The position numbers and the translations under genes were made by a program. This document shows, piece by piece, positions 1-64,000 of a DNA stretch of 64,000 nt; within the stretch, counting starts at the first letter, position 1; every line of letters starts with the position of its first letter. This DNA comes from Actinomycetospora endophytica (lineage in GTDB: Bacteria; Actinomycetota; Actinomycetes; Mycobacteriales; Pseudonocardiaceae): the NCBI RefSeq assembly GCF_021026375.1, contig NZ_JAJNDB010000004.1:434001-498000 (forward strand), in the 5' to 3' direction. The notes under the pieces were generated by a model that did not search any database, was not told the origin of the DNA, and saw only the letters and a list, made by a program, of their open reading frames with translations.

Positions 1-1176
1 GAGGGGATCGTGACCTCCACCGGCGGGTCGACCAGTCATGCGGCGGTCGTCGCGCGCGCCCTCGGGACGGCCTGCGTGGTCGGCGCGGGGGCGCTGGAGA
101 TCGACGCGGCGGCGCGGGTGGTGCGGGTGGGCGAGCGGGTGCTGTCCGAGGGCGACCCCGTCTCGCTCGACGGCGCCTCGGGCGAGCTGGTCGCCGGGAC
201 GCTGCCCACGACGACGCCGGCCGCCGCCAACGAGGCGATGGACGCCCTGTTGGCCGCTGCTGCCGACGCCGCGGGCTGCGAGGTGCTCGCGCGCGTCACC
301 GTCCCGCCGGACGTGGTCGCCGCCCGGGCCGCGGGCGCCACCGGCGTCGTCACCGCCGTCGACGACGTCCTCGCCGCGTCCGGCGACCTCAACCACCTCG
401 TCGAGACCCTGCTCGAGAAGGGCTGGGACGGAGTCGGGGCCGGGACCGCGCTCGACGAGGTCCGCCGGGCGATCGCCCGGCAGGTGTCCGGCCTGCTCGC
501 GGCGGCCGGTGATCACGACGTCGACGTGCGCGCCATCGACCTGCTCGCCGACGAGGCCCGCGAGCTGCTGCAACAGACCGCCGTGACGACCCGGCACCCC
601 GAGCTCGCGCTGCCGCTCGGCGTCCCCGCCCTGATCGCAGCCCAGCGCGAAGGGCTCGCACTCGCTGCGTCCGAGGCCGGGTACGGCGGCCGGATGCGGC
701 TCGCGGTCCGGCACGTGTCGGACCCGGCGGAGGTCCGGGCGCTGCAGTCGCTCGACGGCGACGGGCCGGGGATGGGCACCTACCTGACCAGCCCGCGGGC
801 GGTGCTGGGCGCCGAGGCGCTGGTCGAGCTCAGCGAGGTGGTGTGGCTCGAGGTCCGGGCGCTGCAGGCGGCGATGTTCGGCATCCCGGCCCGGCAGTTC
901 CTCACCGCTGCGCCCCTCGACGACTACGTCGCCCGCGGACTGCTCGGCATCGACCCCCGGCACGCGATCGACCCGACCGTGGAGCCGCTGCTCGCGGTGC
1001 TCAGCGAGGCCGGCCGGGCGCATCCGGAGGTCCCGGTGGGGGTGCGGCTGTCCGGCACGGTCTCGGATCGCGTTGCGTCGCGGTTGTACGAGCTCGGGTT
1101 CCGGCGGTTCGCGGTCGATCTTCCCGAGGTGCGGCCGTTGATCCTCGGTCTGGGGCGCGCGGCTCTGGCGGGATGA
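1..1176 (+). CDS. PPDK-like protein, C-terminal part (5' end outside window)
   Basis: The frame is open from base 1 and starts inside a phosphohistidine swivelling domain. The visible TGGSTSHAAVVA motif puts the phospho-accepting His at visible residue 13, as in pyruvate phosphate dikinase. The rest has the length and order of the PPDK C-terminal PEP/pyruvate barrel, but its catalytic motifs are eroded. The stretch aligned with FGTNDLTQ reads WLEVRALQ, and the usual CGEHGGDP segment reads VRLSGTVSD, so the catalytic Cys and metal/PEP ligands appear lost. It may be a non-catalytic or re-purposed relative. It converges on the phosphatase gene at 1463 with two hairpins between. Family assignment is good; activity is doubtful. 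Confidence 0.7.
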   Translation, partial: EGIVTSTGGSTSHAAVVARALGTACVVGAGALEIDAAARVVRVGERVLSEGDPVSLDGASGELVAGTLPTTTPAAANEAMDALLAAAADAAGCEVLARVTVPPDVVAARAAGATGVVTAVDDVLAASGDLNHLVETLLEKGWDGVGAGTALDEVRRAIARQVSGLLAAAGDHDVDVRAIDLLADEARELLQQTAVTTRHPELALPLGVPALIAAQREGLALAASEAGYGGRMRLAVRHVSDPAEVRALQSLDGDGPGMGTYLTSPRAVLGAEALVELSEVVWLEVRALQAAMFGIPARQFLTAAPLDDYVARGLLGIDPRHAIDPTVEPLLAVLSEAGRAHPEVPVGVRLSGTVSDRVASRLYELGFRRFAVDLPEVRPLILGLGRAALAG

Positions 1177-1290
1177 GGTACGCCGGAGCGGCCCTGATCA
1201 TGAGCACAACAGGCGACGGCGAAGACTGGTGATCATGCGCCCTGCGCCCCTCGCGCGGTCATGGGTCTCCGCGGCACGAACCGCTGCGGC

Positions 1291-1317
1291 GCAACCGAGT
1301 CACGGTGGCTCGGTTGC
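1291..1317. terminator. Hairpin between convergent genes
   Basis: A perfect 9-bp inverted repeat (1291-1299 and 1309-1317) encloses a 9-nt loop about 115 bp after the PPDK-like stop codon. There is no T-run, as is common for actinobacterial terminators. Together with the larger hairpin at 1408-1460 it probably insulates the two convergent genes. Confidence 0.45.
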
Positions 1318-1407
1318 AGCACCAGCGACCGCCTCGCTCGCCCGGTGAACGCCCCGACCAGCGCGGCACTCGCGGCGTCCTCACCGTCCGCTCCCCGACC
1401 TCCCCCG

Positions 1408-1460
1408 GGGACGAACGACTCGTTCGTGGCCATAGAAGCCACGAACGAGTCGTTCGTCCC
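1408..1460. terminator. 23-bp perfect hairpin, bidirectional terminator
   Basis: Arms 1408-1430 and 1438-1460 are perfectly complementary over 23 bp with a 7-nt loop (CATAGAA). Each arm itself contains an ACGAACGA/TCGTTCGT palindrome. The hairpin ends two bases before the stop codon of the minus-strand phosphatase and lies downstream of the plus-strand PPDK-like gene, the classic position for a shared terminator of convergent genes. The rest of 1177-1462 shows no gene. Confidence 0.75.
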
Positions 1461-1462
1461 GA

Positions 1463-2191
1463 TCAGTGAGGCGCCAGCTCGGTGAGCAGCGCGGGGAAGC
1501 GGTCGAGCAGCCCGGCGTCGAGTCCGCGGGCGAGCGCCCAACCGCGCGCCCCGCCGTAGCGTTCGTCCAGGGCCTCGAGCACGCCGCGGACCGTGCCCTC
1601 GTGCGCCTGGTAGAGCTCGGGCGCCACCGCGGCCATGTGCGCGGCGTAGCGCGGCCAGGTCCCGAACCGCGCCATCACCGCGGCCATGTTCGGGCCGCTG
1701 GCCAGATAGTCGGCCACGATCGCCTCGCGGTCCACACCGGCCAGAGCCAGGAGCAGGGTGACGACGAGCCCGGTGCGGTCCTTGCCCGCGGCGCAATGCA
1801 CCACCGTGGGTCGGCCCGCGAACGCCGCGGCGGCCCGCACGACCGACCCGAGCACGGAGGTCGGCGCCTCGAGGTGCATCAGCGAGAACAGCAGCGCCTG
1901 GCGGTCGGCGGGCTCGTCGTTCGGCGCCGCTTCACGCAGCGGCGCGTTGAGGTAGGTGACGTCGCGCCCGACCAGCGGACCGCGACCCTGCTCGACCGCC
2001 TCCGCCCCGACCCGCAGGTCGATGACGATCTCGAGCCCGAGCCGGTCGACGAGCACCGCGACGTCGTCGTCGGTGAGCGCCTGGAGGGTGTCGCTGCGGA
2101 AGAGCACCCCGTGGCACATCCGGCGGCCCTGGCTGGCGGGCAGGCCACCGAGGTCGCGGAAGTTCAGCGCGCCGACGACGGTGTCAGGCAC
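1463..2191 (-). CDS. Tyrosine/lipid phosphatase, MptpB (Y_phosphatase3) family
   Basis: A 242-residue protein from a GTG start that overlaps the HAD stop codon (GTGCCTGA), implying translational coupling. The P-loop HCAAGKDRTG at residues 132-141 has the catalytic Cys, the Arg, and the Lys-Asp pair typical of the MptpB family, which acts on phosphotyrosine and phosphoinositides. The early NFRDLGG and later LFRSDTL segments are also family hallmarks. It is the third gene of a minus-strand operon (DUF7064-like, HAD, phosphatase) diverging from the BMC operon. No signal peptide is visible. Substrate unknown. A start farther upstream is open but would lie inside the HAD gene. Confidence 0.82.
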   Translation of the reverse strand: MPDTVVGALNFRDLGGLPASQGRRMCHGVLFRSDTLQALTDDDVAVLVDRLGLEIVIDLRVGAEAVEQGRGPLVGRDVTYLNAPLREAAPNDEPADRQALLFSLMHLEAPTSVLGSVVRAAAAFAGRPTVVHCAAGKDRTGLVVTLLLALAGVDREAIVADYLASGPNMAAVMARFGTWPRYAAHMAAVAPELYQAHEGTVRGVLEALDERYGGARGWALARGLDAGLLDRFPALLTELAPH

Positions 2192-3191
2192 GGCAGATCC
2201 GGCGCATCGCCTCGAGGAGCTCGTCGGACGCGGCGGAGCGGTGCCCGTTCGAGGACGGCGGCACGGTGACGTTCGAGGACGCTCCCGCCAGTCCGGCCAC
2301 TGCCTCGCGCCGCCGTCGTCGCCGTCGTTCGCCCGGACCCTCCGGAGCGAGTGGCGCCGTCCGCTCACCTGACGTCAGCGATGTGCCATCGCTGACACCG
2401 GGGCTGGAGCACCCGCACGAGCACGGGCCCGCTTCGACCTCGACCGCGGACGCCACCCCGGGGATCGCGCACGCCCCCGTCGGCTCACGCGCCGCCTCGT
2501 CGCCCAGCAGGTGCGAGAGGACCTCCTGCGGCCACAGCGCGACGAACTCGGCGCCCGCCTCGGTCAGTTCCGCGGCCGAGTGCATCCCCCAAGCCACGCC
2601 GACGACGCGCACCCCGACCTCCGTCGCGTCGCGGACGTCTCCCGCGGTGTCGGTGACGAGCACGGTGGTGCCCGCGTCGGGACGCGTCGCCTCGCCGGCC
2701 TCGTCGTAGTCGGCGGAGCACCGCCGGCCGTACCCGCTGCCGGGCTCGGCGAGGTAGGTCCGCAGCGCCGTCCGCTTGTCCGGCGCGACGTCGCCGCCGA
2801 AGACGTGCGCGAAGCAGTACGCCAGCCCGTTGTCGACGAGCACGCGGCGCAGCACCTCCATCGCGTTCGACGACATCACCGCGAGCGTGCACTCCGAGGC
2901 CAGCCGCCGGACCACGGCCTGCATCCCCGGGACCAGGGGCGGGGAGTACGACGAGCGCAGCGCCGCCAGGAAGTCGTCGGTCGCCGCCCGGGCCTGCGCC
3001 TCGTCCGAGCACAGCCCGCGGATCGAGGTGAAGACGTTGCCGCGGAACAGGTCGAAGTACTGCCCCGGGGTGTCGACCCCGAGCCCGTGCCGGCGGCTGA
3101 TCGGCTCGAAGACCTCCCACGACGCGACGCGGGTCTGCACCAGCGTGCCGTCGAGGTCGAACACGACCGCGCGAACCGGGGCGGGGCTCAT
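2184..3191 (-). CDS. HAD-superfamily phosphatase with long C-terminal tail
   Basis: A 335-residue protein. Motif I FDLDGT has nucleophile Asp12 and acid/base Asp14. Motif II is in VMSSNA, the motif III Lys in APDK, and motif IV in VTDTAGD, giving a phosphoglycolate-phosphatase-like haloacid dehalogenase fold ending near residue 245. About 90 further residues are atypical: a Cys-rich patch (CSCGCSSP), a run of seven Arg, a Ser/Asn/Pro-rich linker and a short terminal helix, SDELLEAMRRICRA. A flexible linker ending in an amphipathic helix resembles BMC cargo peptides (inference). It overlaps both neighbours and diverges from the BMC operon. Likely substrates are small phospho-metabolites, not identified. 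Confidence 0.8.
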   Translation of the reverse strand: MSPAPVRAVVFDLDGTLVQTRVASWEVFEPISRRHGLGVDTPGQYFDLFRGNVFTSIRGLCSDEAQARAATDDFLAALRSSYSPPLVPGMQAVVRRLASECTLAVMSSNAMEVLRRVLVDNGLAYCFAHVFGGDVAPDKRTALRTYLAEPGSGYGRRCSADYDEAGEATRPDAGTTVLVTDTAGDVRDATEVGVRVVGVAWGMHSAAELTEAGAEFVALWPQEVLSHLLGDEAAREPTGACAIPGVASAVEVEAGPCSCGCSSPGVSDGTSLTSGERTAPLAPEGPGERRRRRRREAVAGLAGASSNVTVPPSSNGHRSAASDELLEAMRRICRA

Positions 3192-4168
3192 GCGCGCGAG
3201 AAGACCTCACCGAGCTCGCCGAGCCCGATGAAGTCCATGCACTCGCCGAACCCGACCCGGCCGCCGTCGCCCTCCGTCCACCGCAGCAGCACGTTGTGCC
3301 CGACGACGCCGGGCTGCGACTGCCACGGGAACGTCGTCAGGGCCTCCCCGCTCACCGCGACGGTCCGTGACCCGGCGCTGACCTCGATCGAGATCCGCTG
3401 CGGGTAGAGCCCGGAGCGCTGCGTCACCCCCTGCCCGCCCGAGAGCCCCTGGACCGTGCCGTTCTCCACCAGGTACCCGTGCGTGAGCCGCAGCGGGGAC
3501 TCGCCGTCGGGACCGTTCGACGTGTCGAAGTCGAACAGGCCGTGCACGACGAGGTCCTCCCTGAAGTGCGCGTGCATCCACGACAGCCGCGAGGTCTGCC
3601 GCTCGGCGCGCACACCCCAGCTGTGGTCCATCGTCGCGACGCAGTCGATCGGGAGGGTGCGCCCGCGGACCGACACCTCACCCTCGTAGTGCCCGGACTG
3701 GTCGAAGTGCCCGGCGTAGGCGTGGCCCCAGGTCTTGGCCATGTCGCGGTCGGCGGCGAGGGGGTCCTGGTCGGGGTCGTTGATGTCGTAGGCGGGCATG
3801 ATCGCCGTGTAGCGGAAGTGGATCCCGACGCCGGCCGCCGGGTCGGAGTAGTCGACGTCCCAGACCTGGTTCGGCTTCGAGCACACGACCTTCAGCCCGT
3901 TGGGCAGCTCGTAGTCGACGAGGCTCGCAGGGGCGGGCATGTTCTGCGCGTCCCAGTACTCCGCCGCCCACGGCTCCCGCACCCGCCGGGAGTTGATCGA
4001 GACCGTCGAGCCGACCATCCCGATCGGCTTGCGGAAGAGCCCGTAGAGCCCGATGTTGACCGGCCGCTCGGTGTCCTGGCCGGCGTAGAGGCCGAAGTAG
4101 TTGGTCTCGGCCCAGAGCGGGTCGTCGGTGGTCGGCGGGTGGAACTGCGCGTCCTCGTCGCGGATCAC
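3188..4168 (-). CDS. DUF7064/DUF7065-like protein
   Basis: A 326-residue soluble protein rich in beta-strand and aromatic residues, resembling lipocalin-like DUF7064/DUF7065 proteins found near lipid or steroid catabolism genes. No catalytic motif was recognised. The start is taken as GTG at 4168 because a perfect GGAGGAG ribosome-binding site (4175-4181) lies 6 nt upstream. A TTG five codons earlier would place that site inside the gene. Its stop overlaps the HAD start by 4 nt, so it heads the three-gene minus-strand operon. Its promoter shares the 185-bp control region with the BMC operon, suggesting co-regulation. Function unknown. Confidence 0.6.
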   Translation of the reverse strand: MIRDEDAQFHPPTTDDPLWAETNYFGLYAGQDTERPVNIGLYGLFRKPIGMVGSTVSINSRRVREPWAAEYWDAQNMPAPASLVDYELPNGLKVVCSKPNQVWDVDYSDPAAGVGIHFRYTAIMPAYDINDPDQDPLAADRDMAKTWGHAYAGHFDQSGHYEGEVSVRGRTLPIDCVATMDHSWGVRAERQTSRLSWMHAHFREDLVVHGLFDFDTSNGPDGESPLRLTHGYLVENGTVQGLSGGQGVTQRSGLYPQRISIEVSAGSRTVAVSGEALTTFPWQSQPGVVGHNVLLRWTEGDGGRVGFGECMDFIGLGELGEVFSRA

Positions 4169-4247
4169 CGTGATCTCCTCCAACGGCGGGTGTGGCTCGG
4201 ATCACCATGAGGGTCCGGGACCCCGACGGACCGAGCCAGTGCACCTG

Positions 4248-4276
4248 CGGACAGCGGAACCGGGCGACGTTGTCCG
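4248..4276. promoter_or_regulatory. Candidate operator upstream of BMC operon
   Basis: Inverted half-sites CGGACA (4248-4253) and TGTCCG (4271-4276) are separated by 17 bp, 78 bp upstream of the BMC-P start codon and 80 bp upstream of the divergent DUF7064-like start. A near-identical arrangement occurs at 12811-12840 before the second BMC-H gene. The PucR-type regulator encoded at 10273 is the obvious candidate to bind it (inference). Confidence 0.45.
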
Positions 4277-4353
4277 TCCGGGATAGCGCCTCGCTGCTCC
4301 TCACCGCCCTACCGTCCGCTGCGACGGCGAGACCTGGATCACAGGAGGCAGCG

Positions 4354-4641
4354 ATGCAGCTCGGTCGGGTGCTGGGCCAGGTGGTGGCGACCGTCCGCTC
4401 GCCCGGCTTCGACAACGTCTCGCTGCTGCTCGTCCAGGACACCACCGACGACGACGACGGAGACGGGGCGACCTGCGTCGCGGTCGACCTCGTCGGGGCG
4501 GGCGACGGCGACGTCGTGCTGATGACGACCGGGAGCGCGGCGCGCGTGGCTGCCGGCGCCGCCACGCCGACCGACCGGGCCGTCGTCGCCATCGCCGACT
4601 CGGTCATCCGCCACGGAACCGTCACCTACCGCACGGCGTGA
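4354..4641 (+). CDS. BMC-P vertex shell protein (EutN/CcmL family)
   Basis: A 95-residue protein starting [13 protein letters not shown], the conserved beta-barrel opening of EutN/CcmL pentamers, which cap the twelve vertices of a microcompartment shell. The middle holds an acidic loop ([10 protein letters not shown]) where the family is variable, followed by the usual [13 protein letters not shown] core. AGGAGG at 4343-4348 fixes the ATG. It is the first gene of the BMC operon and lies 28 bp before the first BMC-H gene. Its presence implies a closed polyhedral shell rather than open sheets. Confidence 0.95.
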
Positions 4642-4669
4642 GGCCGGGCGCGACCACGGGAGGACTCTC

Positions 4670-5011
4670 ATGACAACCACGGCGACGGCGACGACCGGCG
4701 CGTCGACCAACGGCGCGGTCCCGATGCGGGGAGCGCTGGGCCTCATCGAGACGAGGGGCCTGGTCGGGGCCATCGAGGCGGCCGACGCGATGGTCAAGGC
4801 CGCGAACGTGCAGGTCCTCGGGCACCGCGAGATCGGCGGCGGCCTGGTGACCGTCATGGTCCGCGGCGACGTCGGCGCGGTGAAGGCCGCGACGGACGCC
4901 GGCGCGGTCGCGGCGGGCAAGGCCGGCGAGGTGGTCTCCGTCCACGTCATCCCGCGCCCGCACGACGAGACCGAGGGCATCCTCGCGATCCTCGCCCGCC
5001 CGAAGGCGTAA
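4670..5011 (+). CDS. BMC-H hexameric shell protein (PduA/EutM type)
   Basis: A 113-residue single BMC-domain protein; residues 17-108 match canonical PduA/EutM/CcmK, with [31 protein letters not shown] and HVIPRPH. The pore-loop equivalent is EIGGG, close to the usual KIGSG, so a small polar pore is expected. Sixteen extra N-terminal residues are Thr/Ala-rich. It forms the flat shell facets. It sits between the vertex gene and the aldehyde dehydrogenase gene, whose ATG is only 3 bp downstream. Confidence 0.97.
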
Positions 5012-5014
5012 CCG

Positions 5015-6427
5015 ATGACCACGACCCTGGACCGGGGGTCGCCGGGGACGTGGGACGACGATCTCGCGGGCCTCGCCGACGTCCGGCGCAAGGCCCGTGC
5101 GGCGCGGGAGGCCGTCCGCGCCCTCGAGGGGGCCGACCAGGAGACCCTGGACGGCTACGTGCGGGCGATGGCGCGCGCCGGGACGAAGGCCGCGGAGGAG
5201 CTCGCGCGCCTCGCCGTCGACGAGACCGGCTACGGCGTCTACGAGCACAAGATCTACAAGAACCGCTACAACACCGGGTTCGTCGCGCGCTGGATGCTCG
5301 AGCGCCGGGCGGTCGGGGTGCTCTGGACCGACGAGGCCGCCCGGGTCACCGCGATCGGCAGCCCGATGGGGGTGATCGCCGGGATCATCCCGGTCACCAA
5401 CCCGACCTCGACGGCGCTGTTCAAGAGCCTCGCCGCGGTGAAGTCCGGCAACGCGGTGGTCCACGCGCCGCACCCGCGGGCGGCCCGCTGCACGGCGCGG
5501 GCCGCGGAGGTCATGGCCGAGGCCGCGGCCGCGGCGGGCGCGCCGGAGGGCCTGATCTCCTGCCTGGACTCGCCGACCCTCGCGGCCACCGCCGAGCTGA
5601 TGAGCCGCGAGGAGATCGCGCTGGTCCTCGCCACCGGCGGACCCGGCATGGTCCGCGCGGCCTACTCCAGCGGCAAGCCGACCATCGCCGTCGGCGCCGG
5701 CAACGTCCCGGCCTACGTCGGCGCCAGCGTGGCGGACCCGGCCGAGGCCGCCGAAATGATCATCACGTCGAAGGCCTTCGACAACGGAACGGCCTGTGTC
5801 GCCGAGCAGTCGGTGGTCGTCGCCGACGCCGTCGCGGACGATTTCCTGCGCGCGTTCGCCGAGCGTGGCGCGCACTGGATGGACGCGGCCCAGCAGCAGG
5901 CCCTCACTACGGTGCTCTTCGACGAGCGCGGCGCGCTGCGGCCGGCGTCGGTCGGGCAGAGCGCCCGGCGGCTGGCCGAGCTGGCCGGGTTCACCGTCCC
6001 CGACGCCACCCGGGTCCTCGCCGCCGAGCTCGACACCGTCAGCCCCGGCGTCCCGCTGTCCCGGGAGATCCTCGGCCCGGTCCTGTCGGTCTACCGGGCC
6101 CGCGACCCGAAGGCCGGCCTCGCCCGCTGCCGGGAGATCCTGGCGCTCGGCGGCGAGGGCCACACGGTCGCCGTCCACGCGGCCGACCCCGACGAACTGG
6201 CGCCGTTCGCGGCGCTGCCGGCCGGACGCATCGTCGTGAACACGCCCGCGCTGTTCGGCGGGATGGGCTACTCGACCGAGGTCGACCCGTCCTTCCAGCT
6301 GGGCACCGGCACCTGGAGCGGCTCGATCTGCTCGGACAACGTCACGCCCCTGCACCTGATCAACATCAAACGAGTCGCCCACGAGGTCCGGCCATGGCGC
6401 AGCGTCTACGACAGCGTCGAGGTCTAG
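5015..6427 (+). CDS. CoA-acylating aldehyde dehydrogenase, BMC core enzyme
   Basis: A 470-residue EutE/PduP/AdhE-N-like enzyme that oxidises an aldehyde to acyl-CoA with NAD+. Catalytic Cys261 lies in FDNGTACVAEQ, and the family segments PVTNPTSTALFKSL (from residue 126) and GAGNVPAYV (residues 228-236) are intact. A predicted N-terminal helix (about residues 15-40, ADVRRKARAAREAVRAL) could direct encapsulation, as the N-terminus of PduP does; this is inference. It is the only canonical BMC core enzyme in the locus and defines a metabolosome rather than a carboxysome. Aldehyde chain length cannot be read from sequence. Confidence 0.93.
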   Translation: MTTTLDRGSPGTWDDDLAGLADVRRKARAAREAVRALEGADQETLDGYVRAMARAGTKAAEELARLAVDETGYGVYEHKIYKNRYNTGFVARWMLERRAVGVLWTDEAARVTAIGSPMGVIAGIIPVTNPTSTALFKSLAAVKSGNAVVHAPHPRAARCTARAAEVMAEAAAAAGAPEGLISCLDSPTLAATAELMSREEIALVLATGGPGMVRAAYSSGKPTIAVGAGNVPAYVGASVADPAEAAEMIITSKAFDNGTACVAEQSVVVADAVADDFLRAFAERGAHWMDAAQQQALTTVLFDERGALRPASVGQSARRLAELAGFTVPDATRVLAAELDTVSPGVPLSREILGPVLSVYRARDPKAGLARCREILALGGEGHTVAVHAADPDELAPFAALPAGRIVVNTPALFGGMGYSTEVDPSFQLGTGTWSGSICSDNVTPLHLINIKRVAHEVRPWRSVYDSVEV

Positions 6428-6432
6428 CGCCC

Positions 6433-7275
6433 GTGGCGGCCCCCGACGACGGGTGGGCCGCGGCCCACGCGCTGCTCGCCGAGGCCGCCTCCCGCCGCGA
6501 CGACCCGATCCTGACGCCGCCGTCCCGCCCCCGGGTGGGCGTCGATCTCGGAACCGCGAGCTGCGTGCTGGTCGTGCTGGATGACGACCGCCCGGTGTGG
6601 GTCGAGTCGGCGGGCTCCGGGGCCCTGCACGACGGCGTCGTCGTCGACTTCGCCCGCGCCGTCGCGACCGTGCGGTCACTGCGGTCCCGCGCCGAGGACG
6701 CGCTGGGGGTGCCGCTGACCCGGGCGGCCACGGCGTACCCGCCGTGCATCCCGGTCGCCGACGCCCGGGCCTGCACCTATGTCTGCGAGGCCGCCGGGTT
6801 CGACGAGGTCGCCCTCGTCGACGAGGTCAGCGCGGCGCAGCGGACGCTCGAGATCTCCGACGGCGTCGTCGTCGACGTCGGGGGCGGGTCCACCGGGATC
6901 GGGGTGTTCCGCGGCGGCGAGCTGGTGCGCCTCGACGACCGCCCCGGCGGCGGGCACCACCTCGACCTGGTGCTGGCCGGCGCGCTGGGGATCACCGTCG
7001 AAGAGGCGGAGCGGACCAAGCGCGAACGGCCCGCCGACGCGCTGCCCATCCTCGTGCCCGGCCTGCACCGCATCGCGGAGTCGGTCCGCGCCATGACCGC
7101 CGGCACCGACGACGAGCTCCCGCTGCACCTGGCGGGTGGCGCCCTGATGATCCCGCGCGCCGGCGACGTGCTGGCGTCCTACCTGCAGAGGACCGTCGTG
7201 ACCCATCCGCACGCCCTGCTCGTCACCCCGGTCGGGATCGCGAGGTCGTGCCCCGAAGAAGGGACGACACAGTGA
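6433..7275 (+). CDS. EutJ-like actin/Hsp70-fold ATPase
   Basis: A 280-residue ASKHA-fold protein related to EutJ, the putative chaperone or reactivase of ethanolamine microcompartment loci. Phosphate-binding motifs are DLGTAS (38-43) and DVGGGSTGIG (148-157), with a C-terminal adenosine-type motif around HLAGGALMIP. The GTG start lies 5 bp after the aldehyde dehydrogenase stop, and the 3' end overlaps the BMC-T start (GTGA). EutJ proteins usually accompany B12 or radical lyases, but no such enzyme is in this locus, so the client is unclear. Confidence 0.85.
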   Translation: MAAPDDGWAAAHALLAEAASRRDDPILTPPSRPRVGVDLGTASCVLVVLDDDRPVWVESAGSGALHDGVVVDFARAVATVRSLRSRAEDALGVPLTRAATAYPPCIPVADARACTYVCEAAGFDEVALVDEVSAAQRTLEISDGVVVDVGGGSTGIGVFRGGELVRLDDRPGGGHHLDLVLAGALGITVEEAERTKRERPADALPILVPGLHRIAESVRAMTAGTDDELPLHLAGGALMIPRAGDVLASYLQRTVVTHPHALLVTPVGIARSCPEEGTTQ

Positions 7276-7898
7276 GCACCCCCAGCCTCCGCACCTACGC
7301 CTTCATCGACCGGATGCAGCCGCAGTGCGCCGCCCACATCGCCGCGACCAGCCCGGGCGACGTCCCGCTGGCCGGGATGGCCGAGCTCTACATCGAGATG
7401 GCCCCCGGCAACGAGGTGTTCCGCGCGGCCGACATCGCGCTCAAGGCCGCCGGGGTCCGTCCCGCGCTGCAGATCATCGAGCGCGAGTACGGGCTCCTCG
7501 AGATCCACTCCGAGCAGCAGGCCGAGGTCCTCGCCTCCGGGCAGGCCGTGCTCGACGAGCTGGGCCTGCTCGAGACCGACCGGATCCGCCCGACGATCGC
7601 GTCGACGCAGTTCATCACCAACGTCCACCCGTACCAGGCGCAGCTGCTCAACAAGTGGCGCAAGGGCAGCATGCTGCTGCCGGGCCAGAGCCTGTTCGTC
7701 ATGGAGGTCGCGCCGGCCGCGTACATCTCGATCGCCGCGAACGAGGCCGAGAAGGCCGCGTCGATCACCGTCATCGAGCTGCGCGCCGTCGGCCGGTTCG
7801 GCCGGATGTTCCTGTCCGGCACCGAGAGCGAGGTCGCCTCCGCGCGGGACGCGGCCGTCGCCGCTCTCGAGGAGCTCAAGGGGCAGGAGGCGCGATGA
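7272..7898 (+). CDS. BMC-T tandem-domain trimeric shell protein
   Basis: A 208-residue protein with two tandem BMC domains (about residues 25-105 and 110-203), the BMC-T architecture that forms pseudohexameric trimers, often with gated pores for larger metabolites or cofactors. Domain 1 holds LAGMAELYIEMAPGNEVFRA, and domain 2 holds SLFVMEVAPAAYISIAANEA. The GTG start overlaps the EutJ-like stop by 4 nt and the stop overlaps the next ATG by 4 nt. With BMC-P and BMC-H it completes the minimum shell set. Similar tandem proteins occur in the Rhodococcus/Mycobacterium (RMM) loci. Confidence 0.88.
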   Translation: MSTPSLRTYAFIDRMQPQCAAHIAATSPGDVPLAGMAELYIEMAPGNEVFRAADIALKAAGVRPALQIIEREYGLLEIHSEQQAEVLASGQAVLDELGLLETDRIRPTIASTQFITNVHPYQAQLLNKWRKGSMLLPGQSLFVMEVAPAAYISIAANEAEKAASITVIELRAVGRFGRMFLSGTESEVASARDAAVAALEELKGQEAR

Positions 7899-9214
7899 GC
7901 GTCTGGGGCACGGAGGACGTCGAGGCGGCGGCGCAGCGGGGCGCGACGCTGCGCGTGGGCCCCGGCGACGTCGTCACCCCGCTCGCCCGGGAGCGCGCCG
8001 CCGAGCTCGGCGTGACGATCGGCGAGGCCGACGCGGCCGACCGGCCCCACCCGCCGTCGTCGGGGACCACCGACCGACCCACCCCGACCCGGACCTCCGC
8101 GACGACGGCGGGTGCGCGGCGGAACGGGCACGGGGCACCGCCCCCGTCGCCGACGAGCCCGGTGCCGCCGCTCCCCAGCGGCACCGGCGGGCCCGTCCGC
8201 AGCATGCACCCGCCGTCGGGGGCGCTCTTCCGGCGCGGCGCTCCGTTGCCCGCGGACCTGACCCGGCACGACGACGGCCCGACCGGCCGCGTGGTGGTCG
8301 TCGGCGCCGGGCAGGTCGGGATGATCGCGGCGATGCGGCTGGCCGACGCCGACGCGTTCGACGAGGTCGTGCTGGTCGACATCGACGAGGGCCGCGCCGC
8401 CGGGATCGCGCTCGACCTGACCCACACCGCCGCGCTGTCGGACTTCGCCACCCGGATCCGCGGGGTCGGCACCGTCGAGGAGGCGGGCGCCGCGGACTAC
8501 GTCGTGATCACCGCGGGCCGGCCGCGCACGCCCGGGATGAGCCGCGCCGACCTGGTCGGCACGAACGCCGCGATCGTCGGCGACGTGGCCCGGCGCGTGG
8601 CCGCGACCTCGCCGCAGGCGGTCCTCGTCGTCGTCACCAACCCGCTCGACGAGATGACCCAGCACGCGTGGGTCTCCGCGGGTTTCCCGTCGGACCGGGT
8701 GATCGGCATGGCCGGGGTGCTCGACACCGTGCGCTTCCGGGCACTGATCGCGCTGGAATCCACCGGCCGGGCCGGTGCCGTCGACGCGATCGCCCTCGGC
8801 AGCCACGGCGAGGAGATGGTCATCCCGCTCTCGCGTGTGCGCGTCGGGGGCCGGCCCGTCGCCGAGGTGGTGCCGCCGGCGCGGGTGAACGCCGTCGTCG
8901 ACCGGGCCCGCGGGTCGGGCGCGGAGGTCGTGGGGCTGCTGCGCAGCGGCAGCGCGTTCCTGGCGCCGGGCATGTCCGCGGCGCGGATGGTGCTGGCGAT
9001 GGCCCGCGAGACCGGCGAGGTGATGTCCGCGGCGGTGCTCGCCGACGGCAGCTACGGCATCCGGGACGTCTACCTGGGCCTGCCGGTCCGGCTCGCGAAG
9101 CACGGTCTGCGCGAGATCGTCCGCCTCGACCTGGCGCCCGAGGAGCTCGCCGCGCTGCGCGAGGCGGGGGAGCGGATCCGGGAGCGGCTCGGCTCGATGG
9201 CGCGGGCGTCCTGA
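7895..9214 (+). CDS. Malate dehydrogenase-like enzyme with N-terminal module and Pro-rich linker
   Basis: A 439-residue protein. Residues 131-439 are an NAD-dependent lactate/malate dehydrogenase, with GAGQVG (137-142), VTNPLD (247-252) and catalytic His304 in GSHGEEMV. The specificity loop AGRPRTPGMSR carries Arg at the position that distinguishes malate from lactate dehydrogenases. Residues 1-45 form an extra module with VGPGDVVTPLARERAAELGV, a segment type I associate with BMC-linked proteins, followed by about 75 Pro/Ser/Thr-rich residues. This looks like a cargo tag on a tether (inference). It may use a 2-oxoacid to regenerate NAD+ inside the shell. ATGA overlap with BMC-T. Confidence 0.85.
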   Translation: MSVWGTEDVEAAAQRGATLRVGPGDVVTPLARERAAELGVTIGEADAADRPHPPSSGTTDRPTPTRTSATTAGARRNGHGAPPPSPTSPVPPLPSGTGGPVRSMHPPSGALFRRGAPLPADLTRHDDGPTGRVVVVGAGQVGMIAAMRLADADAFDEVVLVDIDEGRAAGIALDLTHTAALSDFATRIRGVGTVEEAGAADYVVITAGRPRTPGMSRADLVGTNAAIVGDVARRVAATSPQAVLVVVTNPLDEMTQHAWVSAGFPSDRVIGMAGVLDTVRFRALIALESTGRAGAVDAIALGSHGEEMVIPLSRVRVGGRPVAEVVPPARVNAVVDRARGSGAEVVGLLRSGSAFLAPGMSAARMVLAMARETGEVMSAAVLADGSYGIRDVYLGLPVRLAKHGLREIVRLDLAPEELAALREAGERIRERLGSMARAS

Positions 9215-9215
9215 C

Positions 9216-10247
9216 GTGCGGGCCGTCGTGCACGCCGGGAACGGACGCGTCCGGGTGGAGGACGTCGCCGATCCCCGCCTCTGCGCGGCCACCGACGCGA
9301 TCGTGCGGGTGCGCCGCGCGGCGGTCTGCGGCACCGACCTGCACGTCCTCGCCCATTCCGACGCCGTGCCCCGCGGGTTCGTGCTCGGCCACGAGTTCGT
9401 CGGCGAGGTGGTCGAGCGCGGTGACCAGGTGCGGGCGCACCAGCTCGGCGACGTCGTGATCGGCGCCGACTACACCGCCTGCGGGCACTGCTGGTGGTGC
9501 CGGCAGGGCGATCACTGGCAGTGCGCCGAGCGTCGGTTCTTCGGCACCGGGTCGCTGTTCGGGGAACCGCTGGCCGGCGCGCAGGCGGAGCTGGTCCGCG
9601 TGCCGCACGCCGACACCGTGCTGGTCGGGCTGCCGGCGGGGATCGGGCTCGACAGCGCGGTGCTGCTCGGGGACACCGTCGCGACCGGCTACGCGGCGCT
9701 CCGGCGCGCGACGCTGGCCCCGGGGGAGACCGTCGCCGTGCTCGGCGGTGGACCGGTCGGGCAGGTCACCAGCCTCGTCGCGCAGGCGTGCGGCGCCGGA
9801 GTGGTCGTCGTGGTGGAGCCGGTCGCCGGCCGCCGGGAGGTGGCGGCCCGGGAGGGCGCGCTCACCGCTGCCCCCGAGGAGGCTCGATCCGTCGTCGACG
9901 GCGTGACCGACGGACGCGGTGCGGACGTCGTCGTCGACGCGGTCGGGGGCAGCCGGGGGCTCGCGCTGGCGCTGGATCTGGTGCGACGACGGGGCCGGGT
10001 CGCCTCGGTCGGGGTGCCGGAGGAGACGGTCGAGCTGCCCGCCGCGCGGGTGTTCACCGAGGAGCTGGGGTTCTCGTTCGCGGTCGGGGACGTCATGCGT
10101 GACGCGGGCGCGCTGCTGGCACTCGTCCGGGCCGGGACGCTCGATCCGAGCGCGATCGCGACCGACGAGATCGGGATCGAGGAGGCCGCGGAGGCGTATC
10201 GACGCATGACCGAACGCCTTACGCTCAAGACGCTGATCCGGCTCTAG
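9216..10247 (+). CDS. Zinc-dependent alcohol dehydrogenase (MDR family)
   Basis: A 343-residue medium-chain dehydrogenase. Catalytic zinc ligands are Cys38 in AVCGTD and the GHE of LGHEFVGEV (residues 58-60). The structural zinc loop is ACGHCWWCRQGDHWQC, and the Rossmann motif VLGGGPVGQ lies near residue 175. It could oxidise an alcohol to the aldehyde used by the acylating dehydrogenase, or reduce that aldehyde to regenerate NAD+, as PduQ does in propanediol microcompartments. No cargo-like extension is visible. The GTG start lies 1 bp after the previous stop, and it is followed within 25 bp by the regulator. Confidence 0.88.
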   Translation: MRAVVHAGNGRVRVEDVADPRLCAATDAIVRVRRAAVCGTDLHVLAHSDAVPRGFVLGHEFVGEVVERGDQVRAHQLGDVVIGADYTACGHCWWCRQGDHWQCAERRFFGTGSLFGEPLAGAQAELVRVPHADTVLVGLPAGIGLDSAVLLGDTVATGYAALRRATLAPGETVAVLGGGPVGQVTSLVAQACGAGVVVVVEPVAGRREVAAREGALTAAPEEARSVVDGVTDGRGADVVVDAVGGSRGLALALDLVRRRGRVASVGVPEETVELPAARVFTEELGFSFAVGDVMRDAGALLALVRAGTLDPSAIATDEIGIEEAAEAYRRMTERLTLKTLIRL

Positions 10248-10272
10248 GGGATCGGTAGGTGGAGGTGGGCCC

Positions 10273-12369
10273 ATGGAGCCGGTCGGCGTCGACGCGGCAC
10301 CGGCGCTGGTGCCTGCCCCGCGGGTGGGGTGTCCCGTGCAGGATCTGCTGACGACGGTCCCGGACGACCCGTCGGGTGCCGCCACCGCCGTCGAGCGGGC
10401 CGCCTCGGAGATCGTCGGCGGGCCGGTGTCGGTGCGGACCGACGGGCTGGCCGACGGGCCGCGGTGCGTGCGCTCCGGGCCGGTCGGGCTGACGTGGACG
10501 CTCGAGTGCCCGCGGGTCCCGGCGGAGCGGCGGCTGCTCCTCGAGCAGGCGTGCGTCTGGCTGCGGCTGGTGCTCGAGCGCGACCGCGCCGCCACCGCGA
10601 TCGACGACGCCGCCGAGGAGACGACGATCGTCACCGACGTCGTCGAGGCGCTGCTCTCGGTGCACGACGTCGACCAGCTGCTGCTGTCCATCGCCGACCG
10701 CACGCTCGGCCTGCTCGACGCCGACATCTGCGGGGTGCTGCTGCGCGAGGGCGAGGAGGTCCGGATGCGCTCCTGCGTCGGGCACCGCGTCATCGACACC
10801 GCGCGCCTGCGGATGCGCCGCGGGCAGGGCGTGGCCGGGCTGGTGTTCGAGACCGGGAAGCCCGCGAAGGTCGACCGCTACGTCGAGGACCGCACGATCA
10901 GCCGGGACTTCGTCGGGCTCGCCGAGCGCGAGCAGACCGAGTCGGCCCTCGCCGTGCCGCTCGAGCTGCCCGGCGAGTTCCTCGGGGTCCTCGAGGTCTG
11001 GCGCCGGCGCCCCTCGGTGTTCTCCGAGCAGGACGTGCGCCGCATGGTCACGCTCGCGAACTTCGCGACGATCGCGCTGCGCAGCGCCCGGCTGCACGAC
11101 GAACAGGTCCGCGCCAACGCGGGTCTGGAGAAGGCCCACGCCGCGCTCAAGCACCAGGTCGGCGTCCTCGGGCGGACCGCCGAGCTGCAGCAGGCCCTGC
11201 TCACGACGGTGCTGGAAGGGGGCGGGCTCCCCGCGGTGGCGCGCCAGGTGGCCGCGCACCTGCAGTGCCGGGTGGGCATCTACGACGCCGCCGGGACCCG
11301 GCTCGCCGTGCACGGCGGCGACGGCCTGCCGGACACCCTGTCCACGCGGTCGCGATCCGGGCGCTCGCTGCGCCGGGTGACCGGACTGCCGACGGCCGCC
11401 CGGCTGCAGCCGGTGTACGCCGACGGCGACGAGATCGGCTGCGTCTGCCTGCTGCCCGGCAGCGGCGGCGAGAGCTCGGGCGAGGAGATGCTCGACGCGG
11501 TGGCCGCGCAGGTCGCGATGGCGTGCTCGCTGACGCTGCTGCGCGAGCGCGTGGCGAGCCGGGCGCGTCGCGAGGCGCTGAACGAGGTGCTCTGGGACCT
11601 CCTCCAGGGGCCGCCCGAGCACCGGGTCGCGGCGCGGGCGCGGGCGCAGCAGATGGGGGTCACGCTCGGGTCCCGGCTCCGGGTGCTGCACGGGCACCTC
11701 GAGAACGTCGAGGAGCTGGCGTCGGCGCACGGGTGGGACACCTCGCGCACCGACCGCCTGCGCCGCGACGTCGTCCGGGCGTTGCGGGACCGGGAGGACG
11801 GGCCGCGTCTCGCCCTCGTCGGGCGCCGGGGCGACCTCGTCGTCGCCGTCGCCGAGTCGCTCGACGCGGCCGGCGCGCGGTCGCTCGTCCACGACATCGT
11901 GGCGTCGTGTCGCGCGGAGGCGCCGGGGCTGCGGTCGTCGTGGGGAGTCAGCCGCCCGCACGACGACGCCGAGGCCCTGCCGAACGCGTTCAACGAGGCC
12001 AAGACGGCGCTGTCCGCGTCGCACCGGCTCGGCGGCGACAACGTCTTCCTCTACGAGGAGCTCGGCGTCGTGCGGCTGTTGCTCGGGTCCGGCTCCGACC
12101 CGGACCTGCAGACCTTCATCGAGGACGTCACCGGCCCGCTGGTGGCCTACGACCGCGACAACGACGGCTCGCTCGTCCGGACCCTGCGCGCGTTCTTCGA
12201 CGCCGACTGCTCGCAGCGCGCGGCGGCCGAGAAGCTCTTCGTGCACCACAAGACGCTGCGCTACCGGCTCGAGCGCATCAAGCAGCTCACCGGGCTGGAC
12301 CTGTCCCGCCACGACGACCGGATGCGGGCGGACGTGGCGCTGCGGCTGCTGCAGCTCAACGGGGAGTAG
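10273..12369 (+). CDS. GAF-domain PucR/CdaR-type transcriptional regulator
   Basis: A 698-residue regulator. It has an N-terminal region of unknown fold (1-110), a GAF sensor (about 115-265) with HDVDQLLLSIADRTL and GQGVAGLVFETG, a second ligand-binding-like region (300-430) and a C-terminal PucR helix-turn-helix. The HTH holds AAAEKLFVHHKTLRYRLERI, the family signature. PucR proteins usually activate nearby catabolic genes on binding a pathway metabolite. It is the last gene of the BMC operon and the natural candidate to bind the shared inverted repeats at 4248 and 12811. A GGTGGAGG ribosome-binding site precedes the ATG. Confidence 0.87.
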   Translation: MEPVGVDAAPALVPAPRVGCPVQDLLTTVPDDPSGAATAVERAASEIVGGPVSVRTDGLADGPRCVRSGPVGLTWTLECPRVPAERRLLLEQACVWLRLVLERDRAATAIDDAAEETTIVTDVVEALLSVHDVDQLLLSIADRTLGLLDADICGVLLREGEEVRMRSCVGHRVIDTARLRMRRGQGVAGLVFETGKPAKVDRYVEDRTISRDFVGLAEREQTESALAVPLELPGEFLGVLEVWRRRPSVFSEQDVRRMVTLANFATIALRSARLHDEQVRANAGLEKAHAALKHQVGVLGRTAELQQALLTTVLEGGGLPAVARQVAAHLQCRVGIYDAAGTRLAVHGGDGLPDTLSTRSRSGRSLRRVTGLPTAARLQPVYADGDEIGCVCLLPGSGGESSGEEMLDAVAAQVAMACSLTLLRERVASRARREALNEVLWDLLQGPPEHRVAARARAQQMGVTLGSRLRVLHGHLENVEELASAHGWDTSRTDRLRRDVVRALRDREDGPRLALVGRRGDLVVAVAESLDAAGARSLVHDIVASCRAEAPGLRSSWGVSRPHDDAEALPNAFNEAKTALSASHRLGGDNVFLYEELGVVRLLLGSGSDPDLQTFIEDVTGPLVAYDRDNDGSLVRTLRAFFDADCSQRAAAEKLFVHHKTLRYRLERIKQLTGLDLSRHDDRMRADVALRLLQLNGE

Positions 12370-12384
12370 GTGCGCTGCGCGCTG

Positions 12385-12424
12385 GTGAGCAGTAATTGAC
12401 GCCTGGGCATCAATTGCTGCTCAC
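12385..12424. terminator. Bidirectional terminator hairpin
   Basis: Arms 12385-12399 and 12410-12424 pair over 15 bp, with one G-T wobble, around a 10-nt loop. The hairpin separates the convergent PucR-type regulator and second BMC-H genes and so probably terminates both. It is AT-richer than its surroundings. Confidence 0.75.
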
Positions 12425-12439
12425 AAGGCCGAAGGCCAC

Positions 12440-12739
12440 CTACCGGATGTGCGAGACCGCGGCGTCGACGATGCCCTCGGTGTCGGCGTGCGGCCGCGGG
12501 ATGACGTGCGAGGCGTAGAGCTCCCCGACGGCGGCCGCGGCCACCTTGCCGGCGTCGACGGCGGCCGTCACCGCGCCCACATCGCCGCGGACGAGCACCG
12601 ACACCTGGCCGTTGCGCAGCGTCCGGTAGCCCTCGACCTCGACCGCCGCGGACTTGACCATCGCGTCGGCCGCCTCGATCGCGCCGACCAGCCCCCGGGT
12701 CTCGACCATCCCGAGCGCGCTCCGTCCCGGCTGGGTCAT
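12440..12739 (-). CDS. Second BMC-H shell protein, altered pore
   Basis: A 99-residue single BMC-domain protein, with [32 protein letters not shown] and ASHVIPRPH. The ATG at 12739 follows an AGGGAGG ribosome-binding site. The pore segment reads RTLRNGQV in place of the usual KIGSGLV-like sequence, adding Arg and Asn at the sixfold axis, so its transport selectivity probably differs from the first BMC-H. It is transcribed separately from the main operon, convergent with the regulator gene, so shell composition might be tuned independently. The candidate operator at 12811-12840 lies 72 bp upstream. Confidence 0.95.
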
Positions 12740-12810
12740 CGGGGCCTCCCTGCGGCGTGTCGTCCTCGCCGAGCGTGTCAGGAGACCCCGCGCGGTGACC
12801 ACGACCCGCA

Positions 12811-12840
12811 CGGACAATCCGGGCCCGCCTCCGTTGTCCC
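12811..12840. promoter_or_regulatory. Candidate operator upstream of second BMC-H gene
   Basis: Half-sites CGGACAA (12811-12817) and TTGTCC (12834-12839) form an inverted repeat 72 bp upstream of the BMC-H start, matching the element before the BMC operon at 4248-4276 in sequence, spacing and distance. Downstream, CGTTGTCCCGGC (12832-12843) recurs with one mismatch at 12893-12904, closer to the FolP2-like gene. The 232-bp stretch 12740-12971 contains no gene. Confidence 0.42.
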
Positions 12841-13001
12841 GGCGGTCACCCCGGCGGTCCGGACGCGGATCACCGGATGGGGCCCGGAGCATCGTTGTCG
12901 CGGCAACAACATGGCGTGTATCAAGGCGGAATGGCGAGCCTGATCGACAGCGGCCGTGCGACGGTGCCCCGGTGAGCGTCTCGGTCGAGCGGGGGACCGG
13001 G

Positions 13002-13859
13002 ATGGTCGTCCACGGTCGGGAGCTGCGGCGCGACCGCGCCCTGATCATGGCGATCGTCAACCGGACCCCGGACTCGTTCTACGACAACGGCGCCACGTGG
13101 GAGCTCGGGGCGGCGCACGCCGCGATCGAGCACGCCGTGGCGGCGGGCGCGGACGTCGTGGACCTCGGGGGAGTCCCCGCGAGCCCGGGACCGGTCGTGA
13201 CGGTCGCCGAGGAGATCGATCGCGTCCGACCGACCGTGGTGTGGGCCCGGGAGCGGTTCCCCGACCTCACGCTCTCGATCGACACCTACCGGGCGGAGGC
13301 CGCCGAGGCGCTCCTCGCCGTCGGCGCCGATCTGGTCAACGACAGCTGGGCCGGCTGGGACGAGGAGATCCTCCCCGTCACGGCGCGCTACGGCGCCGGG
13401 TACGTGGCCGCCCACACCGGTGGGCTCACCCCGCGGACCGACCCGGTCCGTCCCCGCTACACGGACGTGATGGCCGACGTCATCGCGGACACCACGGCGC
13501 TCGCCGACCGGGCGGTGGCCGCCGGCGTCCCGGCCGAGGGCATCCTGCTGGACCCGACGATCGACTTCGGGAAGAACACCCTGCACAGCCTCGAGGTGCT
13601 GCGGAACCTGCCGCGCCTCGTCGCGACGGGGTGGCCGGTGCTGCTGGCGATGTCGAACAAGGGCGTGGTGGGCGAGACCCTCGACGTCCCGCTCGACGGC
13701 CGGCTGACCGGGACGCTCGCCGCGACGGCGCTGGCGGTCTCGCAGGGCGTCGCGATGGTCCGGGCGCACCAGGTCGAGGAGACCCGTCAGACGGTGGAGA
13801 TGGTCGCGAGCGTCGCCGGGCATCGCCCGCCCGCGGCCGCGCGACGGTGGATGGACTGA
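13002..13859 (+). CDS. folP2: FolP2-like dihydropteroate synthase homologue
   Basis: A 285-residue TIM-barrel protein of the dihydropteroate synthase family. [16 protein letters not shown] (15-30), LINDSWAG-type and [12 protein letters not shown] segments match mycobacterial FolP2 rather than FolP1. FolP2 proteins are reported not to replace FolP1, and their true reaction is uncertain. The ATG is preceded by CGGGGGA; a GTG at 12972 in the same frame is an alternative. The stop overlaps the downstream reductase start by one base, so the two are co-translated. Its position beside the BMC locus may be incidental. Confidence 0.82.
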
Positions 13860-14611
13860 TGGACCAGGTCTGGCCGCTCCCGGCCCGGCCGATCGACGAG
13901 GACGCGCTCGAGGAGCTCTACCGCTACCCGGCCGAGGACGACGGCAGGTGGGTGGCGGTCAACTTCGTCAGCTCGCTCGACGGCGGGATCGAGATCGAGG
14001 GCCGCAGCCGCGGGCTCTCGACCCCGGCCGACCGTCGGGTCTTCGCGCTCGCCCACGACCTCGCCGATGTCGTCCTGCTGGGCTCGGGGACCGCGCTCGC
14101 CGAGGACTACCCCGGGCTGCGTCCGGACGAGCGGACCGCCGACCGGCGCCGCCGCCACGGGCTCGGTGAGGTGGCCCCGCTCGCCGTCGTGACCTCCGGG
14201 ACGTTCCCCGCGGACGCGACGAGCATCGTCGACGCCCTCGTCCCGACGATCGTCATCACCAGCGCCGCCGCCCCCGCGGAACAGCAGAAGGCCTGGCAGG
14301 AGGCGGGCGCGCGGGTGCTGATCGCCGGTGAGGAGTCCGTCGACCTGCCGCGCGCGGTCGCCCGGCTCGCCGACGACGGGTACCGCCGGATCGACTGCGA
14401 GGGCGGACCCGGCCTCGTCGGGACCCTGCTGGCCGACGACCTCGTCGACGAGGTGCGGCTGTCCGTCGCGCCGATGGCCGTCGCGGGCCGGGCCGGGCGC
14501 GTGGCGTCCAGCGCCGATCCGCTCGACGAGCCGCGCGGGTTCGCCGTCGCCTCGCTGCTGGTCGACGACGGCACCCTGCTCGTGCGCTACGTGCGCGAAC
14601 GGTTCGCGTAG
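13859..14611 (+). CDS. RibD C-terminal domain reductase (pyrimidine/folate reductase-like)
   Basis: A 250-residue RibD_C/DHFR-fold protein. NFVSSLDGGIEIEGRS near residue 35 and CEGGPGLVGTLL near residue 180 are the NADPH/substrate-binding hallmarks. The deaminase half of bifunctional RibD is absent. Similar stand-alone proteins include mycobacterial Rv2671, which can act as an alternative dihydrofolate reductase. Pairing with a FolP2-like gene in one transcript suggests a pterin or folate-analogue reaction (inference). Its 3' end overlaps the convergent PPOX gene by 25 bp. Confidence 0.8.
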   Translation: MDQVWPLPARPIDEDALEELYRYPAEDDGRWVAVNFVSSLDGGIEIEGRSRGLSTPADRRVFALAHDLADVVLLGSGTALAEDYPGLRPDERTADRRRRHGLGEVAPLAVVTSGTFPADATSIVDALVPTIVITSAAAPAEQQKAWQEAGARVLIAGEESVDLPRAVARLADDGYRRIDCEGGPGLVGTLLADDLVDEVRLSVAPMAVAGRAGRVASSADPLDEPRGFAVASLLVDDGTLLVRYVRERFA

Positions 14612-15033
14612 AGCCGGGTCGGGGTCACGAAGACGGCCGCGCGACGCTCCCGCGCCATGACGGCGTCGTACTCGTCCCAGTTGTCGTGCGATCCGCCGGC
14701 CGCGACGAAGATGTCCCGGAGCAGCTGCGGGATCGACGCGGGGTCGACGCCGGGCAGTGGATCGTCGGGCCCGGCGATCTCGACCGTCCCCTCGAGGGTG
14801 GCCCAGCGCCAGCCGGAGCGGGCGGTGATCGTCGTCCAGGGCCGGCGGCGCAGGTTCGCCAGCTTCGCGCGGCCGTAGGTGACGTAGGCGAACACCTCCT
14901 CCCCGGTCACGGGGTGGCGGATCGGGCCCCCGTTGACGAGCGAGGACTGGATCGACCCGTCGGCGCGGGAGGTGGCGACGACGACGAGGCCCTGCTCCGG
15001 CGCGCTGAGCGCGGTCAGGTCGGACAGCTGCAT
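14587..15033 (-). CDS. PPOX-class F420-dependent family protein
   Basis: A 148-residue split-barrel flavin/F420-binding protein of the pyridoxamine-phosphate-oxidase-like group common in actinobacteria. EQGLVVVATSRADGSIQSSLVN-type N-terminal strands and GRAKLANLRRRP fit cofactor binding, and SHDNWDEYDAVMARERRA is the conserved C-terminal helix. It probably reduces or oxidises a small hydrophobic substrate. It stands alone, converging on the RibD_C gene and diverging from the regulator at 15164. Confidence 0.85.
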   Translation of the reverse strand: MQLSDLTALSAPEQGLVVVATSRADGSIQSSLVNGGPIRHPVTGEEVFAYVTYGRAKLANLRRRPWTTITARSGWRWATLEGTVEIAGPDDPLPGVDPASIPQLLRDIFVAAGGSHDNWDEYDAVMARERRAAVFVTPTRLYANRSRT

Positions 15034-15163
15034 GACACCAGTCTGCGCGCCCCGGCCCCCGCCGGCCGCGTCTCAGGTTGACACTCGCGCCCACTCCCGA
15101 CCGATGTCGTATCTGTCACAGTCGAGGAATCCGGACGCGACGTCGCGTGGAGGAGGGGCCGAC

Positions 15164-16645
15164 ATGGGCGAGGCGCAGCTGACGCCGCGTGAGGAGCTGG
15201 CCCGCTCGCGCGAGGTCCGCCCCGACCACCTGCCGCGGCGCCTCCTCGCGTCCTGGCACCGCAGCGCCGGGTACGGGGTCTCCCTCGACGCCGTCAGCCC
15301 GGCGTACGCGGGCGGGGTGGACGACGAGTCGCTGTTCTACGAGTCCGGCCAGCAGGTCCTGCGCGACCTCCACCAGACTCTCGCGGACGAGCCGGTGAGC
15401 CTGATGCTGACCGACGTCGACGGGCTGGTGCTGAACCGGGTGTGCGGGGACCGGTTCCTGCTCGACGCCCTCGACTCGGTCTACCTCGCGCCCGGTTTCG
15501 ACTACTCGGAACGCGAGACCGGCACGACGGGCCTGGGGCTGGCACTGGCCGACCGGGTCCCGACCCTGGTCCGCGCCGAGGAGCACTACTGCACCCGCCT
15601 CTGGGGCTACACCTGCGCGGCCGTGCCGGTCGAGGACCCGATCACCGGCGAGCTGGTCGGTAGCGTCAACCTCACGACCTGGTCGCAGCAGTCCTACAAC
15701 CTGCTCCTCGCCCTGGCCCAGACCGCGGCGCGCGGCACCGAGGCGCTGATGCTCGCGCGCTCGCAGGGTCGGACGCCGCGCCCGGCGAACCGGGGCCGGG
15801 TGTTCCGGGTGCAGACGGCGCTGCGCGGGGACGGGGCGCACGGTGTCTCGACCCTCGGCCCCGAGTGGCGCTCGGCGTTCGAGGCGGCGCGGGCGGCGGT
15901 GGCCGAGGGGCAGGGCGTGGCGGTCATCGGGGAGGCCGGTACGGGGAAGAGCGCCCTGCTCTCCGGGGTGTACGCCGACACCCATCCCGGCCGGCGGGTG
16001 CTCGACGCGCGGGCGCCGGAGCCCCAGGACGTCGGGTCCTGGCTCTCGCTGTGGTCCCCGGAGCTCGGCAAGGCGGACACCAGCGTGATCATCGGCCGGG
16101 TCGACGCGCTGCCGGCCTACGCCGCGGGTGAGCTGGTGGACCAGTGGAGCGCGCAGGGCAGCCCCGGCTCGTCGGTCTCACTGACCGCGCGCGGGCTCGA
16201 GGCGGTGCCGCCGGCGATGACCGGACTCGTCGGTCGCGTCGTCGAGCTCCCGCCGCTGCGCCACCGCTCCGACGACGTCATGCCGCTGGCGCGCCGGTTC
16301 GCCCGCGAGGTCCGCGGCCGCGAGGTGCGCTTCACCGCCGCCGCGGAGCACACGCTGGTGACCTACCACTGGCCGGGCAACGTGACCCAGCTGCGCGACG
16401 TGGTCCGGCACGCGACGACCCGCGCCGACGTCGTCGCCGAACGGGATCTCCCGCCCGAGGTCTTCACCGGCAGCCTGCACAAGCTGACGCGGATGGAGAG
16501 CCTGGAGCGCGACGAGATCGTCCGCTGCCTGTCCGAACCCGGCGCCACCGCCGCGGACGCCGCCGCCGAGCTCGGGATGAGCCGGTCGACCATCTACCGG
16601 AGAATTGCGCGGTACGGGATCCGGCTGCCGGCCGGCGCCGACTGA
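15164..16645 (+). CDS. AcoR/MimR-type GAF-AAA-Fis regulator lacking GAFTGA
   Basis: A 493-residue protein with the AcoR-like opening (SWHRSAGYGVS at 30-40), a GAF domain (about 60-200), an AAA+ module with Walker A GEAGTGKS (256-263), and a Fis-type HTH at the C-terminus (MSRSTIYRRIARYG). The AAA+ part is short, and no GAFTGA loop for sigma-54 contact is visible. Actinobacteria generally lack sigma-54, so it likely works as an ordinary DNA-binding regulator. GAGGAGG precedes the ATG. It sits upstream of the GMC oxidoreductase operon, its likely target. Inverted repeats in the 93-bp gap are candidate operators. Confidence 0.84.
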   Translation: MGEAQLTPREELARSREVRPDHLPRRLLASWHRSAGYGVSLDAVSPAYAGGVDDESLFYESGQQVLRDLHQTLADEPVSLMLTDVDGLVLNRVCGDRFLLDALDSVYLAPGFDYSERETGTTGLGLALADRVPTLVRAEEHYCTRLWGYTCAAVPVEDPITGELVGSVNLTTWSQQSYNLLLALAQTAARGTEALMLARSQGRTPRPANRGRVFRVQTALRGDGAHGVSTLGPEWRSAFEAARAAVAEGQGVAVIGEAGTGKSALLSGVYADTHPGRRVLDARAPEPQDVGSWLSLWSPELGKADTSVIIGRVDALPAYAAGELVDQWSAQGSPGSSVSLTARGLEAVPPAMTGLVGRVVELPPLRHRSDDVMPLARRFAREVRGREVRFTAAAEHTLVTYHWPGNVTQLRDVVRHATTRADVVAERDLPPEVFTGSLHKLTRMESLERDEIVRCLSEPGATAADAAAELGMSRSTIYRRIARYGIRLPAGAD

Positions 16646-16655
16646 CCCGTTCCTC

Positions 16656-16692
16656 TCGATATCGAATCCGCATTTCCGGCAGGGAATGCGGA
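16656..16692. promoter_or_regulatory. Inverted repeats between regulator and GMC operon
   Basis: A perfect TCGATATCGA palindrome (16656-16665) is followed by an 8-bp perfect inverted repeat, TCCGCATT (16667-16674) and AATGCGGA (16685-16692). They lie just after the regulator stop and 47 bp before the next start codon. Either operator or terminator roles fit. The local AT content is unusually high for this window, which favours a promoter. Confidence 0.4.
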
Positions 16693-16738
16693 CGCAGGTG
16701 ACGTGTGCCCGGAACCGGGCCGAAAGGAGAATGTCCCG

Positions 16739-17179
16739 ATGGCCAGTGCCCTGATATCGGCGCGGGATCGCCAGACCCTGGTCGAGGTGGTCTGCACGGC
16801 ATTTCCGCATTCCAGTTTCCCGCGTGGTCCCTATGAACGCGCCGCCGACGTCGTTCTCGACCAGGCCGGTCAGGACCCGCGATTCCTGGCGCAGTTGATC
16901 CAGGGACTCGGCGAGCTCGACGCCCAGCGCGACGTCCCGTTCACCGAGCTCGACACCGACACCGCCGCGGCGGTGCTGCGGGGCGCCGACGGGACCCCGT
17001 TCCTGACCGCCGTCGTCGACAGCGCGGTGGTGACGCTCTACAGCGACCCCGAGGTGTGGGAGCTGCTCGGCTACGAGGGGCCGTCCTACGACAAGGGCGG
17101 CTACGTCGACCGCGGGTTCAACGACCTGGACTGGCTGCCCGAGCCCCGCATCACCCACGACGAGGAGGCCTCGGCATGA
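16739..17179 (+). CDS. Gluconate 2-dehydrogenase subunit 3 family protein
   Basis: A 146-residue protein resembling the small subunit 3 that partners membrane or soluble GMC-type dehydrogenases. It starts with [20 protein letters not shown] and ends in DLDWLPEPR, typical of the family, but lacks the twin-arginine signal usual for periplasmic forms, so it is probably cytoplasmic. AAAGGAGA lies 9 nt before the ATG. The stop overlaps the GMC oxidoreductase start by 4 nt, strongly suggesting a two-subunit enzyme. Confidence 0.8.
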
Positions 17180-18741
17180 CCCGCTTCGACTACGACGACG
17201 GCGACGTGGTGGTCGTCGTCGGTTCCGGGGCCGGCGGCGGCACCGTCGCCAACGAGCTCTGCCAGCGCGGATTCAAGACCGTGGTGCTCGAGGCCGGCCC
17301 GCACCTGACCGGCGAGGACTACGTCCAGGACGAGTGGGAGGCGTTCGGGCAGATGGCCTGGACCGACCCGCGCACGACCTCCGGGAGCTGGCAGGTCGCG
17401 ACGGACTTCCCCGAGCTGCCCGCCTGGATCGTCAAGGCGGTCGGCGGCACCACGACCCACTGGGCCGGCGCGTGCCCCCGGTTCAAGGCCCACGAGCTCG
17501 CGGCCCGCAGCACCTACGGCGACATCGACGGCGCGAACCTGCTCGACTGGCCGATCGCCCTCTCCGAGCTCGAGCCGTACTACGACAAGGCCGAGATCAA
17601 GATGGGGGTCACCCATCGCCACGGCCGCCCGCCGCTGCCGGCGAACAACAACTACAAGGTCTTCGCGAACGGGGCCGAGAAGGTCGGCTACCGCTACTAC
17701 TCGACCGGCCCGTACGCCACGAACGCCGAGCCGTACGACGGCAGGCCCGCGACCGTCCAGGACGGGTTCAACTTCCAGGGCGACAAGCACGGCTCGAAGT
17801 GGTCGACGCTGGTCGCCGAACTGCCCAAGGCCGAGCGGACCGGCAACCTCGACCTGCGGCCCGACAGCCACGCCGCGCAGATCCTGCACGACGCGACCGG
17901 CCGCGCGACCGGGGTGCTCTACGTCGACCGCAACGGAACCCTGCGCCGGCAACGGGCCGCGGTGGTGTGCGTCGCGGGCAATTCCATCGAGACGCCGCGC
18001 CTGCTGCTGCTCTCCGGGTCCGCGCAGCACCCGGACGGTCTGGCCAACTCGTCCGGGCAGGTGGGGCGGAACTACATGCGTCACACCACCGGCACGGTCT
18101 GGGGCCAGTTCGACCGGCCGGTGCACATGTACCGCGGCGAGACGATGGCCGGGGTGATCGCCGACGAGTCCCGCCTCGACACCGACCGCGGCTTCGTCGG
18201 CGGCTACTACATGGAGACGATCGCGCTGGGCCCGGCTTTCCTGGCGAAGTTCGTCGCGCCGGGGAAGTGGGGCTCGCAGCTCACCGAACTGCTCGACGGC
18301 TACCGCAACACCGCCGGGATGTGGATCGTCGGCGAGGACATGCCGCAGGCCGACAACCGGATCACGCTGAACAGCGACGTCACCGACGCCCACCAGCTCC
18401 CGGTCGCCGACGTCCACTTCGACGACCACGCCAACGACGTCGCGATGCGCCGCCACGGCCAGCGTCAGGGCGCGGCGGTGTACCAGGCGGTCGGGTCCCG
18501 GCGCACGATCGAGACCCCGCCGTACCCGTCGACGCACAACCTCGGCACCTGCCGGATGAGCCAGCGGCCGCGCGACGGCGTCGTCGACCGCTTCGGGCGC
18601 GCCCACGACGTCCCGAACCTGTTCATCTCCGACGGCAGCGTCTTCACGACCGGCGCGGCGGCGAACCCGACGCTGACGATCGTGGCGCTGGCGACGCGAC
18701 AGGCCGAGTACATCGCCACCGAGCTCACCAAGACCCTCTGA
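17176..18741 (+). CDS. GMC-family FAD oxidoreductase
   Basis: A 521-residue flavoenzyme with the dinucleotide-binding motif [15 protein letters not shown] near residues 12-27 and the GMC C-terminal signature [10 protein letters not shown] followed by [17 protein letters not shown]. The family oxidises alcohols or sugar hydroxyls. It is paired with the subunit 3-like protein and followed by a PEBP protein, with the GAF-AAA-Fis regulator upstream. Substrate cannot be told; gluconate, polyols or a cyclic alcohol are all possible. Confidence 0.87.
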
Positions 18742-18755
18742 TCACGGAGACCCCG

Positions 18756-19310
18756 ATGACCGCCTCCACCGCGCCGCCCGTGGCGCCCCCCGATCCCTAC
18801 GGCTTCCTCCCCGAGGTCGCCTCGTTCACCCTCACCAGCCGCGATGTCGGCGACGGCGTGCCGCTCGGCCGCCCGCAGGTCAGCGGCATCATGGGGGCGG
18901 GCGGCGACGACCGCTCGCCGCAGCTGAGCTGGCGGGACCATCCCAGCGCCACCCGCAGCTTCGCCGTCACCTGCCACGACCCGGACGCCCCGACCGGCAG
19001 CGGGTTCTGGCACTGGGCGGTCGCCGACCTCCCGGCGGGGACGACGGAGCTGGCCGCGGGCGCCGGCAACGTCGACGGCTCGCTGCTCCCGCAGGGGGCG
19101 CTGGCGCTGCCGAACGACGCCGGGATGCACGGCTACCTCGGCGCAGCGCCGCCCGAGGGCCACGGCGTGCACCGCTACTTCTTCGTGGTGCACGCGGTCG
19201 ACGTGCCCATGATCGGCGTCGGGCGGGGCGCCTCGCCCGCGTTCCTCGGGTTCCTGCTCTTCACGCACACCCTGGCCCGGGCGACGCTCGTGGCGACCTA
19301 CGAGCGCTGA
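18756..19310 (+). CDS. YbhB/YbcL-type PEBP family protein
   Basis: A 184-residue phosphatidylethanolamine-binding-protein-like protein. [15 protein letters not shown] (about 68-82), [11 protein letters not shown] and [13 protein letters not shown] form the conserved anion-binding site. Bacterial YbhB proteins have no settled role. The ATG is 14 bp after the GMC gene with a CGGAGA-like ribosome-binding site, so it is the third gene of that operon. It converges on the LuxR-type regulator with only 15 bp between stop codons. Confidence 0.85.
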
Positions 19311-19325
19311 GCGTCAGGCACCGTC

Positions 19326-22067
19326 TCACGCACCGTCGAGCCCGAGCACGAACCGCGCGAGCTCGACGCGGGAGCTGATGCCCAGCTTCGGGAACATCCG
19401 GTAGAGGTGACTGCCCACGGTGCGGTGGGACAGGAACAGCCGGCCCCCGATCTCCCGGTTGGTGAGCCCGTCGGCCACCAGCCGGGCGATCTGGGCCTCC
19501 TGGGTCGTCAGGCGCTGCCAGGCGGGATGACGGGGCCCGACGCCGGGCTCGCCGAGACGGGCCAGCTCGGCGGCCGCGACCGTCGCGAGCGGCCCGTTGC
19601 CCAGCGCCTCGAACCCGGCGTGGGCGCGGCGCAGCGCCGACCGGGCCCGGCCGGTGCGGCCGTCGCGCAGCAGGCGGCGGGCGTGCGCGAGCTCCAGCCG
19701 GGCGCGGTCGAAGGGCCGCAGATCGGCGCGCCCGAGCGCGGTGACGAACCGGCCGTCGGCCCCGTCCTCCGGTCCGAGGACCGCCTCGGCGTGGTCGGCG
19801 GCGGCGAGCAGGCCGGGCGGGGCGTCGGGGCCGGCCCGCGCGACGAGGTCGCGGATCCGGGCGAGGGCCCACCAGGCGGTCCCGGGGTCGCCGGTGTGGG
19901 CGGCGGCGTCGGCGAGCGGGATCGCGCCGCAGAACGCGTTGCGGGGGTTGACCCCGGGCACGTCCAGGTCGAACAGCGGCCCGAGCAGCGTGGTGGCCTC
20001 CTGCGCGTGACCGCGGTGCGCCGCGCGGATCCCCCGCGAGCAGCGCAACATGCCCCGGGTCGTGTCGTGCCCGTCGCGCACGAGCTCCTCGGCCTCGGCG
20101 TCGAGGGACGCGGCCCGGTCGGTGTCCCCGTACAGGTCGGCGAGCAGCGCAGCGGCGATCAGGGCGTCGCCCAGCCAGTCCTCGCGCCCCGACTCCCGGA
20201 CCAGGCGCAGCGCCTCGGCGGCCGACTCGGCGGCGGTGTCCCAGGCGCCCCGGTCCACCTCGGTGAACGCCCGCAGCGTCTGGAGCGCTCCCACCGAGGC
20301 GAGCCGGCCCTGCGCCCGGAGCCCGGCGTCGGCCTGGGCGAGCACGGCCGAGGCGGCCGCGTAGTCGGCGACGACGTAGTCGACCAGGCCGAGCAGTGCC
20401 CCGGACTCGGGATCCGGCGCGGCCCCGGGGCGGCGCCCGAGCCGCCGTCGGATCTCGGCGTTGCACTCCAGCGGGGCCGCCTGCGCGAGCATCGCCAGCA
20501 TCCGGGGGTCGAGCGGATCCAGGGGCAGCCGGTGGGCCGCCGCGACCAGCGCGGCCCGGGTGGCCTCGTCCGGGTAGGACCACCAGCAGCGTTGGGCGGC
20601 GACGGCGAGCACCGCCACCGCGAGCGCGTCGTCGCCGAGCTCCCGGGCCTCGTCGGCCAGCCCGATGAGCTCGGCCGTCCCGGTCCGTGGATCGGGGCGG
20701 GACCCGTCGAGCCGGGCCCGCAGCCGCAGACCGCGGATCTCGGTGAGCCGGTCGGGCGCCGGCTCGGCGACGTCGTCGAGCACGCGTCCGGCGAGTGCGG
20801 GCCGCCCGCCGTCGAGGGCGATCTCCGCCGCCTCGAGCAGCCGGTCGGCGCGGCGGGCCGGATCGGCGCACAGGCGGGCGCTGCGCAGGAGCGGCATGAC
20901 GGCGGCGTCGGGCACGCCCAGCCCGCGGGACCGGCGCGCCTGCTCGGCCAGCCGGTCGGCGAGGTCGTCGTCGGGCCCGACCGCCGCGGCGGACAGGTGG
21001 GCGAGACGCACGTGGGGATCGCCGACGACCTCGGCGAGCGCCCGATGCACCTCCCGACGGCGGGTCGGGCCGGCCTGCGAGCGCAGCGCGGAGGCGGCGA
21101 GGGGGTGGGAGAACCGGACGTGCCCGTCCGCGTCGAGGTCGATCACCCCCGCCGCGACGGCCGTGGCCAGGGCGTCGTCGCCGACGGCGACCCCGGTCAG
21201 CCGCGCGGTCGCCAGGAGGACCTCCCCGGTGTCCGCCCGGGTGTCGCTCGCCGCCGCCAGGAGCGCGGCCCGGGTGAGGGGGTCGAGGCCGTCGAGGCGC
21301 CGGGCGGAGGCCCGCTCGAGGCGGACGTCGAGGGGGAGGGCGCCGGGGTCCGGGGGCCAGCGGTCGTCGCCGAGCACCGTCGGCAGCTCGCGCAGCGCGA
21401 GCGGGTTCCCGGCGGCGTCGTGCAGGACCGCCTCGCGCGCGGCCGGGTGGAGGCCGGGATGGTGGGCGTCGAGCAGGGCCGCGGCGTCGGCGGGGCGCAG
21501 CGGCGGGACGGTCAGCGTCGGGAGGCCGGCCAGCGCGAACGGCTCGCCGGGGCTGCGACCGGCCAGGAGCAGCGCCACCGGGTCGGCGTCGAGCCGGCGG
21601 GCGACGAAGCCGAGGACCTGCGCGGTCGGCCCGTCGAGGGCGTGCGCGTCGTCGACGACCACCAGCAGCGGCCCGTCCTCGGCGACGGTCAGCAGCTCGA
21701 GGGTGGCCTGGGCGGTCGCGAACACGTCGGGGACCGTGGGGCCGCCGCGCTCCAGCACCGCGCACAGCGTCCCGATCGTGCGTGGCGGGAGCTGGTCGAG
21801 CCCTGCCATGAGCGGCGAGACGAGCCGGCGCAGCGCCGCGTACGGGACGTCCCGCTCGGCGTCGGACCCCCGCATCGTCAGGACCCGCACCCCGCAACCG
21901 CCGGCCAGCCCGACCGCCCACGCCAGCAGGCTCGTCTTCCCGATGCCGGTGCCGCCGCGGACGAGCAGGGCGCCGCCGCCGCCGTCGTCGAGGTGGTCGA
22001 TCAGTGCGCTGAGCCGATCGGTCTCAGCGGTGCGTCCGGGTGGCGGGCTGATGGGTGCGGTCGTCAC
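19326..22067 (-). CDS. LAL-type LuxR-family regulator
   Basis: A 913-residue large ATP-binding LuxR regulator. Walker A GGTGIGKTS is at 38-46 and the Walker B-like LLVVVDDAHAL near residue 135. A long Ala/Leu-rich helical repeat middle region resembles TPR-type sensors, and the C-terminal LuxR HTH holds GLTNREIGGRLFLSHRTVGSHL. LAL proteins control pathway-specific or secondary-metabolite genes in actinobacteria. Its likely target is unclear; the divergent hydrolase gene at 22210 lies across a 142-bp gap. The opposite strand carries long open frames that are codon-bias artefacts. Confidence 0.9.
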   Translation of the reverse strand: MTTAPISPPPGRTAETDRLSALIDHLDDGGGGALLVRGGTGIGKTSLLAWAVGLAGGCGVRVLTMRGSDAERDVPYAALRRLVSPLMAGLDQLPPRTIGTLCAVLERGGPTVPDVFATAQATLELLTVAEDGPLLVVVDDAHALDGPTAQVLGFVARRLDADPVALLLAGRSPGEPFALAGLPTLTVPPLRPADAAALLDAHHPGLHPAAREAVLHDAAGNPLALRELPTVLGDDRWPPDPGALPLDVRLERASARRLDGLDPLTRAALLAAASDTRADTGEVLLATARLTGVAVGDDALATAVAAGVIDLDADGHVRFSHPLAASALRSQAGPTRRREVHRALAEVVGDPHVRLAHLSAAAVGPDDDLADRLAEQARRSRGLGVPDAAVMPLLRSARLCADPARRADRLLEAAEIALDGGRPALAGRVLDDVAEPAPDRLTEIRGLRLRARLDGSRPDPRTGTAELIGLADEARELGDDALAVAVLAVAAQRCWWSYPDEATRAALVAAAHRLPLDPLDPRMLAMLAQAAPLECNAEIRRRLGRRPGAAPDPESGALLGLVDYVVADYAAASAVLAQADAGLRAQGRLASVGALQTLRAFTEVDRGAWDTAAESAAEALRLVRESGREDWLGDALIAAALLADLYGDTDRAASLDAEAEELVRDGHDTTRGMLRCSRGIRAAHRGHAQEATTLLGPLFDLDVPGVNPRNAFCGAIPLADAAAHTGDPGTAWWALARIRDLVARAGPDAPPGLLAAADHAEAVLGPEDGADGRFVTALGRADLRPFDRARLELAHARRLLRDGRTGRARSALRRAHAGFEALGNGPLATVAAAELARLGEPGVGPRHPAWQRLTTQEAQIARLVADGLTNREIGGRLFLSHRTVGSHLYRMFPKLGISSRVELARFVLGLDGA

Positions 22068-22209
22068 GCGCGGTACCCCCTCAGGCCCCCAACCGGTGTG
22101 AAACGAGCGTAGGCGACCCGGCGACGGCAGTCATGTGACCGAAGAACACGGTGTCCGGACTACCTAGCGTGATCGGCGAGACCGGTCCTGACGAGAGGAA
22201 CGAGAGCCG

Positions 22210-22998
22210 ATGACCCCCGTGCTGTTCATCCACGGCCTGTGGCTGCACCAGACGTCCTGGGCGCCCTGGATGGAGCTGTTCGCCGCCGAGGGCTACGAAC
22301 CGCATGCCGCCGGCTGGCCCGGTGAGCCGGCGACGGTCGAGGAGGCGCGCGCGAACCCCGACGCGGTGGCCGACGCCGGGATCGACGACATCGTCGACCA
22401 CCACGCGAAGCTGATCGCCGCGCTGCCGTCCAAGCCGATCCTCGTCGGGCACTCCTTCGGCGGGATGTTCGCGCAGAAGCTGCTCGGCGACGGGCTCGCC
22501 GCCGCCGCGGTGGCCATCGACGCGGCGCAGTTCAAGGGCGTGCTGCCGCTGCCGCTGTCGTCACTGCACGCCACGTTCCCGGTCTTCCGGAACCCGTCGA
22601 ACAAGCATCACGCGGTGTCGCTCACCGCCGAGCAGTTCCGGTACGCGTTCGCCGGGGCGGTCCCGGAGGAGGAGTCGCAGCAGCTGTACGACGCCTGGGC
22701 CATCCCCTCACCGGGCAAGCCGCTGTTCGAGGCCGCCGCGGCCAACTTCTCGCCGCACTCGCCGGCGACCGTGGCCACCCGCAACGCCGACCGCGGGCCG
22801 CTGCTGCTGGTGATGGGCGGCCAGGACAAGACGGTCCCGGAGGCGATCACGAAGGCGGAGTACAAGAAGTACCGGGACTCCGGGGCGATCACCGACCTGC
22901 ACGAGTTCGACGACCGCGCGCACTCGCTGACCATCGACCACGGCTGCGCCGACGTGGCCCGCGACGCGCTGACGTGGCTCCGCGCGCAGGGGCTGTAG
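22210..22998 (+). CDS. Alpha/beta-hydrolase
   Basis: A 262-residue alpha/beta-hydrolase with oxyanion motif FIHGLW (6-11), nucleophile Ser82 in GHSFGG, the acid Asp in MGGQDKTVPE and the catalytic His in RAHSLTIDHG. It has no signal peptide. It lies divergent from the LAL regulator, which may control it. Substrate unknown; esterase, lactonase or haloperoxidase-like activities are all compatible. Confidence 0.88.
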   Translation: MTPVLFIHGLWLHQTSWAPWMELFAAEGYEPHAAGWPGEPATVEEARANPDAVADAGIDDIVDHHAKLIAALPSKPILVGHSFGGMFAQKLLGDGLAAAAVAIDAAQFKGVLPLPLSSLHATFPVFRNPSNKHHAVSLTAEQFRYAFAGAVPEEESQQLYDAWAIPSPGKPLFEAAAANFSPHSPATVATRNADRGPLLLVMGGQDKTVPEAITKAEYKKYRDSGAITDLHEFDDRAHSLTIDHGCADVARDALTWLRAQGL

Positions 22999-23006
22999 CT
23001 GACCTC

Positions 23007-23165
23007 TCAGTCCGGCAGGTGGTCCGGCGGGACGTCGTGCGGGTGGTAGTCGTTCGCGACGCCCTCCGCCGCGAGGTAGGCGGCGATCTCGGCCGCCTCC
23101 TGGTGGTCGTCGGAGGGCGCCGCGGGCGCGCTGGGGGCCAGCGGCGCGTCGTTCGGTCCGGTCAT
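23007..23165 (-). CDS. Small acidic hypothetical protein, 52 aa
   Basis: A 52-residue frame starting at an ATG with a good GAGAGGA ribosome-binding site. The N-terminal third is Pro/Ala-rich, the middle is a short helix (EAAEIAAYLAAEG) and the C-terminus is His/Asp-rich (DYHPHDVPPDHLPD). No family was recognised. It sits in the gap between the hydrolase and SDR genes on the SDR strand, 83 bp after the SDR stop. The ribosome-binding site and biased composition support a real gene, but a homologue search is needed. Confidence 0.5.
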   Translation of the reverse strand: MTGPNDAPLAPSAPAAPSDDHQEAAEIAAYLAAEGVANDYHPHDVPPDHLPD

Positions 23166-23248
23166 GGCGCGGTCCTCTCGTTCCGGGTCCCTGGAGACGG
23201 TGGTCCCCGCGGCGGCCGGGGACAAGGCGCCGTCGGGACGAACCGTGC

Positions 23249-24028
23249 TCACAACGTGGCGACCAGTCCGCCGTCGACGGTGATCCCGGTCCCGGTGACG
23301 TTGCCCGCGCGCCCGCTCGCCAGCAGCACGACGAGGGCCGCGACCTCCTCGGGCCGGGTGAACCGGCCGGTCGCGGTGCCGGCGACCGCCGCCGACGCGA
23401 CGTCGTCGGGGGACTGCCCGGCGGCCCCGGCGACGGTGTCGGCGACGCCACCCGCGCCGAGCCACAGGTCGGTGGCGACCGGGCCGGGGTCGACCCAGGT
23501 CACCCGGACCCCGCGGGGCCCGACCTCCTTCGAGACCGCCTTGCAGACGTTGTCGAGCGCCGCCTTGGCCGCCCCGTAGTCGATCACCGCGGGGTCGGGG
23601 AGGAACGCGTTCACCGAGCCGACGGTGACGATCGCGCCGCGGCCGGCGGCGAGCATCGTCGGGAGCACGGCCCGCATCGCGCGGACGGCGGCCATGAGGT
23701 TCAGCGTCAGGGAGTCCAGCCACTGCTCGTCGGTGACCTCGAGGAACCCGCCGAGCCGTGGGTGGACCGCGCCGACGTTGTTGACCAGGACGTCGACGCG
23801 TCCCCCGGCGGCGTCGACGAGGGCCGCCGGGCCGTCCGGGGTGCCGAGATCGACCGGGACCACGTCGACGAGGCCCTTCGCGGCCAGCGTCGTGAGCTCG
23901 GCCGAAGCGGTGCGGGCCCCCGCGACGACGTGGGCGCCCTCGTCGACCAGGGCTCGGGTCACCGCCAGCCCGATGCCGCGGCTCGCGCCGGTCACCACCG
24001 CCACCGCACCGTCGAGTTCGAGATCCAT
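23249..24028 (-). CDS. Short-chain dehydrogenase/reductase
   Basis: A 259-residue classical SDR with NAD(P) motif TGASRGIG (13-20), NNVG, catalytic Ser in GSVNAF, YGAAK for the Tyr-Lys pair, and the C-terminal GTGITVDGG. The start at 24028 is chosen because GGAGGG lies just upstream. It is divergent from the aldo-keto reductase gene across 143 bp. Substrate unknown. Confidence 0.87.
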   Translation of the reverse strand: MDLELDGAVAVVTGASRGIGLAVTRALVDEGAHVVAGARTASAELTTLAAKGLVDVVPVDLGTPDGPAALVDAAGGRVDVLVNNVGAVHPRLGGFLEVTDEQWLDSLTLNLMAAVRAMRAVLPTMLAAGRGAIVTVGSVNAFLPDPAVIDYGAAKAALDNVCKAVSKEVGPRGVRVTWVDPGPVATDLWLGAGGVADTVAGAAGQSPDDVASAAVAGTATGRFTRPEEVAALVVLLASGRAGNVTGTGITVDGGLVATL

Positions 24029-24171
24029 CCGCCGTCCCTCCAGCGCCTGTCGCGTCGGGGTCAGTGGACCCGCACGGCGGGTGCGGTCGCTTCGGTCAGT
24101 CGACTGCACCTCACCGATCCGTACACGGAACGTCCACGACAGGCCGCCGGGCCCCGCGCACGCTCTCGGTC

Positions 24172-25179
24172 ATGCGCTACCGACTCCTCGGCCGCAGCGG
24201 GCTGCGGGTCTCCCAGCTCTTCCTGGGCGCGATGACGTTCGCCGACGACTTCGTCCACGGCGCCGGGCGCGACGAGGCCCGGCGGATCGTCGACGCCTAT
24301 GCCGACGCGGGCGGCAACGTCGTCGACACCGCGATCAACTACCGGGACGGCGCGAGCGAGGAGATCGTCGGTGAGGTCCTCGCCGGGCGTCGCGACCGCT
24401 TCGTCGTCGCCACCAAGTACGGGGTCACCCGGGACGGCTCCGACCCCAACGCGGCCGGGAGCCACCGCAAGAACCTGCGGCTCTCGCTGGAGACCAGCCT
24501 GCGGCGGCTCCGCACCGACCACATCGACCTCTACTACGTGCACCTCTGGGACCACCTCACGCCGCTCGAGGAGACGATGCGGGCCCTCGACGACGCCGTC
24601 CGCGACGGCAAGGTGCTCCACCTCGGCATCTCCGACACCCCCGCGTGGGTGGTCGCCCGCGCGAACACCCTCGCCGAGTGCCGGGACCGTACGCCGTTCG
24701 TGGCTCTCCAGGCCCGCTACGGCCTGCTCTCCCGCGACGCCGAGCGCGACCTGCTGCCTGCCGCCGAGGCCCTCGGGATGAGCGTGGCCGCGTGGTCGCC
24801 GCTCGGTGGGGGAGTGCTCTCCGGGGGTCTCCTCCGGGCCGGGAACGGGACGTCGCGGATCCCGGCGGGTTCGGTGAGCGAGCACGACCTCTCCGTCGCG
24901 CGGGTCGTCCAGGAGGTGGCCGACGGACTGGGGGTGGCGCCGGCCCACGTGGCGCTGGCCTGGACGACCGCCCGGTCCCGGTCGGTGCATCCGATCCTGG
25001 GTGCCCGGCGGCTCGAGCAGCTGATGGAGAACCTCGGCGCGCTGGACCTCGTGCTGCCCGACGACGCGCTGAAGCGGCTCGACGACGCGACGGGGTTCGA
25101 GGTCGGCTTCCCGCACGACTTCATCCGCGACATGCAGGGCTTCGTGTTCGGCGAGGCGGGGGCGTTGGTCGATCCGTGA
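24172..25179 (+). CDS. Aldo/keto reductase
   Basis: A 335-residue TIM-barrel AKR. GLRVSQLFLGAMTF, FDTAINY-like VVDTAINYRDG (Asp and Tyr), Lys in VATKYG and the catalytic-His-type YYVHLWD are present, as is the C-terminal NADPH-binding ILGARRLEQL. It probably reduces carbonyls with NADPH. There is no operon partner. A 19-bp tandem duplication follows its stop codon. Confidence 0.88.
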   Translation: MRYRLLGRSGLRVSQLFLGAMTFADDFVHGAGRDEARRIVDAYADAGGNVVDTAINYRDGASEEIVGEVLAGRRDRFVVATKYGVTRDGSDPNAAGSHRKNLRLSLETSLRRLRTDHIDLYYVHLWDHLTPLEETMRALDDAVRDGKVLHLGISDTPAWVVARANTLAECRDRTPFVALQARYGLLSRDAERDLLPAAEALGMSVAAWSPLGGGVLSGGLLRAGNGTSRIPAGSVSEHDLSVARVVQEVADGLGVAPAHVALAWTTARSRSVHPILGARRLEQLMENLGALDLVLPDDALKRLDDATGFEVGFPHDFIRDMQGFVFGEAGALVDP

Positions 25180-25182
25180 GCC

Positions 25183-25220
25183 GGCGTCAGTGGTCGATCG
25201 AGGCGTCAGTGGTCGATCGA
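25183..25220. repeat. Perfect 19-bp tandem duplication
   Basis: The unit GGCGTCAGTGGTCGATCGA occurs twice with no gap (25183-25201 and 25202-25220). It carries the last codons and stop of the minus-strand membrane protein gene, so the duplication copies that gene's 3' terminus downstream without changing the protein. Probably a recent slippage or repair event. Confidence 0.85.
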
Positions 25221-25709
25221 CTTGAGGCCGACGACGAGCAGCGCCAGGACGACGAGCGCGAGGATCAGCACCAGTCGCTTCCACCACGGCAGCCCGGTCC
25301 GGCGCACCGCCAGCAGGGCGATGAGCGCCATCGACACCACGAGCACCCAGATGCCGATCCACGCCGCGGTCCGGACCGGCAGCAGCCCGAGACCGCCGGC
25401 GACGAGCAGCAGCAGCGGGAGGACGGCCGCCTCGAGGATCTGGGCGGTCGCGCGCAGGTGCATGCGGTAGCCGGCCGCGTCGTCGTCATCGGCGTCGCGG
25501 GTGGCCACCATCGCGAAGTACTCGGCGAACACGCTCGCCGCCCACAGCCCGGCCGCCGTGACCGCGAGGTCGATGGCCGGACTCCACCGCGAGCCGGTCT
25601 CGTCGAGGGAGCTCGTCAGCACGAGCAGCGTGGACAGGAACGTGATGCTCCCGTAGACGCGCTCGCGCAGGATCGCGGCGACGTGCTCGGAGGGCGGCTC
25701 CTCGGGCAT
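25206..25709 (-). CDS. Four-helix membrane protein, unknown function
   Basis: A 167-residue protein with a short cytoplasmic N-terminus (MPEEPPSEHVAAILRERVYGS), about four predicted transmembrane segments (near residues 20-40, 48-65, 90-135 as two, and 140-160) and an acidic loop, DADDDDAAG. No catalytic motif was recognised. The start at 25709 removes a low-complexity extension. The 3' end carries the tandem duplication. Nearby genes (BLUF protein on the same strand, 28 bp upstream) do not reveal a role. Confidence 0.65.
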   Translation of the reverse strand: MPEEPPSEHVAAILRERVYGSITFLSTLLVLTSSLDETGSRWSPAIDLAVTAAGLWAASVFAEYFAMVATRDADDDDAAGYRMHLRATAQILEAAVLPLLLLVAGGLGLLPVRTAAWIGIWVLVVSMALIALLAVRRTGLPWWKRLVLILALVVLALLVVGLKSIDH

Positions 25710-25737
25710 ATCTCGCGATGCTAGGGCGCGGGGGCCC

Positions 25738-26193
25738 TCACGCCGGCTGGGCGCCCCGCACGTGGTCGCGCATCGCATCGAGGACGGCGTCCTGCTCCGT
25801 GGTGGTGGCACGGCGCTGGGCCGGGGTGATGCCGCCCTTGTCGCGGTCCATCAGCAGCGGGATGTCGGGCTCGTCCTCGTCGCCGACCCGCGCCATCGAC
25901 CAACGCCCGAAGACCCGCTCGGTCTCCGGCACCGTCTCGAGGATCGTGACCTGCTCGTGCCGGGCGTCGCGGTGGATCGTGTCGTAGAGCCCGCGGACGG
26001 CGGTCTCCTCGCCCTCGAGCGTCTGGACGACGTGGTCACCCCACACCAGCAGCGCCCCGGTGATGCCCTCGCGCTTGTTGTTCGAGCGCGCCCGGCTGAA
26101 GATCGCGCCGAGCTCGGCCTTGACCTGGTGTGACGGGATGCGGAGGTGGCTGCGGTAGACCAGGCGGAACACCGGCCCGCTGTCGTCGGCCAT
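25738..26193 (-). CDS. BLUF-domain blue-light sensor
   Basis: A 151-residue single-domain BLUF protein. The flavin-switch residues are all visible: Tyr13 in RLVYRS, Asn39 in ARSNNKREGITGALL and Gln57 in VVQTLEGE. The C-terminal 50 residues are helical and acidic or basic, with no attached effector domain, so it is a short BLUF that presumably signals by protein contact. It lies downstream of two Rieske proteins on the same strand and 28 bp before the membrane protein gene. Light regulation of a neighbour is possible but unproven. Confidence 0.9.
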   Translation of the reverse strand: MADDSGPVFRLVYRSHLRIPSHQVKAELGAIFSRARSNNKREGITGALLVWGDHVVQTLEGEETAVRGLYDTIHRDARHEQVTILETVPETERVFGRWSMARVGDEDEPDIPLLMDRDKGGITPAQRRATTTEQDAVLDAMRDHVRGAQPA

Positions 26194-26282
26194 GTCGTCG
26201 GACTCCCTCGTCGTCGCGGATTCGGTGTGCCGGCACGACCGTAACCGGATATGACCGTGATCACATCCGGGCACGGACGGGG

Positions 26283-26636
26283 TCAGTGGAAGGGCTTGTG
26301 CGGGATCGCGGCGTCGTTCAGCTGCTGCTCGACGTCCACCCAAATGGCCCCGTCCTCGATCTTGCAGGCGTAGACCGGGATCGGGTCGACGGCGGGCACC
26401 CCGGTCGGGATGCCGCTGTGCAGGTCGAACCGGGAGTTGTGGGCGGGACAGATGAGGGAGTCGTCCTCCTGCAGGTAGCCCTCGTTGAGCGGCTGCTGCT
26501 GGTGGGTGCACGTGTTGTGCACGGCGACCGCCTCGTCCTCGTAGAGGCGGACGACGCAGATCGGCTCGCCCATGTCCACGAGCATCATGTCGCCCTCCTC
26601 GAGCTGGTCGAGGTCGGCCACTGCTTCCCAAGCCAT
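26283..26636 (-). CDS. Rieske-type ferredoxin
   Basis: A 117-residue soluble Rieske [2Fe-2S] protein with Cys43-X-His45 (CTH) and Cys63-X2-His66 (CPAH) ligands, the layout of ferredoxin components of aromatic-ring dioxygenases and nitrite reductase small subunits. No oxygenase is adjacent. Its start lies 19 bp downstream of the second Rieske protein's stop, so the two are probably cotranscribed. Confidence 0.93.
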   Translation of the reverse strand: MAWEAVADLDQLEEGDMMLVDMGEPICVVRLYEDEAVAVHNTCTHQQQPLNEGYLQEDDSLICPAHNSRFDLHSGIPTGVPAVDPIPVYACKIEDGAIWVDVEQQLNDAAIPHKPFH

Positions 26637-26655
26637 GATGGGTTCCTCTCGGAGT

Positions 26656-27606
26656 TCACTTGCGCCGCGAGCGGGGCTGGCTGCCCCGGACCTCGATCCA
26701 GCCGTTGCGGACCCGGGCCGGGAGCACCGGCTGCGGGTGGTGGGCGGGTCCGCGCACGATCGAGCCGTCGCGCAGGTCGAAGGCGGACATGTGCAGCGGG
26801 CAGACGATCGAGCAGCCCTCGACCTCGCCGCGGTGCAGCAGCGCGCCCGCGTGGCTGCACAGGTCGTCGAGTGCGTGGACCTCGCCGTCGTGCCGGAACA
26901 GCAGCACCTGGCGGCCCTCGACCTCGCACCCCACCGGGGTGTCCTCGGGGAGGTCGCCGTCCTCGACCGCGCGCACCCAGCGGGTGGGCCCCGTCGTCGT
27001 CGCGACCCGGTTGACCATGACGGCGCGGCCCTGCACCAGGTGCCCGCCGACGAAGCCCGCGGCGGCGGTGACGGCGAGACTGCCGGCGCCGAGCGTGCGG
27101 GCCGTGCCGCGGCGCCCCGAGACCCGCGCGGCGAGCGAGGCGCCCTGCAGCAGCGTGCCCGCGGCGTTGAGCAGTCCGTGGAACAGACCGACCTTGCGGT
27201 CCTCGCCGTCGCTGACGTTCCAGTCGGCGACCCCGGTGGCGGCGGTGGCGGCGGCGGCCACCAGACCGGCGGCGCTCAGCGTGGCGGCGGGCCCCATCCG
27301 GCGGCCGTTCGCGGGCGCGTCCTCCCCGGCGAGGTCGAGGACGAAGACGCTCGACCACAGGCCGATCGGGAGGTCGGAGAGCGCCGGGTGCAGCGAGTGC
27401 CCGACCCAGCGACCACCGTGCATCAGTTCGACGGCGAGGGTGCTGCGGTAGCGGTCGTAGACCGGATCCACCACGGCCGTCGTCCGGTCGGTCAGGTCCG
27501 ACAGCCACGACCACCGCTGCATCGCCGCGAACGCGTCCTGATGCCAGGTGGTCAACCGTCGGGCGAGGGGCACCGTCGGACCGGACTCCTGGTCAGTGCT
27601 CGTCAT
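26656..27606 (-). CDS. DUF2231 membrane domain fused to Rieske domain
   Basis: A 316-residue protein. Residues 60-195 hold a DUF2231-like four-helix membrane domain (HSLHPALSDLPIGLW, LNAAGTLLQGASL, GGHLVQG), and residues 205-316 hold a Rieske domain with Cys250-X-His252 and Cys269-X2-His272. The fusion suggests membrane-anchored electron transfer, perhaps passing electrons to the soluble Rieske ferredoxin next door (inference). It is first in the likely operon Rieske-DUF2231, Rieske, BLUF. Confidence 0.88.
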   Translation of the reverse strand: MTSTDQESGPTVPLARRLTTWHQDAFAAMQRWSWLSDLTDRTTAVVDPVYDRYRSTLAVELMHGGRWVGHSLHPALSDLPIGLWSSVFVLDLAGEDAPANGRRMGPAATLSAAGLVAAAATAATGVADWNVSDGEDRKVGLFHGLLNAAGTLLQGASLAARVSGRRGTARTLGAGSLAVTAAAGFVGGHLVQGRAVMVNRVATTTGPTRWVRAVEDGDLPEDTPVGCEVEGRQVLLFRHDGEVHALDDLCSHAGALLHRGEVEGCSIVCPLHMSAFDLRDGSIVRGPAHHPQPVLPARVRNGWIEVRGSQPRSRRK

Positions 27607-27726
27607 CCACGACTCCCGCTCCGCCTCGCCTCTCGCGGCCGGACGGATGATCTCACCTCTCGTGTGATGCGCGCCATAGACGGTGCGGCAATTGTGCGGC
27701 CGTACCGGTATGTCGCATTCCCGGTG

Positions 27727-28161
27727 TCAGCGATGATGATGTTGCCGACCGACCTCGTACGCCTCCGCGAGCCATTCCCGGAATTGATCATCCACATCGC
27801 CGGGACCGGTGAGCCGGAAGGCGTGCAGCACGTTGCGCGGGGAGTAGATTTCGATCTTCCGGAAGCGTGGACTGCTGATCTCGCGTGCGAGGACGAGGTG
27901 CCCGTCGAGCCACCGGCGTCGCGGCATCAGCGCCGCGAAGCTCATCCGCGCGTGCAGTGCGAGGCGGGTCCGCTCCGCGAGCACCTCGACCGGTCCGAGG
28001 GCGGAGACCATCTCGACGATGCGGTCGAACGTGGCCCGCACCTCGGGCGCGGAGCCCGTGAAGTGGTCGTCGACGTTCCCCAGCGGACGGCAGGTGTGGG
28101 TCTGACGGCGCTGGGCGAACGTCCGGCCGCAGGCGGGGCAGTGCCACATCCCGGCGGCCAT
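27727..28161 (-). CDS. DUF5655-like protein with N-terminal zinc ribbon
   Basis: A 144-residue protein with a zinc-ribbon-like start (WHCPACGRTF...THTC) and a DUF5655-type body containing ARTRLALHARMSFAALMPRRRW-like helices and HAFRLTGPGDVDDQFREWLAEAY. It resembles small actinobacterial proteins of unknown role. ATG 28161 is supported by GGAGGA about 10 nt upstream; ATG 28149 is an alternative. It diverges from the DGPF/ECF42 pair over a gap holding a Crp-like palindrome. Confidence 0.72.
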   Translation of the reverse strand: MAAGMWHCPACGRTFAQRRQTHTCRPLGNVDDHFTGSAPEVRATFDRIVEMVSALGPVEVLAERTRLALHARMSFAALMPRRRWLDGHLVLAREISSPRFRKIEIYSPRNVLHAFRLTGPGDVDDQFREWLAEAYEVGRQHHHR

Positions 28162-28194
28162 GGCGCCAGCGTCCTCCGGCCGCGTCACAGTGCG

Positions 28195-28208
28195 GTGACG
28201 CCGGTCAC
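28195..28208. promoter_or_regulatory. Crp-like palindrome GTGA-N6-TCAC
   Basis: GTGACGCCGGTCAC lies 93 bp before the DGPF gene and 34 bp before the DUF5655-like start. It exactly fits the GTGA-N6-TCAC core of Crp/GlxR sites. Such a short motif can arise by chance in GC-rich DNA, so the call is tentative. Confidence 0.35.
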
Positions 28209-28300
28209 ACGACGAGGATGTCGAGCGGCGGGAGGCCGGCTCCGTACTGCTCGCGAACGGCGCTCGAGCAGCGGGCACCGGAACCGTCCGAGGAGGAACC

Positions 28301-28681
28301 GTGAAGTACCTGCTGATCATCCAGTTGAACCCGGAGACCTGGGAGTCGCTGTCGGACGAGGAGCGCGCCGAGATCGCCGGGGGCCAGGAGGGGTTCATGG
28401 AGACGATCACCGCCACCGGCGAGATGGTCGGCACCCACGCCCTGGCCGATCCGTCCCAGAGCGCCGTCGTCCGGGGGCGGCCGGGCGCGGCGACCGTGAC
28501 CGACGGACCGTTCCTGGAGTCGAAGGAGTACATGGGCGGCTTCTACGTGGTCGACTGCGAGAGCTCGGAGCGCGCGTACGAGCTGGCGGCGATGATCCCC
28601 GGGACCGACCGGCTGCCCGTGGAGGTCCGCCCGGTGGTCTTCACCGCGGGGTACGGGCTCGCGGAGCCGGACACCCCGTGA
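28301..28681 (+). CDS. DGPF (YCII-related) protein, ECF42 partner
   Basis: A 126-residue YCII-fold protein starting MKYLLIIQLNP and carrying the DGPF signature in TVTDGPFLESKE, with VRPVVF near the end. DGPF proteins are the conserved genomic partners of ECF42 sigma factors and are thought to be linked to their output. The stop overlaps the sigma gene start (GTGA), so the pair is cotranslated. Confidence 0.9.
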   Translation: MKYLLIIQLNPETWESLSDEERAEIAGGQEGFMETITATGEMVGTHALADPSQSAVVRGRPGAATVTDGPFLESKEYMGGFYVVDCESSERAYELAAMIPGTDRLPVEVRPVVFTAGYGLAEPDTP

Positions 28682-29751
28682 GGCTCGATCCCGACACCGA
28701 GGACCTGCTGCGCCGGTGCGCGCCGCAGGTCCTCGGTGCGCTGGTCCGCCGCCACGGCGGGTTCGCCCGCTGCGAGGACGCGGTGCAGGAGGCCCTGCTC
28801 GCCGCCGCCACGTCCTGGCCGCGGCACGGCCTGCCCGACGAGCCCGTCGCCTGGCTGGTGAGCGTCGCCGGGCGACGGCTCACCGACGAGTGGCGTAGCG
28901 ACGCCGCCCGTCGGTCCCGCGAGGAGGCCGTCATCGGCCCGTCGGCGGCGCCGCCCGCGGACGTCGAGGCGCTCTCCGGCTCCGGCGACCCGGCCGCCGA
29001 CGACACCCTCGAGCTGCTGCTCCTGTGCACCCACCCGTCGCTCTCGGAGCCGAGCCGGATCGCGCTGACCCTGCGGGCGGTCGGCGGCCTGACGACCGCG
29101 GAGATCGCGCGGGCGTTCCTCGTCCCGGAGACGACGATGGCCCAGCGGATCAGCCGGGCGAAGGCGACGATCAGTGCCGCCGGGGCGTCCTTCAGCCTGC
29201 CCGGCAATGACCCCGCCGACCGCGACGCCCGCACCGGCGAGGACGGGAGCCTCGTGACGCTCGCCGAGCAGGACCGCGGCCGCTGGGACCGTGCCACGAT
29301 CGCCGAGGCGACCGCGCTCCTCGAGCACGCCCTCGCGACCGCGCCCCTCGGTCCGTACCAGCTCCAGGCGGCGATCGCCGCGGTGCACGCCGAGGCGGCC
29401 TCGGACGACGAGACCGACTGGGCGCAGATCGTCGTCCTCTACGGGCTGCTCGACCGGCGGTCGGACAACCCCGTCGTCACGCTCAACCGGGCGGTCGCCG
29501 TCGGGATGGCCGACGGTCCGCGGGCGGGCCTCGCGGTGCTCGACTCGGTGGCCGACGACCCCCGGCTGCGCCGCAGCCACCGACCCGACGCCGTGCGGGC
29601 CCACCTCCTCGAACGTCTCGGCGACCGGCCCGGCGCCCGCGACCACTACCGGCGGGCGGCGCGCGCGGCGCTCAACCAGGCCGAGCAGCGCTACCTCGAG
29701 GGCCGGGCGGCCCGGCTGGAGTCCGGGACCGGGCGCAGGATCGTGGGGTGA
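28678..29751 (+). CDS. ECF42-type sigma factor with internal deletion
   Basis: A 357-residue protein. Sigma region 2 (about 5-70, CEDAVQEALLAAATSWP), region 4 (about 115-160, ALTLRAVGGLTTAEIARAFLV) and a C-terminal TPR-like domain (GPYQLQAAIAAVHAEA, VVTLNRAVAVG) identify ECF42. Between FSLPGND and LVTLAEQDRGRWDR the conserved VLYLxFNEGY block of about 65-70 residues, central to this group, is missing in frame. Family members are usually near 400 residues. The flanking reading frame is intact, so this looks like a clean deletion and not a sequencing error. It may alter the C-terminal regulatory domain. Followed immediately by a methyltransferase. Confidence 0.88.
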   Translation: MRLDPDTEDLLRRCAPQVLGALVRRHGGFARCEDAVQEALLAAATSWPRHGLPDEPVAWLVSVAGRRLTDEWRSDAARRSREEAVIGPSAAPPADVEALSGSGDPAADDTLELLLLCTHPSLSEPSRIALTLRAVGGLTTAEIARAFLVPETTMAQRISRAKATISAAGASFSLPGNDPADRDARTGEDGSLVTLAEQDRGRWDRATIAEATALLEHALATAPLGPYQLQAAIAAVHAEAASDDETDWAQIVVLYGLLDRRSDNPVVTLNRAVAVGMADGPRAGLAVLDSVADDPRLRRSHRPDAVRAHLLERLGDRPGARDHYRRAARAALNQAEQRYLEGRAARLESGTGRRIVG

Positions 29752-30536
29752 CCTCCGACGAGGGCTACCTCCTCGACAACCGGCAGTCCCAGGCCGGCAC
29801 GCGCTTCACCGCGCTGGCCGAGCTCTTCGACCCCTCCACGTTCCGGCACCTCGACCGGCTCGGCGTCGGGCCCGGGTGGCGCTGCTGGGAGGTCGGGGCC
29901 GGCGGAGTGAGCGTGCCGGCGTGGCTGGCCGAGCGGGTCGGACCGGCGGGGCAGGTGATCGCCACCGACATCGACACGTCGTGGCTGGACGGTCTCTCCG
30001 GGGTCCAGGTCCGACGGCACGACGTCGGGTCCGACGACCCGCCCGGGACCGGGCTCGACCTGGTGCACGCTCGCCTCGTGCTCACCCACGTCCCCCAGCG
30101 CGAGCGCGCGCTCGCGTCGATGGTCGCTGCGCTGCGCCCGGGCGGGTGGCTGGTGCTCGAGGACGCCGACCCCGGCCTGCAGCCGCTGCTGTGCCCCGAC
30201 GAGTCCGGGCCGGAGCAGGAGCTGGCGAACCGGCTGCGCCGCGGCTTCCGGGCGTTGATGGCCGGCCGCGACGCCGACCTGGCGTTCGGCCGCACGCTGC
30301 CCCGCCTGCTGCGTGATCAGGGTCTGCACGACGTCGGGGCCGACGCCTACTTCCCGATCACCGGACCGGCGTGCACGGCGTTGGAGGTCGCCACCGTCGA
30401 GCAGATCCGGGGCCGCCTGGTCGACGGGGGCGTCGCGACCGGGGCCGAGATCGACGAGCACCTGGCGAACATCGCGGCCGGGCGTGTCCCGGATCTCGCG
30501 ACCTCACCGATGATCACCGCCTGGGGCCGGGTCTAG
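29748..30536 (+). CDS. SAM-dependent methyltransferase
   Basis: A 262-residue class I methyltransferase. The SAM motif I is WEVGAGGVSVPAWLA, the acidic residue follows in IATDID, and post-I/motif II read LVHARLVLTHVP and LRPGGWLVLED. The GTG start overlaps the sigma factor stop by 4 nt. Cotranscription with the DGPF/ECF42 pair makes it a candidate accessory gene. Substrate unknown. Confidence 0.85.
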   Translation: MTSDEGYLLDNRQSQAGTRFTALAELFDPSTFRHLDRLGVGPGWRCWEVGAGGVSVPAWLAERVGPAGQVIATDIDTSWLDGLSGVQVRRHDVGSDDPPGTGLDLVHARLVLTHVPQRERALASMVAALRPGGWLVLEDADPGLQPLLCPDESGPEQELANRLRRGFRALMAGRDADLAFGRTLPRLLRDQGLHDVGADAYFPITGPACTALEVATVEQIRGRLVDGGVATGAEIDEHLANIAAGRVPDLATSPMITAWGRV

Positions 30537-30547
30537 GGTTCCTCGAC

Positions 30548-31132
30548 GTGGTTCCCGACGACTACTCGGAGTTCTTCGTCGCCACCGCGACCGTGGCCGG
30601 AGCCCTGATCGGGCTGCTATTCGTGGCGATCTCGGTGCGGCCCACCGGCGCCTCGCGCAGCGCCCACATCACCCTGCGGTTGCGCGCCGTCGCGGCGCTG
30701 TCGGCGTTCCTCAACACGCTCTTCCTCTCGCTGCTGGCGCTGCGGCCGCGGATCGACCTCGGGGGAGTGGCACTGGCGCTGGGCATCGCCGGGCTCGCGT
30801 CCATGCTGATCCTGCTGGTGCTGCTCCTGGCGCAGGGCCGGGACCGGCAGTGGCCGCTGGTCCGGGGCGTGATGCTCGTCGTCGGGCAGGGAGTGCTCTA
30901 CGCGTTCCAGGTCCATGACGGGCTGGCGCTGGAGGCGAACCCCGGCGACGCGTCGCAGGTCGACAGCCTGGCGATCATCGTGATCATCCTGTTCGCGCTC
31001 GGCATCGCCCGGGCCTGGGAGTTCGCGGGGGCCGACAACCCGTCGCTGCTCGGCGCGCTCGCCCGCGTCACCGGGGCGGCCCGTGACACCGAGACGTCCG
31101 ACGAGTCCGACGACCCCGCCCGGAGGTCTTGA
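30548..31132 (+). CDS. Membrane protein, unknown function
   Basis: A 194-residue protein with a short acidic start (VVPDDYSEFFVATATVAGALIG) and about five predicted membrane helices, including FVAISVRPTG, the segment after ALRPRIDLGG and VDSLAIIVIILFALGIA. It resembles actinobacterial small membrane proteins without assigned function. The GTG start at 30548 is uncertain because no strong ribosome-binding site is visible. Confidence 0.6.
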   Translation: MVPDDYSEFFVATATVAGALIGLLFVAISVRPTGASRSAHITLRLRAVAALSAFLNTLFLSLLALRPRIDLGGVALALGIAGLASMLILLVLLLAQGRDRQWPLVRGVMLVVGQGVLYAFQVHDGLALEANPGDASQVDSLAIIVIILFALGIARAWEFAGADNPSLLGALARVTGAARDTETSDESDDPARRS

Positions 31133-31160
31133 GGAGCCCGTTACCCGCCACACTCGCGGC

Positions 31161-31760
31161 GTGGGTATCCGTGTGGCACGAGCCGTCGTGGTGCTGATGC
31201 TGCCGCTGCTGGCGCTCGTCGGCTGTGGTCCGGCGTCCTCGACCGGCTCGTCGGCCTCGTCGTCGGGGGCGTCGTCGAGCGCCGTCCCGTCGGACCCGCC
31301 GCAGAGCTCGTCGGACGCGGCGCCGGTCGACAGCACCTGTCCCGCGACCGCCACGACGTCGTTCGCGAAGTCGAAGTTCCTGCTGCACGCCGGACTCGCG
31401 TTCGGCGCGTTCCACCGGTACCTCTGGAAGCCCTACCAGGCCGGGACGTTCGGGAAGGGCGCCTCGGGCAGGGTCGGCGCGTTCATCAAGGGCGGGCTGG
31501 CGGCGCTGTTCGTGAAGCGCGAGGTGCGGCTCGCCAGCGAGGACGTCAAGGCCGATCCCACGCTGTGCAAGGCGATCGCCGCGCCGCTCGCGTCGATCGG
31601 GAACGACGTCCAGGGCGCCGTCGACAAGCTCAAGGGCGGCGACGCGAGCGGCCTGAGCGGGGTCGACTCGACGATCACGTCGGCCGAGAACTCCGCCAGC
31701 CGCAACGGCGCTCCCGTGGTGGAGAACGACAACCCCGACCTGTCCTCCACTCCGAACTGA
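31161..31760 (+). CDS. Putative lipoprotein
   Basis: A 199-residue secreted protein with a basic N-terminus, a hydrophobic stretch and lipobox LVGC (lipid-modified Cys22), then a Ser-rich linker of about 40 residues. The folded part (75-199) has amphipathic helices such as KSKFLLHAGLAFGAFHRY and a Cys pair. No known domain was recognised. It is probably anchored to the outer face of the membrane. Confidence 0.7.
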   Translation: MGIRVARAVVVLMLPLLALVGCGPASSTGSSASSSGASSSAVPSDPPQSSSDAAPVDSTCPATATTSFAKSKFLLHAGLAFGAFHRYLWKPYQAGTFGKGASGRVGAFIKGGLAALFVKREVRLASEDVKADPTLCKAIAAPLASIGNDVQGAVDKLKGGDASGLSGVDSTITSAENSASRNGAPVVENDNPDLSSTPN

Positions 31761-31808
31761 GTCGTCGACGGAGGGTGACTGTCAGACCCTCGGTCTAGCT
31801 TGCCGGGT

Positions 31809-33992
31809 ATGACGGTGAGGGTGGTCGATTCCGGTGTCGGGGACGCCGGGTTCGACGACGACGGGTGGGGCGCGCCGGCCGGGGTGTCGGCCGAGGAGTG
31901 CTGCCCGCTCGAGGACGCCGTGTTCTGCGACGAGTTGCCCGAGGCGTGGCTGGTGGCGGTGGATCCGGCGGCGGTGCCGGGGCAGTGGGCCGAGGCCGCG
32001 ATGGTGGCGGCGTTCCGGGCGGACAACCGCGCGGCGTGGCGGCGCTACCGCTGGATCTGGGAGGCGGCGCGGGCGGCGGCGGGCACCACCGAGCGGGTGA
32101 CCGGGCGGGCGCGGCCGGGGAAGATCCCGGCGGGGTCGTTGGGGTGGTCGGAGCAGCGGGGCGCGGCGAAGATCGAGTTCGCGCGTCAGATCCTGGTGCG
32201 GCTGCCCGCGCTGGGCGAGCAGATGCGGACGGGTCGGCTGGAGGAGTCGAAGGCCGAGATTCTGGTGTCGACGGTCGCCGAGCTCGACGATGCGCAGGCC
32301 CGGGAGGTGATCGACCGGCTGTTGGGCCGGGCGCTGGAGTTGCCTCACGGCCGGTTGCGGGAGCGGGCGGAGGCCACCGCGAAGGCGGTCGATCCGGGCT
32401 GGGCCGAGGCCCGTAAGGCGGCGGCGATCGCGCGGCGGCGGGTGTCGTTGCGGGCGGCGCCGTCGGGGTCGGCGGAGCTGTCCGGGGTGGATTTGCCGCC
32501 GGAGCCGGCGCAGGACGCCTACGACCGGATCGTGGCGCTCGGCGATGTGGTGCACGACCGGCTGCGGGCGCTGGGGCGGGACGCCGGGCACGGCGTGATC
32601 CGCTCCGAGGTGCTGCTGGTGCTGACCGGCCCGGACGGCGCCGGGCTGTGGGACGACGACGTCATCGAACTCGTGCTGGCCCGCTTCACCGACCCCGGCA
32701 CCGGCCCCGACGACGGCGGCCCTGCTCCTGGCACTCCGGACCGCGGCCCGGGGCCCGAGGGCGGCGACGCCGCACCTGACGAGGGTCCCGGCGGCGACCG
32801 ATCCGACGACGACCCTCTCGACGACGGAACCGACGCCCGGCTCGGAGATGACTCCGACGCCGCGGCCGAGGACGGTGACGGTGCCGGCGGCGAGCCCGAC
32901 CCCGGCGAGCCCGCACCCGACGGACGACCACCCGACGACGACGCCGGAAGCGGCGGCTCCGACGATCCCTGGGCCCCTCACGATAACGATCTTGACGACG
33001 CGGCCGCAGTCGACGGCGCCGGCGGATCAGCGCCGCGGGCGGTGCCGTTCCGGGCGCGCACCGCGATCCGGCTCGGGCTGCGCACCGTGCTGGGCCTGGA
33101 CCGTCGCCCCGGCGAGATCCCCGGCCAGGGCACGGTGTGCTGCTCTACCGCCCGGCAGTTGGCCTGGGACCGCACCGACACCACCTGGCGAGTCCACCTC
33201 TACGACGATCACGGCCACCTCGAGTACTTACTGACCGTGCGACCACCGAGCTGCGGGCCCCCAGGAGCAGGCGGCCGGCGACGACGCCACGTCGTCGAAC
33301 TCACCGCCCACACCCACGAACTCGACGACCTCGCCGCCGGCCGCGGACTCGGCGGTGTCGGGGTCGGCGGGCTCATCGGCGCGGACGCGATCACCCTGCT
33401 CGACCGCGCCACCCGCGCGCTGGCGCAGGCGCGCGCCCGCCCACCCGAGGAGCACCCGGCGGTCACCACCGCCGACGCCCACCGCCGCCGCCCCGGCGCC
33501 GAACTGGCCCGCTGGGTCGTGGCCCGCGACCGCACCTGCCGCGGCATCGGCTGTGACCACCAAGCCGTCGGCGCCGACCTCGATCACACCCTGGCCTGGG
33601 ACGACGGCGGCCTGAGCACCGCTGATGACCTCGGCCCGCTCTGCCAGGGCGATCACCTGTTCAAACACGACCCCGACTCCGGCTGGACCCTCGAACAACC
33701 CGAACCAGGCGTGTTCGTCTGGACCAGCCCCACCGGCACCCACCACACCAGGACCCCCGAGATCTACGACCCGTTGCCCGACCCCCTACCCCCGACCGAC
33801 GGGAGCCCGTTCACCCTGCCCGTCGACCTCTACGCCCCGGCGCCGCGGGCTCCGGCTCCGTACACCCCCAAGCGGAACCGACACGGCTACATCACCGAGC
33901 CCGCCCGCCGGACCGCCGACGCCATGGCCGCCCGCCATCGCGAACAAGAGGGGGAGCCACCCAGCCGCTACGACGACGACCCCGACTTCTGA
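31809..33992 (+). CDS. DUF222 / HNH endonuclease-domain protein (13E12-like)
   Basis: A 727-residue protein of the actinobacterial 13E12 repeat family. The N-terminal DUF222 helical region (about 40-310) is followed by an unusual acidic Asp/Gly/Pro-rich stretch (about 300-410) and then the HNH nuclease motif CRGIGCDHQAVGADLDHTLA (about 578-597) with GPLCQGDHLFKH. These proteins occur in multiple copies in actinobacterial genomes, and their role is unknown. ATG 31809 is chosen; TTG 31800 is a weaker start. It converges on the amylase gene 28 bp downstream. Confidence 0.87.
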   Translation: MTVRVVDSGVGDAGFDDDGWGAPAGVSAEECCPLEDAVFCDELPEAWLVAVDPAAVPGQWAEAAMVAAFRADNRAAWRRYRWIWEAARAAAGTTERVTGRARPGKIPAGSLGWSEQRGAAKIEFARQILVRLPALGEQMRTGRLEESKAEILVSTVAELDDAQAREVIDRLLGRALELPHGRLRERAEATAKAVDPGWAEARKAAAIARRRVSLRAAPSGSAELSGVDLPPEPAQDAYDRIVALGDVVHDRLRALGRDAGHGVIRSEVLLVLTGPDGAGLWDDDVIELVLARFTDPGTGPDDGGPAPGTPDRGPGPEGGDAAPDEGPGGDRSDDDPLDDGTDARLGDDSDAAAEDGDGAGGEPDPGEPAPDGRPPDDDAGSGGSDDPWAPHDNDLDDAAAVDGAGGSAPRAVPFRARTAIRLGLRTVLGLDRRPGEIPGQGTVCCSTARQLAWDRTDTTWRVHLYDDHGHLEYLLTVRPPSCGPPGAGGRRRRHVVELTAHTHELDDLAAGRGLGGVGVGGLIGADAITLLDRATRALAQARARPPEEHPAVTTADAHRRRPGAELARWVVARDRTCRGIGCDHQAVGADLDHTLAWDDGGLSTADDLGPLCQGDHLFKHDPDSGWTLEQPEPGVFVWTSPTGTHHTRTPEIYDPLPDPLPPTDGSPFTLPVDLYAPAPRAPAPYTPKRNRHGYITEPARRTADAMAARHREQEGEPPSRYDDDPDF

Positions 33993-34020
33993 CCGCCACT
34001 TCTGAACCCGAGGAACGACC

Positions 34021-35382
34021 TCAGGGACCGACCACGGCCCAGCCGTGCGGCGGCACGACCACCGTCCGGCCGCCGTCGTCGAGCGACGCCTCGCCGGCGA
34101 GGATCTGCGCCGGGCCGTCTCCGGTGGTCGGCACGCCCGCGGGGAGCCCCCAGGATCGCTCGGTGTCGTCGACGCTGAGCAGCACCACCACGCCGTCGTC
34201 CTCGCCGTCGGCCGGGCGGGAGCACAGCACGACGAACCGGTCCGAGACGTCGAGCACCTCGGTGCGGGCGTCGTGCAGCCACGGGTGACGGCGCCGGACC
34301 GAGATCAGCTCCTGATGGCGGTGGAAGACGTCGAGGCCCAGCGGGCTGAGCTCGTCCGGGCTCGCCGGGAAGGTCGGGCGGACGTCGTCGTCGCCGCCCT
34401 CGCGCTCCTCCTTGACCCCGCGGAAGCCGTGGTCGTCGCCGGCGTAGACGCACGGCGTCCCGGCGACGGTGAACAGCACGGCGAGGGCGTGGTCGAGGTG
34501 GCGCTCGTCGTCGAGGCGGCTCGCGATCCGGGTGACGTCGTGGTTCCCGACGAACGTGAGCGGGACGAAATGACGCAGGAACTCCCCGTGCCGGCCCAGC
34601 GCGTGCGCGAGCTCGTGGAAGTTGCCGTCGTTGAGCGAGCTCCAGATCGCCTTCCAGAGTTCGTACTGGGTGACGGCGTCCATCCCGGAGTCGGCGACGA
34701 TCCGCGCATAGTCGCCGTGGATGGTCTCGCCGACGACGTAGACGTCCGAGTGCCGCTCCCGGACCCGCGCGAGCACCGGGGCCCAGAACGCGGGCGGCAC
34801 GGCGTAGGCGGCGTCGAGGCGCCAGCCGTCCGCTCCCCGAGAGAGCCAGTAATCCATGACGCGAGCCACGTGGTCGGCGACGGCCGGCTCGTCGTGGTTC
34901 AGGGCGACGAGTGCCTGGTGGCCCTCGAACGCGTCGTGGGTGGGGGTGCCGCCGCCGTCGGGCGCGGCGGGGTCGGGCCAGTGCAGCCGGAACCACGACG
35001 CCTCCGGCGACGCGGGCCCACCCGCGAGAGCCCGCCGGAACACCGCGAAGTCCTCGCCGACGTGGTTGAACACCCCGTCGAGCACGACGCGCAGACCCCG
35101 CGAACGGGCCGCGGCGAACAGCGCGACCAGATCGTCCTCGTCGCCGAGGCGCGGATCGACGGTGAAGTGGTCGGTGGTCTCGTAGCCGTGGCCGACGGAT
35201 TCGAACACCGGCCCGAGGAGCACCCCGGAGGCGCCGAGCTCGACGGCGTGGTCGAGCCACGGCTCGAGCGCCGGCAGCCGGTGCCGGACGTCGGACACCT
35301 CGGCGCGGGAGGCCTCCGCTCCCAGGAACCCCAGCGGGTAGATGTGCCAGAACAGCGCGTGCCGCACCCAGGGGGGAGTCAT
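34021..35382 (-). CDS. GH13 alpha-amylase family enzyme
   Basis: A 453-residue glycoside hydrolase family 13 enzyme without a signal peptide. Catalytic residues are nucleophile Asp190 (DGWRLDAAY), acid/base Glu219 (VVGETIHGDY) and Asp282 (VGNHDVTRI); DGVFNHVG is conserved region I. A short C-terminal beta domain follows. It probably acts on intracellular alpha-glucans or maltooligosaccharides. It lies 33 bp downstream of the IclR gene on the same strand, so it may be under that regulator. Confidence 0.9.
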   Translation of the reverse strand: MTPPWVRHALFWHIYPLGFLGAEASRAEVSDVRHRLPALEPWLDHAVELGASGVLLGPVFESVGHGYETTDHFTVDPRLGDEDDLVALFAAARSRGLRVVLDGVFNHVGEDFAVFRRALAGGPASPEASWFRLHWPDPAAPDGGGTPTHDAFEGHQALVALNHDEPAVADHVARVMDYWLSRGADGWRLDAAYAVPPAFWAPVLARVRERHSDVYVVGETIHGDYARIVADSGMDAVTQYELWKAIWSSLNDGNFHELAHALGRHGEFLRHFVPLTFVGNHDVTRIASRLDDERHLDHALAVLFTVAGTPCVYAGDDHGFRGVKEEREGGDDDVRPTFPASPDELSPLGLDVFHRHQELISVRRRHPWLHDARTEVLDVSDRFVVLCSRPADGEDDGVVVLLSVDDTERSWGLPAGVPTTGDGPAQILAGEASLDDGGRTVVVPPHGWAVVGP

Positions 35383-35415
35383 GGTGGCGGCGACCCTACG
35401 GGAGCCGCGTCGCCG

Positions 35416-36162
35416 TCAGGCCAGCAGCGGCGCGAGCTCGGCCGCGTGCGCCCGCAGCACCTCGACGATCTCGTCACCGGCCGTCGCGACCCGCGCGGCG
35501 GCCCCGGTCAGCGCCAGCCCGGCGACGAGCCGGTCGTCTCCGGGCGCCCGGACCCCGACGGCCAGGCAGCCGTAGTCGGCCCGGAACTCGCCGCACTGCC
35601 GGGCCACGCCGGTCTGGGCGATCTCCGCGAGGCGCAGCCGGAGCTCGGTGCGGTCCACGAGGGTGGCCGGGGTCAGGCGCGTCAGGGAGCCGTGCGGGAG
35701 GTGCTCCTCGTGCTCGGCGAGCAGCAGCCGGCCGAGCGCCGTGGCGTGCGGGTGACGGGTGAGCTCCTCGGGGTCGGCAGGCGGGTGGTCGGGGTCCGGG
35801 TCGAGGAAGACGATCCGGTGCCCGACGAAACCGGCGAGATGCGCTCCCCAGCGCACCCGGCCGCGCAGCGCGTCCATGACGGTGCGGGCCGCCGTCGGGA
35901 TCGCCAACGGCGCCGGTGCGAGGTTCGCGGCTCGCCGTCCGAGCGCGAACCCCCGCAGGTCGGGGAGGCGCACCAGGTACTCCTCGGCGACGAGGAGGTT
36001 GAGCAGCCGGTAGGTCGTCGCGGGCGGGATCCGCAGCTCGGTCGAGATCTCCTTCGCGGTGACCCCGACGCCCGCCGCGGCCACCACCTCCAGCACGGCC
36101 AGCGCGCTGCGGACCGCCTGGGGCTGGCGGCCGCCGATCGACCCGGCCTCGGCCGGACTCAT
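35416..36162 (-). CDS. IclR-family transcriptional regulator
   Basis: A 248-residue IclR protein. The N-terminal winged HTH (about 15-75) holds AVRSALAVLEVV and ISTELRIPPATTYRLLNLL, and the effector domain holds HATALGRLLLAEHE and CGEFRADYGCLAVGV. Its start overlaps the APC permease stop by 4 nt. It likely controls the permease and perhaps the divergent permease/amine oxidase operon; the binding site could lie in 37599-37901. Confidence 0.9.
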   Translation of the reverse strand: MSPAEAGSIGGRQPQAVRSALAVLEVVAAAGVGVTAKEISTELRIPPATTYRLLNLLVAEEYLVRLPDLRGFALGRRAANLAPAPLAIPTAARTVMDALRGRVRWGAHLAGFVGHRIVFLDPDPDHPPADPEELTRHPHATALGRLLLAEHEEHLPHGSLTRLTPATLVDRTELRLRLAEIAQTGVARQCGEFRADYGCLAVGVRAPGDDRLVAGLALTGAAARVATAGDEIVEVLRAHAAELAPLLA

Positions 36163-37598
36163 CGGGCCGAGCCGGTGTGCACGTCGGCCGTGGTGGTCTC
36201 GTCGTAGACCCCCATCCCGGCCAGCGCCTCGGGCCGCGCCCGTCGCAGCCCGAACCACCCGACGACCCCGGCGAGCACCAGGGCCCCGACGACGACGGGC
36301 AGCAGCGGCCCGGTGGCCGTCACGAGCGCGACCACGACGACGGCGGCGAGTGCCGGGACGGCGACCCCGGCGACGACGACCACGCCCCGGGTCAGCTCGC
36401 CGATGCGGGCGAGGAAGCGCGGCGCGGCCAGGCAGACCATGAGGTAGGCCGCGAGGAAGCCGACGGCGCTGACGGCGAGCAGGCCCCCGAGCAGCGCCTG
36501 GGGCGGGACGCCCGCGAGGGTCCCGACGACGGGTGCCGCGGCCAGGACGGGGACGGTCACCGCCACCGCCGCGGCCGGCGTCTGGTGACGGCGGTGGGTG
36601 CGCCCGAGCAGGGCCGGCGCCACCCCCTCTCGGGCGAGCGAGAACAGCACGCGCACCAGGGTGTTGAGCGCCGCGAGGGTGCACGCCGAGAAGGACGCGA
36701 TGATCCCCGCGTCGAGCAGCAGCGGCGCCCACGCCCCGAGCGCGATCGGGCCCGACCCGCCGAGGGTCCCCGCGACGGTGAGCGCCGGCAGCACCCCGGG
36801 CGCGGCCAGGTGGACCACGGTGGCCGTGAGGTAGAGCAGCGCCGCGCCCACGGCCGTGACGGAGACCGCCCGCGGCACCGTCGCGAACGGGCGGCGGGCC
36901 TCGACGCCGAGAGCGGTCGCGCTGTCGAACCCGATGAAGGCGGCGACCGCGGGCAGCACCCCGGCGGCCACCCCGCCGAACCCGCTCGAGTCCGGGACCG
37001 GGGGAGCCGACCCCGATCCGCCCGAGCGGACGGCGAGCACGACCAGCACGGTGAGGATCAGGGCGATCGAGAACCCCTCGATCACCAGCATCACCCGGCC
37101 GGCGAGGCGGATCCCCCGGACCGCGCAGGCGGCGATCGCGCCCGCGAGGACGACGATGACCGCCACCCCGATCAGGGTGGTGTCGCCCGCCACGTCCGCC
37201 CAGGCCCGTTCGACGAGGGCCCGCGCGTACCAGGAGGCCCCGACCAGGGCCGCCGCGACGAGCAGGCCGTAGCCCACGACGACGGACACCGCGCAGGCGA
37301 ACGCGCCGCCCGCGCCGAGCCCCTTCGCCGTGAAGCTGTAGAGACCCCCGGCGGCGGCCATCCGCCGGGCGAACACCGCGATGCAGGCGACCACCAGCCC
37401 GACGAGCACGGCGGCCACGGCGACCGACCACGGGGCGTCGCGGCCGGCGTCGGCGGCGACCAGCAGCGGGACGGCGGCCATCGCCCCGGCGGGCGCGGTG
37501 GTCGCCACGGACTGGGCGAGCACCCCGAACGGGCCGAGCGAGCGCCGCCGCAGACCGGCCACCGGCGAGCGGGCGCGCAGCACCGGCACGCCCCTCAC
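36159..37598 (-). CDS. APC-superfamily amino acid/amine permease
   Basis: A 479-residue permease with about 12 predicted membrane helices. The conserved APC start AQSVATTAPAGAMAAVPLL, AAAGGLYSFTAKGLGAGG and AFIGFDSATALGVEARRP are visible. It probably imports an amino acid, amine or related cation. The GTG at 37598 is chosen with GAGGCGG upstream; GTG 37589 is an alternative. It is divergent from a second APC permease and a copper amine oxidase, which suggests amine uptake and oxidation. Confidence 0.86.
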   Translation of the reverse strand: MRGVPVLRARSPVAGLRRRSLGPFGVLAQSVATTAPAGAMAAVPLLVAADAGRDAPWSVAVAAVLVGLVVACIAVFARRMAAAGGLYSFTAKGLGAGGAFACAVSVVVGYGLLVAAALVGASWYARALVERAWADVAGDTTLIGVAVIVVLAGAIAACAVRGIRLAGRVMLVIEGFSIALILTVLVVLAVRSGGSGSAPPVPDSSGFGGVAAGVLPAVAAFIGFDSATALGVEARRPFATVPRAVSVTAVGAALLYLTATVVHLAAPGVLPALTVAGTLGGSGPIALGAWAPLLLDAGIIASFSACTLAALNTLVRVLFSLAREGVAPALLGRTHRRHQTPAAAVAVTVPVLAAAPVVGTLAGVPPQALLGGLLAVSAVGFLAAYLMVCLAAPRFLARIGELTRGVVVVAGVAVPALAAVVVVALVTATGPLLPVVVGALVLAGVVGWFGLRRARPEALAGMGVYDETTTADVHTGSAR

Positions 37599-37784
37599 CG
37601 GTGACCGCCTCGGCTGCGCATCGCCGTACCGTAGAGCGTCGGGGCGCCCCGACGGAATCGTTCCTCGACGCCCCGGCGACCCGAACGAGAATCCCGGCAC
37701 GACGATTTCCCACTCGGCCCCGGATTCGGCGCCACGATTCTCCGTTCCGGGAATCGCGCGCAACCGCTACGGGGTCCGGTGAGA

Positions 37785-37809
37785 ACGGCGGGAATCGCAC
37801 TCCCGCCGT
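37785..37809. promoter_or_regulatory. Inverted repeat in divergent permease control region
   Basis: ACGGCGGGA (37785-37793) and TCCCGCCGT (37801-37809) form a perfect 9-bp inverted repeat around 7 nt, centred between the two divergent APC permeases. Farther downstream, GTGACCCGCGTCAT (37851-37864) is a near match to the Crp-like GTGA-N6-TCAC core. The whole 303-bp stretch 37599-37901 contains no gene and appears to be a shared control region. An IclR site is plausible but unproven. Confidence 0.4.
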
Positions 37810-37901
37810 CGAGAACGACGGGTTGACCCGCACGGAACGGTCCCCGGAACGTGACCCGCGTCATCCGACCGCGGTCCTGTCCGCCCCATCCGGGAGCCCC
37901 C

Positions 37902-39368
37902 ATGACCATCGCCTCCGAGAAGGAAGCGCCCGCCTCGACGTTGTCCGGAAAACTCGGCGCCGGATCCATCGTGTTCATGGTCGTCGCCGCCGCGGCGCCA
38001 CTCACCGTCATCGCCGGCGCGGTGCCGCTCGGTATCGGCGCCGGCAACGGCGCGGCGTTCCCGGCCATGTTCGTGCTGTGCGCGGTGGTGCTCGGCTTCT
38101 TCGCGGTCGGGTTCTGCGCGATGAGCCCGCACGTGCCCGACGCCGGCGCGTTCTTCACCTACATCCGGCACGGCCTCGGCCGGCCCCTCGGCCTGGGCGC
38201 GGCCTTCCTCGCGCTCGCGACGTACGCCGCGGTCCAGGCGGCGGTGTACGGCTACGTCGGCGCGGCGATCGACGAGCTGGTCACCGGCTTCGGCGGGCCG
38301 AGCCTGCCGTGGTGGGTGTGGACCGGCATCCTCATGGCCCTCGTCGGGATCCTCGGCTACCGCCACATCGAGCTGTCGAGCCGGGTGCTCGGCGTGCTGC
38401 TCGTCGCGGAGATCGCGATCGTGGTGGTCCTCGACGTCGTGGTGACCGCCCGGGGCGGTGCCCAGGGCCTCTCGACGGCGTTCCTCTCGCCCACGCAGAT
38501 CACGTCCGGCGCCGTCGGGATCGCCGTCATGTTCGCCATCGCGAGCTTCATCGGCTTCGAGGCGACCGCGGTGTTCCGCGACGAGGCCCGCGACCCGCAG
38601 CGCACCATCCCGCGCGCGACCTACCTCGCCCTGGCGATCGTCGGCGTGTTCTACGCCGTCTCCACCTGGGCCGTGGTCTCGGCGTGGGGCGACGACGCCG
38701 CCGTCGCCGAGGCCGGCGCCAACCCCGGCACCTTCCTGCTCACGACGGTGCAGAACTGGCTCGGCCCGCTGGCGGGCCACGTCGTCAGCGTCCTGCTCGT
38801 GACCAGCATCTTCGCCGCGATCCTGTCCTTCCACAACGTCGCCGCCCGCTACTGGTACGCCCTCGGCAACCACGGCGGGATGCCCGCCGGGCTCGCCCGC
38901 ACCCATGCCCGCCACGGCTCGCCGCACGCCGCCTCGCTGGCCCAGACGGCGCTGTCCTTCGTGATCATCGCGGTCTGTGTGGTGGCCGGCCTGGACCCGG
39001 TCGCACAGGTCTTCGCCTGGGCGGCCGGCACCGCGACCCTCGGGGTGCTGGTCCTGCTGGTGCTCACCTGTCTCGCGGTGATCGTGTTCTTCGCCCGCAG
39101 CGGCGTCGACCGGCGTGTCTGGCACACCCGGATCGCCCCCGCGCTCGGGTTCCTGGGCCTGGCCGTGTGCCTCGTCCTGACGATCGTGAACTTCCCGACG
39201 CTCATCGGCGGCTCGGTCGCGCTCGCCCTCGGGATCGGCGGCCTGCTCGTCGTCGTCACCGCGGTCGGGATCGTCCTGGCCCTCGTCCGCGGGGAGCGCG
39301 CCCCGATCGGCCCCGGCGCGGAGGAGGGCCTCACCGCCCAGCCGCCCGCCGCCGCCCCGTCCGTCTGA
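37902..39368 (+). CDS. APC-superfamily permease, amine oxidase partner
   Basis: A 488-residue permease with about 12 predicted membrane helices. The APC hallmarks GSIVFMVVAAAAPLTVIAG, PDAGAFFTYIRHGLGRPLG and SFIGFEATAVFRDEARDP are present. It lies 29 bp upstream of the copper amine oxidase gene on the same strand, so it most likely imports that enzyme's amine substrate (inference). The tail is Pro/Ala-rich. Confidence 0.9.
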   Translation: MTIASEKEAPASTLSGKLGAGSIVFMVVAAAAPLTVIAGAVPLGIGAGNGAAFPAMFVLCAVVLGFFAVGFCAMSPHVPDAGAFFTYIRHGLGRPLGLGAAFLALATYAAVQAAVYGYVGAAIDELVTGFGGPSLPWWVWTGILMALVGILGYRHIELSSRVLGVLLVAEIAIVVVLDVVVTARGGAQGLSTAFLSPTQITSGAVGIAVMFAIASFIGFEATAVFRDEARDPQRTIPRATYLALAIVGVFYAVSTWAVVSAWGDDAAVAEAGANPGTFLLTTVQNWLGPLAGHVVSVLLVTSIFAAILSFHNVAARYWYALGNHGGMPAGLARTHARHGSPHAASLAQTALSFVIIAVCVVAGLDPVAQVFAWAAGTATLGVLVLLVLTCLAVIVFFARSGVDRRVWHTRIAPALGFLGLAVCLVLTIVNFPTLIGGSVALALGIGGLLVVVTAVGIVLALVRGERAPIGPGAEEGLTAQPPAAAPSV

Positions 39369-39397
39369 ACCTGATCGCCCCTGAGAGGAGCCGGCCC

Positions 39398-41308
39398 GTG
39401 ACCGCCACCGTGCCGACCACGTCCACCGTCACCCACCCCCTCGAGATGCCGACCGAGGCCGAGCTGCGCACCGTCCGCGAGGTGCTCGTCGACGCCGGCC
39501 TGCTCACCGCGACCGTCCGCTACTGCTTCGCCGACCTCGAGGAGCCGGAGAAGGCCACCGTCCTCGCCCACCGCGACGGCGACCCCGTCGAGCGCCGCTT
39601 CCGTGCCGTCCTGCTCGACCTGGAGTCCGGCCGGTCCTGGGACACCGTCGTCTCGGCGACCACCGCCGAGATCGTCTCCGCCCGCGAGCTCGACCCGCCC
39701 CGCGACGGCCAGCCGCCGATCATCGACGCCGAGTTCGAGCCGATGGAGGCGATCCTCAACGCGGACCACCGCTGGACCGACGCGCTCGCGGCCCGCGGGA
39801 TCGACCCGGCCGACGTCCGCGCGGTGCCGCTCTCGGCCGGGGTCTACGACTACCCCGAGGAGGCCGGGCGCCGGATGGCGCGGGCGTTCGGGTTCCGCCA
39901 GGACGGCCCGGACGACCACCCGTGGGCGCACCCGATCGACGGGCTCGTCGCCTACGTCGACCTCACCGCGCGGACCGTCGACCGCGTGATCGACAGCGGC
40001 GCGGTGCCGGTCCCGGAGGTGTCGGGCAACTTCCAGGACCCCGAGGTCCAGGGCCCGCCGCTCGACTCGCTGAAGACCATCGAGATCACCCAGCCCGAGG
40101 GCCGCAGCTTCACCGTCGACGGCAACCACGTCCGCTGGGGGAAGTGGGACCTGCGCTACGGGTTCAACGAGCGCGAGGGCCTGACCCTCCACCAGGTCGC
40201 CTTCGACGGGCGCCCGATCGTCTACCGCGCGAGCGTCGCCGAGATGGTGGTGCCGTACGCGGACCCGGCGCCGGTGCGGTTCTGGCAGAACTACTTCGAC
40301 TGCGGCGAGTACATGTTCGCCCGTTACGCCGATTCGCTGAAGCTCGGCTGCGACTGCCTCGGCGACATCCACTACACCGACGCGGTGATCGCCGACGACG
40401 ACGGCAATCCGCGCACGATCACGAACGCGATCTGCATGCACGAGGAGGACTACGGCGTGCTGTGGAAGCACTCCGACCTGTTCTTCACCCAGGCCAGCGA
40501 GGTGCGCAGGCAGCGCCGGCTGGTGATCTCGTTCTTCGTGCCGATCGGGAACTACGACTACGGCTTCTACTGGTACCTCTACCTCGACGGCACCATCCAG
40601 CTCGAGGTGAAGGCGACCGGGCTGGTGTTCGCTTCGGCGACGCCCGGGCCGTACGCGAGCGAGGTCGCCCCGGGTCTCGGCGCCCCGTTCCACCAGCACC
40701 TGTTCTGCGCCCGCCTGGACATGACGGTGGACGGGGTCCGCAACGCCGTCGACGAGGTCGAGGCCGAACGGGTGCCGATGGGGGAGGGCAACCCGTACGG
40801 GAACGCCTTCCGGCGCAAGGTCACCCGGCTGACCAGCGAGCAGAACGCGCAGCGTCGCAACGACGGGTCGGTGGTGCGGACCTGGCACATCGTCAACCCG
40901 GAGAAGCGCAACGCCGTCGGACGTCCGGTGGGCTACGCGCTGCACCCGGAGAACAAGGCGACCCTGCTGGCCGACGAGCGCTCGTTGATCCACGCCCGGG
41001 CGGGCTTCTCGACGAACAACCTGTGGGTCACGCCCTACCGTGCCGACGAGCGCTATCCGGCGGGCGACTTCGTCAACCAGAACCCGGGAGCGGGTCTCCC
41101 GACCTGGACCGAGGCCGACCGGCCCGTCGACGGCGAGGACATCGTCGTCTGGCACACCTTCGGCACCACGCACTTCCCGCGGCCGGAGGACTGGCCGGTC
41201 ATGCCGGTCGAGTACACCGGCTTCACGCTCAAGCCGGTCGGGTTCTTCGACGCGAACCCGGCGCTGGACGTGCCGCCGTCACGCTCGGCGCACTGCCACG
41301 GGGACTAG
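39398..41308 (+). CDS. Copper amine oxidase (TPQ-dependent)
   Basis: A 636-residue primary-amine oxidase converting an amine and O2 to aldehyde, ammonia and H2O2. The topaquinone precursor is Tyr386 in GNYDYGFYW, the catalytic base Asp301 in NYFDCGEYM, and the copper ligands His432 and His434 (HQH) plus His592. GAGAGGAG precedes the GTG start. No signal peptide is visible, so the enzyme is cytoplasmic, as in Arthrobacter enzymes. Likely substrates are aromatic or biogenic amines. It ends at a strong bidirectional terminator. Confidence 0.94.
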   Translation: MTATVPTTSTVTHPLEMPTEAELRTVREVLVDAGLLTATVRYCFADLEEPEKATVLAHRDGDPVERRFRAVLLDLESGRSWDTVVSATTAEIVSARELDPPRDGQPPIIDAEFEPMEAILNADHRWTDALAARGIDPADVRAVPLSAGVYDYPEEAGRRMARAFGFRQDGPDDHPWAHPIDGLVAYVDLTARTVDRVIDSGAVPVPEVSGNFQDPEVQGPPLDSLKTIEITQPEGRSFTVDGNHVRWGKWDLRYGFNEREGLTLHQVAFDGRPIVYRASVAEMVVPYADPAPVRFWQNYFDCGEYMFARYADSLKLGCDCLGDIHYTDAVIADDDGNPRTITNAICMHEEDYGVLWKHSDLFFTQASEVRRQRRLVISFFVPIGNYDYGFYWYLYLDGTIQLEVKATGLVFASATPGPYASEVAPGLGAPFHQHLFCARLDMTVDGVRNAVDEVEAERVPMGEGNPYGNAFRRKVTRLTSEQNAQRRNDGSVVRTWHIVNPEKRNAVGRPVGYALHPENKATLLADERSLIHARAGFSTNNLWVTPYRADERYPAGDFVNQNPGAGLPTWTEADRPVDGEDIVVWHTFGTTHFPRPEDWPVMPVEYTGFTLKPVGFFDANPALDVPPSRSAHCHGD

Positions 41309-41332
41309 CACTGTCACGGGGACCAGAACGAC

Positions 41333-41375
41333 CACTGCCCGGGGTGCCGCCTCCGACGAGGCACCCCGGGCAGTG
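41333..41375. terminator. 16-bp perfect bidirectional terminator
   Basis: Perfectly complementary 16-bp arms (41333-41348 and 41360-41375) with an 11-nt loop lie between the convergent amine oxidase and small secreted protein genes, 25 bp after the oxidase stop and 13 bp from the other stop. Confidence 0.85.
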
Positions 41376-41387
41376 TCGTGTGGGGTC

Positions 41388-41684
41388 TCAGTTGCTGGCG
41401 GAGATGCCGTTGCTGCACTTCTTGGCGTTGGCGGCCGAGTTGCCGTGGCCGGCCTTCGACAGGATCGGCACCGAGCCGGCGTTGTCCTGGACCGGGACCT
41501 GCACGCCGAGGGCGTTGACCGGGACGTCGTTGTTGCAGGCCTCGCCGGTCGTGTTCGGGGCGAAGTCGCTCGAGTTGAACGGGCCGTCCTGGACGGTGTC
41601 GTTCGCGAACGCCATCCCGGAGGCGGAGAGCAGGCCGGTCGAGATCATGGCGGTCGCGAGGACGGTCTTGCGCAGGGAAGCCAT
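41388..41684 (-). CDS. Small secreted protein, possibly chaplin-related
   Basis: A 98-residue protein with a clear Sec signal (MASLRKTVLATAM..., cleavage likely after AFA at residue 27). The mature part is about 70 residues, Asn/Ser/Val-rich, with two Cys (50 and 90) and the segment VPVNALGVQVPVQ, faintly reminiscent of chaplin hydrophobic repeats. It may be a cell-surface protein. An AT-rich stretch (about 41750-41790) upstream likely holds its promoter. Confidence 0.72.
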   Translation of the reverse strand: MASLRKTVLATAMISTGLLSASGMAFANDTVQDGPFNSSDFAPNTTGEACNNDVPVNALGVQVPVQDNAGSVPILSKAGHGNSAANAKKCSNGISASN

Positions 41685-42123
41685 CAGTGGCGTTCCTTCC
41701 TGGTCTGGGGGGAGCAGCGGTCGTCGGGCGACGAGGCACGACGGCCGTTCGATAACGTGTCCTCAACGTAAAGATCCATTACTAGGTCACGGTCCTGTCA
41801 CGTCGTTCAGGCGAACGGGTGATCACCAGGGCGTCTCCGGGTGGCGCCGCCGAAGATCCGTCCCCCGATGGTGAGGCGACGGAGGCGTCGGAAAAGGTGT
41901 TCTCGACGCGCGCCCCGAGCGCCGAGCGGCCTCCCGGGACTCATTCCCCCGATCCCGGGCACCGCCGGGGATCGGTGACGTCCCTCCCGGCGCCCGGGGC
42001 GCGCGTCCTCGTCGAGAGAGTCGGGAGAGCCAGGACTCGCGGGATTTCCCTGGACTCGCCCGCTCGCGTTGCCGCCGTCCCGGTCGCAGATGACCATGAC
42101 GCACAGCGACGGAGGGGGCACAC
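41685..42123. other. 439-bp intergenic region
   Basis: The gap lies between the divergent small secreted protein and sugar porter genes. The left third is AT-rich for this window and probably holds the secreted-protein promoter. The right part contains short direct repeats of GGACTCGC near 42030-42060 and a GGAGGGGG ribosome-binding site for the porter. No gene is supported. Confidence 0.5.
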
Positions 42124-43527
42124 ATGGTGGTGGGCTCGGGCCCGGACGGTCGGCGGCGCGGCACAGGGACCGCGGCGATCTGGTTCTTCGGTGCCCTCGG
42201 CGGCATCCTCTGGGGCTTCGACACCGGGGTCATCTCCGGCGCGCTGCTCTACATCCCCGACGACATCCCGCTGACCCCGCTGCTCAAGGGGTGCGTCGTC
42301 TCGGGGCTCCTCGTCGGCGCCATGCTCGGCGCCGGGCTCTCCGGCCGGCTGGCCGACAGCCTCGGGCGTCGCCGGCTGATCTTCGCCGGCGGGGTGGTGT
42401 TCGTCGTCGGGACGCTCGGCGCGGCGCTGGGCGTCAGCGCCCTGATGCTCGTCGGGTTCCGGTTCGTCATGGGGATCGGCGTCGGGATCATCTCGGTCGT
42501 CGTCCCGATGTACCTCTCCGAGCTCGCGCCCAAGGAGATCCGCGGCCGGCTGACCTCGCTGATGCAGCTGCTCGTGACCATCGGGATCTTCCTGGCCTAC
42601 GTCACCGACTACGCGTTCTCGGACAGCCACGGCTGGCGCTGGATGATCGGGATCGGCGTGATCCCGGCGGTCCTGCTGGCCGTCGGCATCTACACCCAGC
42701 CCGAGAGCCCCCGCTGGCTCGCCGCACACAAGACCGGCGGCGAGGCCGACGCGCGCATCGTCCTGACCCGGCTGCGCGGTTCGCAGGAGGCCGCGGACGA
42801 GGAGCTCGCCGAGATCCGGGAGTCGGTCGCGTCCGAGGCCCGGCAGACCGAGCCCGTCCGGCTGCGGTCGCTGCTGGGGCCGCGGCTGCGCCCGATCTTC
42901 GTCGTCGGGATGCTGCTGGTCTTCTTCCAGAACTTCGTCGGGATCAACACGATCATCTACTACGCGCCGACGCTGCTGACGAACGTCGGCTTCGGGACGT
43001 CGAACGCGATCCTCGCCAACGTGGCGATCGGCGCGGTCAACATGGTGATGACGCTGCCCGGGATGTACCTGATCGACCGCGCCGGGCGCCGACCGCTGCT
43101 GCGCTGGGGCGCGCTGGGGATGTGCGGCGCGATGATCCTGCTGACGGTCACCAACCTGGCCGGGCTCGGTCAGGGCTCGCTGCTGCTCACGCTGACCCTG
43201 GTCGGGATCATCGTCTACATCGCGTCGTTCTCGATCTCGTGGGGCCCGGTGCAGTGGGTCGCGCTGCCCGAGCTCTTCCCGCTGCGGATCCGGGCCACCG
43301 GGGTGGCCGTCTGCGTGACGTTCAACTGGCTGTTCAACATGGCCGTCGCGCTGGCGTTCCCCTCGCTGCTCGATATCTTCGGCGCGGGCTGGAACTTCCT
43401 GTTCTTCGCGGTCATGACCTTCCTGGCCTTCGTCTTCGTGCAGCGGTTGCTGCCCGAGACCAAGGGCCGGAGCCTGGAACAGATCGAACGTGACCTCACC
43501 GGGGAGCCGGCCGGGGCGAGCACCTGA
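42124..43527 (+). CDS. MFS sugar porter
   Basis: A 467-residue 12-helix sugar transporter. Signature motifs are GFDTGVISGALLYI in helix 1, GRLADSLGRRRL, the helix 4-5 PMYLSELAPKEIRGRL, helix 7 NFVGINTIIYYAPTL, and C-terminal PETKGRSLEQIE. It probably imports a sugar or polyol with protons. A GGAGGGGG site precedes the ATG. The next gene, an enoyl-CoA hydratase, starts 14 bp later but is probably functionally unrelated. Confidence 0.93.
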   Translation: MVVGSGPDGRRRGTGTAAIWFFGALGGILWGFDTGVISGALLYIPDDIPLTPLLKGCVVSGLLVGAMLGAGLSGRLADSLGRRRLIFAGGVVFVVGTLGAALGVSALMLVGFRFVMGIGVGIISVVVPMYLSELAPKEIRGRLTSLMQLLVTIGIFLAYVTDYAFSDSHGWRWMIGIGVIPAVLLAVGIYTQPESPRWLAAHKTGGEADARIVLTRLRGSQEAADEELAEIRESVASEARQTEPVRLRSLLGPRLRPIFVVGMLLVFFQNFVGINTIIYYAPTLLTNVGFGTSNAILANVAIGAVNMVMTLPGMYLIDRAGRRPLLRWGALGMCGAMILLTVTNLAGLGQGSLLLTLTLVGIIVYIASFSISWGPVQWVALPELFPLRIRATGVAVCVTFNWLFNMAVALAFPSLLDIFGAGWNFLFFAVMTFLAFVFVQRLLPETKGRSLEQIERDLTGEPAGAST

Positions 43528-43541
43528 GCGACAGGGGACCG

Positions 43542-44297
43542 ATGGCCGTCCGGACCGAGACCCACGACCGCGTGCTCCTGGCCCGGATCGAGCGGGCGGA
43601 GAAGCGCAACGCGATCGACGAGGCCACCGCCCGCGGGATCGACGACGCCCTGAACCGCTTCCAGGACGACCCGGGGCTGTGGGCCGCGGTCCTCACGGGC
43701 ACCCCCGAGCTGTTCTGCGCCGGCACCGACATCGTCGCCGGTCCCGGGGAACCGACGGCGCGCGGCGGGCCCTACGGCGTGATCCGCCGCGACCACACCA
43801 AGCCGCTCATCGCGGCCGTCGAGGGCCTGGCGCTCGGCGGCGGCTTCGAGATCGCCATGGCGTGCGACCTCGTCGTGGCCTCCACGACGGCGTCGTTCGG
43901 GCTTCCCGAGACCCGCCGCGGGCTGGTGGCGAACTCCGGGGCTCTGCTCCGGGCCGCGCGCTGCCTGCCGCGCAACGTCGCCCGCGAGCTGCTGATCACC
44001 GGGACCCGGCTCGACGGCCGGCGCGCGTACGACATCGGCTTCGTCAACCGGCTCACCGAGCCGGGCGGTGCCGTCGAGGGAGCGTTGGAGCTCGCCGCCG
44101 AGATCGCCGAGTCCTCACCCGCCGCGGTCTCGGCGACGCTGCAGGCCCTCGAGGAGCAGTGGGCCCGCGACGAGCAGGAGGGCTGGGCGGCGACCGCCCG
44201 GGCCGAGCGGCGGATCGCGGCCGGTCCCGACAAGCAGGAGGGCCTGGACGCCTTCGCCGCCAAGCGGTCGCCCCGCTGGCGCGACCCGGCCAGCTGA
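43542..44297 (+). CDS. Enoyl-CoA hydratase/isomerase family protein
   Basis: A 251-residue crotonase-fold protein. The oxyanion-hole segments are TPELFCAGTDI and EGLALGGGFEIAMACDLVVA; a glutamate typical of hydratases sits in FGLPETRRGL. It likely acts on a CoA thioester in beta-oxidation or a specialised pathway. Downstream genes are a membrane protein and a WS/DGAT. Confidence 0.9.
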   Translation: MAVRTETHDRVLLARIERAEKRNAIDEATARGIDDALNRFQDDPGLWAAVLTGTPELFCAGTDIVAGPGEPTARGGPYGVIRRDHTKPLIAAVEGLALGGGFEIAMACDLVVASTTASFGLPETRRGLVANSGALLRAARCLPRNVARELLITGTRLDGRRAYDIGFVNRLTEPGGAVEGALELAAEIAESSPAAVSATLQALEEQWARDEQEGWAATARAERRIAAGPDKQEGLDAFAAKRSPRWRDPAS

Positions 44298-44353
44298 GGG
44301 CGAGACCTGGCCCACGCCCCCCGGTGTCCGCGGCCGCGCGGGATCTCGCGAGC

Positions 44354-44962
44354 ATGGTGACCATGACTCCGCGACGACCCGGTCGACTGCGACGGCTCGC
44401 GGGCATGGTGCTGGTCAACCGCCCGTGGCGCCTCGTGCTCGGCATGCGCAGTGCCCTGGCGGCCGTGCTGGCCACCAGCGCCTACCTGGTGATCACGTCG
44501 ACGGTGTGGCAGCTCGCCGCGTCGTTGAGCGTCACCAAGCTCGTCGTGACCATGGTCGCCGCGATCGCGATGATGGTCGCCTGGATCGTCGGGGCCCACC
44601 ACCTGTGGTGGCGCCGGGACGACCTGCCCGAGGGCGAGGAGCCCGCCCTCTGGAACGCGTCCACCGTCGTGACGGTGCTCCTCGGGGTGCTGACGATGGC
44701 CGTCGCGGTGTTCGTGTTCAACATCGTCACGATGGTCTTCTTCCTCGAGCCGCCGGTGTACTCGAGCGACGCGGGCACGTGGCCGGGTTTCCTCGACCAC
44801 GTCCGGTTGGCCTGGCTGGCCACCGCCTTCGCGACCGTCGCGGGCGCCGTCGGATCGGGCCTCGACAGCGACGCCGCGGTGGAGGCCGCCACCTACGACG
44901 GTGAGCAGCAGCGACGCGCACGGGAGGCGGATCACCACTCCGCGGGAGCCTCGCCGCACTAG
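44354..44962 (+). CDS. Membrane protein, unknown function
   Basis: A 202-residue protein with about four predicted helices: the segment around RSALAAVLATSAYLVIT, VVTMVAAIAMMVAWIVGA, VVTVLLGVLTMAVAVFVFN and WLATAFATVAGAVG. Its tail is charged and His/Ala-rich. Similar proteins are common in actinobacteria and lack assigned function. The start is uncertain between ATG 44354 and ATG 44363. Confidence 0.68.
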   Translation: MVTMTPRRPGRLRRLAGMVLVNRPWRLVLGMRSALAAVLATSAYLVITSTVWQLAASLSVTKLVVTMVAAIAMMVAWIVGAHHLWWRRDDLPEGEEPALWNASTVVTVLLGVLTMAVAVFVFNIVTMVFFLEPPVYSSDAGTWPGFLDHVRLAWLATAFATVAGAVGSGLDSDAAVEAATYDGEQQRRAREADHHSAGASPH

Positions 44963-44984
44963 AGTCGGGGTTGGGGGAACCGGG

Positions 44985-46421
44985 GTGGTCGGAGTGCGGG
45001 AGCGGGAGACCACGGTGGAGCAGCAGGGCGGACCGGTCGGGGTTCCCAGCGAGATGAACGCGCTGGAAGCCATGATGTGGCGGGCCGAGGTCGACCCCCG
45101 GCTCCGGTCCACCGTCACGATCGTCGACGTGCTCGACTCGGTGCCGGACTGGGACCGGCTCGTCGATGCGCACGAGTGGGCCACCCACCTGATCCCGCGG
45201 CTCCGTGAGCGCGTGCTGGAGCCCTACTGGGGCTGGGGCCCGCCGGAGTGGGTGCCCGACCCGCACTTCGCGCTCGGCTTCCACGTCCGCCGCCAGCACC
45301 TGCCCGAGGGCGCCGGCATGCGTGAACTGCTCGACCACGCGGCGCTCCTGGCGATGAGCCCCGTGGACCGCGAGCGGGCGCCCTGGGAGGCCGTCCTGGT
45401 CACCGGGCTCGACGGCGGGCGGGCCGCCTACGTCCTGAAGGTCCACCACAGCCTCGCCGACGGCGTCGGGCTCATGCAGATCCTGGGCCTGCTCCACAGC
45501 CCGGTCCGCGAGCACGTGGCCGACAAGCCCGACTACCCGGTCCTCCCGCCCGAGGCGCCCTCGCGACTCGGGCTGACCACGCGGCGGCTCGGCGGTCTGG
45601 TCCGGGCGCTGCCCTCGACGGCGCTCGGCGCGGCGATGTCCGGTGCCGGGCTCGCCGGCCGCCTCGTCACCCGCCCGGTCTCGACGGTCACCGACACCGC
45701 CGCGTTCGTGGCCTCGGCGGCGCGGGCCGCGATCCCGCCCGCCGTGCGCGGGTCGGAGCTGTTGCGCGGGCGCAGCCTGAACCGGCGCTTCGAGGCGCTC
45801 GACGTCGACTTCGCGGCACTGCGGGCCGCCGGGCGCGCGGCCGGCGGATCGGTCAACGACGCCTACCTCGCTGCCGTGCTCGGCGGCCTGGCGCGCTACC
45901 ACCGCCGCTCCGGCGAGGTCCCCGCGAGCGTGCCGTTGGGCATGCCGGTGAACACCCGCGACGACGCCGACCCGTTGGGCGGCAACCACTGGGCCGGGAA
46001 GCGGTTCGCGGCGCCGCTGGACGAGCTCGACCCGGCGGCGAGGATCCGGGAGATCCGCGCGATCGTGCAGGCCGTGACCGGCGAGCGGGTGAACGACGCC
46101 CTCGGCCTCATCGCGCCGGTGCTCGCGTCCCTGCCCGCGCCGCTGCTCGCCCAGGTCCAGGGCGGCGCCACGATGGCCATCGACGTGCAGGTCAGCAACG
46201 TGCCGGGCATGCGCGGGCCGGTGTACCTGGCCGGCGCGGAGATCGTCCGGAGCTACCCGTTCGCCCCGCTGCCCGGAGCCGCGGCGATGATCGCGCTCAC
46301 CTCGCACGCCGGGACGTGCTGCGTGGCGGTGAACCTCGATCCGGCGGCGATCACCGATCCGGACTCGTTCCGGACGGATCTGGAGGCCGGGTTCGCGGAG
46401 GTGCTCGCCCTGGGGGAGTAG
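44985..46421 (+). CDS. Wax ester synthase/diacylglycerol acyltransferase (WS/DGAT)
   Basis: A 478-residue WS/DGAT-family acyltransferase. The catalytic HHSLADG motif is at 154-160, with the C-terminal domain segment VSNVPGMRGPVYLAGA and Asn-Asp in the GSVNDAYLAAV region. It transfers fatty acyl-CoA to an alcohol or diacylglycerol for storage lipid, typical of mycolata-related actinobacteria. GGGGGAA precedes the GTG start. Followed 42 bp later by a haemoglobin gene. Confidence 0.9.
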   Translation: MVGVRERETTVEQQGGPVGVPSEMNALEAMMWRAEVDPRLRSTVTIVDVLDSVPDWDRLVDAHEWATHLIPRLRERVLEPYWGWGPPEWVPDPHFALGFHVRRQHLPEGAGMRELLDHAALLAMSPVDRERAPWEAVLVTGLDGGRAAYVLKVHHSLADGVGLMQILGLLHSPVREHVADKPDYPVLPPEAPSRLGLTTRRLGGLVRALPSTALGAAMSGAGLAGRLVTRPVSTVTDTAAFVASAARAAIPPAVRGSELLRGRSLNRRFEALDVDFAALRAAGRAAGGSVNDAYLAAVLGGLARYHRRSGEVPASVPLGMPVNTRDDADPLGGNHWAGKRFAAPLDELDPAARIREIRAIVQAVTGERVNDALGLIAPVLASLPAPLLAQVQGGATMAIDVQVSNVPGMRGPVYLAGAEIVRSYPFAPLPGAAAMIALTSHAGTCCVAVNLDPAAITDPDSFRTDLEAGFAEVLALGE

Positions 46422-46463
46422 CCCTCTCGACCGCGCCCCTCCGGTGCAGCATCGTGGTGTGCC

Positions 46464-46910
46464 ATGCCGACGGTGTACGAGGCCGCGGGCGGCGGCGACG
46501 GTCTGCGGCGCCTGGCCCACGCGTGGCACGAGCGGGTGCTGGCCGACGAGGTCGTGAGCCACGCCTTCAGCCACGGGTTCCACCCCGATCACACCGAGCG
46601 GCTGGCCGCGTACTGGGCGGAGGCGCTCGGCGGACCGGCGACCTACTCGGCCGAGTACGGCGACGAGACGACGGTCGTGCGGATGCACAGCGGCAACGGC
46701 CCGCACGGCGAGATGGACGCGCGGGCGATCAGCTGCTTCGACCAGGCGCTCGTCGATGCGGGTCTCGACGCCGACGACGCGGTGCGCCGGGCGTTGCACG
46801 ACTACTTCGCCTGGACGACCACCCACACCATGGCCCGCTACACCCGCTCCGCCGCCGACGTCCCCGGCGGCCTGCCGATCGCCCGCTGGGGCTGGGAGGG
46901 CCCCGAGTAG
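46464..46910 (+). CDS. Truncated haemoglobin-like protein
   Basis: A 148-residue globin-like protein of the truncated group, with RRLAHAWHERVLADEVVSHAF, the His-rich SHGFHPDHTERLAAYW (helix E/F region) and CFDQALVDAGL. It probably binds O2 or NO. Group II seems most likely but is not certain. It converges on the sbnB-like gene only 8 bp downstream. Confidence 0.75.
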   Translation: MPTVYEAAGGGDGLRRLAHAWHERVLADEVVSHAFSHGFHPDHTERLAAYWAEALGGPATYSAEYGDETTVVRMHSGNGPHGEMDARAISCFDQALVDAGLDADDAVRRALHDYFAWTTTHTMARYTRSAADVPGGLPIARWGWEGPE

Positions 46911-46917
46911 CGCACCG

Positions 46918-47952
46918 CTAGAAGATCGTCAGGGGTGTCCCCCGGTCTTCGGCCAGAGCGCCGTCGAGAACCTCCGCCGCGAGGGCCACGTCGAGCACCC
47001 CCATGCCGAACGGGTTGGAGACGATGCGATCGCCCGGTGCGGCCCGGCCGGGACGGGTCCCGGCGACGACGTCGGCCATGGCGGCGTCCACCGCACGACC
47101 GCCGGTGTGGTCCGGGTCGCGGCGCTCACCGGCGGGCCCGACGACCTCGCCGCGCCGCCACATCCGGCCCAGGATCCGGCGGTCGTCGGCCGCGACGAGG
47201 TCCCAGTCGTCGACGACGAGCAGGTCGGCTCCGGTGACGGCCTCGGGGAGCAGGTCGTCGAGCGAGACGTGGGCGACCAGCGCGCCGGGCGCGAGCCAGT
47301 CGAGGCCGATGTAGCCCTCGGTCACCGTCGTCGTGCAGACCACGACCTCGGCGCCCTCGACGGCTCCTCGTGCGACGGCCGCCGTCGTCGCGCCGACCTC
47401 GTCGGCCAGCGCGGCCGCCCGCTCGGGCACCAGGTCGTGGACCACGAACTCGGCCTGCGGGCACTCCGCGCGGAGCAGGTCGACGTGGGTACGGGCCAGC
47501 GCGCCGCAGCCCAGCACCGCGATGCGTCGCACCTCAGGCACGGCGAGCAGCCGCACCGAGAGCGCGGTGTAGGCCGCGGTGCGGGTGGCCGAGATCGCGG
47601 CCGCGGGCATCATCGCGACCGGGCGGGCGGTCTCGGCGTCGAAGAGCAGCGTGAGGCCCTGGGCGCGCGGCATGCCCCGCTCCGGGTTCTCGAGGCTCGA
47701 GTTGATGACCTTCAGGCCGACCGCGGGACGCTCCCCCCACACCGCACCCGGGAGCGCGAGGCTGCGCGCGAAGGCGCCCGAGCGGGTGTGCCACGGCAGG
47801 TAGGCCTCGTCCGGCAGCGTCGTGTCCCCACGGGCGTGCGCGGCGAGGGTGTCCCGCACAACGGCGACCGGGTCGAGGACGGCGAGGACCGCCCCGACGT
47901 CGTCGGTGGTCAGGACGTGCAGGGCCGGCTCGGCGGCCTCGGGCGGCATCAT
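46918..47952 (-). CDS. sbnB: SbnB-like N-(1-amino-1-carboxyethyl)-glutamate dehydrogenase
   Basis: A 344-residue ornithine-cyclodeaminase/mu-crystallin family enzyme. Substrate-binding LKVINSSLENPERGMPRAQG and NAD-binding VLGCGALARTHVDLL are visible. In staphyloferrin B synthesis SbnB oxidatively hydrolyses ACEGA (made by SbnA) to 2,3-diaminopropionate and 2-oxoglutarate. The divergent position next to an SbnA homologue and NIS synthetases makes this role more likely than ornithine cyclodeamination. An iron box lies in the 107-bp gap between the two genes. Confidence 0.88.
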   Translation of the reverse strand: MMPPEAAEPALHVLTTDDVGAVLAVLDPVAVVRDTLAAHARGDTTLPDEAYLPWHTRSGAFARSLALPGAVWGERPAVGLKVINSSLENPERGMPRAQGLTLLFDAETARPVAMMPAAAISATRTAAYTALSVRLLAVPEVRRIAVLGCGALARTHVDLLRAECPQAEFVVHDLVPERAAALADEVGATTAAVARGAVEGAEVVVCTTTVTEGYIGLDWLAPGALVAHVSLDDLLPEAVTGADLLVVDDWDLVAADDRRILGRMWRRGEVVGPAGERRDPDHTGGRAVDAAMADVVAGTRPGRAAPGDRIVSNPFGMGVLDVALAAEVLDGALAEDRGTPLTIF

Positions 47953-48011
47953 GGTCTCCAGGGGTCGTCGGGTGGCGCAGCCGGTTCACCCGACGGGGCA
48001 CGGATGATCAC

Positions 48012-48030
48012 CGAGGTTAGCCTTACCTGT
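48012..48030. promoter_or_regulatory. IdeR/DmdR-type iron box
   Basis: CGAGGTTAGCCTTACCTGT matches the 19-bp IdeR/DmdR consensus at about 15-16 positions (core GGTTAG-CCT-WACCT). It lies between the divergent sbnB and sbnA genes, 30 bp before the sbnA start and 60 bp before the sbnB start, so iron-replete IdeR should repress both. Confidence 0.75.
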
Positions 48031-48059
48031 CCGATGTCGTGCGATGTGGGAGGACCCGG

Positions 48060-49052
48060 TTGTCCCTGACCCAGACCCGCGCCGAGCCGGTGCTCGACTC
48101 CGTGCTCGACGCGATCGGTCGGACGCCGACGGTGCGGTTGAGCCGCCTGTTCGGGCACCCGGACGTCGAGGTGCTCGCCAAGCTGGAACTGATGAACCCC
48201 GGCGGGAGCATGAAGGACCGCTCGGCCGCGTACATCATCGCCAGCGGCCTCGCCGACGGCTCCATCCCGCCCGGGGCACGGCTCGTGGAGTCCAGCTCCG
48301 GGAACTTCGGGGTCGCGGTCGCGATGGCCGCGCGCCTGCACGGGCTGGGGTTCACCTGCGTCGTCGACCCCAAGACCACCGGCGCGAACCTGGCGATCAT
48401 CCGCAGCCTCGGCGCCGACGTCGAGGTCGTCACCGAGCCGGACTCCCAGGGCGGCTACCTGCAGACCCGCATCTCCCGGGTCCACGAGATCCTCGCGACG
48501 ACCCCGGACACCGTCTGGATCAACCAGTACGCCAACGACCGCAACTGGCTCGCGCACTACCACGGGGCCGGCGCGGAGCTCGCCGACGACCTCGTCGAGC
48601 CCCCGACCCATCTCGTTGCCGCGGTGAGCACCACCGGCAGCATCCTGGGCTGCTCCCGACGGCTGCGGGAGCGGTTCCCGGCGATGCGCACCGTCGCCGT
48701 CGACGCCGTCGGGTCGGTGATCTTCGGGGGCGCCCCCGGGCCGCGCGACATCCCGGGGATCGGCTCGAGCCGCGTCCCCGAGCTCCACGACCCGAGCGAG
48801 ATCGACGAGGTCGTGCACGTCGACGACCTCGACGCGGCGCTGGCCTGCCGACGGCTCCTGGCCACCGAGGGCATCTTCGCCGGGGGCTCCACCGGCTCCG
48901 TGGTGGCCGCGATCGACCAGCTGGTTCCGACGCTCCCGCGCCCGGCCCGGGTCGTGGCGCTCTTCCCCGACCGGGGCGACCGCTACCTCGACCTGGTCTA
49001 CGACGACGCCTGGCTCGCCGACGCGGCCCGGCGGTGCCGAGGGACGGGGTGA
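48060..49052 (+). CDS. sbnA: SbnA-like O-phosphoserine sulfhydrylase-family enzyme (ACEGA synthase)
   Basis: A 330-residue PLP beta-synthase. The PLP Lys52 lies in GGSMKDRSA, with SSSGNFGVAVA and a glycine-rich STTGSILGCSR phosphate loop. SbnA condenses O-phosphoserine with glutamate to ACEGA for diaminopropionate synthesis. TTG 48060 is the preferred start because GGGAGGA lies 5 nt upstream; a GTG at 48039 would swallow that site. It heads the sbnA-C-E-F-G-H operon, just after the iron box. Confidence 0.87.
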   Translation: MSLTQTRAEPVLDSVLDAIGRTPTVRLSRLFGHPDVEVLAKLELMNPGGSMKDRSAAYIIASGLADGSIPPGARLVESSSGNFGVAVAMAARLHGLGFTCVVDPKTTGANLAIIRSLGADVEVVTEPDSQGGYLQTRISRVHEILATTPDTVWINQYANDRNWLAHYHGAGAELADDLVEPPTHLVAAVSTTGSILGCSRRLRERFPAMRTVAVDAVGSVIFGGAPGPRDIPGIGSSRVPELHDPSEIDEVVHVDDLDAALACRRLLATEGIFAGGSTGSVVAAIDQLVPTLPRPARVVALFPDRGDRYLDLVYDDAWLADAARRCRGTG

Positions 49053-50731
49053 GGTCCGACGGCTCCGTGACGCAGGCGGTCCTGCGCGACCTGGTGGACG
49101 CGGCGCTGCAGGAGGGCCTGGCCGAGGTGGAGCCGCCGGACGACGACGGCGGGTGGGGTCGCATCGGCACCGCCCGCGTCCGGCTGCGCGACGGCGGCGC
49201 GTTGCAGCGCTGGCGTGCGGTGCCGGGGTCCGACGTGCTCTCCCCGCGGGGTGAGCCGCTGACCCCGGCGGCCGCGCTCGGGGCGCTCGGCCTGGGCGGC
49301 CCGGGCGCGGCTGCGGCGGCCGAGGACCTGACGGCGGCCGCCGAGCACGGGTTCGACGTCTGCCGCGGGCTCGCCGCGCTGGGCCCGGGGCCGACACCAC
49401 CGGATCTCCTCGCGGGGGAGCGGTGGGCCGCGACCCGGGGCCGGCCCTTCCTCCCGACCGCGCGCGCGGTGAGCGGCTGGACGACCGACGAGGTCCGCCT
49501 CTTCGGCCCCATGCGCACGGAGCCGTTGTCCTGCGCGTGGGTCGCCGTCGCCCGTGATCACCTCCGGCTCGGCGCCTTCGAGGGGTCCGCCGACCTGGCT
49601 CACGCCGTCCTGGGGGAGCAGCGGTCGTGCCTGGACGACGCGCTGCGGCGCGCCGGGATCGACGACCGGACGCACCAGCCGCTCCCGGTCCACCCCTGGC
49701 AGCGCGACCACGTGCTCTCCCGGGAGTTCGCCCCCGAGATCGCGGCGGGCCTCGTCGTCGACCTGGAGGTGGAGCTGGGACGGCTGCACCCGACGTCGTC
49801 GTGGCGCACCCTCGTCGTCGCCGACGACCCGCGCACCCACGTGAAGCTCCCGCTGGGCGTGGCCACGCTCGGCGCCGCGCGGCTCCTGCCGCCGCGCTAC
49901 CTCGACAACGGCGACCGCGCCGAGCGCCTGCTCCGCCATGTCGTCGCGGCGGACCCGGAGCTGACCCGGCTCGTCGGGGTCTGCGACGAGGGCCGGTGGG
50001 CCGGGTGGAACGACGGGACCGACGAGTTCGACGACCGCCCGGGTCACCTCGCCGCGCAGATCCGCCGCTACCCGGTGGACGACGGCCACGTGGCGCTCCC
50101 GCTGGGCGCGCTCGCCGCGGACGCCTGGGACGAGCTCGGCCCGGCGCTCGGCGTCGGCGATCCCCCGGCGTTCTTCGCCGGGCTCGCGGAAGAGTTCCTC
50201 GTCATGGTGGTCGGGTTCCTCGCCCGCGGGGTCCTGCCCGAGGTCCACGGCCAGAACGTGGTCGTCCGGCTCGCGCCCGGCGGCGCCGTCGTCGGGTTCG
50301 TGCTGCGCGACCACGACGCGGTGCGGATCCACCCGCCGTGGCTGGACGCGGCAGGCGTGGCCGACCCCGGGTACCGGATCCGCCCCGGCGCCCGGCAGTC
50401 GTTGCGGCTGGACGCCCCGGAGGAACTCGTCGCGTATGCGCAGACCCTGGGCGTGCAGGTCGCCCTGTACGCGGTCGCCGACGCGCTGGCCCGGCGGTTC
50501 GGTGTGCCTGAGCGGACTTTCTGGGACCTCGTGCGGGCCGCCGTCGAGGGGGCGCTGCGGCGGGAGGGGCTCCCGTCCGAGGTCACGGCGGTGCTCGAGC
50601 GGGTCCTGCTGGAGGCCGCGACCTGGCCGAGCCGGACGGTGCTCGGGCCGCTGCTAGCGCACGGCCGCTCCGGGTCGGTGAGCATGCCGGCCGGGCAGGG
50701 CACCGTCCCCAACCCGTTGCGGTGCGCATGA
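49049..50731 (+). CDS. sbnC: NIS synthetase, SbnC-like
   Basis: A 560-residue IucA/IucC-family siderophore synthetase. It starts VLRDLVDAALQEG and has PVHPWQRDHVLS, HVKLPLGVATLGAARLLPPRY, PEVHGQNVV, VLRDHDAVRIHPPW and a SMPAGQGTVPNPL C-terminus, all in the order of SbnC as recalled. SbnC attaches 2-oxoglutarate in the final condensation of staphyloferrin B. The N-terminal ATP-binding GHPxHPxxKxR motif is weakly conserved (RGRPFLPTARAVSGW). GTGA overlap with sbnA; the next ATG overlaps its stop. Confidence 0.85.
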   Translation: MRSDGSVTQAVLRDLVDAALQEGLAEVEPPDDDGGWGRIGTARVRLRDGGALQRWRAVPGSDVLSPRGEPLTPAAALGALGLGGPGAAAAAEDLTAAAEHGFDVCRGLAALGPGPTPPDLLAGERWAATRGRPFLPTARAVSGWTTDEVRLFGPMRTEPLSCAWVAVARDHLRLGAFEGSADLAHAVLGEQRSCLDDALRRAGIDDRTHQPLPVHPWQRDHVLSREFAPEIAAGLVVDLEVELGRLHPTSSWRTLVVADDPRTHVKLPLGVATLGAARLLPPRYLDNGDRAERLLRHVVAADPELTRLVGVCDEGRWAGWNDGTDEFDDRPGHLAAQIRRYPVDDGHVALPLGALAADAWDELGPALGVGDPPAFFAGLAEEFLVMVVGFLARGVLPEVHGQNVVVRLAPGGAVVGFVLRDHDAVRIHPPWLDAAGVADPGYRIRPGARQSLRLDAPEELVAYAQTLGVQVALYAVADALARRFGVPERTFWDLVRAAVEGALRREGLPSEVTAVLERVLLEAATWPSRTVLGPLLAHGRSGSVSMPAGQGTVPNPLRCA

Positions 50732-52380
50732 CGGACGACCGACAGGCACGCCTCGCCACCCTGACCCGCCTGGTGAACAGCATGCTGCGCGAGATCGGCC
50801 CCGTGCCGCCGGGCCCCGGTCCGGTGCGGCTCCGGGAACCGATGTCCGAACGCGCGCTGGTCGTGAGCCTGCGCCACCACTCGCCGTCCGGGCACCACGT
50901 CCTCGACGAGCAGGTGGTGATCGACGACGGCGACGGTCCTCGGGACGCCTCGCAGGAGGAGGCCGTCGCGCTGCTGCTGGCGATCGTCGCCTCCGCCGTC
51001 CCGGACGAGGCCACCGAGCGGATCCCGGCGCGGGTCGCGGCGCTGGCCGGCCAGATCGCCGACAGCACCGCCCGGACGGCCCGCTACCTGGCGGCCGACC
51101 CGGGCCCGGAGCCGATCGACGCCGCCACGCGGAGCCGGCAGGCCGAGCAGTCGGTGCGCCGCGGCCACCCCTTCCACCCGACCCCGAAGAGCCTCGAGCT
51201 CGACGGTGCGCTGCGCGGGACCGGGTACGACGAGCTCGAGCGGTTCGCCCCCGAGCTCGGCGTCGCGTTCCGGCTGCCGTACGTGGCGCTCGACCCCGCG
51301 CTCACCGCCGAGGCCCTCGACGGCCCCGGACCGTGGCTCCCCGCCGACGCGCTCGCCGCGGCCCCGTCGGGGTGGCCGGTGATCCCGGTCCACCCGGTCC
51401 AGCTCGCGCACCTGCACGCCCGCACGGAGACCGCCGGCCTGTTCGCCGACGGGGCGCTGGTCGAGCTCGGGGAGCGGGGCGGCGAGGTGTACCCGACGTC
51501 GTCGGTGCGGACCGTGTGCGATCCCGGCTTCCCGACGGCGTGGAAGCTCCCGCTGCACGTGCGCATCACCAACTTCGTCCGCACCGTGCCGCCGGAGCAC
51601 GCGGTGCGGGCGCAGGACGCGAGCCGGGTCGTCCGGGCACTGCGCGGGGGCTGGACGTATCCCGGGTTCTCCGTGCTGATCGAGACCGGCCGGCGGGGCG
51701 CCGATCCGGCAGTGGTCGGTGACGACGTCGCCGCGGACCTCACCGTGATGTTCCGCGAGAACCCGATCGCCGACGGTGTCCGGGTGCTCGCCGGCCTGGT
51801 CGAGGAAGGCCCGCGCGGAGAGGAGCCCGTCCTGGTGAGCGAGGTCCGCGCGTCCGGGCTGGACGTCCGGGACTGGCTGCACGCCTACCTGCGCGTCTCG
51901 CTGCTGCCGATGATCGACGTCTTCGCGCGGGAGGGCGTCGGCTTCGAGGCGCACCTGCAGAACTCGCTGCTGATCACCGACGGCGGCCGGCCGGTCGGCT
52001 TCCGGGTGCGCGACATGGAGGGCACCCACGTCGACCGCGACCGCATCCCGGCCGGCCTCGATCCGGCGAGCCCGCTGGTCTACGACGGCGACGAGGCGTG
52101 GCAGCGGTTCCGGTACCACGGCGTGGTCAACCAGCTGGCCGGGGTGATCGGCACGCTCGGGCGCCACCTCGTCGACGAACGCACCCTCTGGGCGGTCGTC
52201 GCCGACATCCTCGGCGAGGTCGTCGCCTCGTCGGGACCCGCCGCGCCCTGGGCGCGTGACCTGCGGACCAGCCCGACGCTGCCGGCCAAGGCCAACCTGC
52301 TCAGCCGCTTCGCCGAGCGGGGCGAGTCGCCGCTGTACGTGGACCTGCCCAACCCGATCCGGGAGGCCGACCGGTGCTGA
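50728..52380 (+). CDS. sbnE: NIS synthetase, SbnE-like
   Basis: A 550-residue IucA/IucC-family enzyme. The ATP-binding motif is GHPFHPTPKS, followed by VHPVQLAHL, VYPTSSVRTVC, KLPLHVRITNFVRT and HLQNSLLI. SbnE makes the first citrate-diaminopropionate amide in staphyloferrin B. The ATG overlaps the sbnC stop by 4 nt; a GTG two codons upstream is an alternative. The Tail LYVDLPNPI also matches the family member as recalled. Confidence 0.85.
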   Translation: MTDDRQARLATLTRLVNSMLREIGPVPPGPGPVRLREPMSERALVVSLRHHSPSGHHVLDEQVVIDDGDGPRDASQEEAVALLLAIVASAVPDEATERIPARVAALAGQIADSTARTARYLAADPGPEPIDAATRSRQAEQSVRRGHPFHPTPKSLELDGALRGTGYDELERFAPELGVAFRLPYVALDPALTAEALDGPGPWLPADALAAAPSGWPVIPVHPVQLAHLHARTETAGLFADGALVELGERGGEVYPTSSVRTVCDPGFPTAWKLPLHVRITNFVRTVPPEHAVRAQDASRVVRALRGGWTYPGFSVLIETGRRGADPAVVGDDVAADLTVMFRENPIADGVRVLAGLVEEGPRGEEPVLVSEVRASGLDVRDWLHAYLRVSLLPMIDVFAREGVGFEAHLQNSLLITDGGRPVGFRVRDMEGTHVDRDRIPAGLDPASPLVYDGDEAWQRFRYHGVVNQLAGVIGTLGRHLVDERTLWAVVADILGEVVASSGPAAPWARDLRTSPTLPAKANLLSRFAERGESPLYVDLPNPIREADRC

Positions 52381-54128
52381 ACGACCTGCTCGTGGCGGCG
52401 CTGCGCGACCCCCGCGCCGTCGAGGTCCGCCGGCGGCTGTTCCGGCAGCTGATCTCGTCGCTGCTCTACGAAGGGGCGGTCACCGCGTCGGCGTCCGACG
52501 GCGGGTGCGTGATCGTCGGTCGCGACGACGACGATCGGGACGTGCGCTACGTCGTCGGGACCCGGCGGGCCGTCGGCTTCGACCGGGTCCGCGTCACGGC
52601 CCCGGTGCTGCGGGTCGCGGCGGACGGGGTCGTCGCCGAGGCGGACTCGTTGCCCCGGTTCCTGGCGGAGACCTCCGCGGTGATCCTGGACGGGGCCCAC
52701 CCAACGGAGCTGGTCCGGTTCACGCGCGAGATCGAGGAGACCCGGGTCAAGGACACGCTCGCCCAGCACGTCCGGGCGCTCCGCGGCGACCGGCTGGCCG
52801 GGGCCGACCACGACACGCTCGAGGGCACCGTCACCGACGGCCACCGCTACCACCCGACGTACAAGTCCCGGATCGGCTTCGACCTCGCCGACGACGTCGC
52901 CTACGGCCCGGAGTTCCTCCCGGAGCTGCACCCGCTGTGGCTGGCGGCTCACCGATCGATCGTCGAGGTGACCGGGGCGTCGGACGTGTCGCGGGAGGAG
53001 CTGGGATCGGCCACGGCGGCCGCCTTCGACGACGCGGTCCGGGACGCGGGCGGCGACCCTGCCGAGTACATCTGGCTGCCGGTCCATCCCTGGCAGTTCC
53101 GCGAGGTCGTGTGGCGGGCCTTCGCCGACGAGATCGCCGACGGTCGGCTGGTCGTCCTCGGCCCGGATCCGGCCGCCTTCGCGGTGCTCCAGTCGATCCG
53201 GACCCTGTCCTGTCGCGACGTGCCCGGGCGCCATCAGCTCAAGCTCGCGCTGTCGATCACAAACACCTCGACGGCGCGCGGGCTCGCGCCGCACACCGTG
53301 CGCAACGCCGCCCGGATCTCCGACTGGCTCCGGGGTCTCGTCGCCGGTGACGAGGTGCTCGCCCCGGTGATCGTCCTCGGCGAGGTCCGGGGCGTCTCGG
53401 TCATCCGGCGGGCGCCCGGGCGGGTGGACACCGAGGGGACGCTGGCGGCCGTCTGGCGCGAGCCGCTGGCGCCCCGGCTCGCCGCGGGGGAGCGGGCGGT
53501 CCCGATGACGGCGCTGACCGCCTGCGAGCTTGACGGCACTCCCATGATCGCGCCCTGGATCGAGAGGCACGGCGCCGAGCGCTGGGTCGCGGCGGTGGTC
53601 GACACGGTGGCGCTGCCGCTGGTGCACCTGCTCCTCGCGCACGGGGTGGCGTGCGAGTCGCACGCGCAGAACGTCTCGGTGGTGCACGTCGACGGCCTGC
53701 CCTGCCGCGTGGCGCTGCGCGACTTCCACGACGGGGTGCGCTTCTCCCGCCGGCTGCTCGCCGACCCCGACGCCGCGCCGGCGCTCGACCCGCCCCCGGC
53801 GCACCACACCAACCGGAACTCGTTCGTCGAGACCGAGGACCCCGCGCTCGTCACCGACTTCCTGCTCGACGCCTTCTTCTTCGTCAACCTCGGCGAGCTG
53901 GGGCTGCACCTCGACGAGCACGGGCTGCTCGGCGAGGACCGCTTCTGGTCGATCGTGGCCGGGCGGGTCGACGCCCACCAGCGCGAGCACGGCACCGGCG
54001 CGTTCGACCTGTTCGCGCCCACCCTCGCCGTCGAGAAGCTGACCACGCGCCGGCTCACCCCCGACACCGAGCTGGCGCTGCACACCGTGTCCAACCCCCT
54101 GCACCGCTTCAGGGAGGCCGGGTGCTGA
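52374..54128 (+). CDS. sbnF: NIS synthetase, SbnF-like
   Basis: A 584-residue IucA/IucC enzyme. The canonical motif GHRYHPTYKSRIGF is followed by YGPEFLPELHPLW, VHPWQFREVV, KLALSITNTSTARG and the C-terminal HAQNVSVVHVDG active-site strand. SbnF performs the second amide step of staphyloferrin B. The GTG start overlaps the sbnE stop (GTGCTGA) behind a GGGAGGCC ribosome-binding site; the same junction sequence recurs at the sbnF-sbnG boundary. Confidence 0.86.
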   Translation: MLNDLLVAALRDPRAVEVRRRLFRQLISSLLYEGAVTASASDGGCVIVGRDDDDRDVRYVVGTRRAVGFDRVRVTAPVLRVAADGVVAEADSLPRFLAETSAVILDGAHPTELVRFTREIEETRVKDTLAQHVRALRGDRLAGADHDTLEGTVTDGHRYHPTYKSRIGFDLADDVAYGPEFLPELHPLWLAAHRSIVEVTGASDVSREELGSATAAAFDDAVRDAGGDPAEYIWLPVHPWQFREVVWRAFADEIADGRLVVLGPDPAAFAVLQSIRTLSCRDVPGRHQLKLALSITNTSTARGLAPHTVRNAARISDWLRGLVAGDEVLAPVIVLGEVRGVSVIRRAPGRVDTEGTLAAVWREPLAPRLAAGERAVPMTALTACELDGTPMIAPWIERHGAERWVAAVVDTVALPLVHLLLAHGVACESHAQNVSVVHVDGLPCRVALRDFHDGVRFSRRLLADPDAAPALDPPPAHHTNRNSFVETEDPALVTDFLLDAFFFVNLGELGLHLDEHGLLGEDRFWSIVAGRVDAHQREHGTGAFDLFAPTLAVEKLTTRRLTPDTELALHTVSNPLHRFREAGC

Positions 54129-54907
54129 CCACCAACCGGACGCGGGAGCGCCTCGCCGACGGCGGGTCCGTGTACGGCCTGATCTGCTCGATCCCCTCGC
54201 CGACGCTCGTGGAGATGATCGGCTGCTCCGGGTACGACTTCGTCGTCATCGACACCGAGCACACCGGCGTGGACCCGCAGCAGCTCGAGAACCTGATCCG
54301 CGCCGCGGAGGCGGTGGGGGTGACGCCGTTCGTGCGGGTCGGCAGCGTCGGCGCCGCCGTCGACACGGCCGCGATCCTGCGCGCCCTCGACGCCGGCGCC
54401 CTCGGGATCGTCGTGCCCCACGTCCGGACGCCCGACGACGCGGCGGCCGCCGTCCGTGCGGCGCGCTACGCCCCGGAGGGGATGCGCTCGGTCAACGGCG
54501 GGCGGGTGCCGGGCTTCGGGCGGATCGACCTCACCGAGTACGTGGTCCGGGCGAACCGCCAGGTGATGGTCGTCGTCATGATCGAGGACGCCGAGGGCGT
54601 CGACGCCCTCGACGAGATCCTCGCCGTGCCGGGGGTCGACCTCGTCCTGGAGGGCGCCGCCGACCTGTCGCAGGCCTACGGCGTCACCTGGCAGACCCGG
54701 CACCCCCGCGTGCGGGAGGCGCTCGAGGGGGTGGCCGACCGCTGCGCCGCGCACGGGGTGCCGTTCTGCGCGATCCCCCGCGCGCCGGAGGACCACGACG
54801 CCTGGGTGGACCGGGGCGTGCGGGCCTTCGTGCTGGGCGAGGAACGCGGGCTCGCGGCCCGCGCGCTCCGTGCGCACCTGTCGGCCCTCCGCGGCGAGGA
54901 GAGCTGA
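54122..54907 (+). CDS. sbnG: SbnG-like citrate synthase (HpcH/HpaI aldolase family)
   Basis: A 261-residue class II aldolase-fold protein. DFVVIDTEHTG and VVMIEDAEGVDALDEILAV hold the metal-binding Glu/Asp. SbnG makes citrate from oxaloacetate and acetyl-CoA, giving the siderophore pathway a TCA-independent supply. Family members elsewhere are macrophomate or oxo-acid aldolases, so the call rests on context: it sits between sbnF- and sbnH-like genes in one overlapping operon. Confidence 0.85.
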   Translation: MLTTNRTRERLADGGSVYGLICSIPSPTLVEMIGCSGYDFVVIDTEHTGVDPQQLENLIRAAEAVGVTPFVRVGSVGAAVDTAAILRALDAGALGIVVPHVRTPDDAAAAVRAARYAPEGMRSVNGGRVPGFGRIDLTEYVVRANRQVMVVVMIEDAEGVDALDEILAVPGVDLVLEGAADLSQAYGVTWQTRHPRVREALEGVADRCAAHGVPFCAIPRAPEDHDAWVDRGVRAFVLGEERGLAARALRAHLSALRGEES

Positions 54908-56115
54908 TGGACGTGCGGGCGCTCGTGTACGAGCGCATCTCCGGACCGGAGCCGGTGTGCCTGTTCGCCTACGACCTGGTCGGGCTGCGCCGCCACGTCG
55001 AGCGCACCGTGGCGGCGCTGCCGGCGCGGTGCTCGATGTACTACGCGATGAAGGCCAACAGCGCCGGTCCGGTCCTGGAGTGCCTGGCGCCGTTGGTGGC
55101 GGGGTTCGAGGTGGCCTCGGGCGGCGAGATCGAGAAGGTGCGGGCGGTGAGCGCGGACGCGCCGATCCTGTTCGGCGGCCCGGCCAAGACTCCGTCCGAG
55201 CTGGCTCTCGCGCTGAAGTCCGGCGTCACCCGGATCCACGCCGAGAGCGTCCTCGAGCTGTACCGGATCTCGGCGGCGGCGGTGGATGGCGGCGTCGTGG
55301 TGGAGGTCGCGCTGCGGGTCAACCTCGCGGGCCCGCTCCCGGAGGCCACCCTCGCGATGGCCGGCCGGCCGACCCAGTTCGGCATCTCCGAGGACGACCT
55401 CCCCACCGCGATCGAGGCGGCGACGACGTTGCCCGGGCTGCGGTTCGCCGGGTTCCACCTGCACTCGCTGTCGAACAACCTCTCCGCGACGACGCACCTC
55501 GCGATGCTCGAGGTCTACCGCGACACGGTGCTGGCCTGGGAACGACGGTTCGGCGTGCGCGTCGAGGTGCTCGACGTCGGCGGGGGGATCGGGGTGGACT
55601 ACGGCCGTCCCGAGTCGCGGTTCGACTGGGAGGGGTTCTGCGCGGGGCTGGCCCGGTGGGTCGCCACGCTGCCGTCGCACTGGCGGGAGATCCAGTTCGA
55701 GTGCGGGCGGTACCTGACGGCCTGGTGTGGCCGCTACGTCGCCGAGGTGCTCGACGTGAAGACCAACCACGGCGTCTCCTACGCGCTGGTCCGGGGCGGG
55801 ACGCACCACTTCCGGCTGCCGTCGTCGTGGGCGCACAGCCACCCGTTCACCGTCGTGCCCGTCGAGCGCTGGGAGTCCGCCGCGCCGCGTCCGGGGATCC
55901 GCGACGGCGTCGTGACGGTGACGGGGGAGCTCTGCACGCCGAAGGACGTGCTCGCGCGCGACGCGCCCGTGCCGCTGCTCCGGGCCGGGGACGTCCTGGT
56001 GTTCGAGCAGGCGGGCGCCTACGGCTGGGACATCTCGCACCACGACTTCCTCAGCCACCCGCACCCCGAGCAGGTGTTCATGGGCGGTCGGGGTCCCGAT
56101 TCGCCAGGCAGTTGA
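54907..56115 (+). CDS. sbnH: SbnH-like PLP decarboxylase
   Basis: A 402-residue alanine-racemase-fold decarboxylase. The PLP Lys49 lies in YYAMKANS, with HLHSLSNNLS, VLDVGGGIGVDYG and the catalytic-Cys region GELCTPKDVLA. SbnH decarboxylates the citryl-diaminopropionate intermediate to the diaminoethane form. Its ATG overlaps the sbnG stop by one base. It ends the operon; no exporter or sbnI kinase follows in the window. Confidence 0.88.
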   Translation: MDVRALVYERISGPEPVCLFAYDLVGLRRHVERTVAALPARCSMYYAMKANSAGPVLECLAPLVAGFEVASGGEIEKVRAVSADAPILFGGPAKTPSELALALKSGVTRIHAESVLELYRISAAAVDGGVVVEVALRVNLAGPLPEATLAMAGRPTQFGISEDDLPTAIEAATTLPGLRFAGFHLHSLSNNLSATTHLAMLEVYRDTVLAWERRFGVRVEVLDVGGGIGVDYGRPESRFDWEGFCAGLARWVATLPSHWREIQFECGRYLTAWCGRYVAEVLDVKTNHGVSYALVRGGTHHFRLPSSWAHSHPFTVVPVERWESAAPRPGIRDGVVTVTGELCTPKDVLARDAPVPLLRAGDVLVFEQAGAYGWDISHHDFLSHPHPEQVFMGGRGPDSPGS

Positions 56116-56286
56116 TGTTGCCGAGCGCGGCAAGGTCCGATGGACGTGCAGATCCGGACCTCGTGGGCGCGCCGTACCGGAACCTTGCGCGTGTCGCGCA
56201 CGAACTCGTGGTCATGCTCGGGCGACCCGGGCCGGCGCCGCGCTCGCCCAGATCAACTGCCTGGTGGTGGGAAAGGCGGCCGAGGA

Positions 56287-57141
56287 TCAGGCCGGACGGG
56301 AGCCGTCCTCGCGCAGTTCGGCCTGCTTCTCGGCCTGGAACACCTCGGCCTCGGCCCCGCGCCGCCAGTAGCCGGAGATCGAGAGCAGCGACGCCGGGAC
56401 ACCCCGCTCACCGAGGACGTGCGGCCGCAGCGCCCGCACCGCGGACGTCTCGCCGTGCACGAATGCCTGGACCCGCCCGGCGGGCCAGGCGGCCGAGCGC
56501 ACCGCAGCCACGAGATCGGAGCCGGCGTCGCGGTGGACCCAGTGGACGGTGAGGTCGCCGAGGGAGTGCAGCACGATCTCGTCGGCGGGCCCGTCGACCT
56601 CGACGAAGACGTGCACCGGCACCCCGGGCTTGACGCGCTCGCAGGCCACGGCGATCGCGGGCAGCACGCTCTCGTCGCCGATCATCACGTGGGCGTCGAC
56701 GTCGTCGGCGGGGGAGTAGGACCCGCCCGGGCCGAGCATGGCGATCTCGTCGCCGGGCCGGGCGTTCGTGGCCCACGGTCCCGCCACGCCGGCCGACCCG
56801 TGCACGACGAAGTCGATGGTCAGCTCGCCGGCCGCGTGATCGAGCGCGCGGATCGTGTAGGTCCGGATCATCGGCCACATCGAGCGCGGCATCGTCGCCC
56901 GGATCTCGGCGATCGAGAGCGGCCAGAGGTGCTCCACGCCGGGGCGGGGGAAGGCGAGCTTGACGCAGCGGTCGGCGTACCCGTTGTCTGCCAGCTCCTC
57001 GAGGCCCGGTCCGCCGAGCACGACGCGGACGAGGTGCGGCGTCAACGGCTCGGTGCGCTGGACGTGCAGCCGGTACTCCGGCTCGACCCGGCGTCGGATG
57101 GGCCTGCCGTCGCGCGCCGCGACCGACGTCGACCTCGCCAT
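56287..57141 (-). CDS. Siderophore-interacting FAD reductase (ViuB-like)
   Basis: A 284-residue SIP-family flavoprotein. The FAD/NADPH domains show PMIRTYTIRAL, GPWATNARPGDEIAMLGPGG and GDESVLPAIAVA, and the C-terminal SISGYWRRGAEAEVFQAEKQ is the family hallmark. It reduces ferric siderophore to release iron. The convergent arrangement with sbnH and an excellent IdeR box upstream place it in the same iron regulon. The start is ATG 57141; GTG 57147 is possible. Confidence 0.92.
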   Translation of the reverse strand: MARSTSVAARDGRPIRRRVEPEYRLHVQRTEPLTPHLVRVVLGGPGLEELADNGYADRCVKLAFPRPGVEHLWPLSIAEIRATMPRSMWPMIRTYTIRALDHAAGELTIDFVVHGSAGVAGPWATNARPGDEIAMLGPGGSYSPADDVDAHVMIGDESVLPAIAVACERVKPGVPVHVFVEVDGPADEIVLHSLGDLTVHWVHRDAGSDLVAAVRSAAWPAGRVQAFVHGETSAVRALRPHVLGERGVPASLLSISGYWRRGAEAEVFQAEKQAELREDGSRPA

Positions 57142-57158
57142 GCCCACCCCCAGTCCGT

Positions 57159-57177
57159 TTAGGTGAGGCTGACCTTA
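57159..57177. promoter_or_regulatory. IdeR/DmdR-type iron box
   Basis: TTAGGTGAGGCTGACCTTA matches the IdeR consensus at 17 of 19 positions. It lies 18 bp upstream of the siderophore-interacting protein start, where a bound repressor would block transcription. Confidence 0.85.
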
Positions 57178-57315
57178 CCGCTCCCGATCAGCGGTCGTGC
57201 AACACCCCGCGCCCGGTGTCCTCGTGATCTCCGACGAACGCGCGGCGATCCCGTGACGACAGGCCGGGAACCGTCGCCCACACGAGGGACGAGGACAGGA
57301 GGAGTCCGAACCTTG

Positions 57316-57333
57316 ACGTGACGCGGGTCACGT
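57316..57333. promoter_or_regulatory. Crp/GlxR-like palindrome before glutathione-conjugation operon
   Basis: ACGTGAC (57316-57322) and GTCACGT (57327-57333) form a 7-bp perfect inverted repeat with a 4-nt centre, containing the GTGA-N6-TCAC core of Crp/GlxR sites. It is preceded by TTG and lies about 80 bp before the CoA-transferase start. Catabolite control of the operon is a reasonable inference. Confidence 0.5.
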
Positions 57334-57412
57334 TGAAGACTGCGGACGAAGAACCTCATCGGTGAGTAGTTACGCGCTAAGCAATCTTCGCTCGAGTCGG
57401 AGGTGGCCGCGG

Positions 57413-58651
57413 ATGCCGGGTCCGCTGGAGGGCGTGCGGGTCGTCGACCTGTCCTCGATGCTGTCCGGGCCGTGGGCGGCCGACATCCTCGGGGACCAGG
57501 GCGCCGACGTCGTCAAGGTCGAACCACCGGGCATCGGTGACCATGTCCGGGCGCTGCCGAACCGCTCCGGCGACCTGCCGGCGATGTTCGTCAACATCAA
57601 CCGGTCCAAGCGCTCCGTCGTCCTCGACCTCAAGGAGTCCGAGGGCAAGCAGGCGCTGCTGCGGCTCTTCGAGACCGCCGACGTCGTCGTGCAGAACTTC
57701 CGGCCGGGCGTCGTCGACCGCCTCGGGATCGGCTACGAGGCGGCCCGCGCGGCGAACCCGGGCGTCGTCTACCTCTCGATCAGCGGGTTCGGCGAGGAGG
57801 GCCCGTTCGCGAACCGCAAGGTGTACGACCCGGTCGTCCAGGCGCTGTCCGGGCTCACGACGATCCAGGCGGGCTCCGACGAGGCCCGTCCCCGGCTGAT
57901 CCGCACGGTGCTGCCCGACAAACTCACCTCGGTCACCGCGGCGCAGGCCGTGACCGCGGCGCTCCTCGCCCGGACCAGGACCGGCGAGGGTCAGCACGTC
58001 CGCCTGTCGATGCTCGACACGGTGCTCGCGTTCCTGTGGGCCTCGGACATGGGCGCCTACACCTTCCGGGACCGGCCGATCGAGCCGGAACGGGCGGCGA
58101 GCTTCATCGACCTGATCTACGAGACCGCCGACGGGTACATGACGGTCTCGACGATGCGCGACGCCGAGTGGCGGGCGTTCTGCACCGCGGTCGGCCGCGA
58201 GGACATGATCGCCGATCCCCGGTTCGCGACCGCCGCCGACCGCGACCTCAACGTGGACGAGCGGCTCGGGTTCGTGCAGGAGCAGCTGCACGCCAGGACG
58301 GTCGGCGAGTGGATGGAGATCCTCACCGCCCACACCGTGCCGTGCGCCCCGGCGCTGCGCCGGCGGGACCTGCTCGAGCACCCCCAGGTGCTGGCCTCGG
58401 GGATCCTCGCCGAGTCCGAGCACCCGGTGGCCGGGCCGCTGCGCCAGACCCGGACCGCGGCGCGCTTCGAGGGCACGCCGCCCGGCCCGCCCCGCGGTGC
58501 CCCGATGATCGGCCAGCACACCGCGGAGGTGCTCGCCGAGATCGGCTACTCCGACGAGGAGATCGCCGCCCTGGCGCGATCCGGAGCCGCGGGCGCGGCG
58601 AGCACCCCGGAGCCCGGCCCCTCCGACGACGTCCCGGTGGTGCCCGCATGA
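57413..58651 (+). CDS. isoG: Family III CoA-transferase, IsoG-like
   Basis: A 412-residue CaiB/BaiF-type CoA-transferase. Catalytic Asp202 lies in LSMLDTVLAFLW, with GADVVKVEPPG and NINRSKRSVVLDLK typical of the family. IsoG is the putative CoA-transferase of isoprene degradation in Rhodococcus AD45, acting after oxidation of the glutathione conjugate. ATG 57413 has CGGAGGTGG upstream. It is first in an unbroken seven-gene operon; the next ATG overlaps its stop. The isoprene link rests on gene order and similar proteins, not on substrate evidence. Confidence 0.82.
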   Translation: MPGPLEGVRVVDLSSMLSGPWAADILGDQGADVVKVEPPGIGDHVRALPNRSGDLPAMFVNINRSKRSVVLDLKESEGKQALLRLFETADVVVQNFRPGVVDRLGIGYEAARAANPGVVYLSISGFGEEGPFANRKVYDPVVQALSGLTTIQAGSDEARPRLIRTVLPDKLTSVTAAQAVTAALLARTRTGEGQHVRLSMLDTVLAFLWASDMGAYTFRDRPIEPERAASFIDLIYETADGYMTVSTMRDAEWRAFCTAVGREDMIADPRFATAADRDLNVDERLGFVQEQLHARTVGEWMEILTAHTVPCAPALRRRDLLEHPQVLASGILAESEHPVAGPLRQTRTAARFEGTPPGPPRGAPMIGQHTAEVLAEIGYSDEEIAALARSGAAGAASTPEPGPSDDVPVVPA

Positions 58652-59328
58652 TCACCGCGCTGGTGGTGGGCGCCGACAAGGGCATCGCGCACGAGATCGC
58701 CTGCCAGCTCCACGCCCGCGGGGACCACGTCGTCGCCGCCTGCCTGGGCGACGGCGACGACCTCGAGCGGCGGGGGATCACCGTCGAGCCGTGGGTCGAC
58801 GTCACCGACCAGGGCTCGGTCATGGCCATGGCCGGGGCGCTGCGGACCGAGGGGATCCGGCCGGACTGGCTGCTGCACGTGGCGGGCGTGCTCGGCGTCG
58901 ACAAGCTCGGGGACCTCGACTACGACGACGTCCGGCGCCAGTTCGAGATCAACACGATCGGCCCGCTGCGCACCGTCGAGGCGTGCCGCGACCTGCTCGG
59001 CCCAGGCGCGAAGATCGGGATCGTCTCGAGCCGGGTCGGGTCGCTCGGCGACAACTCCTCGGGCGGGATGTACGCCTACCGGATCTCCAAGGCCGGCGCC
59101 AACATGGTCGGCCTCAACCTGCACCACGACCTCGCGCCCCTCGGCGTCAGCGTCCTGATGCTGCATCCCGGCATGGTCGCCACCGACCTGACCAAGGGCT
59201 TCCCCGGCGACCACGTCTACATCCAGCCGGACGAGGCGGCCGCGGGCCTCATCCGCGACATGGACCAGCTCACCCCGGAGCACTCCGGGCGGTTCCAGCA
59301 CAGCAACGGCACGTTCCTGCCGTGGTGA
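58648..59328 (+). CDS. isoH: Short-chain dehydrogenase, IsoH-like
   Basis: A 226-residue SDR. The NAD motif reads VGADKGIA (7-14), an Asp-Lys variant of TGxxxGIG; catalytic Ser128, Tyr144 and Lys148 are present (SSRVGS, YAYRISK). IsoH oxidises the glutathione-conjugated alcohol of isoprene in two steps to the acid. Its length and position between IsoG- and GST-like genes match. ATGA overlap with the upstream gene. Confidence 0.83.
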   Translation: MITALVVGADKGIAHEIACQLHARGDHVVAACLGDGDDLERRGITVEPWVDVTDQGSVMAMAGALRTEGIRPDWLLHVAGVLGVDKLGDLDYDDVRRQFEINTIGPLRTVEACRDLLGPGAKIGIVSSRVGSLGDNSSGGMYAYRISKAGANMVGLNLHHDLAPLGVSVLMLHPGMVATDLTKGFPGDHVYIQPDEAAAGLIRDMDQLTPEHSGRFQHSNGTFLPW

Positions 59329-59375
59329 CGGCGACTCGACGAAGCGACCCGGCCCGACAACGAGAGAGGTAGACC

Positions 59376-60092
59376 ATGATCACCGTCTACGGGTACGTCC
59401 CGGCCTGGGGCATCCCGGACATCAGCCCGTACGTCACCAAGCTGGTGAACTACCTGACGTTCACCGGCCTGCCGTTCGAGCACCGCACCCAGGATCTGGC
59501 GACGCTCGACGACGACGCACCGTTCGGCAAGCTGCCCTACATCGTCGACGGCGACGGCACGAAGGTCGGCGACTCGAACCGCATCATCGAGTACCTCAAG
59601 GGCAAGTACGGGGACCCGCTCGACGGCGACCAGGACAAGGTCGAGGCCGCGCAGGCGCTCGCCTTCAACCGCCTGGTCGAGGAGCAGCTCTACTGGTCCG
59701 GCGTCATCCAGCCGCGGTGGCGCTACCCCGACGGCTTCGAGATCTACATCCCGTACATCGTCGGCGGCGCCGAGGTCGGGCCCGAGCTGAGCGCGGCGCT
59801 GTGGGCCTTCCGTGACCGGATCCTCGCCGGGTTCAACGGCCAGGGCATGGGCCGGCGCCCCGACGACGAGGTGCACAAGTTCCTCGTCGACGACATCGAC
59901 GCGCTCTCGGACTTCCTCGGCGACAAGCCCTACTTCATGGGCGAGCGGCTCCGCTCGGTCGACGCCTCCATCTACTCGATGTACCGGCACGTCGCCGACC
60001 AGCCCTGGGACTTCCCCGGCCGGGACTACGCGCGCAGCAAGGCGAACCTCGCCGCCTACGCGGAACGGCTGCGCGACGAGTTCAAGGTCTGA
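59376..60092 (+). CDS. isoI: Glutathione S-transferase, IsoI-like
   Basis: A 238-residue GST with a thioredoxin-like N-domain (YVPAWGIPDISPYVTKLVNY, PFGKLPYIVDGDGTKVGDS for the GSH site) and an all-helical C-domain (FLVDDIDALSDFLGDKPYFMGE). IsoI conjugates glutathione to the isoprene epoxide. Most actinobacteria make mycothiol, not glutathione, so a GSH-dependent transferase is itself notable. A GAGAGAGGT site precedes the ATG. Confidence 0.84.
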   Translation: MITVYGYVPAWGIPDISPYVTKLVNYLTFTGLPFEHRTQDLATLDDDAPFGKLPYIVDGDGTKVGDSNRIIEYLKGKYGDPLDGDQDKVEAAQALAFNRLVEEQLYWSGVIQPRWRYPDGFEIYIPYIVGGAEVGPELSAALWAFRDRILAGFNGQGMGRRPDDEVHKFLVDDIDALSDFLGDKPYFMGERLRSVDASIYSMYRHVADQPWDFPGRDYARSKANLAAYAERLRDEFKV

Positions 60093-60109
60093 GGGGACGC
60101 GGGCCCGTC

Positions 60110-60820
60110 GTGATCGACCTGTACTCCTTCCCCAGCCCCAACGTCCGGAAGATCGTCATCGCGCTGGAGGAGCTCGGTCTGGCGTACCGGTGGGTCTGGA
60201 CGGACATCGGCGCCGGGGACCAGTTCAGCGACGCGTTCCGCGCCGTGAACCCGAACTCGAAGGTGCCGGCGATCGTCGACCACGACGGCCCGGGCGGCCG
60301 CCCGATCGCGCTGTTCGAGTCCGCCGCGATCCTGCTCTACCTCTCGGAGAAGGCCGGCGGCGCGCTGCTGCCGACCGATCCGGCGCGCCGGTGGGACGCG
60401 ATGTGCTGGCTGGCCTGGCAGGTCGCGAACCACGGGCCGATGGCGGGCCAGGCGGTGCACTTCCTGCGGTACGCGCCGAGCCAGGGCGTGCACGACGAGT
60501 ACGCGCAGGACCGCTACGGCCGCGAGATCGAGCGGCTCTACGCGATGCTCGACGAGCGCCTCGCCGACCGGGAGTACCTCGTCGACGAATTCTCGCTGGC
60601 CGACATCGCCTGCTTCCCCTGGGTGCGGCTGGCCGACGGGCACGGCGTCGACGTGTCCGTCCATCCCCACGTCGCCGCCTGGTCCGCCCGGATCGCCGCC
60701 CGGCCGTCGGCGCGGGTCCGCATCCCCGACCCCCGCAAGGAGGACCCGACGGTGTCCGGATGGTCGGCCGAGCAGTTCGCGACGCTGTTCCGCAGCGACG
60801 CCGGCAAGGCCACGCGATGA
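60110..60820 (+). CDS. isoJ: Second glutathione S-transferase, IsoJ-like
   Basis: A 236-residue GST of a different subfamily, with SFPSPNVRKIVIALEELGL, NPNSKVPAIVDHDG and LFESAAILLYLSEKAGG for GSH binding, and VDEFSLADIACFPWVRLAD in the C-domain. IsoJ of AD45 is the second GST in this position, with an unclear role. Downstream of IsoI by 17 bp; GTG start, stop overlaps the aldehyde dehydrogenase ATG. Confidence 0.82.
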   Translation: MIDLYSFPSPNVRKIVIALEELGLAYRWVWTDIGAGDQFSDAFRAVNPNSKVPAIVDHDGPGGRPIALFESAAILLYLSEKAGGALLPTDPARRWDAMCWLAWQVANHGPMAGQAVHFLRYAPSQGVHDEYAQDRYGREIERLYAMLDERLADREYLVDEFSLADIACFPWVRLADGHGVDVSVHPHVAAWSARIAARPSARVRIPDPRKEDPTVSGWSAEQFATLFRSDAGKATR

Positions 60821-62262
60821 GCGCCCCCACGCGGCCGGTGACGATCCCGACGCTGCGGCTCTCCATCGGCGGGGAGCTGCTCGACTCCCCGGAGGGGCTC
60901 GACGTGCTCGACCCGGCCACGGCCGCCGTCGTCACCCGCGTCCCGGTCGCGACGCCCGAGCTGCTCGACCGGGCCGTGGCCGCCGCCCGGCGGGCGGCCC
61001 CCGGGTGGGCGGCGATGCCGCTGCCGGAGCGGCAGCAGCGGGTCCGGGCGTTCGCGGAGCTGGTCGAGGAGCACCGCAGCGAGCTCGCCGCGCTGCTCAC
61101 CCTCGAGCAGGGCAAGCCGGTGGGACGGGCCTACGGCGAGATCGGGTCGGGACTCGCCTACGTGAACGCGTTCACCCGGATGACGCTGGCCGACGAGGTC
61201 CTCAAGGACGACGACGGCGAGCTCATCCGGCTGCGGCGCGTGCCGGTCGGTGTCGTCGCCGCGATCACCGCCTGGAACTACCCGCAGATGCTGTCGCTGT
61301 GGAAGATCGGGCCCGCGCTGGTGGCGGGCAACCCGGTGATCGTCAAGCCGTCGCCGTACACCCCGGTCTCGACGCTGCGGGTGGGGGAGCTGGCCCAGCA
61401 GGTGCTGCCGCCCGGGGTCCTCCAGGTCCTGGCCGGAGGCGACGAGCTGGGCGCCCGGCTCACCACCCACGAGGGCGTCGACAAGATCTCGTTCACCGGC
61501 TCGCGGCGGGCCGGGCGGGCGGTGATGGCGGCCGCGGCCCCGACGATGAAGCGGCTGACGCTGGAGCTCGGCGGCAACGACCCGGGGATCGTGCTGCCCG
61601 ACGCCGATCCGGGCGCCATCGCCGCCGACCTCTACGCGGGCGGGATGAGCAACTGCGGCCAGGTGTGCGCCGGCCTCAAGCGGCTCTTCGTGCCGACGGC
61701 CCGCGCCGGGGAGTTCGCCGAGGCGCTCGCCACGGTGGCGGGCACCGTCGTCGTCGGGAACGGCTTCGACGCCGGCGTGGACATGGGCCCCGTCCAGAAC
61801 CGGCCGCAGCTCGAACGGGTGCAGGGGCTGCTGGCCGACGCGCAGCGCCGGGGCGCCGAGGTGTACTTCCGGGGCCGGGCCCCCGACGGACCGGGCAACT
61901 GGCACCCCGTCGTCCTGGTGCGGGGCGCCGGCGACGACGTGCCGCTGGTCGCCGAGGAGCAGTTCGGGCCGGTGCTGCCGCTGCTGACCTACGACACCCT
62001 CGACGAGGCCGTGGCCCGCGCCAACCGCGGGCCGGACGGGCTCGGGGCGTCGGTGTGGTCGGACGACGAGGAGGCCGCGGAAGCGGTCGCGACCCGGCTC
62101 GACGCCGGGACGGTCTGGATCAACCAGCACCCGATGCTCTCGCCGGACGCGCCCTTCGGCGGGCGCAAGCAGTCCGGGATCGGCGTCGAGTCCTCGATGC
62201 TCGGGCTGCACGCCTACACCGACGTCTCGGTGCTGCGGGTCAAGCACTCGGTGCCCCGATGA
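60817..62262 (+). CDS. NAD-dependent aldehyde dehydrogenase
   Basis: A 481-residue classical aldehyde dehydrogenase. Catalytic Cys284 lies in GQVCAGLKR and general base Glu250 in LELGGND; NAD-binding FTGSRRAG is intact. In AD45 an aldehyde dehydrogenase gene accompanies the iso genes and may oxidise the glutathionyl aldehyde. It overlaps both flanking genes by 4 nt. Confidence 0.93.
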   Translation: MSAPTRPVTIPTLRLSIGGELLDSPEGLDVLDPATAAVVTRVPVATPELLDRAVAAARRAAPGWAAMPLPERQQRVRAFAELVEEHRSELAALLTLEQGKPVGRAYGEIGSGLAYVNAFTRMTLADEVLKDDDGELIRLRRVPVGVVAAITAWNYPQMLSLWKIGPALVAGNPVIVKPSPYTPVSTLRVGELAQQVLPPGVLQVLAGGDELGARLTTHEGVDKISFTGSRRAGRAVMAAAAPTMKRLTLELGGNDPGIVLPDADPGAIAADLYAGGMSNCGQVCAGLKRLFVPTARAGEFAEALATVAGTVVVGNGFDAGVDMGPVQNRPQLERVQGLLADAQRRGAEVYFRGRAPDGPGNWHPVVLVRGAGDDVPLVAEEQFGPVLPLLTYDTLDEAVARANRGPDGLGASVWSDDEEAAEAVATRLDAGTVWINQHPMLSPDAPFGGRKQSGIGVESSMLGLHAYTDVSVLRVKHSVPR

Positions 62263-63248
62263 GTCGGGCCCTGCGGATCGTCGTCGTCGCCGACCCGCTG
62301 CCCGCGCTCACCCCGGGACACGACTCCACGGTCGCGCTGATGGAGGCCGCGCAGGACCGGGGCCACGAGGTGCTGGTGACGACGGCCGAGCGGCTCCGGA
62401 TCCGGGGCACGCGGACCTGGGCGCCGTGCCGCCCGGTCACCGTCGTCCCGGCGGTGCTGGCCGGGGAGCGCTGGTACGCCGTCGACGACTGGTACCGCAC
62501 CGGCCCCGAGCGCGACGTCCGGCTCGACGACGCCGACGTCGTGGCGATGCGCACCGACCCGCCGTTCGACGCCGACTACCTCGCCGCGACCTACGTCCTG
62601 GACCGGGTCGACGACGAGCGGGTCGTCATGGTCAACCGCCCGTCCGGGCTCCGCGCCGCCAACGAGAAGCTCTTCACGCTGCGCTTCCCCGACCTCGTCC
62701 CGGACACCCTCGTCACCGCCGACCGGGCGGAGATCCTCTCGACGGTGCGCCGCTGGGGCCGGGCCGTCCTCAAGCCGACCGACGGGATGGCCGGGCGGGG
62801 CATCCTGCTGCTGCGCCCGGACGACGCCAACCTCCCGTCGATCCTGGAGCTCGCGACCGCGCGGGGACGGCGCCAGGTCGTGGTGCAGCGCTACGTCGAC
62901 GCGGTCGACGAGGGCGACCGCCGCATCATCGTGCTCGGCGGCGAGCCGATCGGCGTGGTCCGGCGGATCGCGGTCCCGGGGGAGTTCCGGTGCAACAAGG
63001 CCGCCGGGGCCCGGCCGGTCGCGGACCACGTCACCCCGGCCGACGAGAAGATGTGCGCCGTCCTCGCCCCGGAGCTCGAGCGCGAGGGCATCCTGCTCGC
63101 GGGCATCGACGTGATCGGCGACCGGCTCACCGAGATCAACGTGACCAGCCCGACCGGCCTGCGGGAGATCGACGCGCTCTCGGGGACACACCTGCCCTGC
63201 CTCGTCGTCGAGCACCTCGAGCGCCTGGTCGCGGCCCGGCGAGCGTGA
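62259..63248 (+). CDS. gshB: Glutathione synthetase-like ATP-grasp ligase
   Basis: A 329-residue ATP-grasp enzyme related to GshB. MRTDPPFDADYL, VLKPTDGMAGRGILL and INVTSPTGLREID are characteristic of prokaryotic glutathione synthetases. It adds glycine to gamma-glutamylcysteine. Its location in a GST operon argues for a dedicated GSH supply in a host that normally lacks GSH; a gshA gene is not seen here. Both ends overlap neighbours. Confidence 0.9.
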   Translation: MSRALRIVVVADPLPALTPGHDSTVALMEAAQDRGHEVLVTTAERLRIRGTRTWAPCRPVTVVPAVLAGERWYAVDDWYRTGPERDVRLDDADVVAMRTDPPFDADYLAATYVLDRVDDERVVMVNRPSGLRAANEKLFTLRFPDLVPDTLVTADRAEILSTVRRWGRAVLKPTDGMAGRGILLLRPDDANLPSILELATARGRRQVVVQRYVDAVDEGDRRIIVLGGEPIGVVRRIAVPGEFRCNKAAGARPVADHVTPADEKMCAVLAPELEREGILLAGIDVIGDRLTEINVTSPTGLREIDALSGTHLPCLVVEHLERLVAARRA

Positions 63249-63940
63249 CCCCGCCGCTGGTCGGGGTGTCCGGCCGCCGTCGCGGGGCGGCCGGGGCGCA
63301 CGACGGGCCGGCCGCCCTCGACGTGCTGCAGGTCGAGGTCTACTTCACCGGCTACGCCGACCGGCTCGCGGAGGCCGGCGCGCTACCCGTCCACCTGCCG
63401 GCGCGCGCCGATCCCGGCGAGGTGATGAGCCGGATGGACGCCCTCGTCCTCACCGGCGGCTCCGACGTCGACCCGGCCCTCTACGGCCAGGAGGCCCTCC
63501 CGTCGGTACGGGTGGACCGGGCGCGCGACGACCGGGAGCTCGCGCTGCTCGCGGCCGCGCTGGAGCGGGACGTCCCGGTCCTCGCGATCTGCCGGGGGAT
63601 GCAGCTGCTCGCCGTGCACCTCGGCGGGACGCTGGTCCAGCACCTCGAGTCCCATCCGCTCGGCCGCGACGACACCCACGAGGTGCGCTTCGCGGCGGGG
63701 AGCGTGGTGCACGGGATCTACGGCGGCTCCTACCGGGTCAACAGCCTCCACCACCAGGCCGTCGCCGAGCCGGGGGCCGGGCTGGTGTGCGTGGGCCACG
63801 CTCCCGACGGCGTCGTGGAGGCGGTCGAGCTGCCCGGCCGCGACGTCGTCGGGGTCCAGTGGCACCCCGAGCAGCTCCGACACGCCGACCCGGTGTTCGC
63901 CTGGCTGACGCGGGTGGCGATGGTGAAGTCTTCGCGGTGA
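63245..63940 (+). CDS. Class I glutamine amidotransferase-like, peptidase C26 (gamma-glutamyl hydrolase)
   Basis: A 231-residue protein. Nucleophile Cys116 lies in AICRGMQLL and the His-Glu pair in GVQWHPEQL; VLTGGSDVDPALYG is typical of PuuD-like C26 hydrolases. In this operon it may remove the gamma-glutamyl group from glutathione conjugates after detoxification (inference). The GTG start overlaps the gshB stop; the next gene starts 25 bp later. Confidence 0.87.
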   Translation: MTPPLVGVSGRRRGAAGAHDGPAALDVLQVEVYFTGYADRLAEAGALPVHLPARADPGEVMSRMDALVLTGGSDVDPALYGQEALPSVRVDRARDDRELALLAAALERDVPVLAICRGMQLLAVHLGGTLVQHLESHPLGRDDTHEVRFAAGSVVHGIYGGSYRVNSLHHQAVAEPGAGLVCVGHAPDGVVEAVELPGRDVVGVQWHPEQLRHADPVFAWLTRVAMVKSSR

Positions 63941-63965
63941 GATACTCAGGCGGCAGGAGGTCACG

Positions 63966-64000
63966 ATGAGCGAGGGTGCGCAGGAGCGCCGGGCGTTCGA
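63966..64000 (+). CDS. Start of a further gene, truncated by window end
   Basis: An ATG behind a strong GGCAGGAGG ribosome-binding site opens a frame MSEGAQERRAF that runs off the window. It is 25 bp after the C26 hydrolase, so it is probably the next operon gene. Eleven residues are too few to name it. Confidence 0.55.
   Translation, partial: MSEGAQERRAF

Follow-up and report, generated by a model that had tools for sequence, protein, structure and literature searches.

A conserved kinase and phosphate-lyase gene set as the candidate signature module of an MIC1-like metabolosome locus in Actinomycetospora endophytica

The enzyme that starts the pathway of this metabolosome is probably a conserved, ATP-driven set of kinase and phosphate-lyase genes that lies at and past the left edge of the window, that is, the whole stretch of 64,000 nucleotides that was analysed (C12:434001-498000 of genome G000, a 7-Mb actinobacterial genome). 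We consider it fairly probable that the signature of this MIC1-like metabolosome is an ATP-dependent dehydration or rearrangement module acting on a tertiary alcohol, whose reactions and substrate, as well as the proteins enclosed by the shell, we infer from gene content, linkage, conserved residues and predicted fold. For an orphan metabolosome type, this gives a concrete candidate for the signature module, one that is conserved and for which a chemistry can be predicted.

Gene content of the shell locus and its left flank

The genes of the window that belong to the locus or border on it are as follows, with the supporting evidence in brackets.

1-1176, plus strand: 3' end of the gene for a PPDK-like phosphotransferase of 830 aa (PPDK830), whose start lies some 1.3 kb outside the window on the left
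1466-2368, minus strand: Y_phosphatase3, a tyrosine-phosphatase-family phosphatase (13/27 loci, one a fragment)
2187-3191, minus strand: HAD-family phosphatase (27/27 loci)
3191-4183, minus strand: DUF7064/DUF7065 protein, proposed phospho-lyase, divergent from BMC-P (27/27 loci)
4354-4638, plus strand: EutN_CcmL shell vertex protein, BMC-P (Pfam, NCBIfam)
4670-5008, plus strand: BMC-H shell protein 1 (Pfam, NCBIfam; PF00936 genome search)
5015-6424, plus strand: acylating aldehyde dehydrogenase (AldDH) of EutE/AdhE type (TIGR02518, 475 bits, under the model cut-off of 620)
6433-7272, plus strand: EutJ-like actin-fold protein, between AldDH and BMC-T (275 bits, cut-off 182)
7272-7895, plus strand: BMC-T shell protein (top match CcmP, 254 bits, under the cut-off of 340)
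7895-9211, plus strand: malate/lactate dehydrogenase (MDH-like) with an N-terminal targeting-like region and linker of about 130 aa (Pfam, NCBIfam, alignment)
9216-10244, plus strand: medium-chain zinc-dependent alcohol dehydrogenase (ADH; Pfam, NCBIfam)
10273-12366, plus strand: GAF and PucR-type transcriptional regulator (Pfam, NCBIfam)
12443-12778, minus strand: BMC-H shell protein 2 (Pfam, NCBIfam; PF00936 genome search)

BMC-P, BMC-H and BMC-T genes thus cluster with an acylating AldDH, as in a metabolosome, and the three BMC-domain (PF00936) genes found by a genome-wide search all lie within this locus. The BMC-T protein, being CcmP-like, is probably a BMC-Tdp. The nearest named relatives of the AldDH are from Actinomycetospora (88-91% identity), and no C-terminal extension of this enzyme was seen in the loci aligned. 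Pfam and NCBIfam agree with a sequence-only reading of the same DNA, which had recognised a metabolosome in the BMC-P, two BMC-H, BMC-T and acylating AldDH genes, with the MDH-like enzyme and the zinc ADH as core enzymes; the EutJ gene (6433-7272), left unlisted there, is a further locus member. That reading was also right that the locus holds no classical signature enzyme, as none of the PDU, EUT or GRM kind was found among the scanned locus genes. Across the genome, there is no match to the glycyl radical enzyme family (PF02901), and none to the PTAC (PduL) family (PF06130) at E<=1. PVM metabolosomes have PduL.

No support was found for the assumption of a gene set that is whole even in the absence of such a module: a conserved kinase module and the DUF7064 gene were found at the left. 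The module consists of swivel138, X477 (477 aa), Y225 (225 aa) and PPDK830 and lies mostly left of the window, where PPDK830 is followed outward by Y225, then X477, then swivel138, to 3908 bp past the edge. The DUF7064 and HAD genes are conserved locus members as well and lie inside the window, beyond the part that the earlier reading had described. A signature enzyme just past the left edge had been named as the finding that would overturn that reading; this has largely come about, although the module is not a classical signature enzyme. The apparent lack of a signature enzyme is largely an effect of the window edge. The flank varies in detail: a SurE-type gene stands in place of Y_phosphatase3 in pRB98, R. 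jostii and Millisia, and the DUF7064 match falls in two pieces in the Bradyrhizobium locus.

Three other neighbours were considered as locus members and set aside, namely a DHPS-like and a luciferase-like gene, each matched in just one other locus (L040), and an AcoR-like regulator with partial matches of 29-37% in two loci. Farther out, a probable serine recombinase gene was recognised by eye some 5.6-7.1 kb beyond the left edge (L034 8908-10425). It lies in a stretch where GC at third positions is lower, which suggests that a mobile element has integrated immediately upstream of both the luciferase-like gene and the kinase module.

The kinase module and its linkage to the shell

Residues 6-556 of PPDK830, which span the ATP-grasp and phosphohistidine domains, match PPDKs of known structure. 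Compared with the true PPDK of the same genome, identity amounts to 159/372 and 62/127 and falls to 69/308 in the C-terminal barrel; the PEP/pyruvate barrel has diverged, whereas the ATP-grasp and phosphohistidine domains are kept. Among aligned sequences that cover at least 85% of the query and contain no stops, the histidine loop of PPDK830 is retained in 24/24, and the CGE cysteine motif of the pyruvate site is missing in all 24. In PPDK, this cysteine acts at the pyruvate site, so PPDK830 should not act on pyruvate. Swivel138 is a lone PEP-utiliser mobile domain, that is, a phosphohistidine swivel, and under the same alignment limits its histidine loop is kept in 19/19. An ATP-grasp domain is therefore accompanied by a phosphohistidine swivel with a conserved histidine, the combination expected of a two-component dikinase. 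X477, which may correspond to the substrate-binding domain of HpeH/RPH, gave no NCBIfam match, no Pfam match above cut-off and no significant PDB match, and fold searches likewise returned no match. The predicted model of the DUF7064 protein matches the fold of 25-phosphosteroid lyase, with no match between the two at the sequence level.

Conservation was counted over 27 loci (25 from named genomes, one from G085 (L036) and that of the window genome), with L061, L063 and L064 (24-43% identity) dropped from the original 28 loci before counting and pRB98 (L065) treated as an uncounted extra. Presence was scored by tblastn; gene callers made some antisense errors. The kinase module is visible, whole or cut by the end of the flank, in 25/27 loci: all four genes are seen in 19, the module is partial in 6 where the contig or flank ends inside it, and it is absent from view in 2, both on short contigs. 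X477 is visible in 24/27 loci, is present in 23/23 searched genomes that carry the locus, and has 73-97% identity in 21/21 of the whole genomes behind the named loci that were searched. Among 394 sampled genomes of the class, X477 at 69% identity or more occurs only in G000 and G085, the same two that have the AldDH at 63% or more. The module stands upstream in the same direction, upstream reversed, or downstream reversed, and these three placements indicate that the linkage is more than the inheritance of one gene order. In Bradyrhizobium, X477 (74%) is more conserved than the AldDH (67%).

Fusions of swivel, X477 and Y225 into a single polypeptide occur in three further loci as well as in a plasmid-encoded protein of R. 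opacus. The module also occurs in Proteobacteria without nearby shell genes, with a diverged version in Methylibium PM1. In clusters of Paraburkholderia PGU19 and of G680, which belongs to the same class as the Bradyrhizobium genome, it is accompanied by a conventional ADH, an AldDH and an AMP-ligase, with no shell genes in the DNA examined, which suggests that the shell and the acylating AldDH can replace those steps.

Several copies of the locus or of X477 deserve mention in their own right. In Actinomycetospora cinnamomea (L039 465-3183), the X477 gene is broken into two parts separated by about 1.3 kb, one of which contains an internal TGA, and this locus may be inactive. Pseudonocardia endophytica carries two locus copies on one contig (L041, L043). 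G085 has three close X477 copies (L083, L084); that on C101 has a BMC-H gene nearby, and that on C36 has no shell gene within the 12 kb examined. X477 paralogues (60-62%) in G511 and G620 (L139, L141) have no swivel or PPDK within the 20 kb examined, and both adjoin ORFs that by eye resemble acyl-CoA dehydrogenases; one of them has carboxylase genes of the MCC/GCC type as neighbours (bit scores of 575 for MCC-beta, 574 for a PCC-beta-labelled entry and 411 for GCC). A Rhodococcus pyridinivorans plasmid (L069 7704-21230) combines three X477/swivel-like gene pairs with one PPDK-like and one biotin carboxylase gene; this cluster, near a gene of the 4-hydroxyphenylacetate hydroxylase type, is perhaps an Hpe-like phenolic-ketone pathway.

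Proposed reactions and other sources of the aldehyde

In the proposed pathway, PPDK830 would take phosphate from ATP and hand it on via the stand-alone swivel138 to a tertiary alcohol bound by X477. Next, the phosphate would leave in a carbocation-like reaction of the DUF7064 protein, leftover phosphoester would be cleared by the phosphatase of HAD or tyrosine type, and a primary (allylic) alcohol or the corresponding aldehyde would result. The primary alcohol would be oxidised by the zinc ADH, the acylating AldDH inside the shell would convert the aldehyde to acyl-CoA, and the MDH-like enzyme, probably targeted to the lumen, would re-oxidise NADH with oxaloacetate in a malate shuttle. For this second step, after the kinase/lyase module has yielded the primary alcohol, the earlier suggestion of the zinc ADH as source of the aldehyde may hold.

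The suggestion that the MDH-like enzyme recycles NAD+ is credible. Its N-terminus, with start codons picked by script, has a tag-like conserved region of about 40 aa and a Pro-rich linker in 26/26 aligned loci, and the MDH-type catalytic residues Arg102, Arg109, Asp168, Arg171 and His195 are retained in 25/25 sequences reaching that part, so oxaloacetate/malate is the likely substrate couple. In pRB98, the N-terminal region is a separate ORF adjoining MDH. This stand-alone counterpart (L065 29168-29551) of the region at 7895-8020 bears a weak likeness to PF02817, the E3-binding domain of 2-oxoacid dehydrogenase E2 (E 0.0068, below cut-off).

The neighbours of the shell genes in relatives bear on the product, as genes for carboxylases or CoA-transferases of the leucine type lie next to four of the shell loci. 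In R. oxybenzonivorans pRB98, a carboxylase lies beside the second BMC-H gene and scores 1010 bits to AccD1, 793 to methylcrotonyl-CoA carboxylase and 495 to geranyl-CoA carboxylase, versus at most 291 to most propionyl-CoA carboxylases (one 2026 entry so labelled gives 787). In Nocardia jiangxiensis, AccD1 abuts BMC-H and is followed by AccA1 and a CoA-transferase A subunit; in a Microbacteriaceae MAG, the stretch next to the HAD gene holds AccA1, a MaoC hydratase, a CitE-like fragment, both 3-oxoacid CoA-transferase subunits and a thiolase; and in Pseudonocardia endophytica, both CoA-transferase subunits adjoin a BMC-H gene. If each 6.5 Mb holds one carboxylase gene and the loci are independent, the probability of 3/26 loci by chance is estimated at 0.002. 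These neighbours point to a C5 iso-branched product, perhaps 3-methylcrotonyl-CoA, and hence to a substrate such as 2-methyl-3-buten-2-ol. The linkage is not universal: an MCC-beta orthologue (at least 71%) lies elsewhere, on another contig or more than 50 kb from the locus, in 20/21 genomes including that of the window. Only G406 has an MCC-beta copy (its second) close to the locus; the relative in G404 reaches just 53%, and G405 has none at the limit used.

It seems unlikely that the module instead phosphorylates a phenol or another aromatic hydroxyl, as CreHI, HpeHI and PpsAB do, with the shell taking an aldehyde from later in an aromatic pathway. The characterised two-component dikinases with such domains do use phenols (PMC12167813), distant X477 relatives lie beside P450, ferredoxin and AldDH genes (L067) or the hydroxylase-type gene of the R. 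pyridinivorans plasmid, and the ARO shell type is predicted to be aromatic (PMC8217296). However, no ring-modifying family recurs among the inspected flank-gene groups of 28 loci (up to about 30 kb per side, partly annotated), the linked carboxylase and CoA-transferase genes are of the leucine type, and the fold predicted for DUF7064 is that of a tertiary-phosphoester lyase, a mode of elimination not open to phenyl phosphate. We think it improbable that a classical B12 diol dehydratase or ethanolamine lyase encoded elsewhere in the genome supplies the aldehyde. G000 does encode a diol dehydratase large subunit (C10:60491, 977 bits; L145, G000:C10:50000-69999), adjoined by a reactivase-like ORF recognised by eye, and an EutB (C17:216219, 663 bits), but the contig of the diol dehydratase carries no BMC-domain gene, and diol dehydratase occurs in just 7/23 locus-bearing genomes versus 23/23 for X477; as a general answer it was rejected on this count. 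It is also improbable that the kinase module is an unrelated neighbour, with the zinc ADH by itself oxidising a primary alcohol to the aldehyde and the MDH-like enzyme recycling NAD+. The ADH, AldDH and MDH genes are adjacent and conserved, but the linkage of the module extends over both Actinobacteria and Bradyrhizobium and takes three gene arrangements, and in Bradyrhizobium X477 is better conserved than the AldDH.

The tertiary-alcohol module may, more tentatively, mark a new metabolosome class, which we regard as possible but doubtful: an organelle that handles hemiterpenoid tertiary alcohols, e.g. 2-methyl-3-buten-2-ol, with neither B12 nor radical chemistry, and in which the split dikinase and the 25-phosphosteroid-lyase-like enzyme would form an ATP-driven dehydratase/isomerase giving the shell prenol or prenal, and a lumenal malate dehydrogenase shuttle would replace recycling of the PduQ/PduL style. 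If true, compartment chemistry would reach past radical enzymes and aldolases to ATP-driven activation, and the module would offer a candidate tertiary-alcohol enzyme for fuel-oxygenate degraders such as Methylibium and a candidate enzyme for the soil turnover of plant-emitted hemiterpene alcohols.

Comparison with known systems

By its gene content, the locus fits the text description of MIC1, a published orphan type of metabolosome locus (Axen et al. 2014; PMC4207490). As described there, MIC1 shares with it an AldDH, an Ldh/Mdh-domain dehydrogenase, a zinc-binding dehydrogenase, a hydrolase, a phosphatase and an MreB-like protein, and has neither PTAC nor a recognised signature enzyme. The wording may imply one more dehydrogenase than the two seen here (MDH-like and zinc ADH), and the description of MIC1 mentions neither the kinase module nor the DUF7064 gene that the locus has and gives no member genomes. 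Because the gene content agrees with this description, the earlier claim of a distinct, unlisted microcompartment logic fails at the level of locus type. Many metabolosomes in the 2014 and 2021 catalogues have an aldehyde dehydrogenase but lack an evident source of the aldehyde, and ARO is another actinobacterial shell type in the later one (PMC8217296). PVM metabolosomes likewise have an Ldh/Mdh-type dehydrogenase, there the predicted core alcohol dehydrogenase (PMC4207490), but they have an aldolase as signature (PMC8217296), and none was found at the locus.

HpeHI, CreHI and PpsAB are two-component dikinases of small molecules in which, as here, the ATP-grasp part is separate from the substrate-binding region and the phosphohistidine swivel (PMC12167813). 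In these systems, the swivel and the substrate region form one protein, whereas they are split at the locus, whose ATP-grasp protein, unlike theirs, carries a phosphohistidine domain of its own along with a diverged barrel. A chemical precedent for the proposed pathway is the 25-hydroxysteroid kinase and 25-phosphosteroid lyase pair of Sterolibacterium denitrificans (PMC7411048, PMC8449060; PDB 9g4c, 9fzn, 9g2i), in which ATP phosphorylates a tertiary alcohol and the phosphate is then eliminated. Those accounts of the pair describe no microcompartment, and its kinase is a 40-kDa enzyme of a phosphotransferase family, whereas the proposed kinase of the locus is multi-component and of the PPDK/PEP-synthase type; the fold predicted for DUF7064 is also that of the lyase, and the same chemistry is what we propose here.
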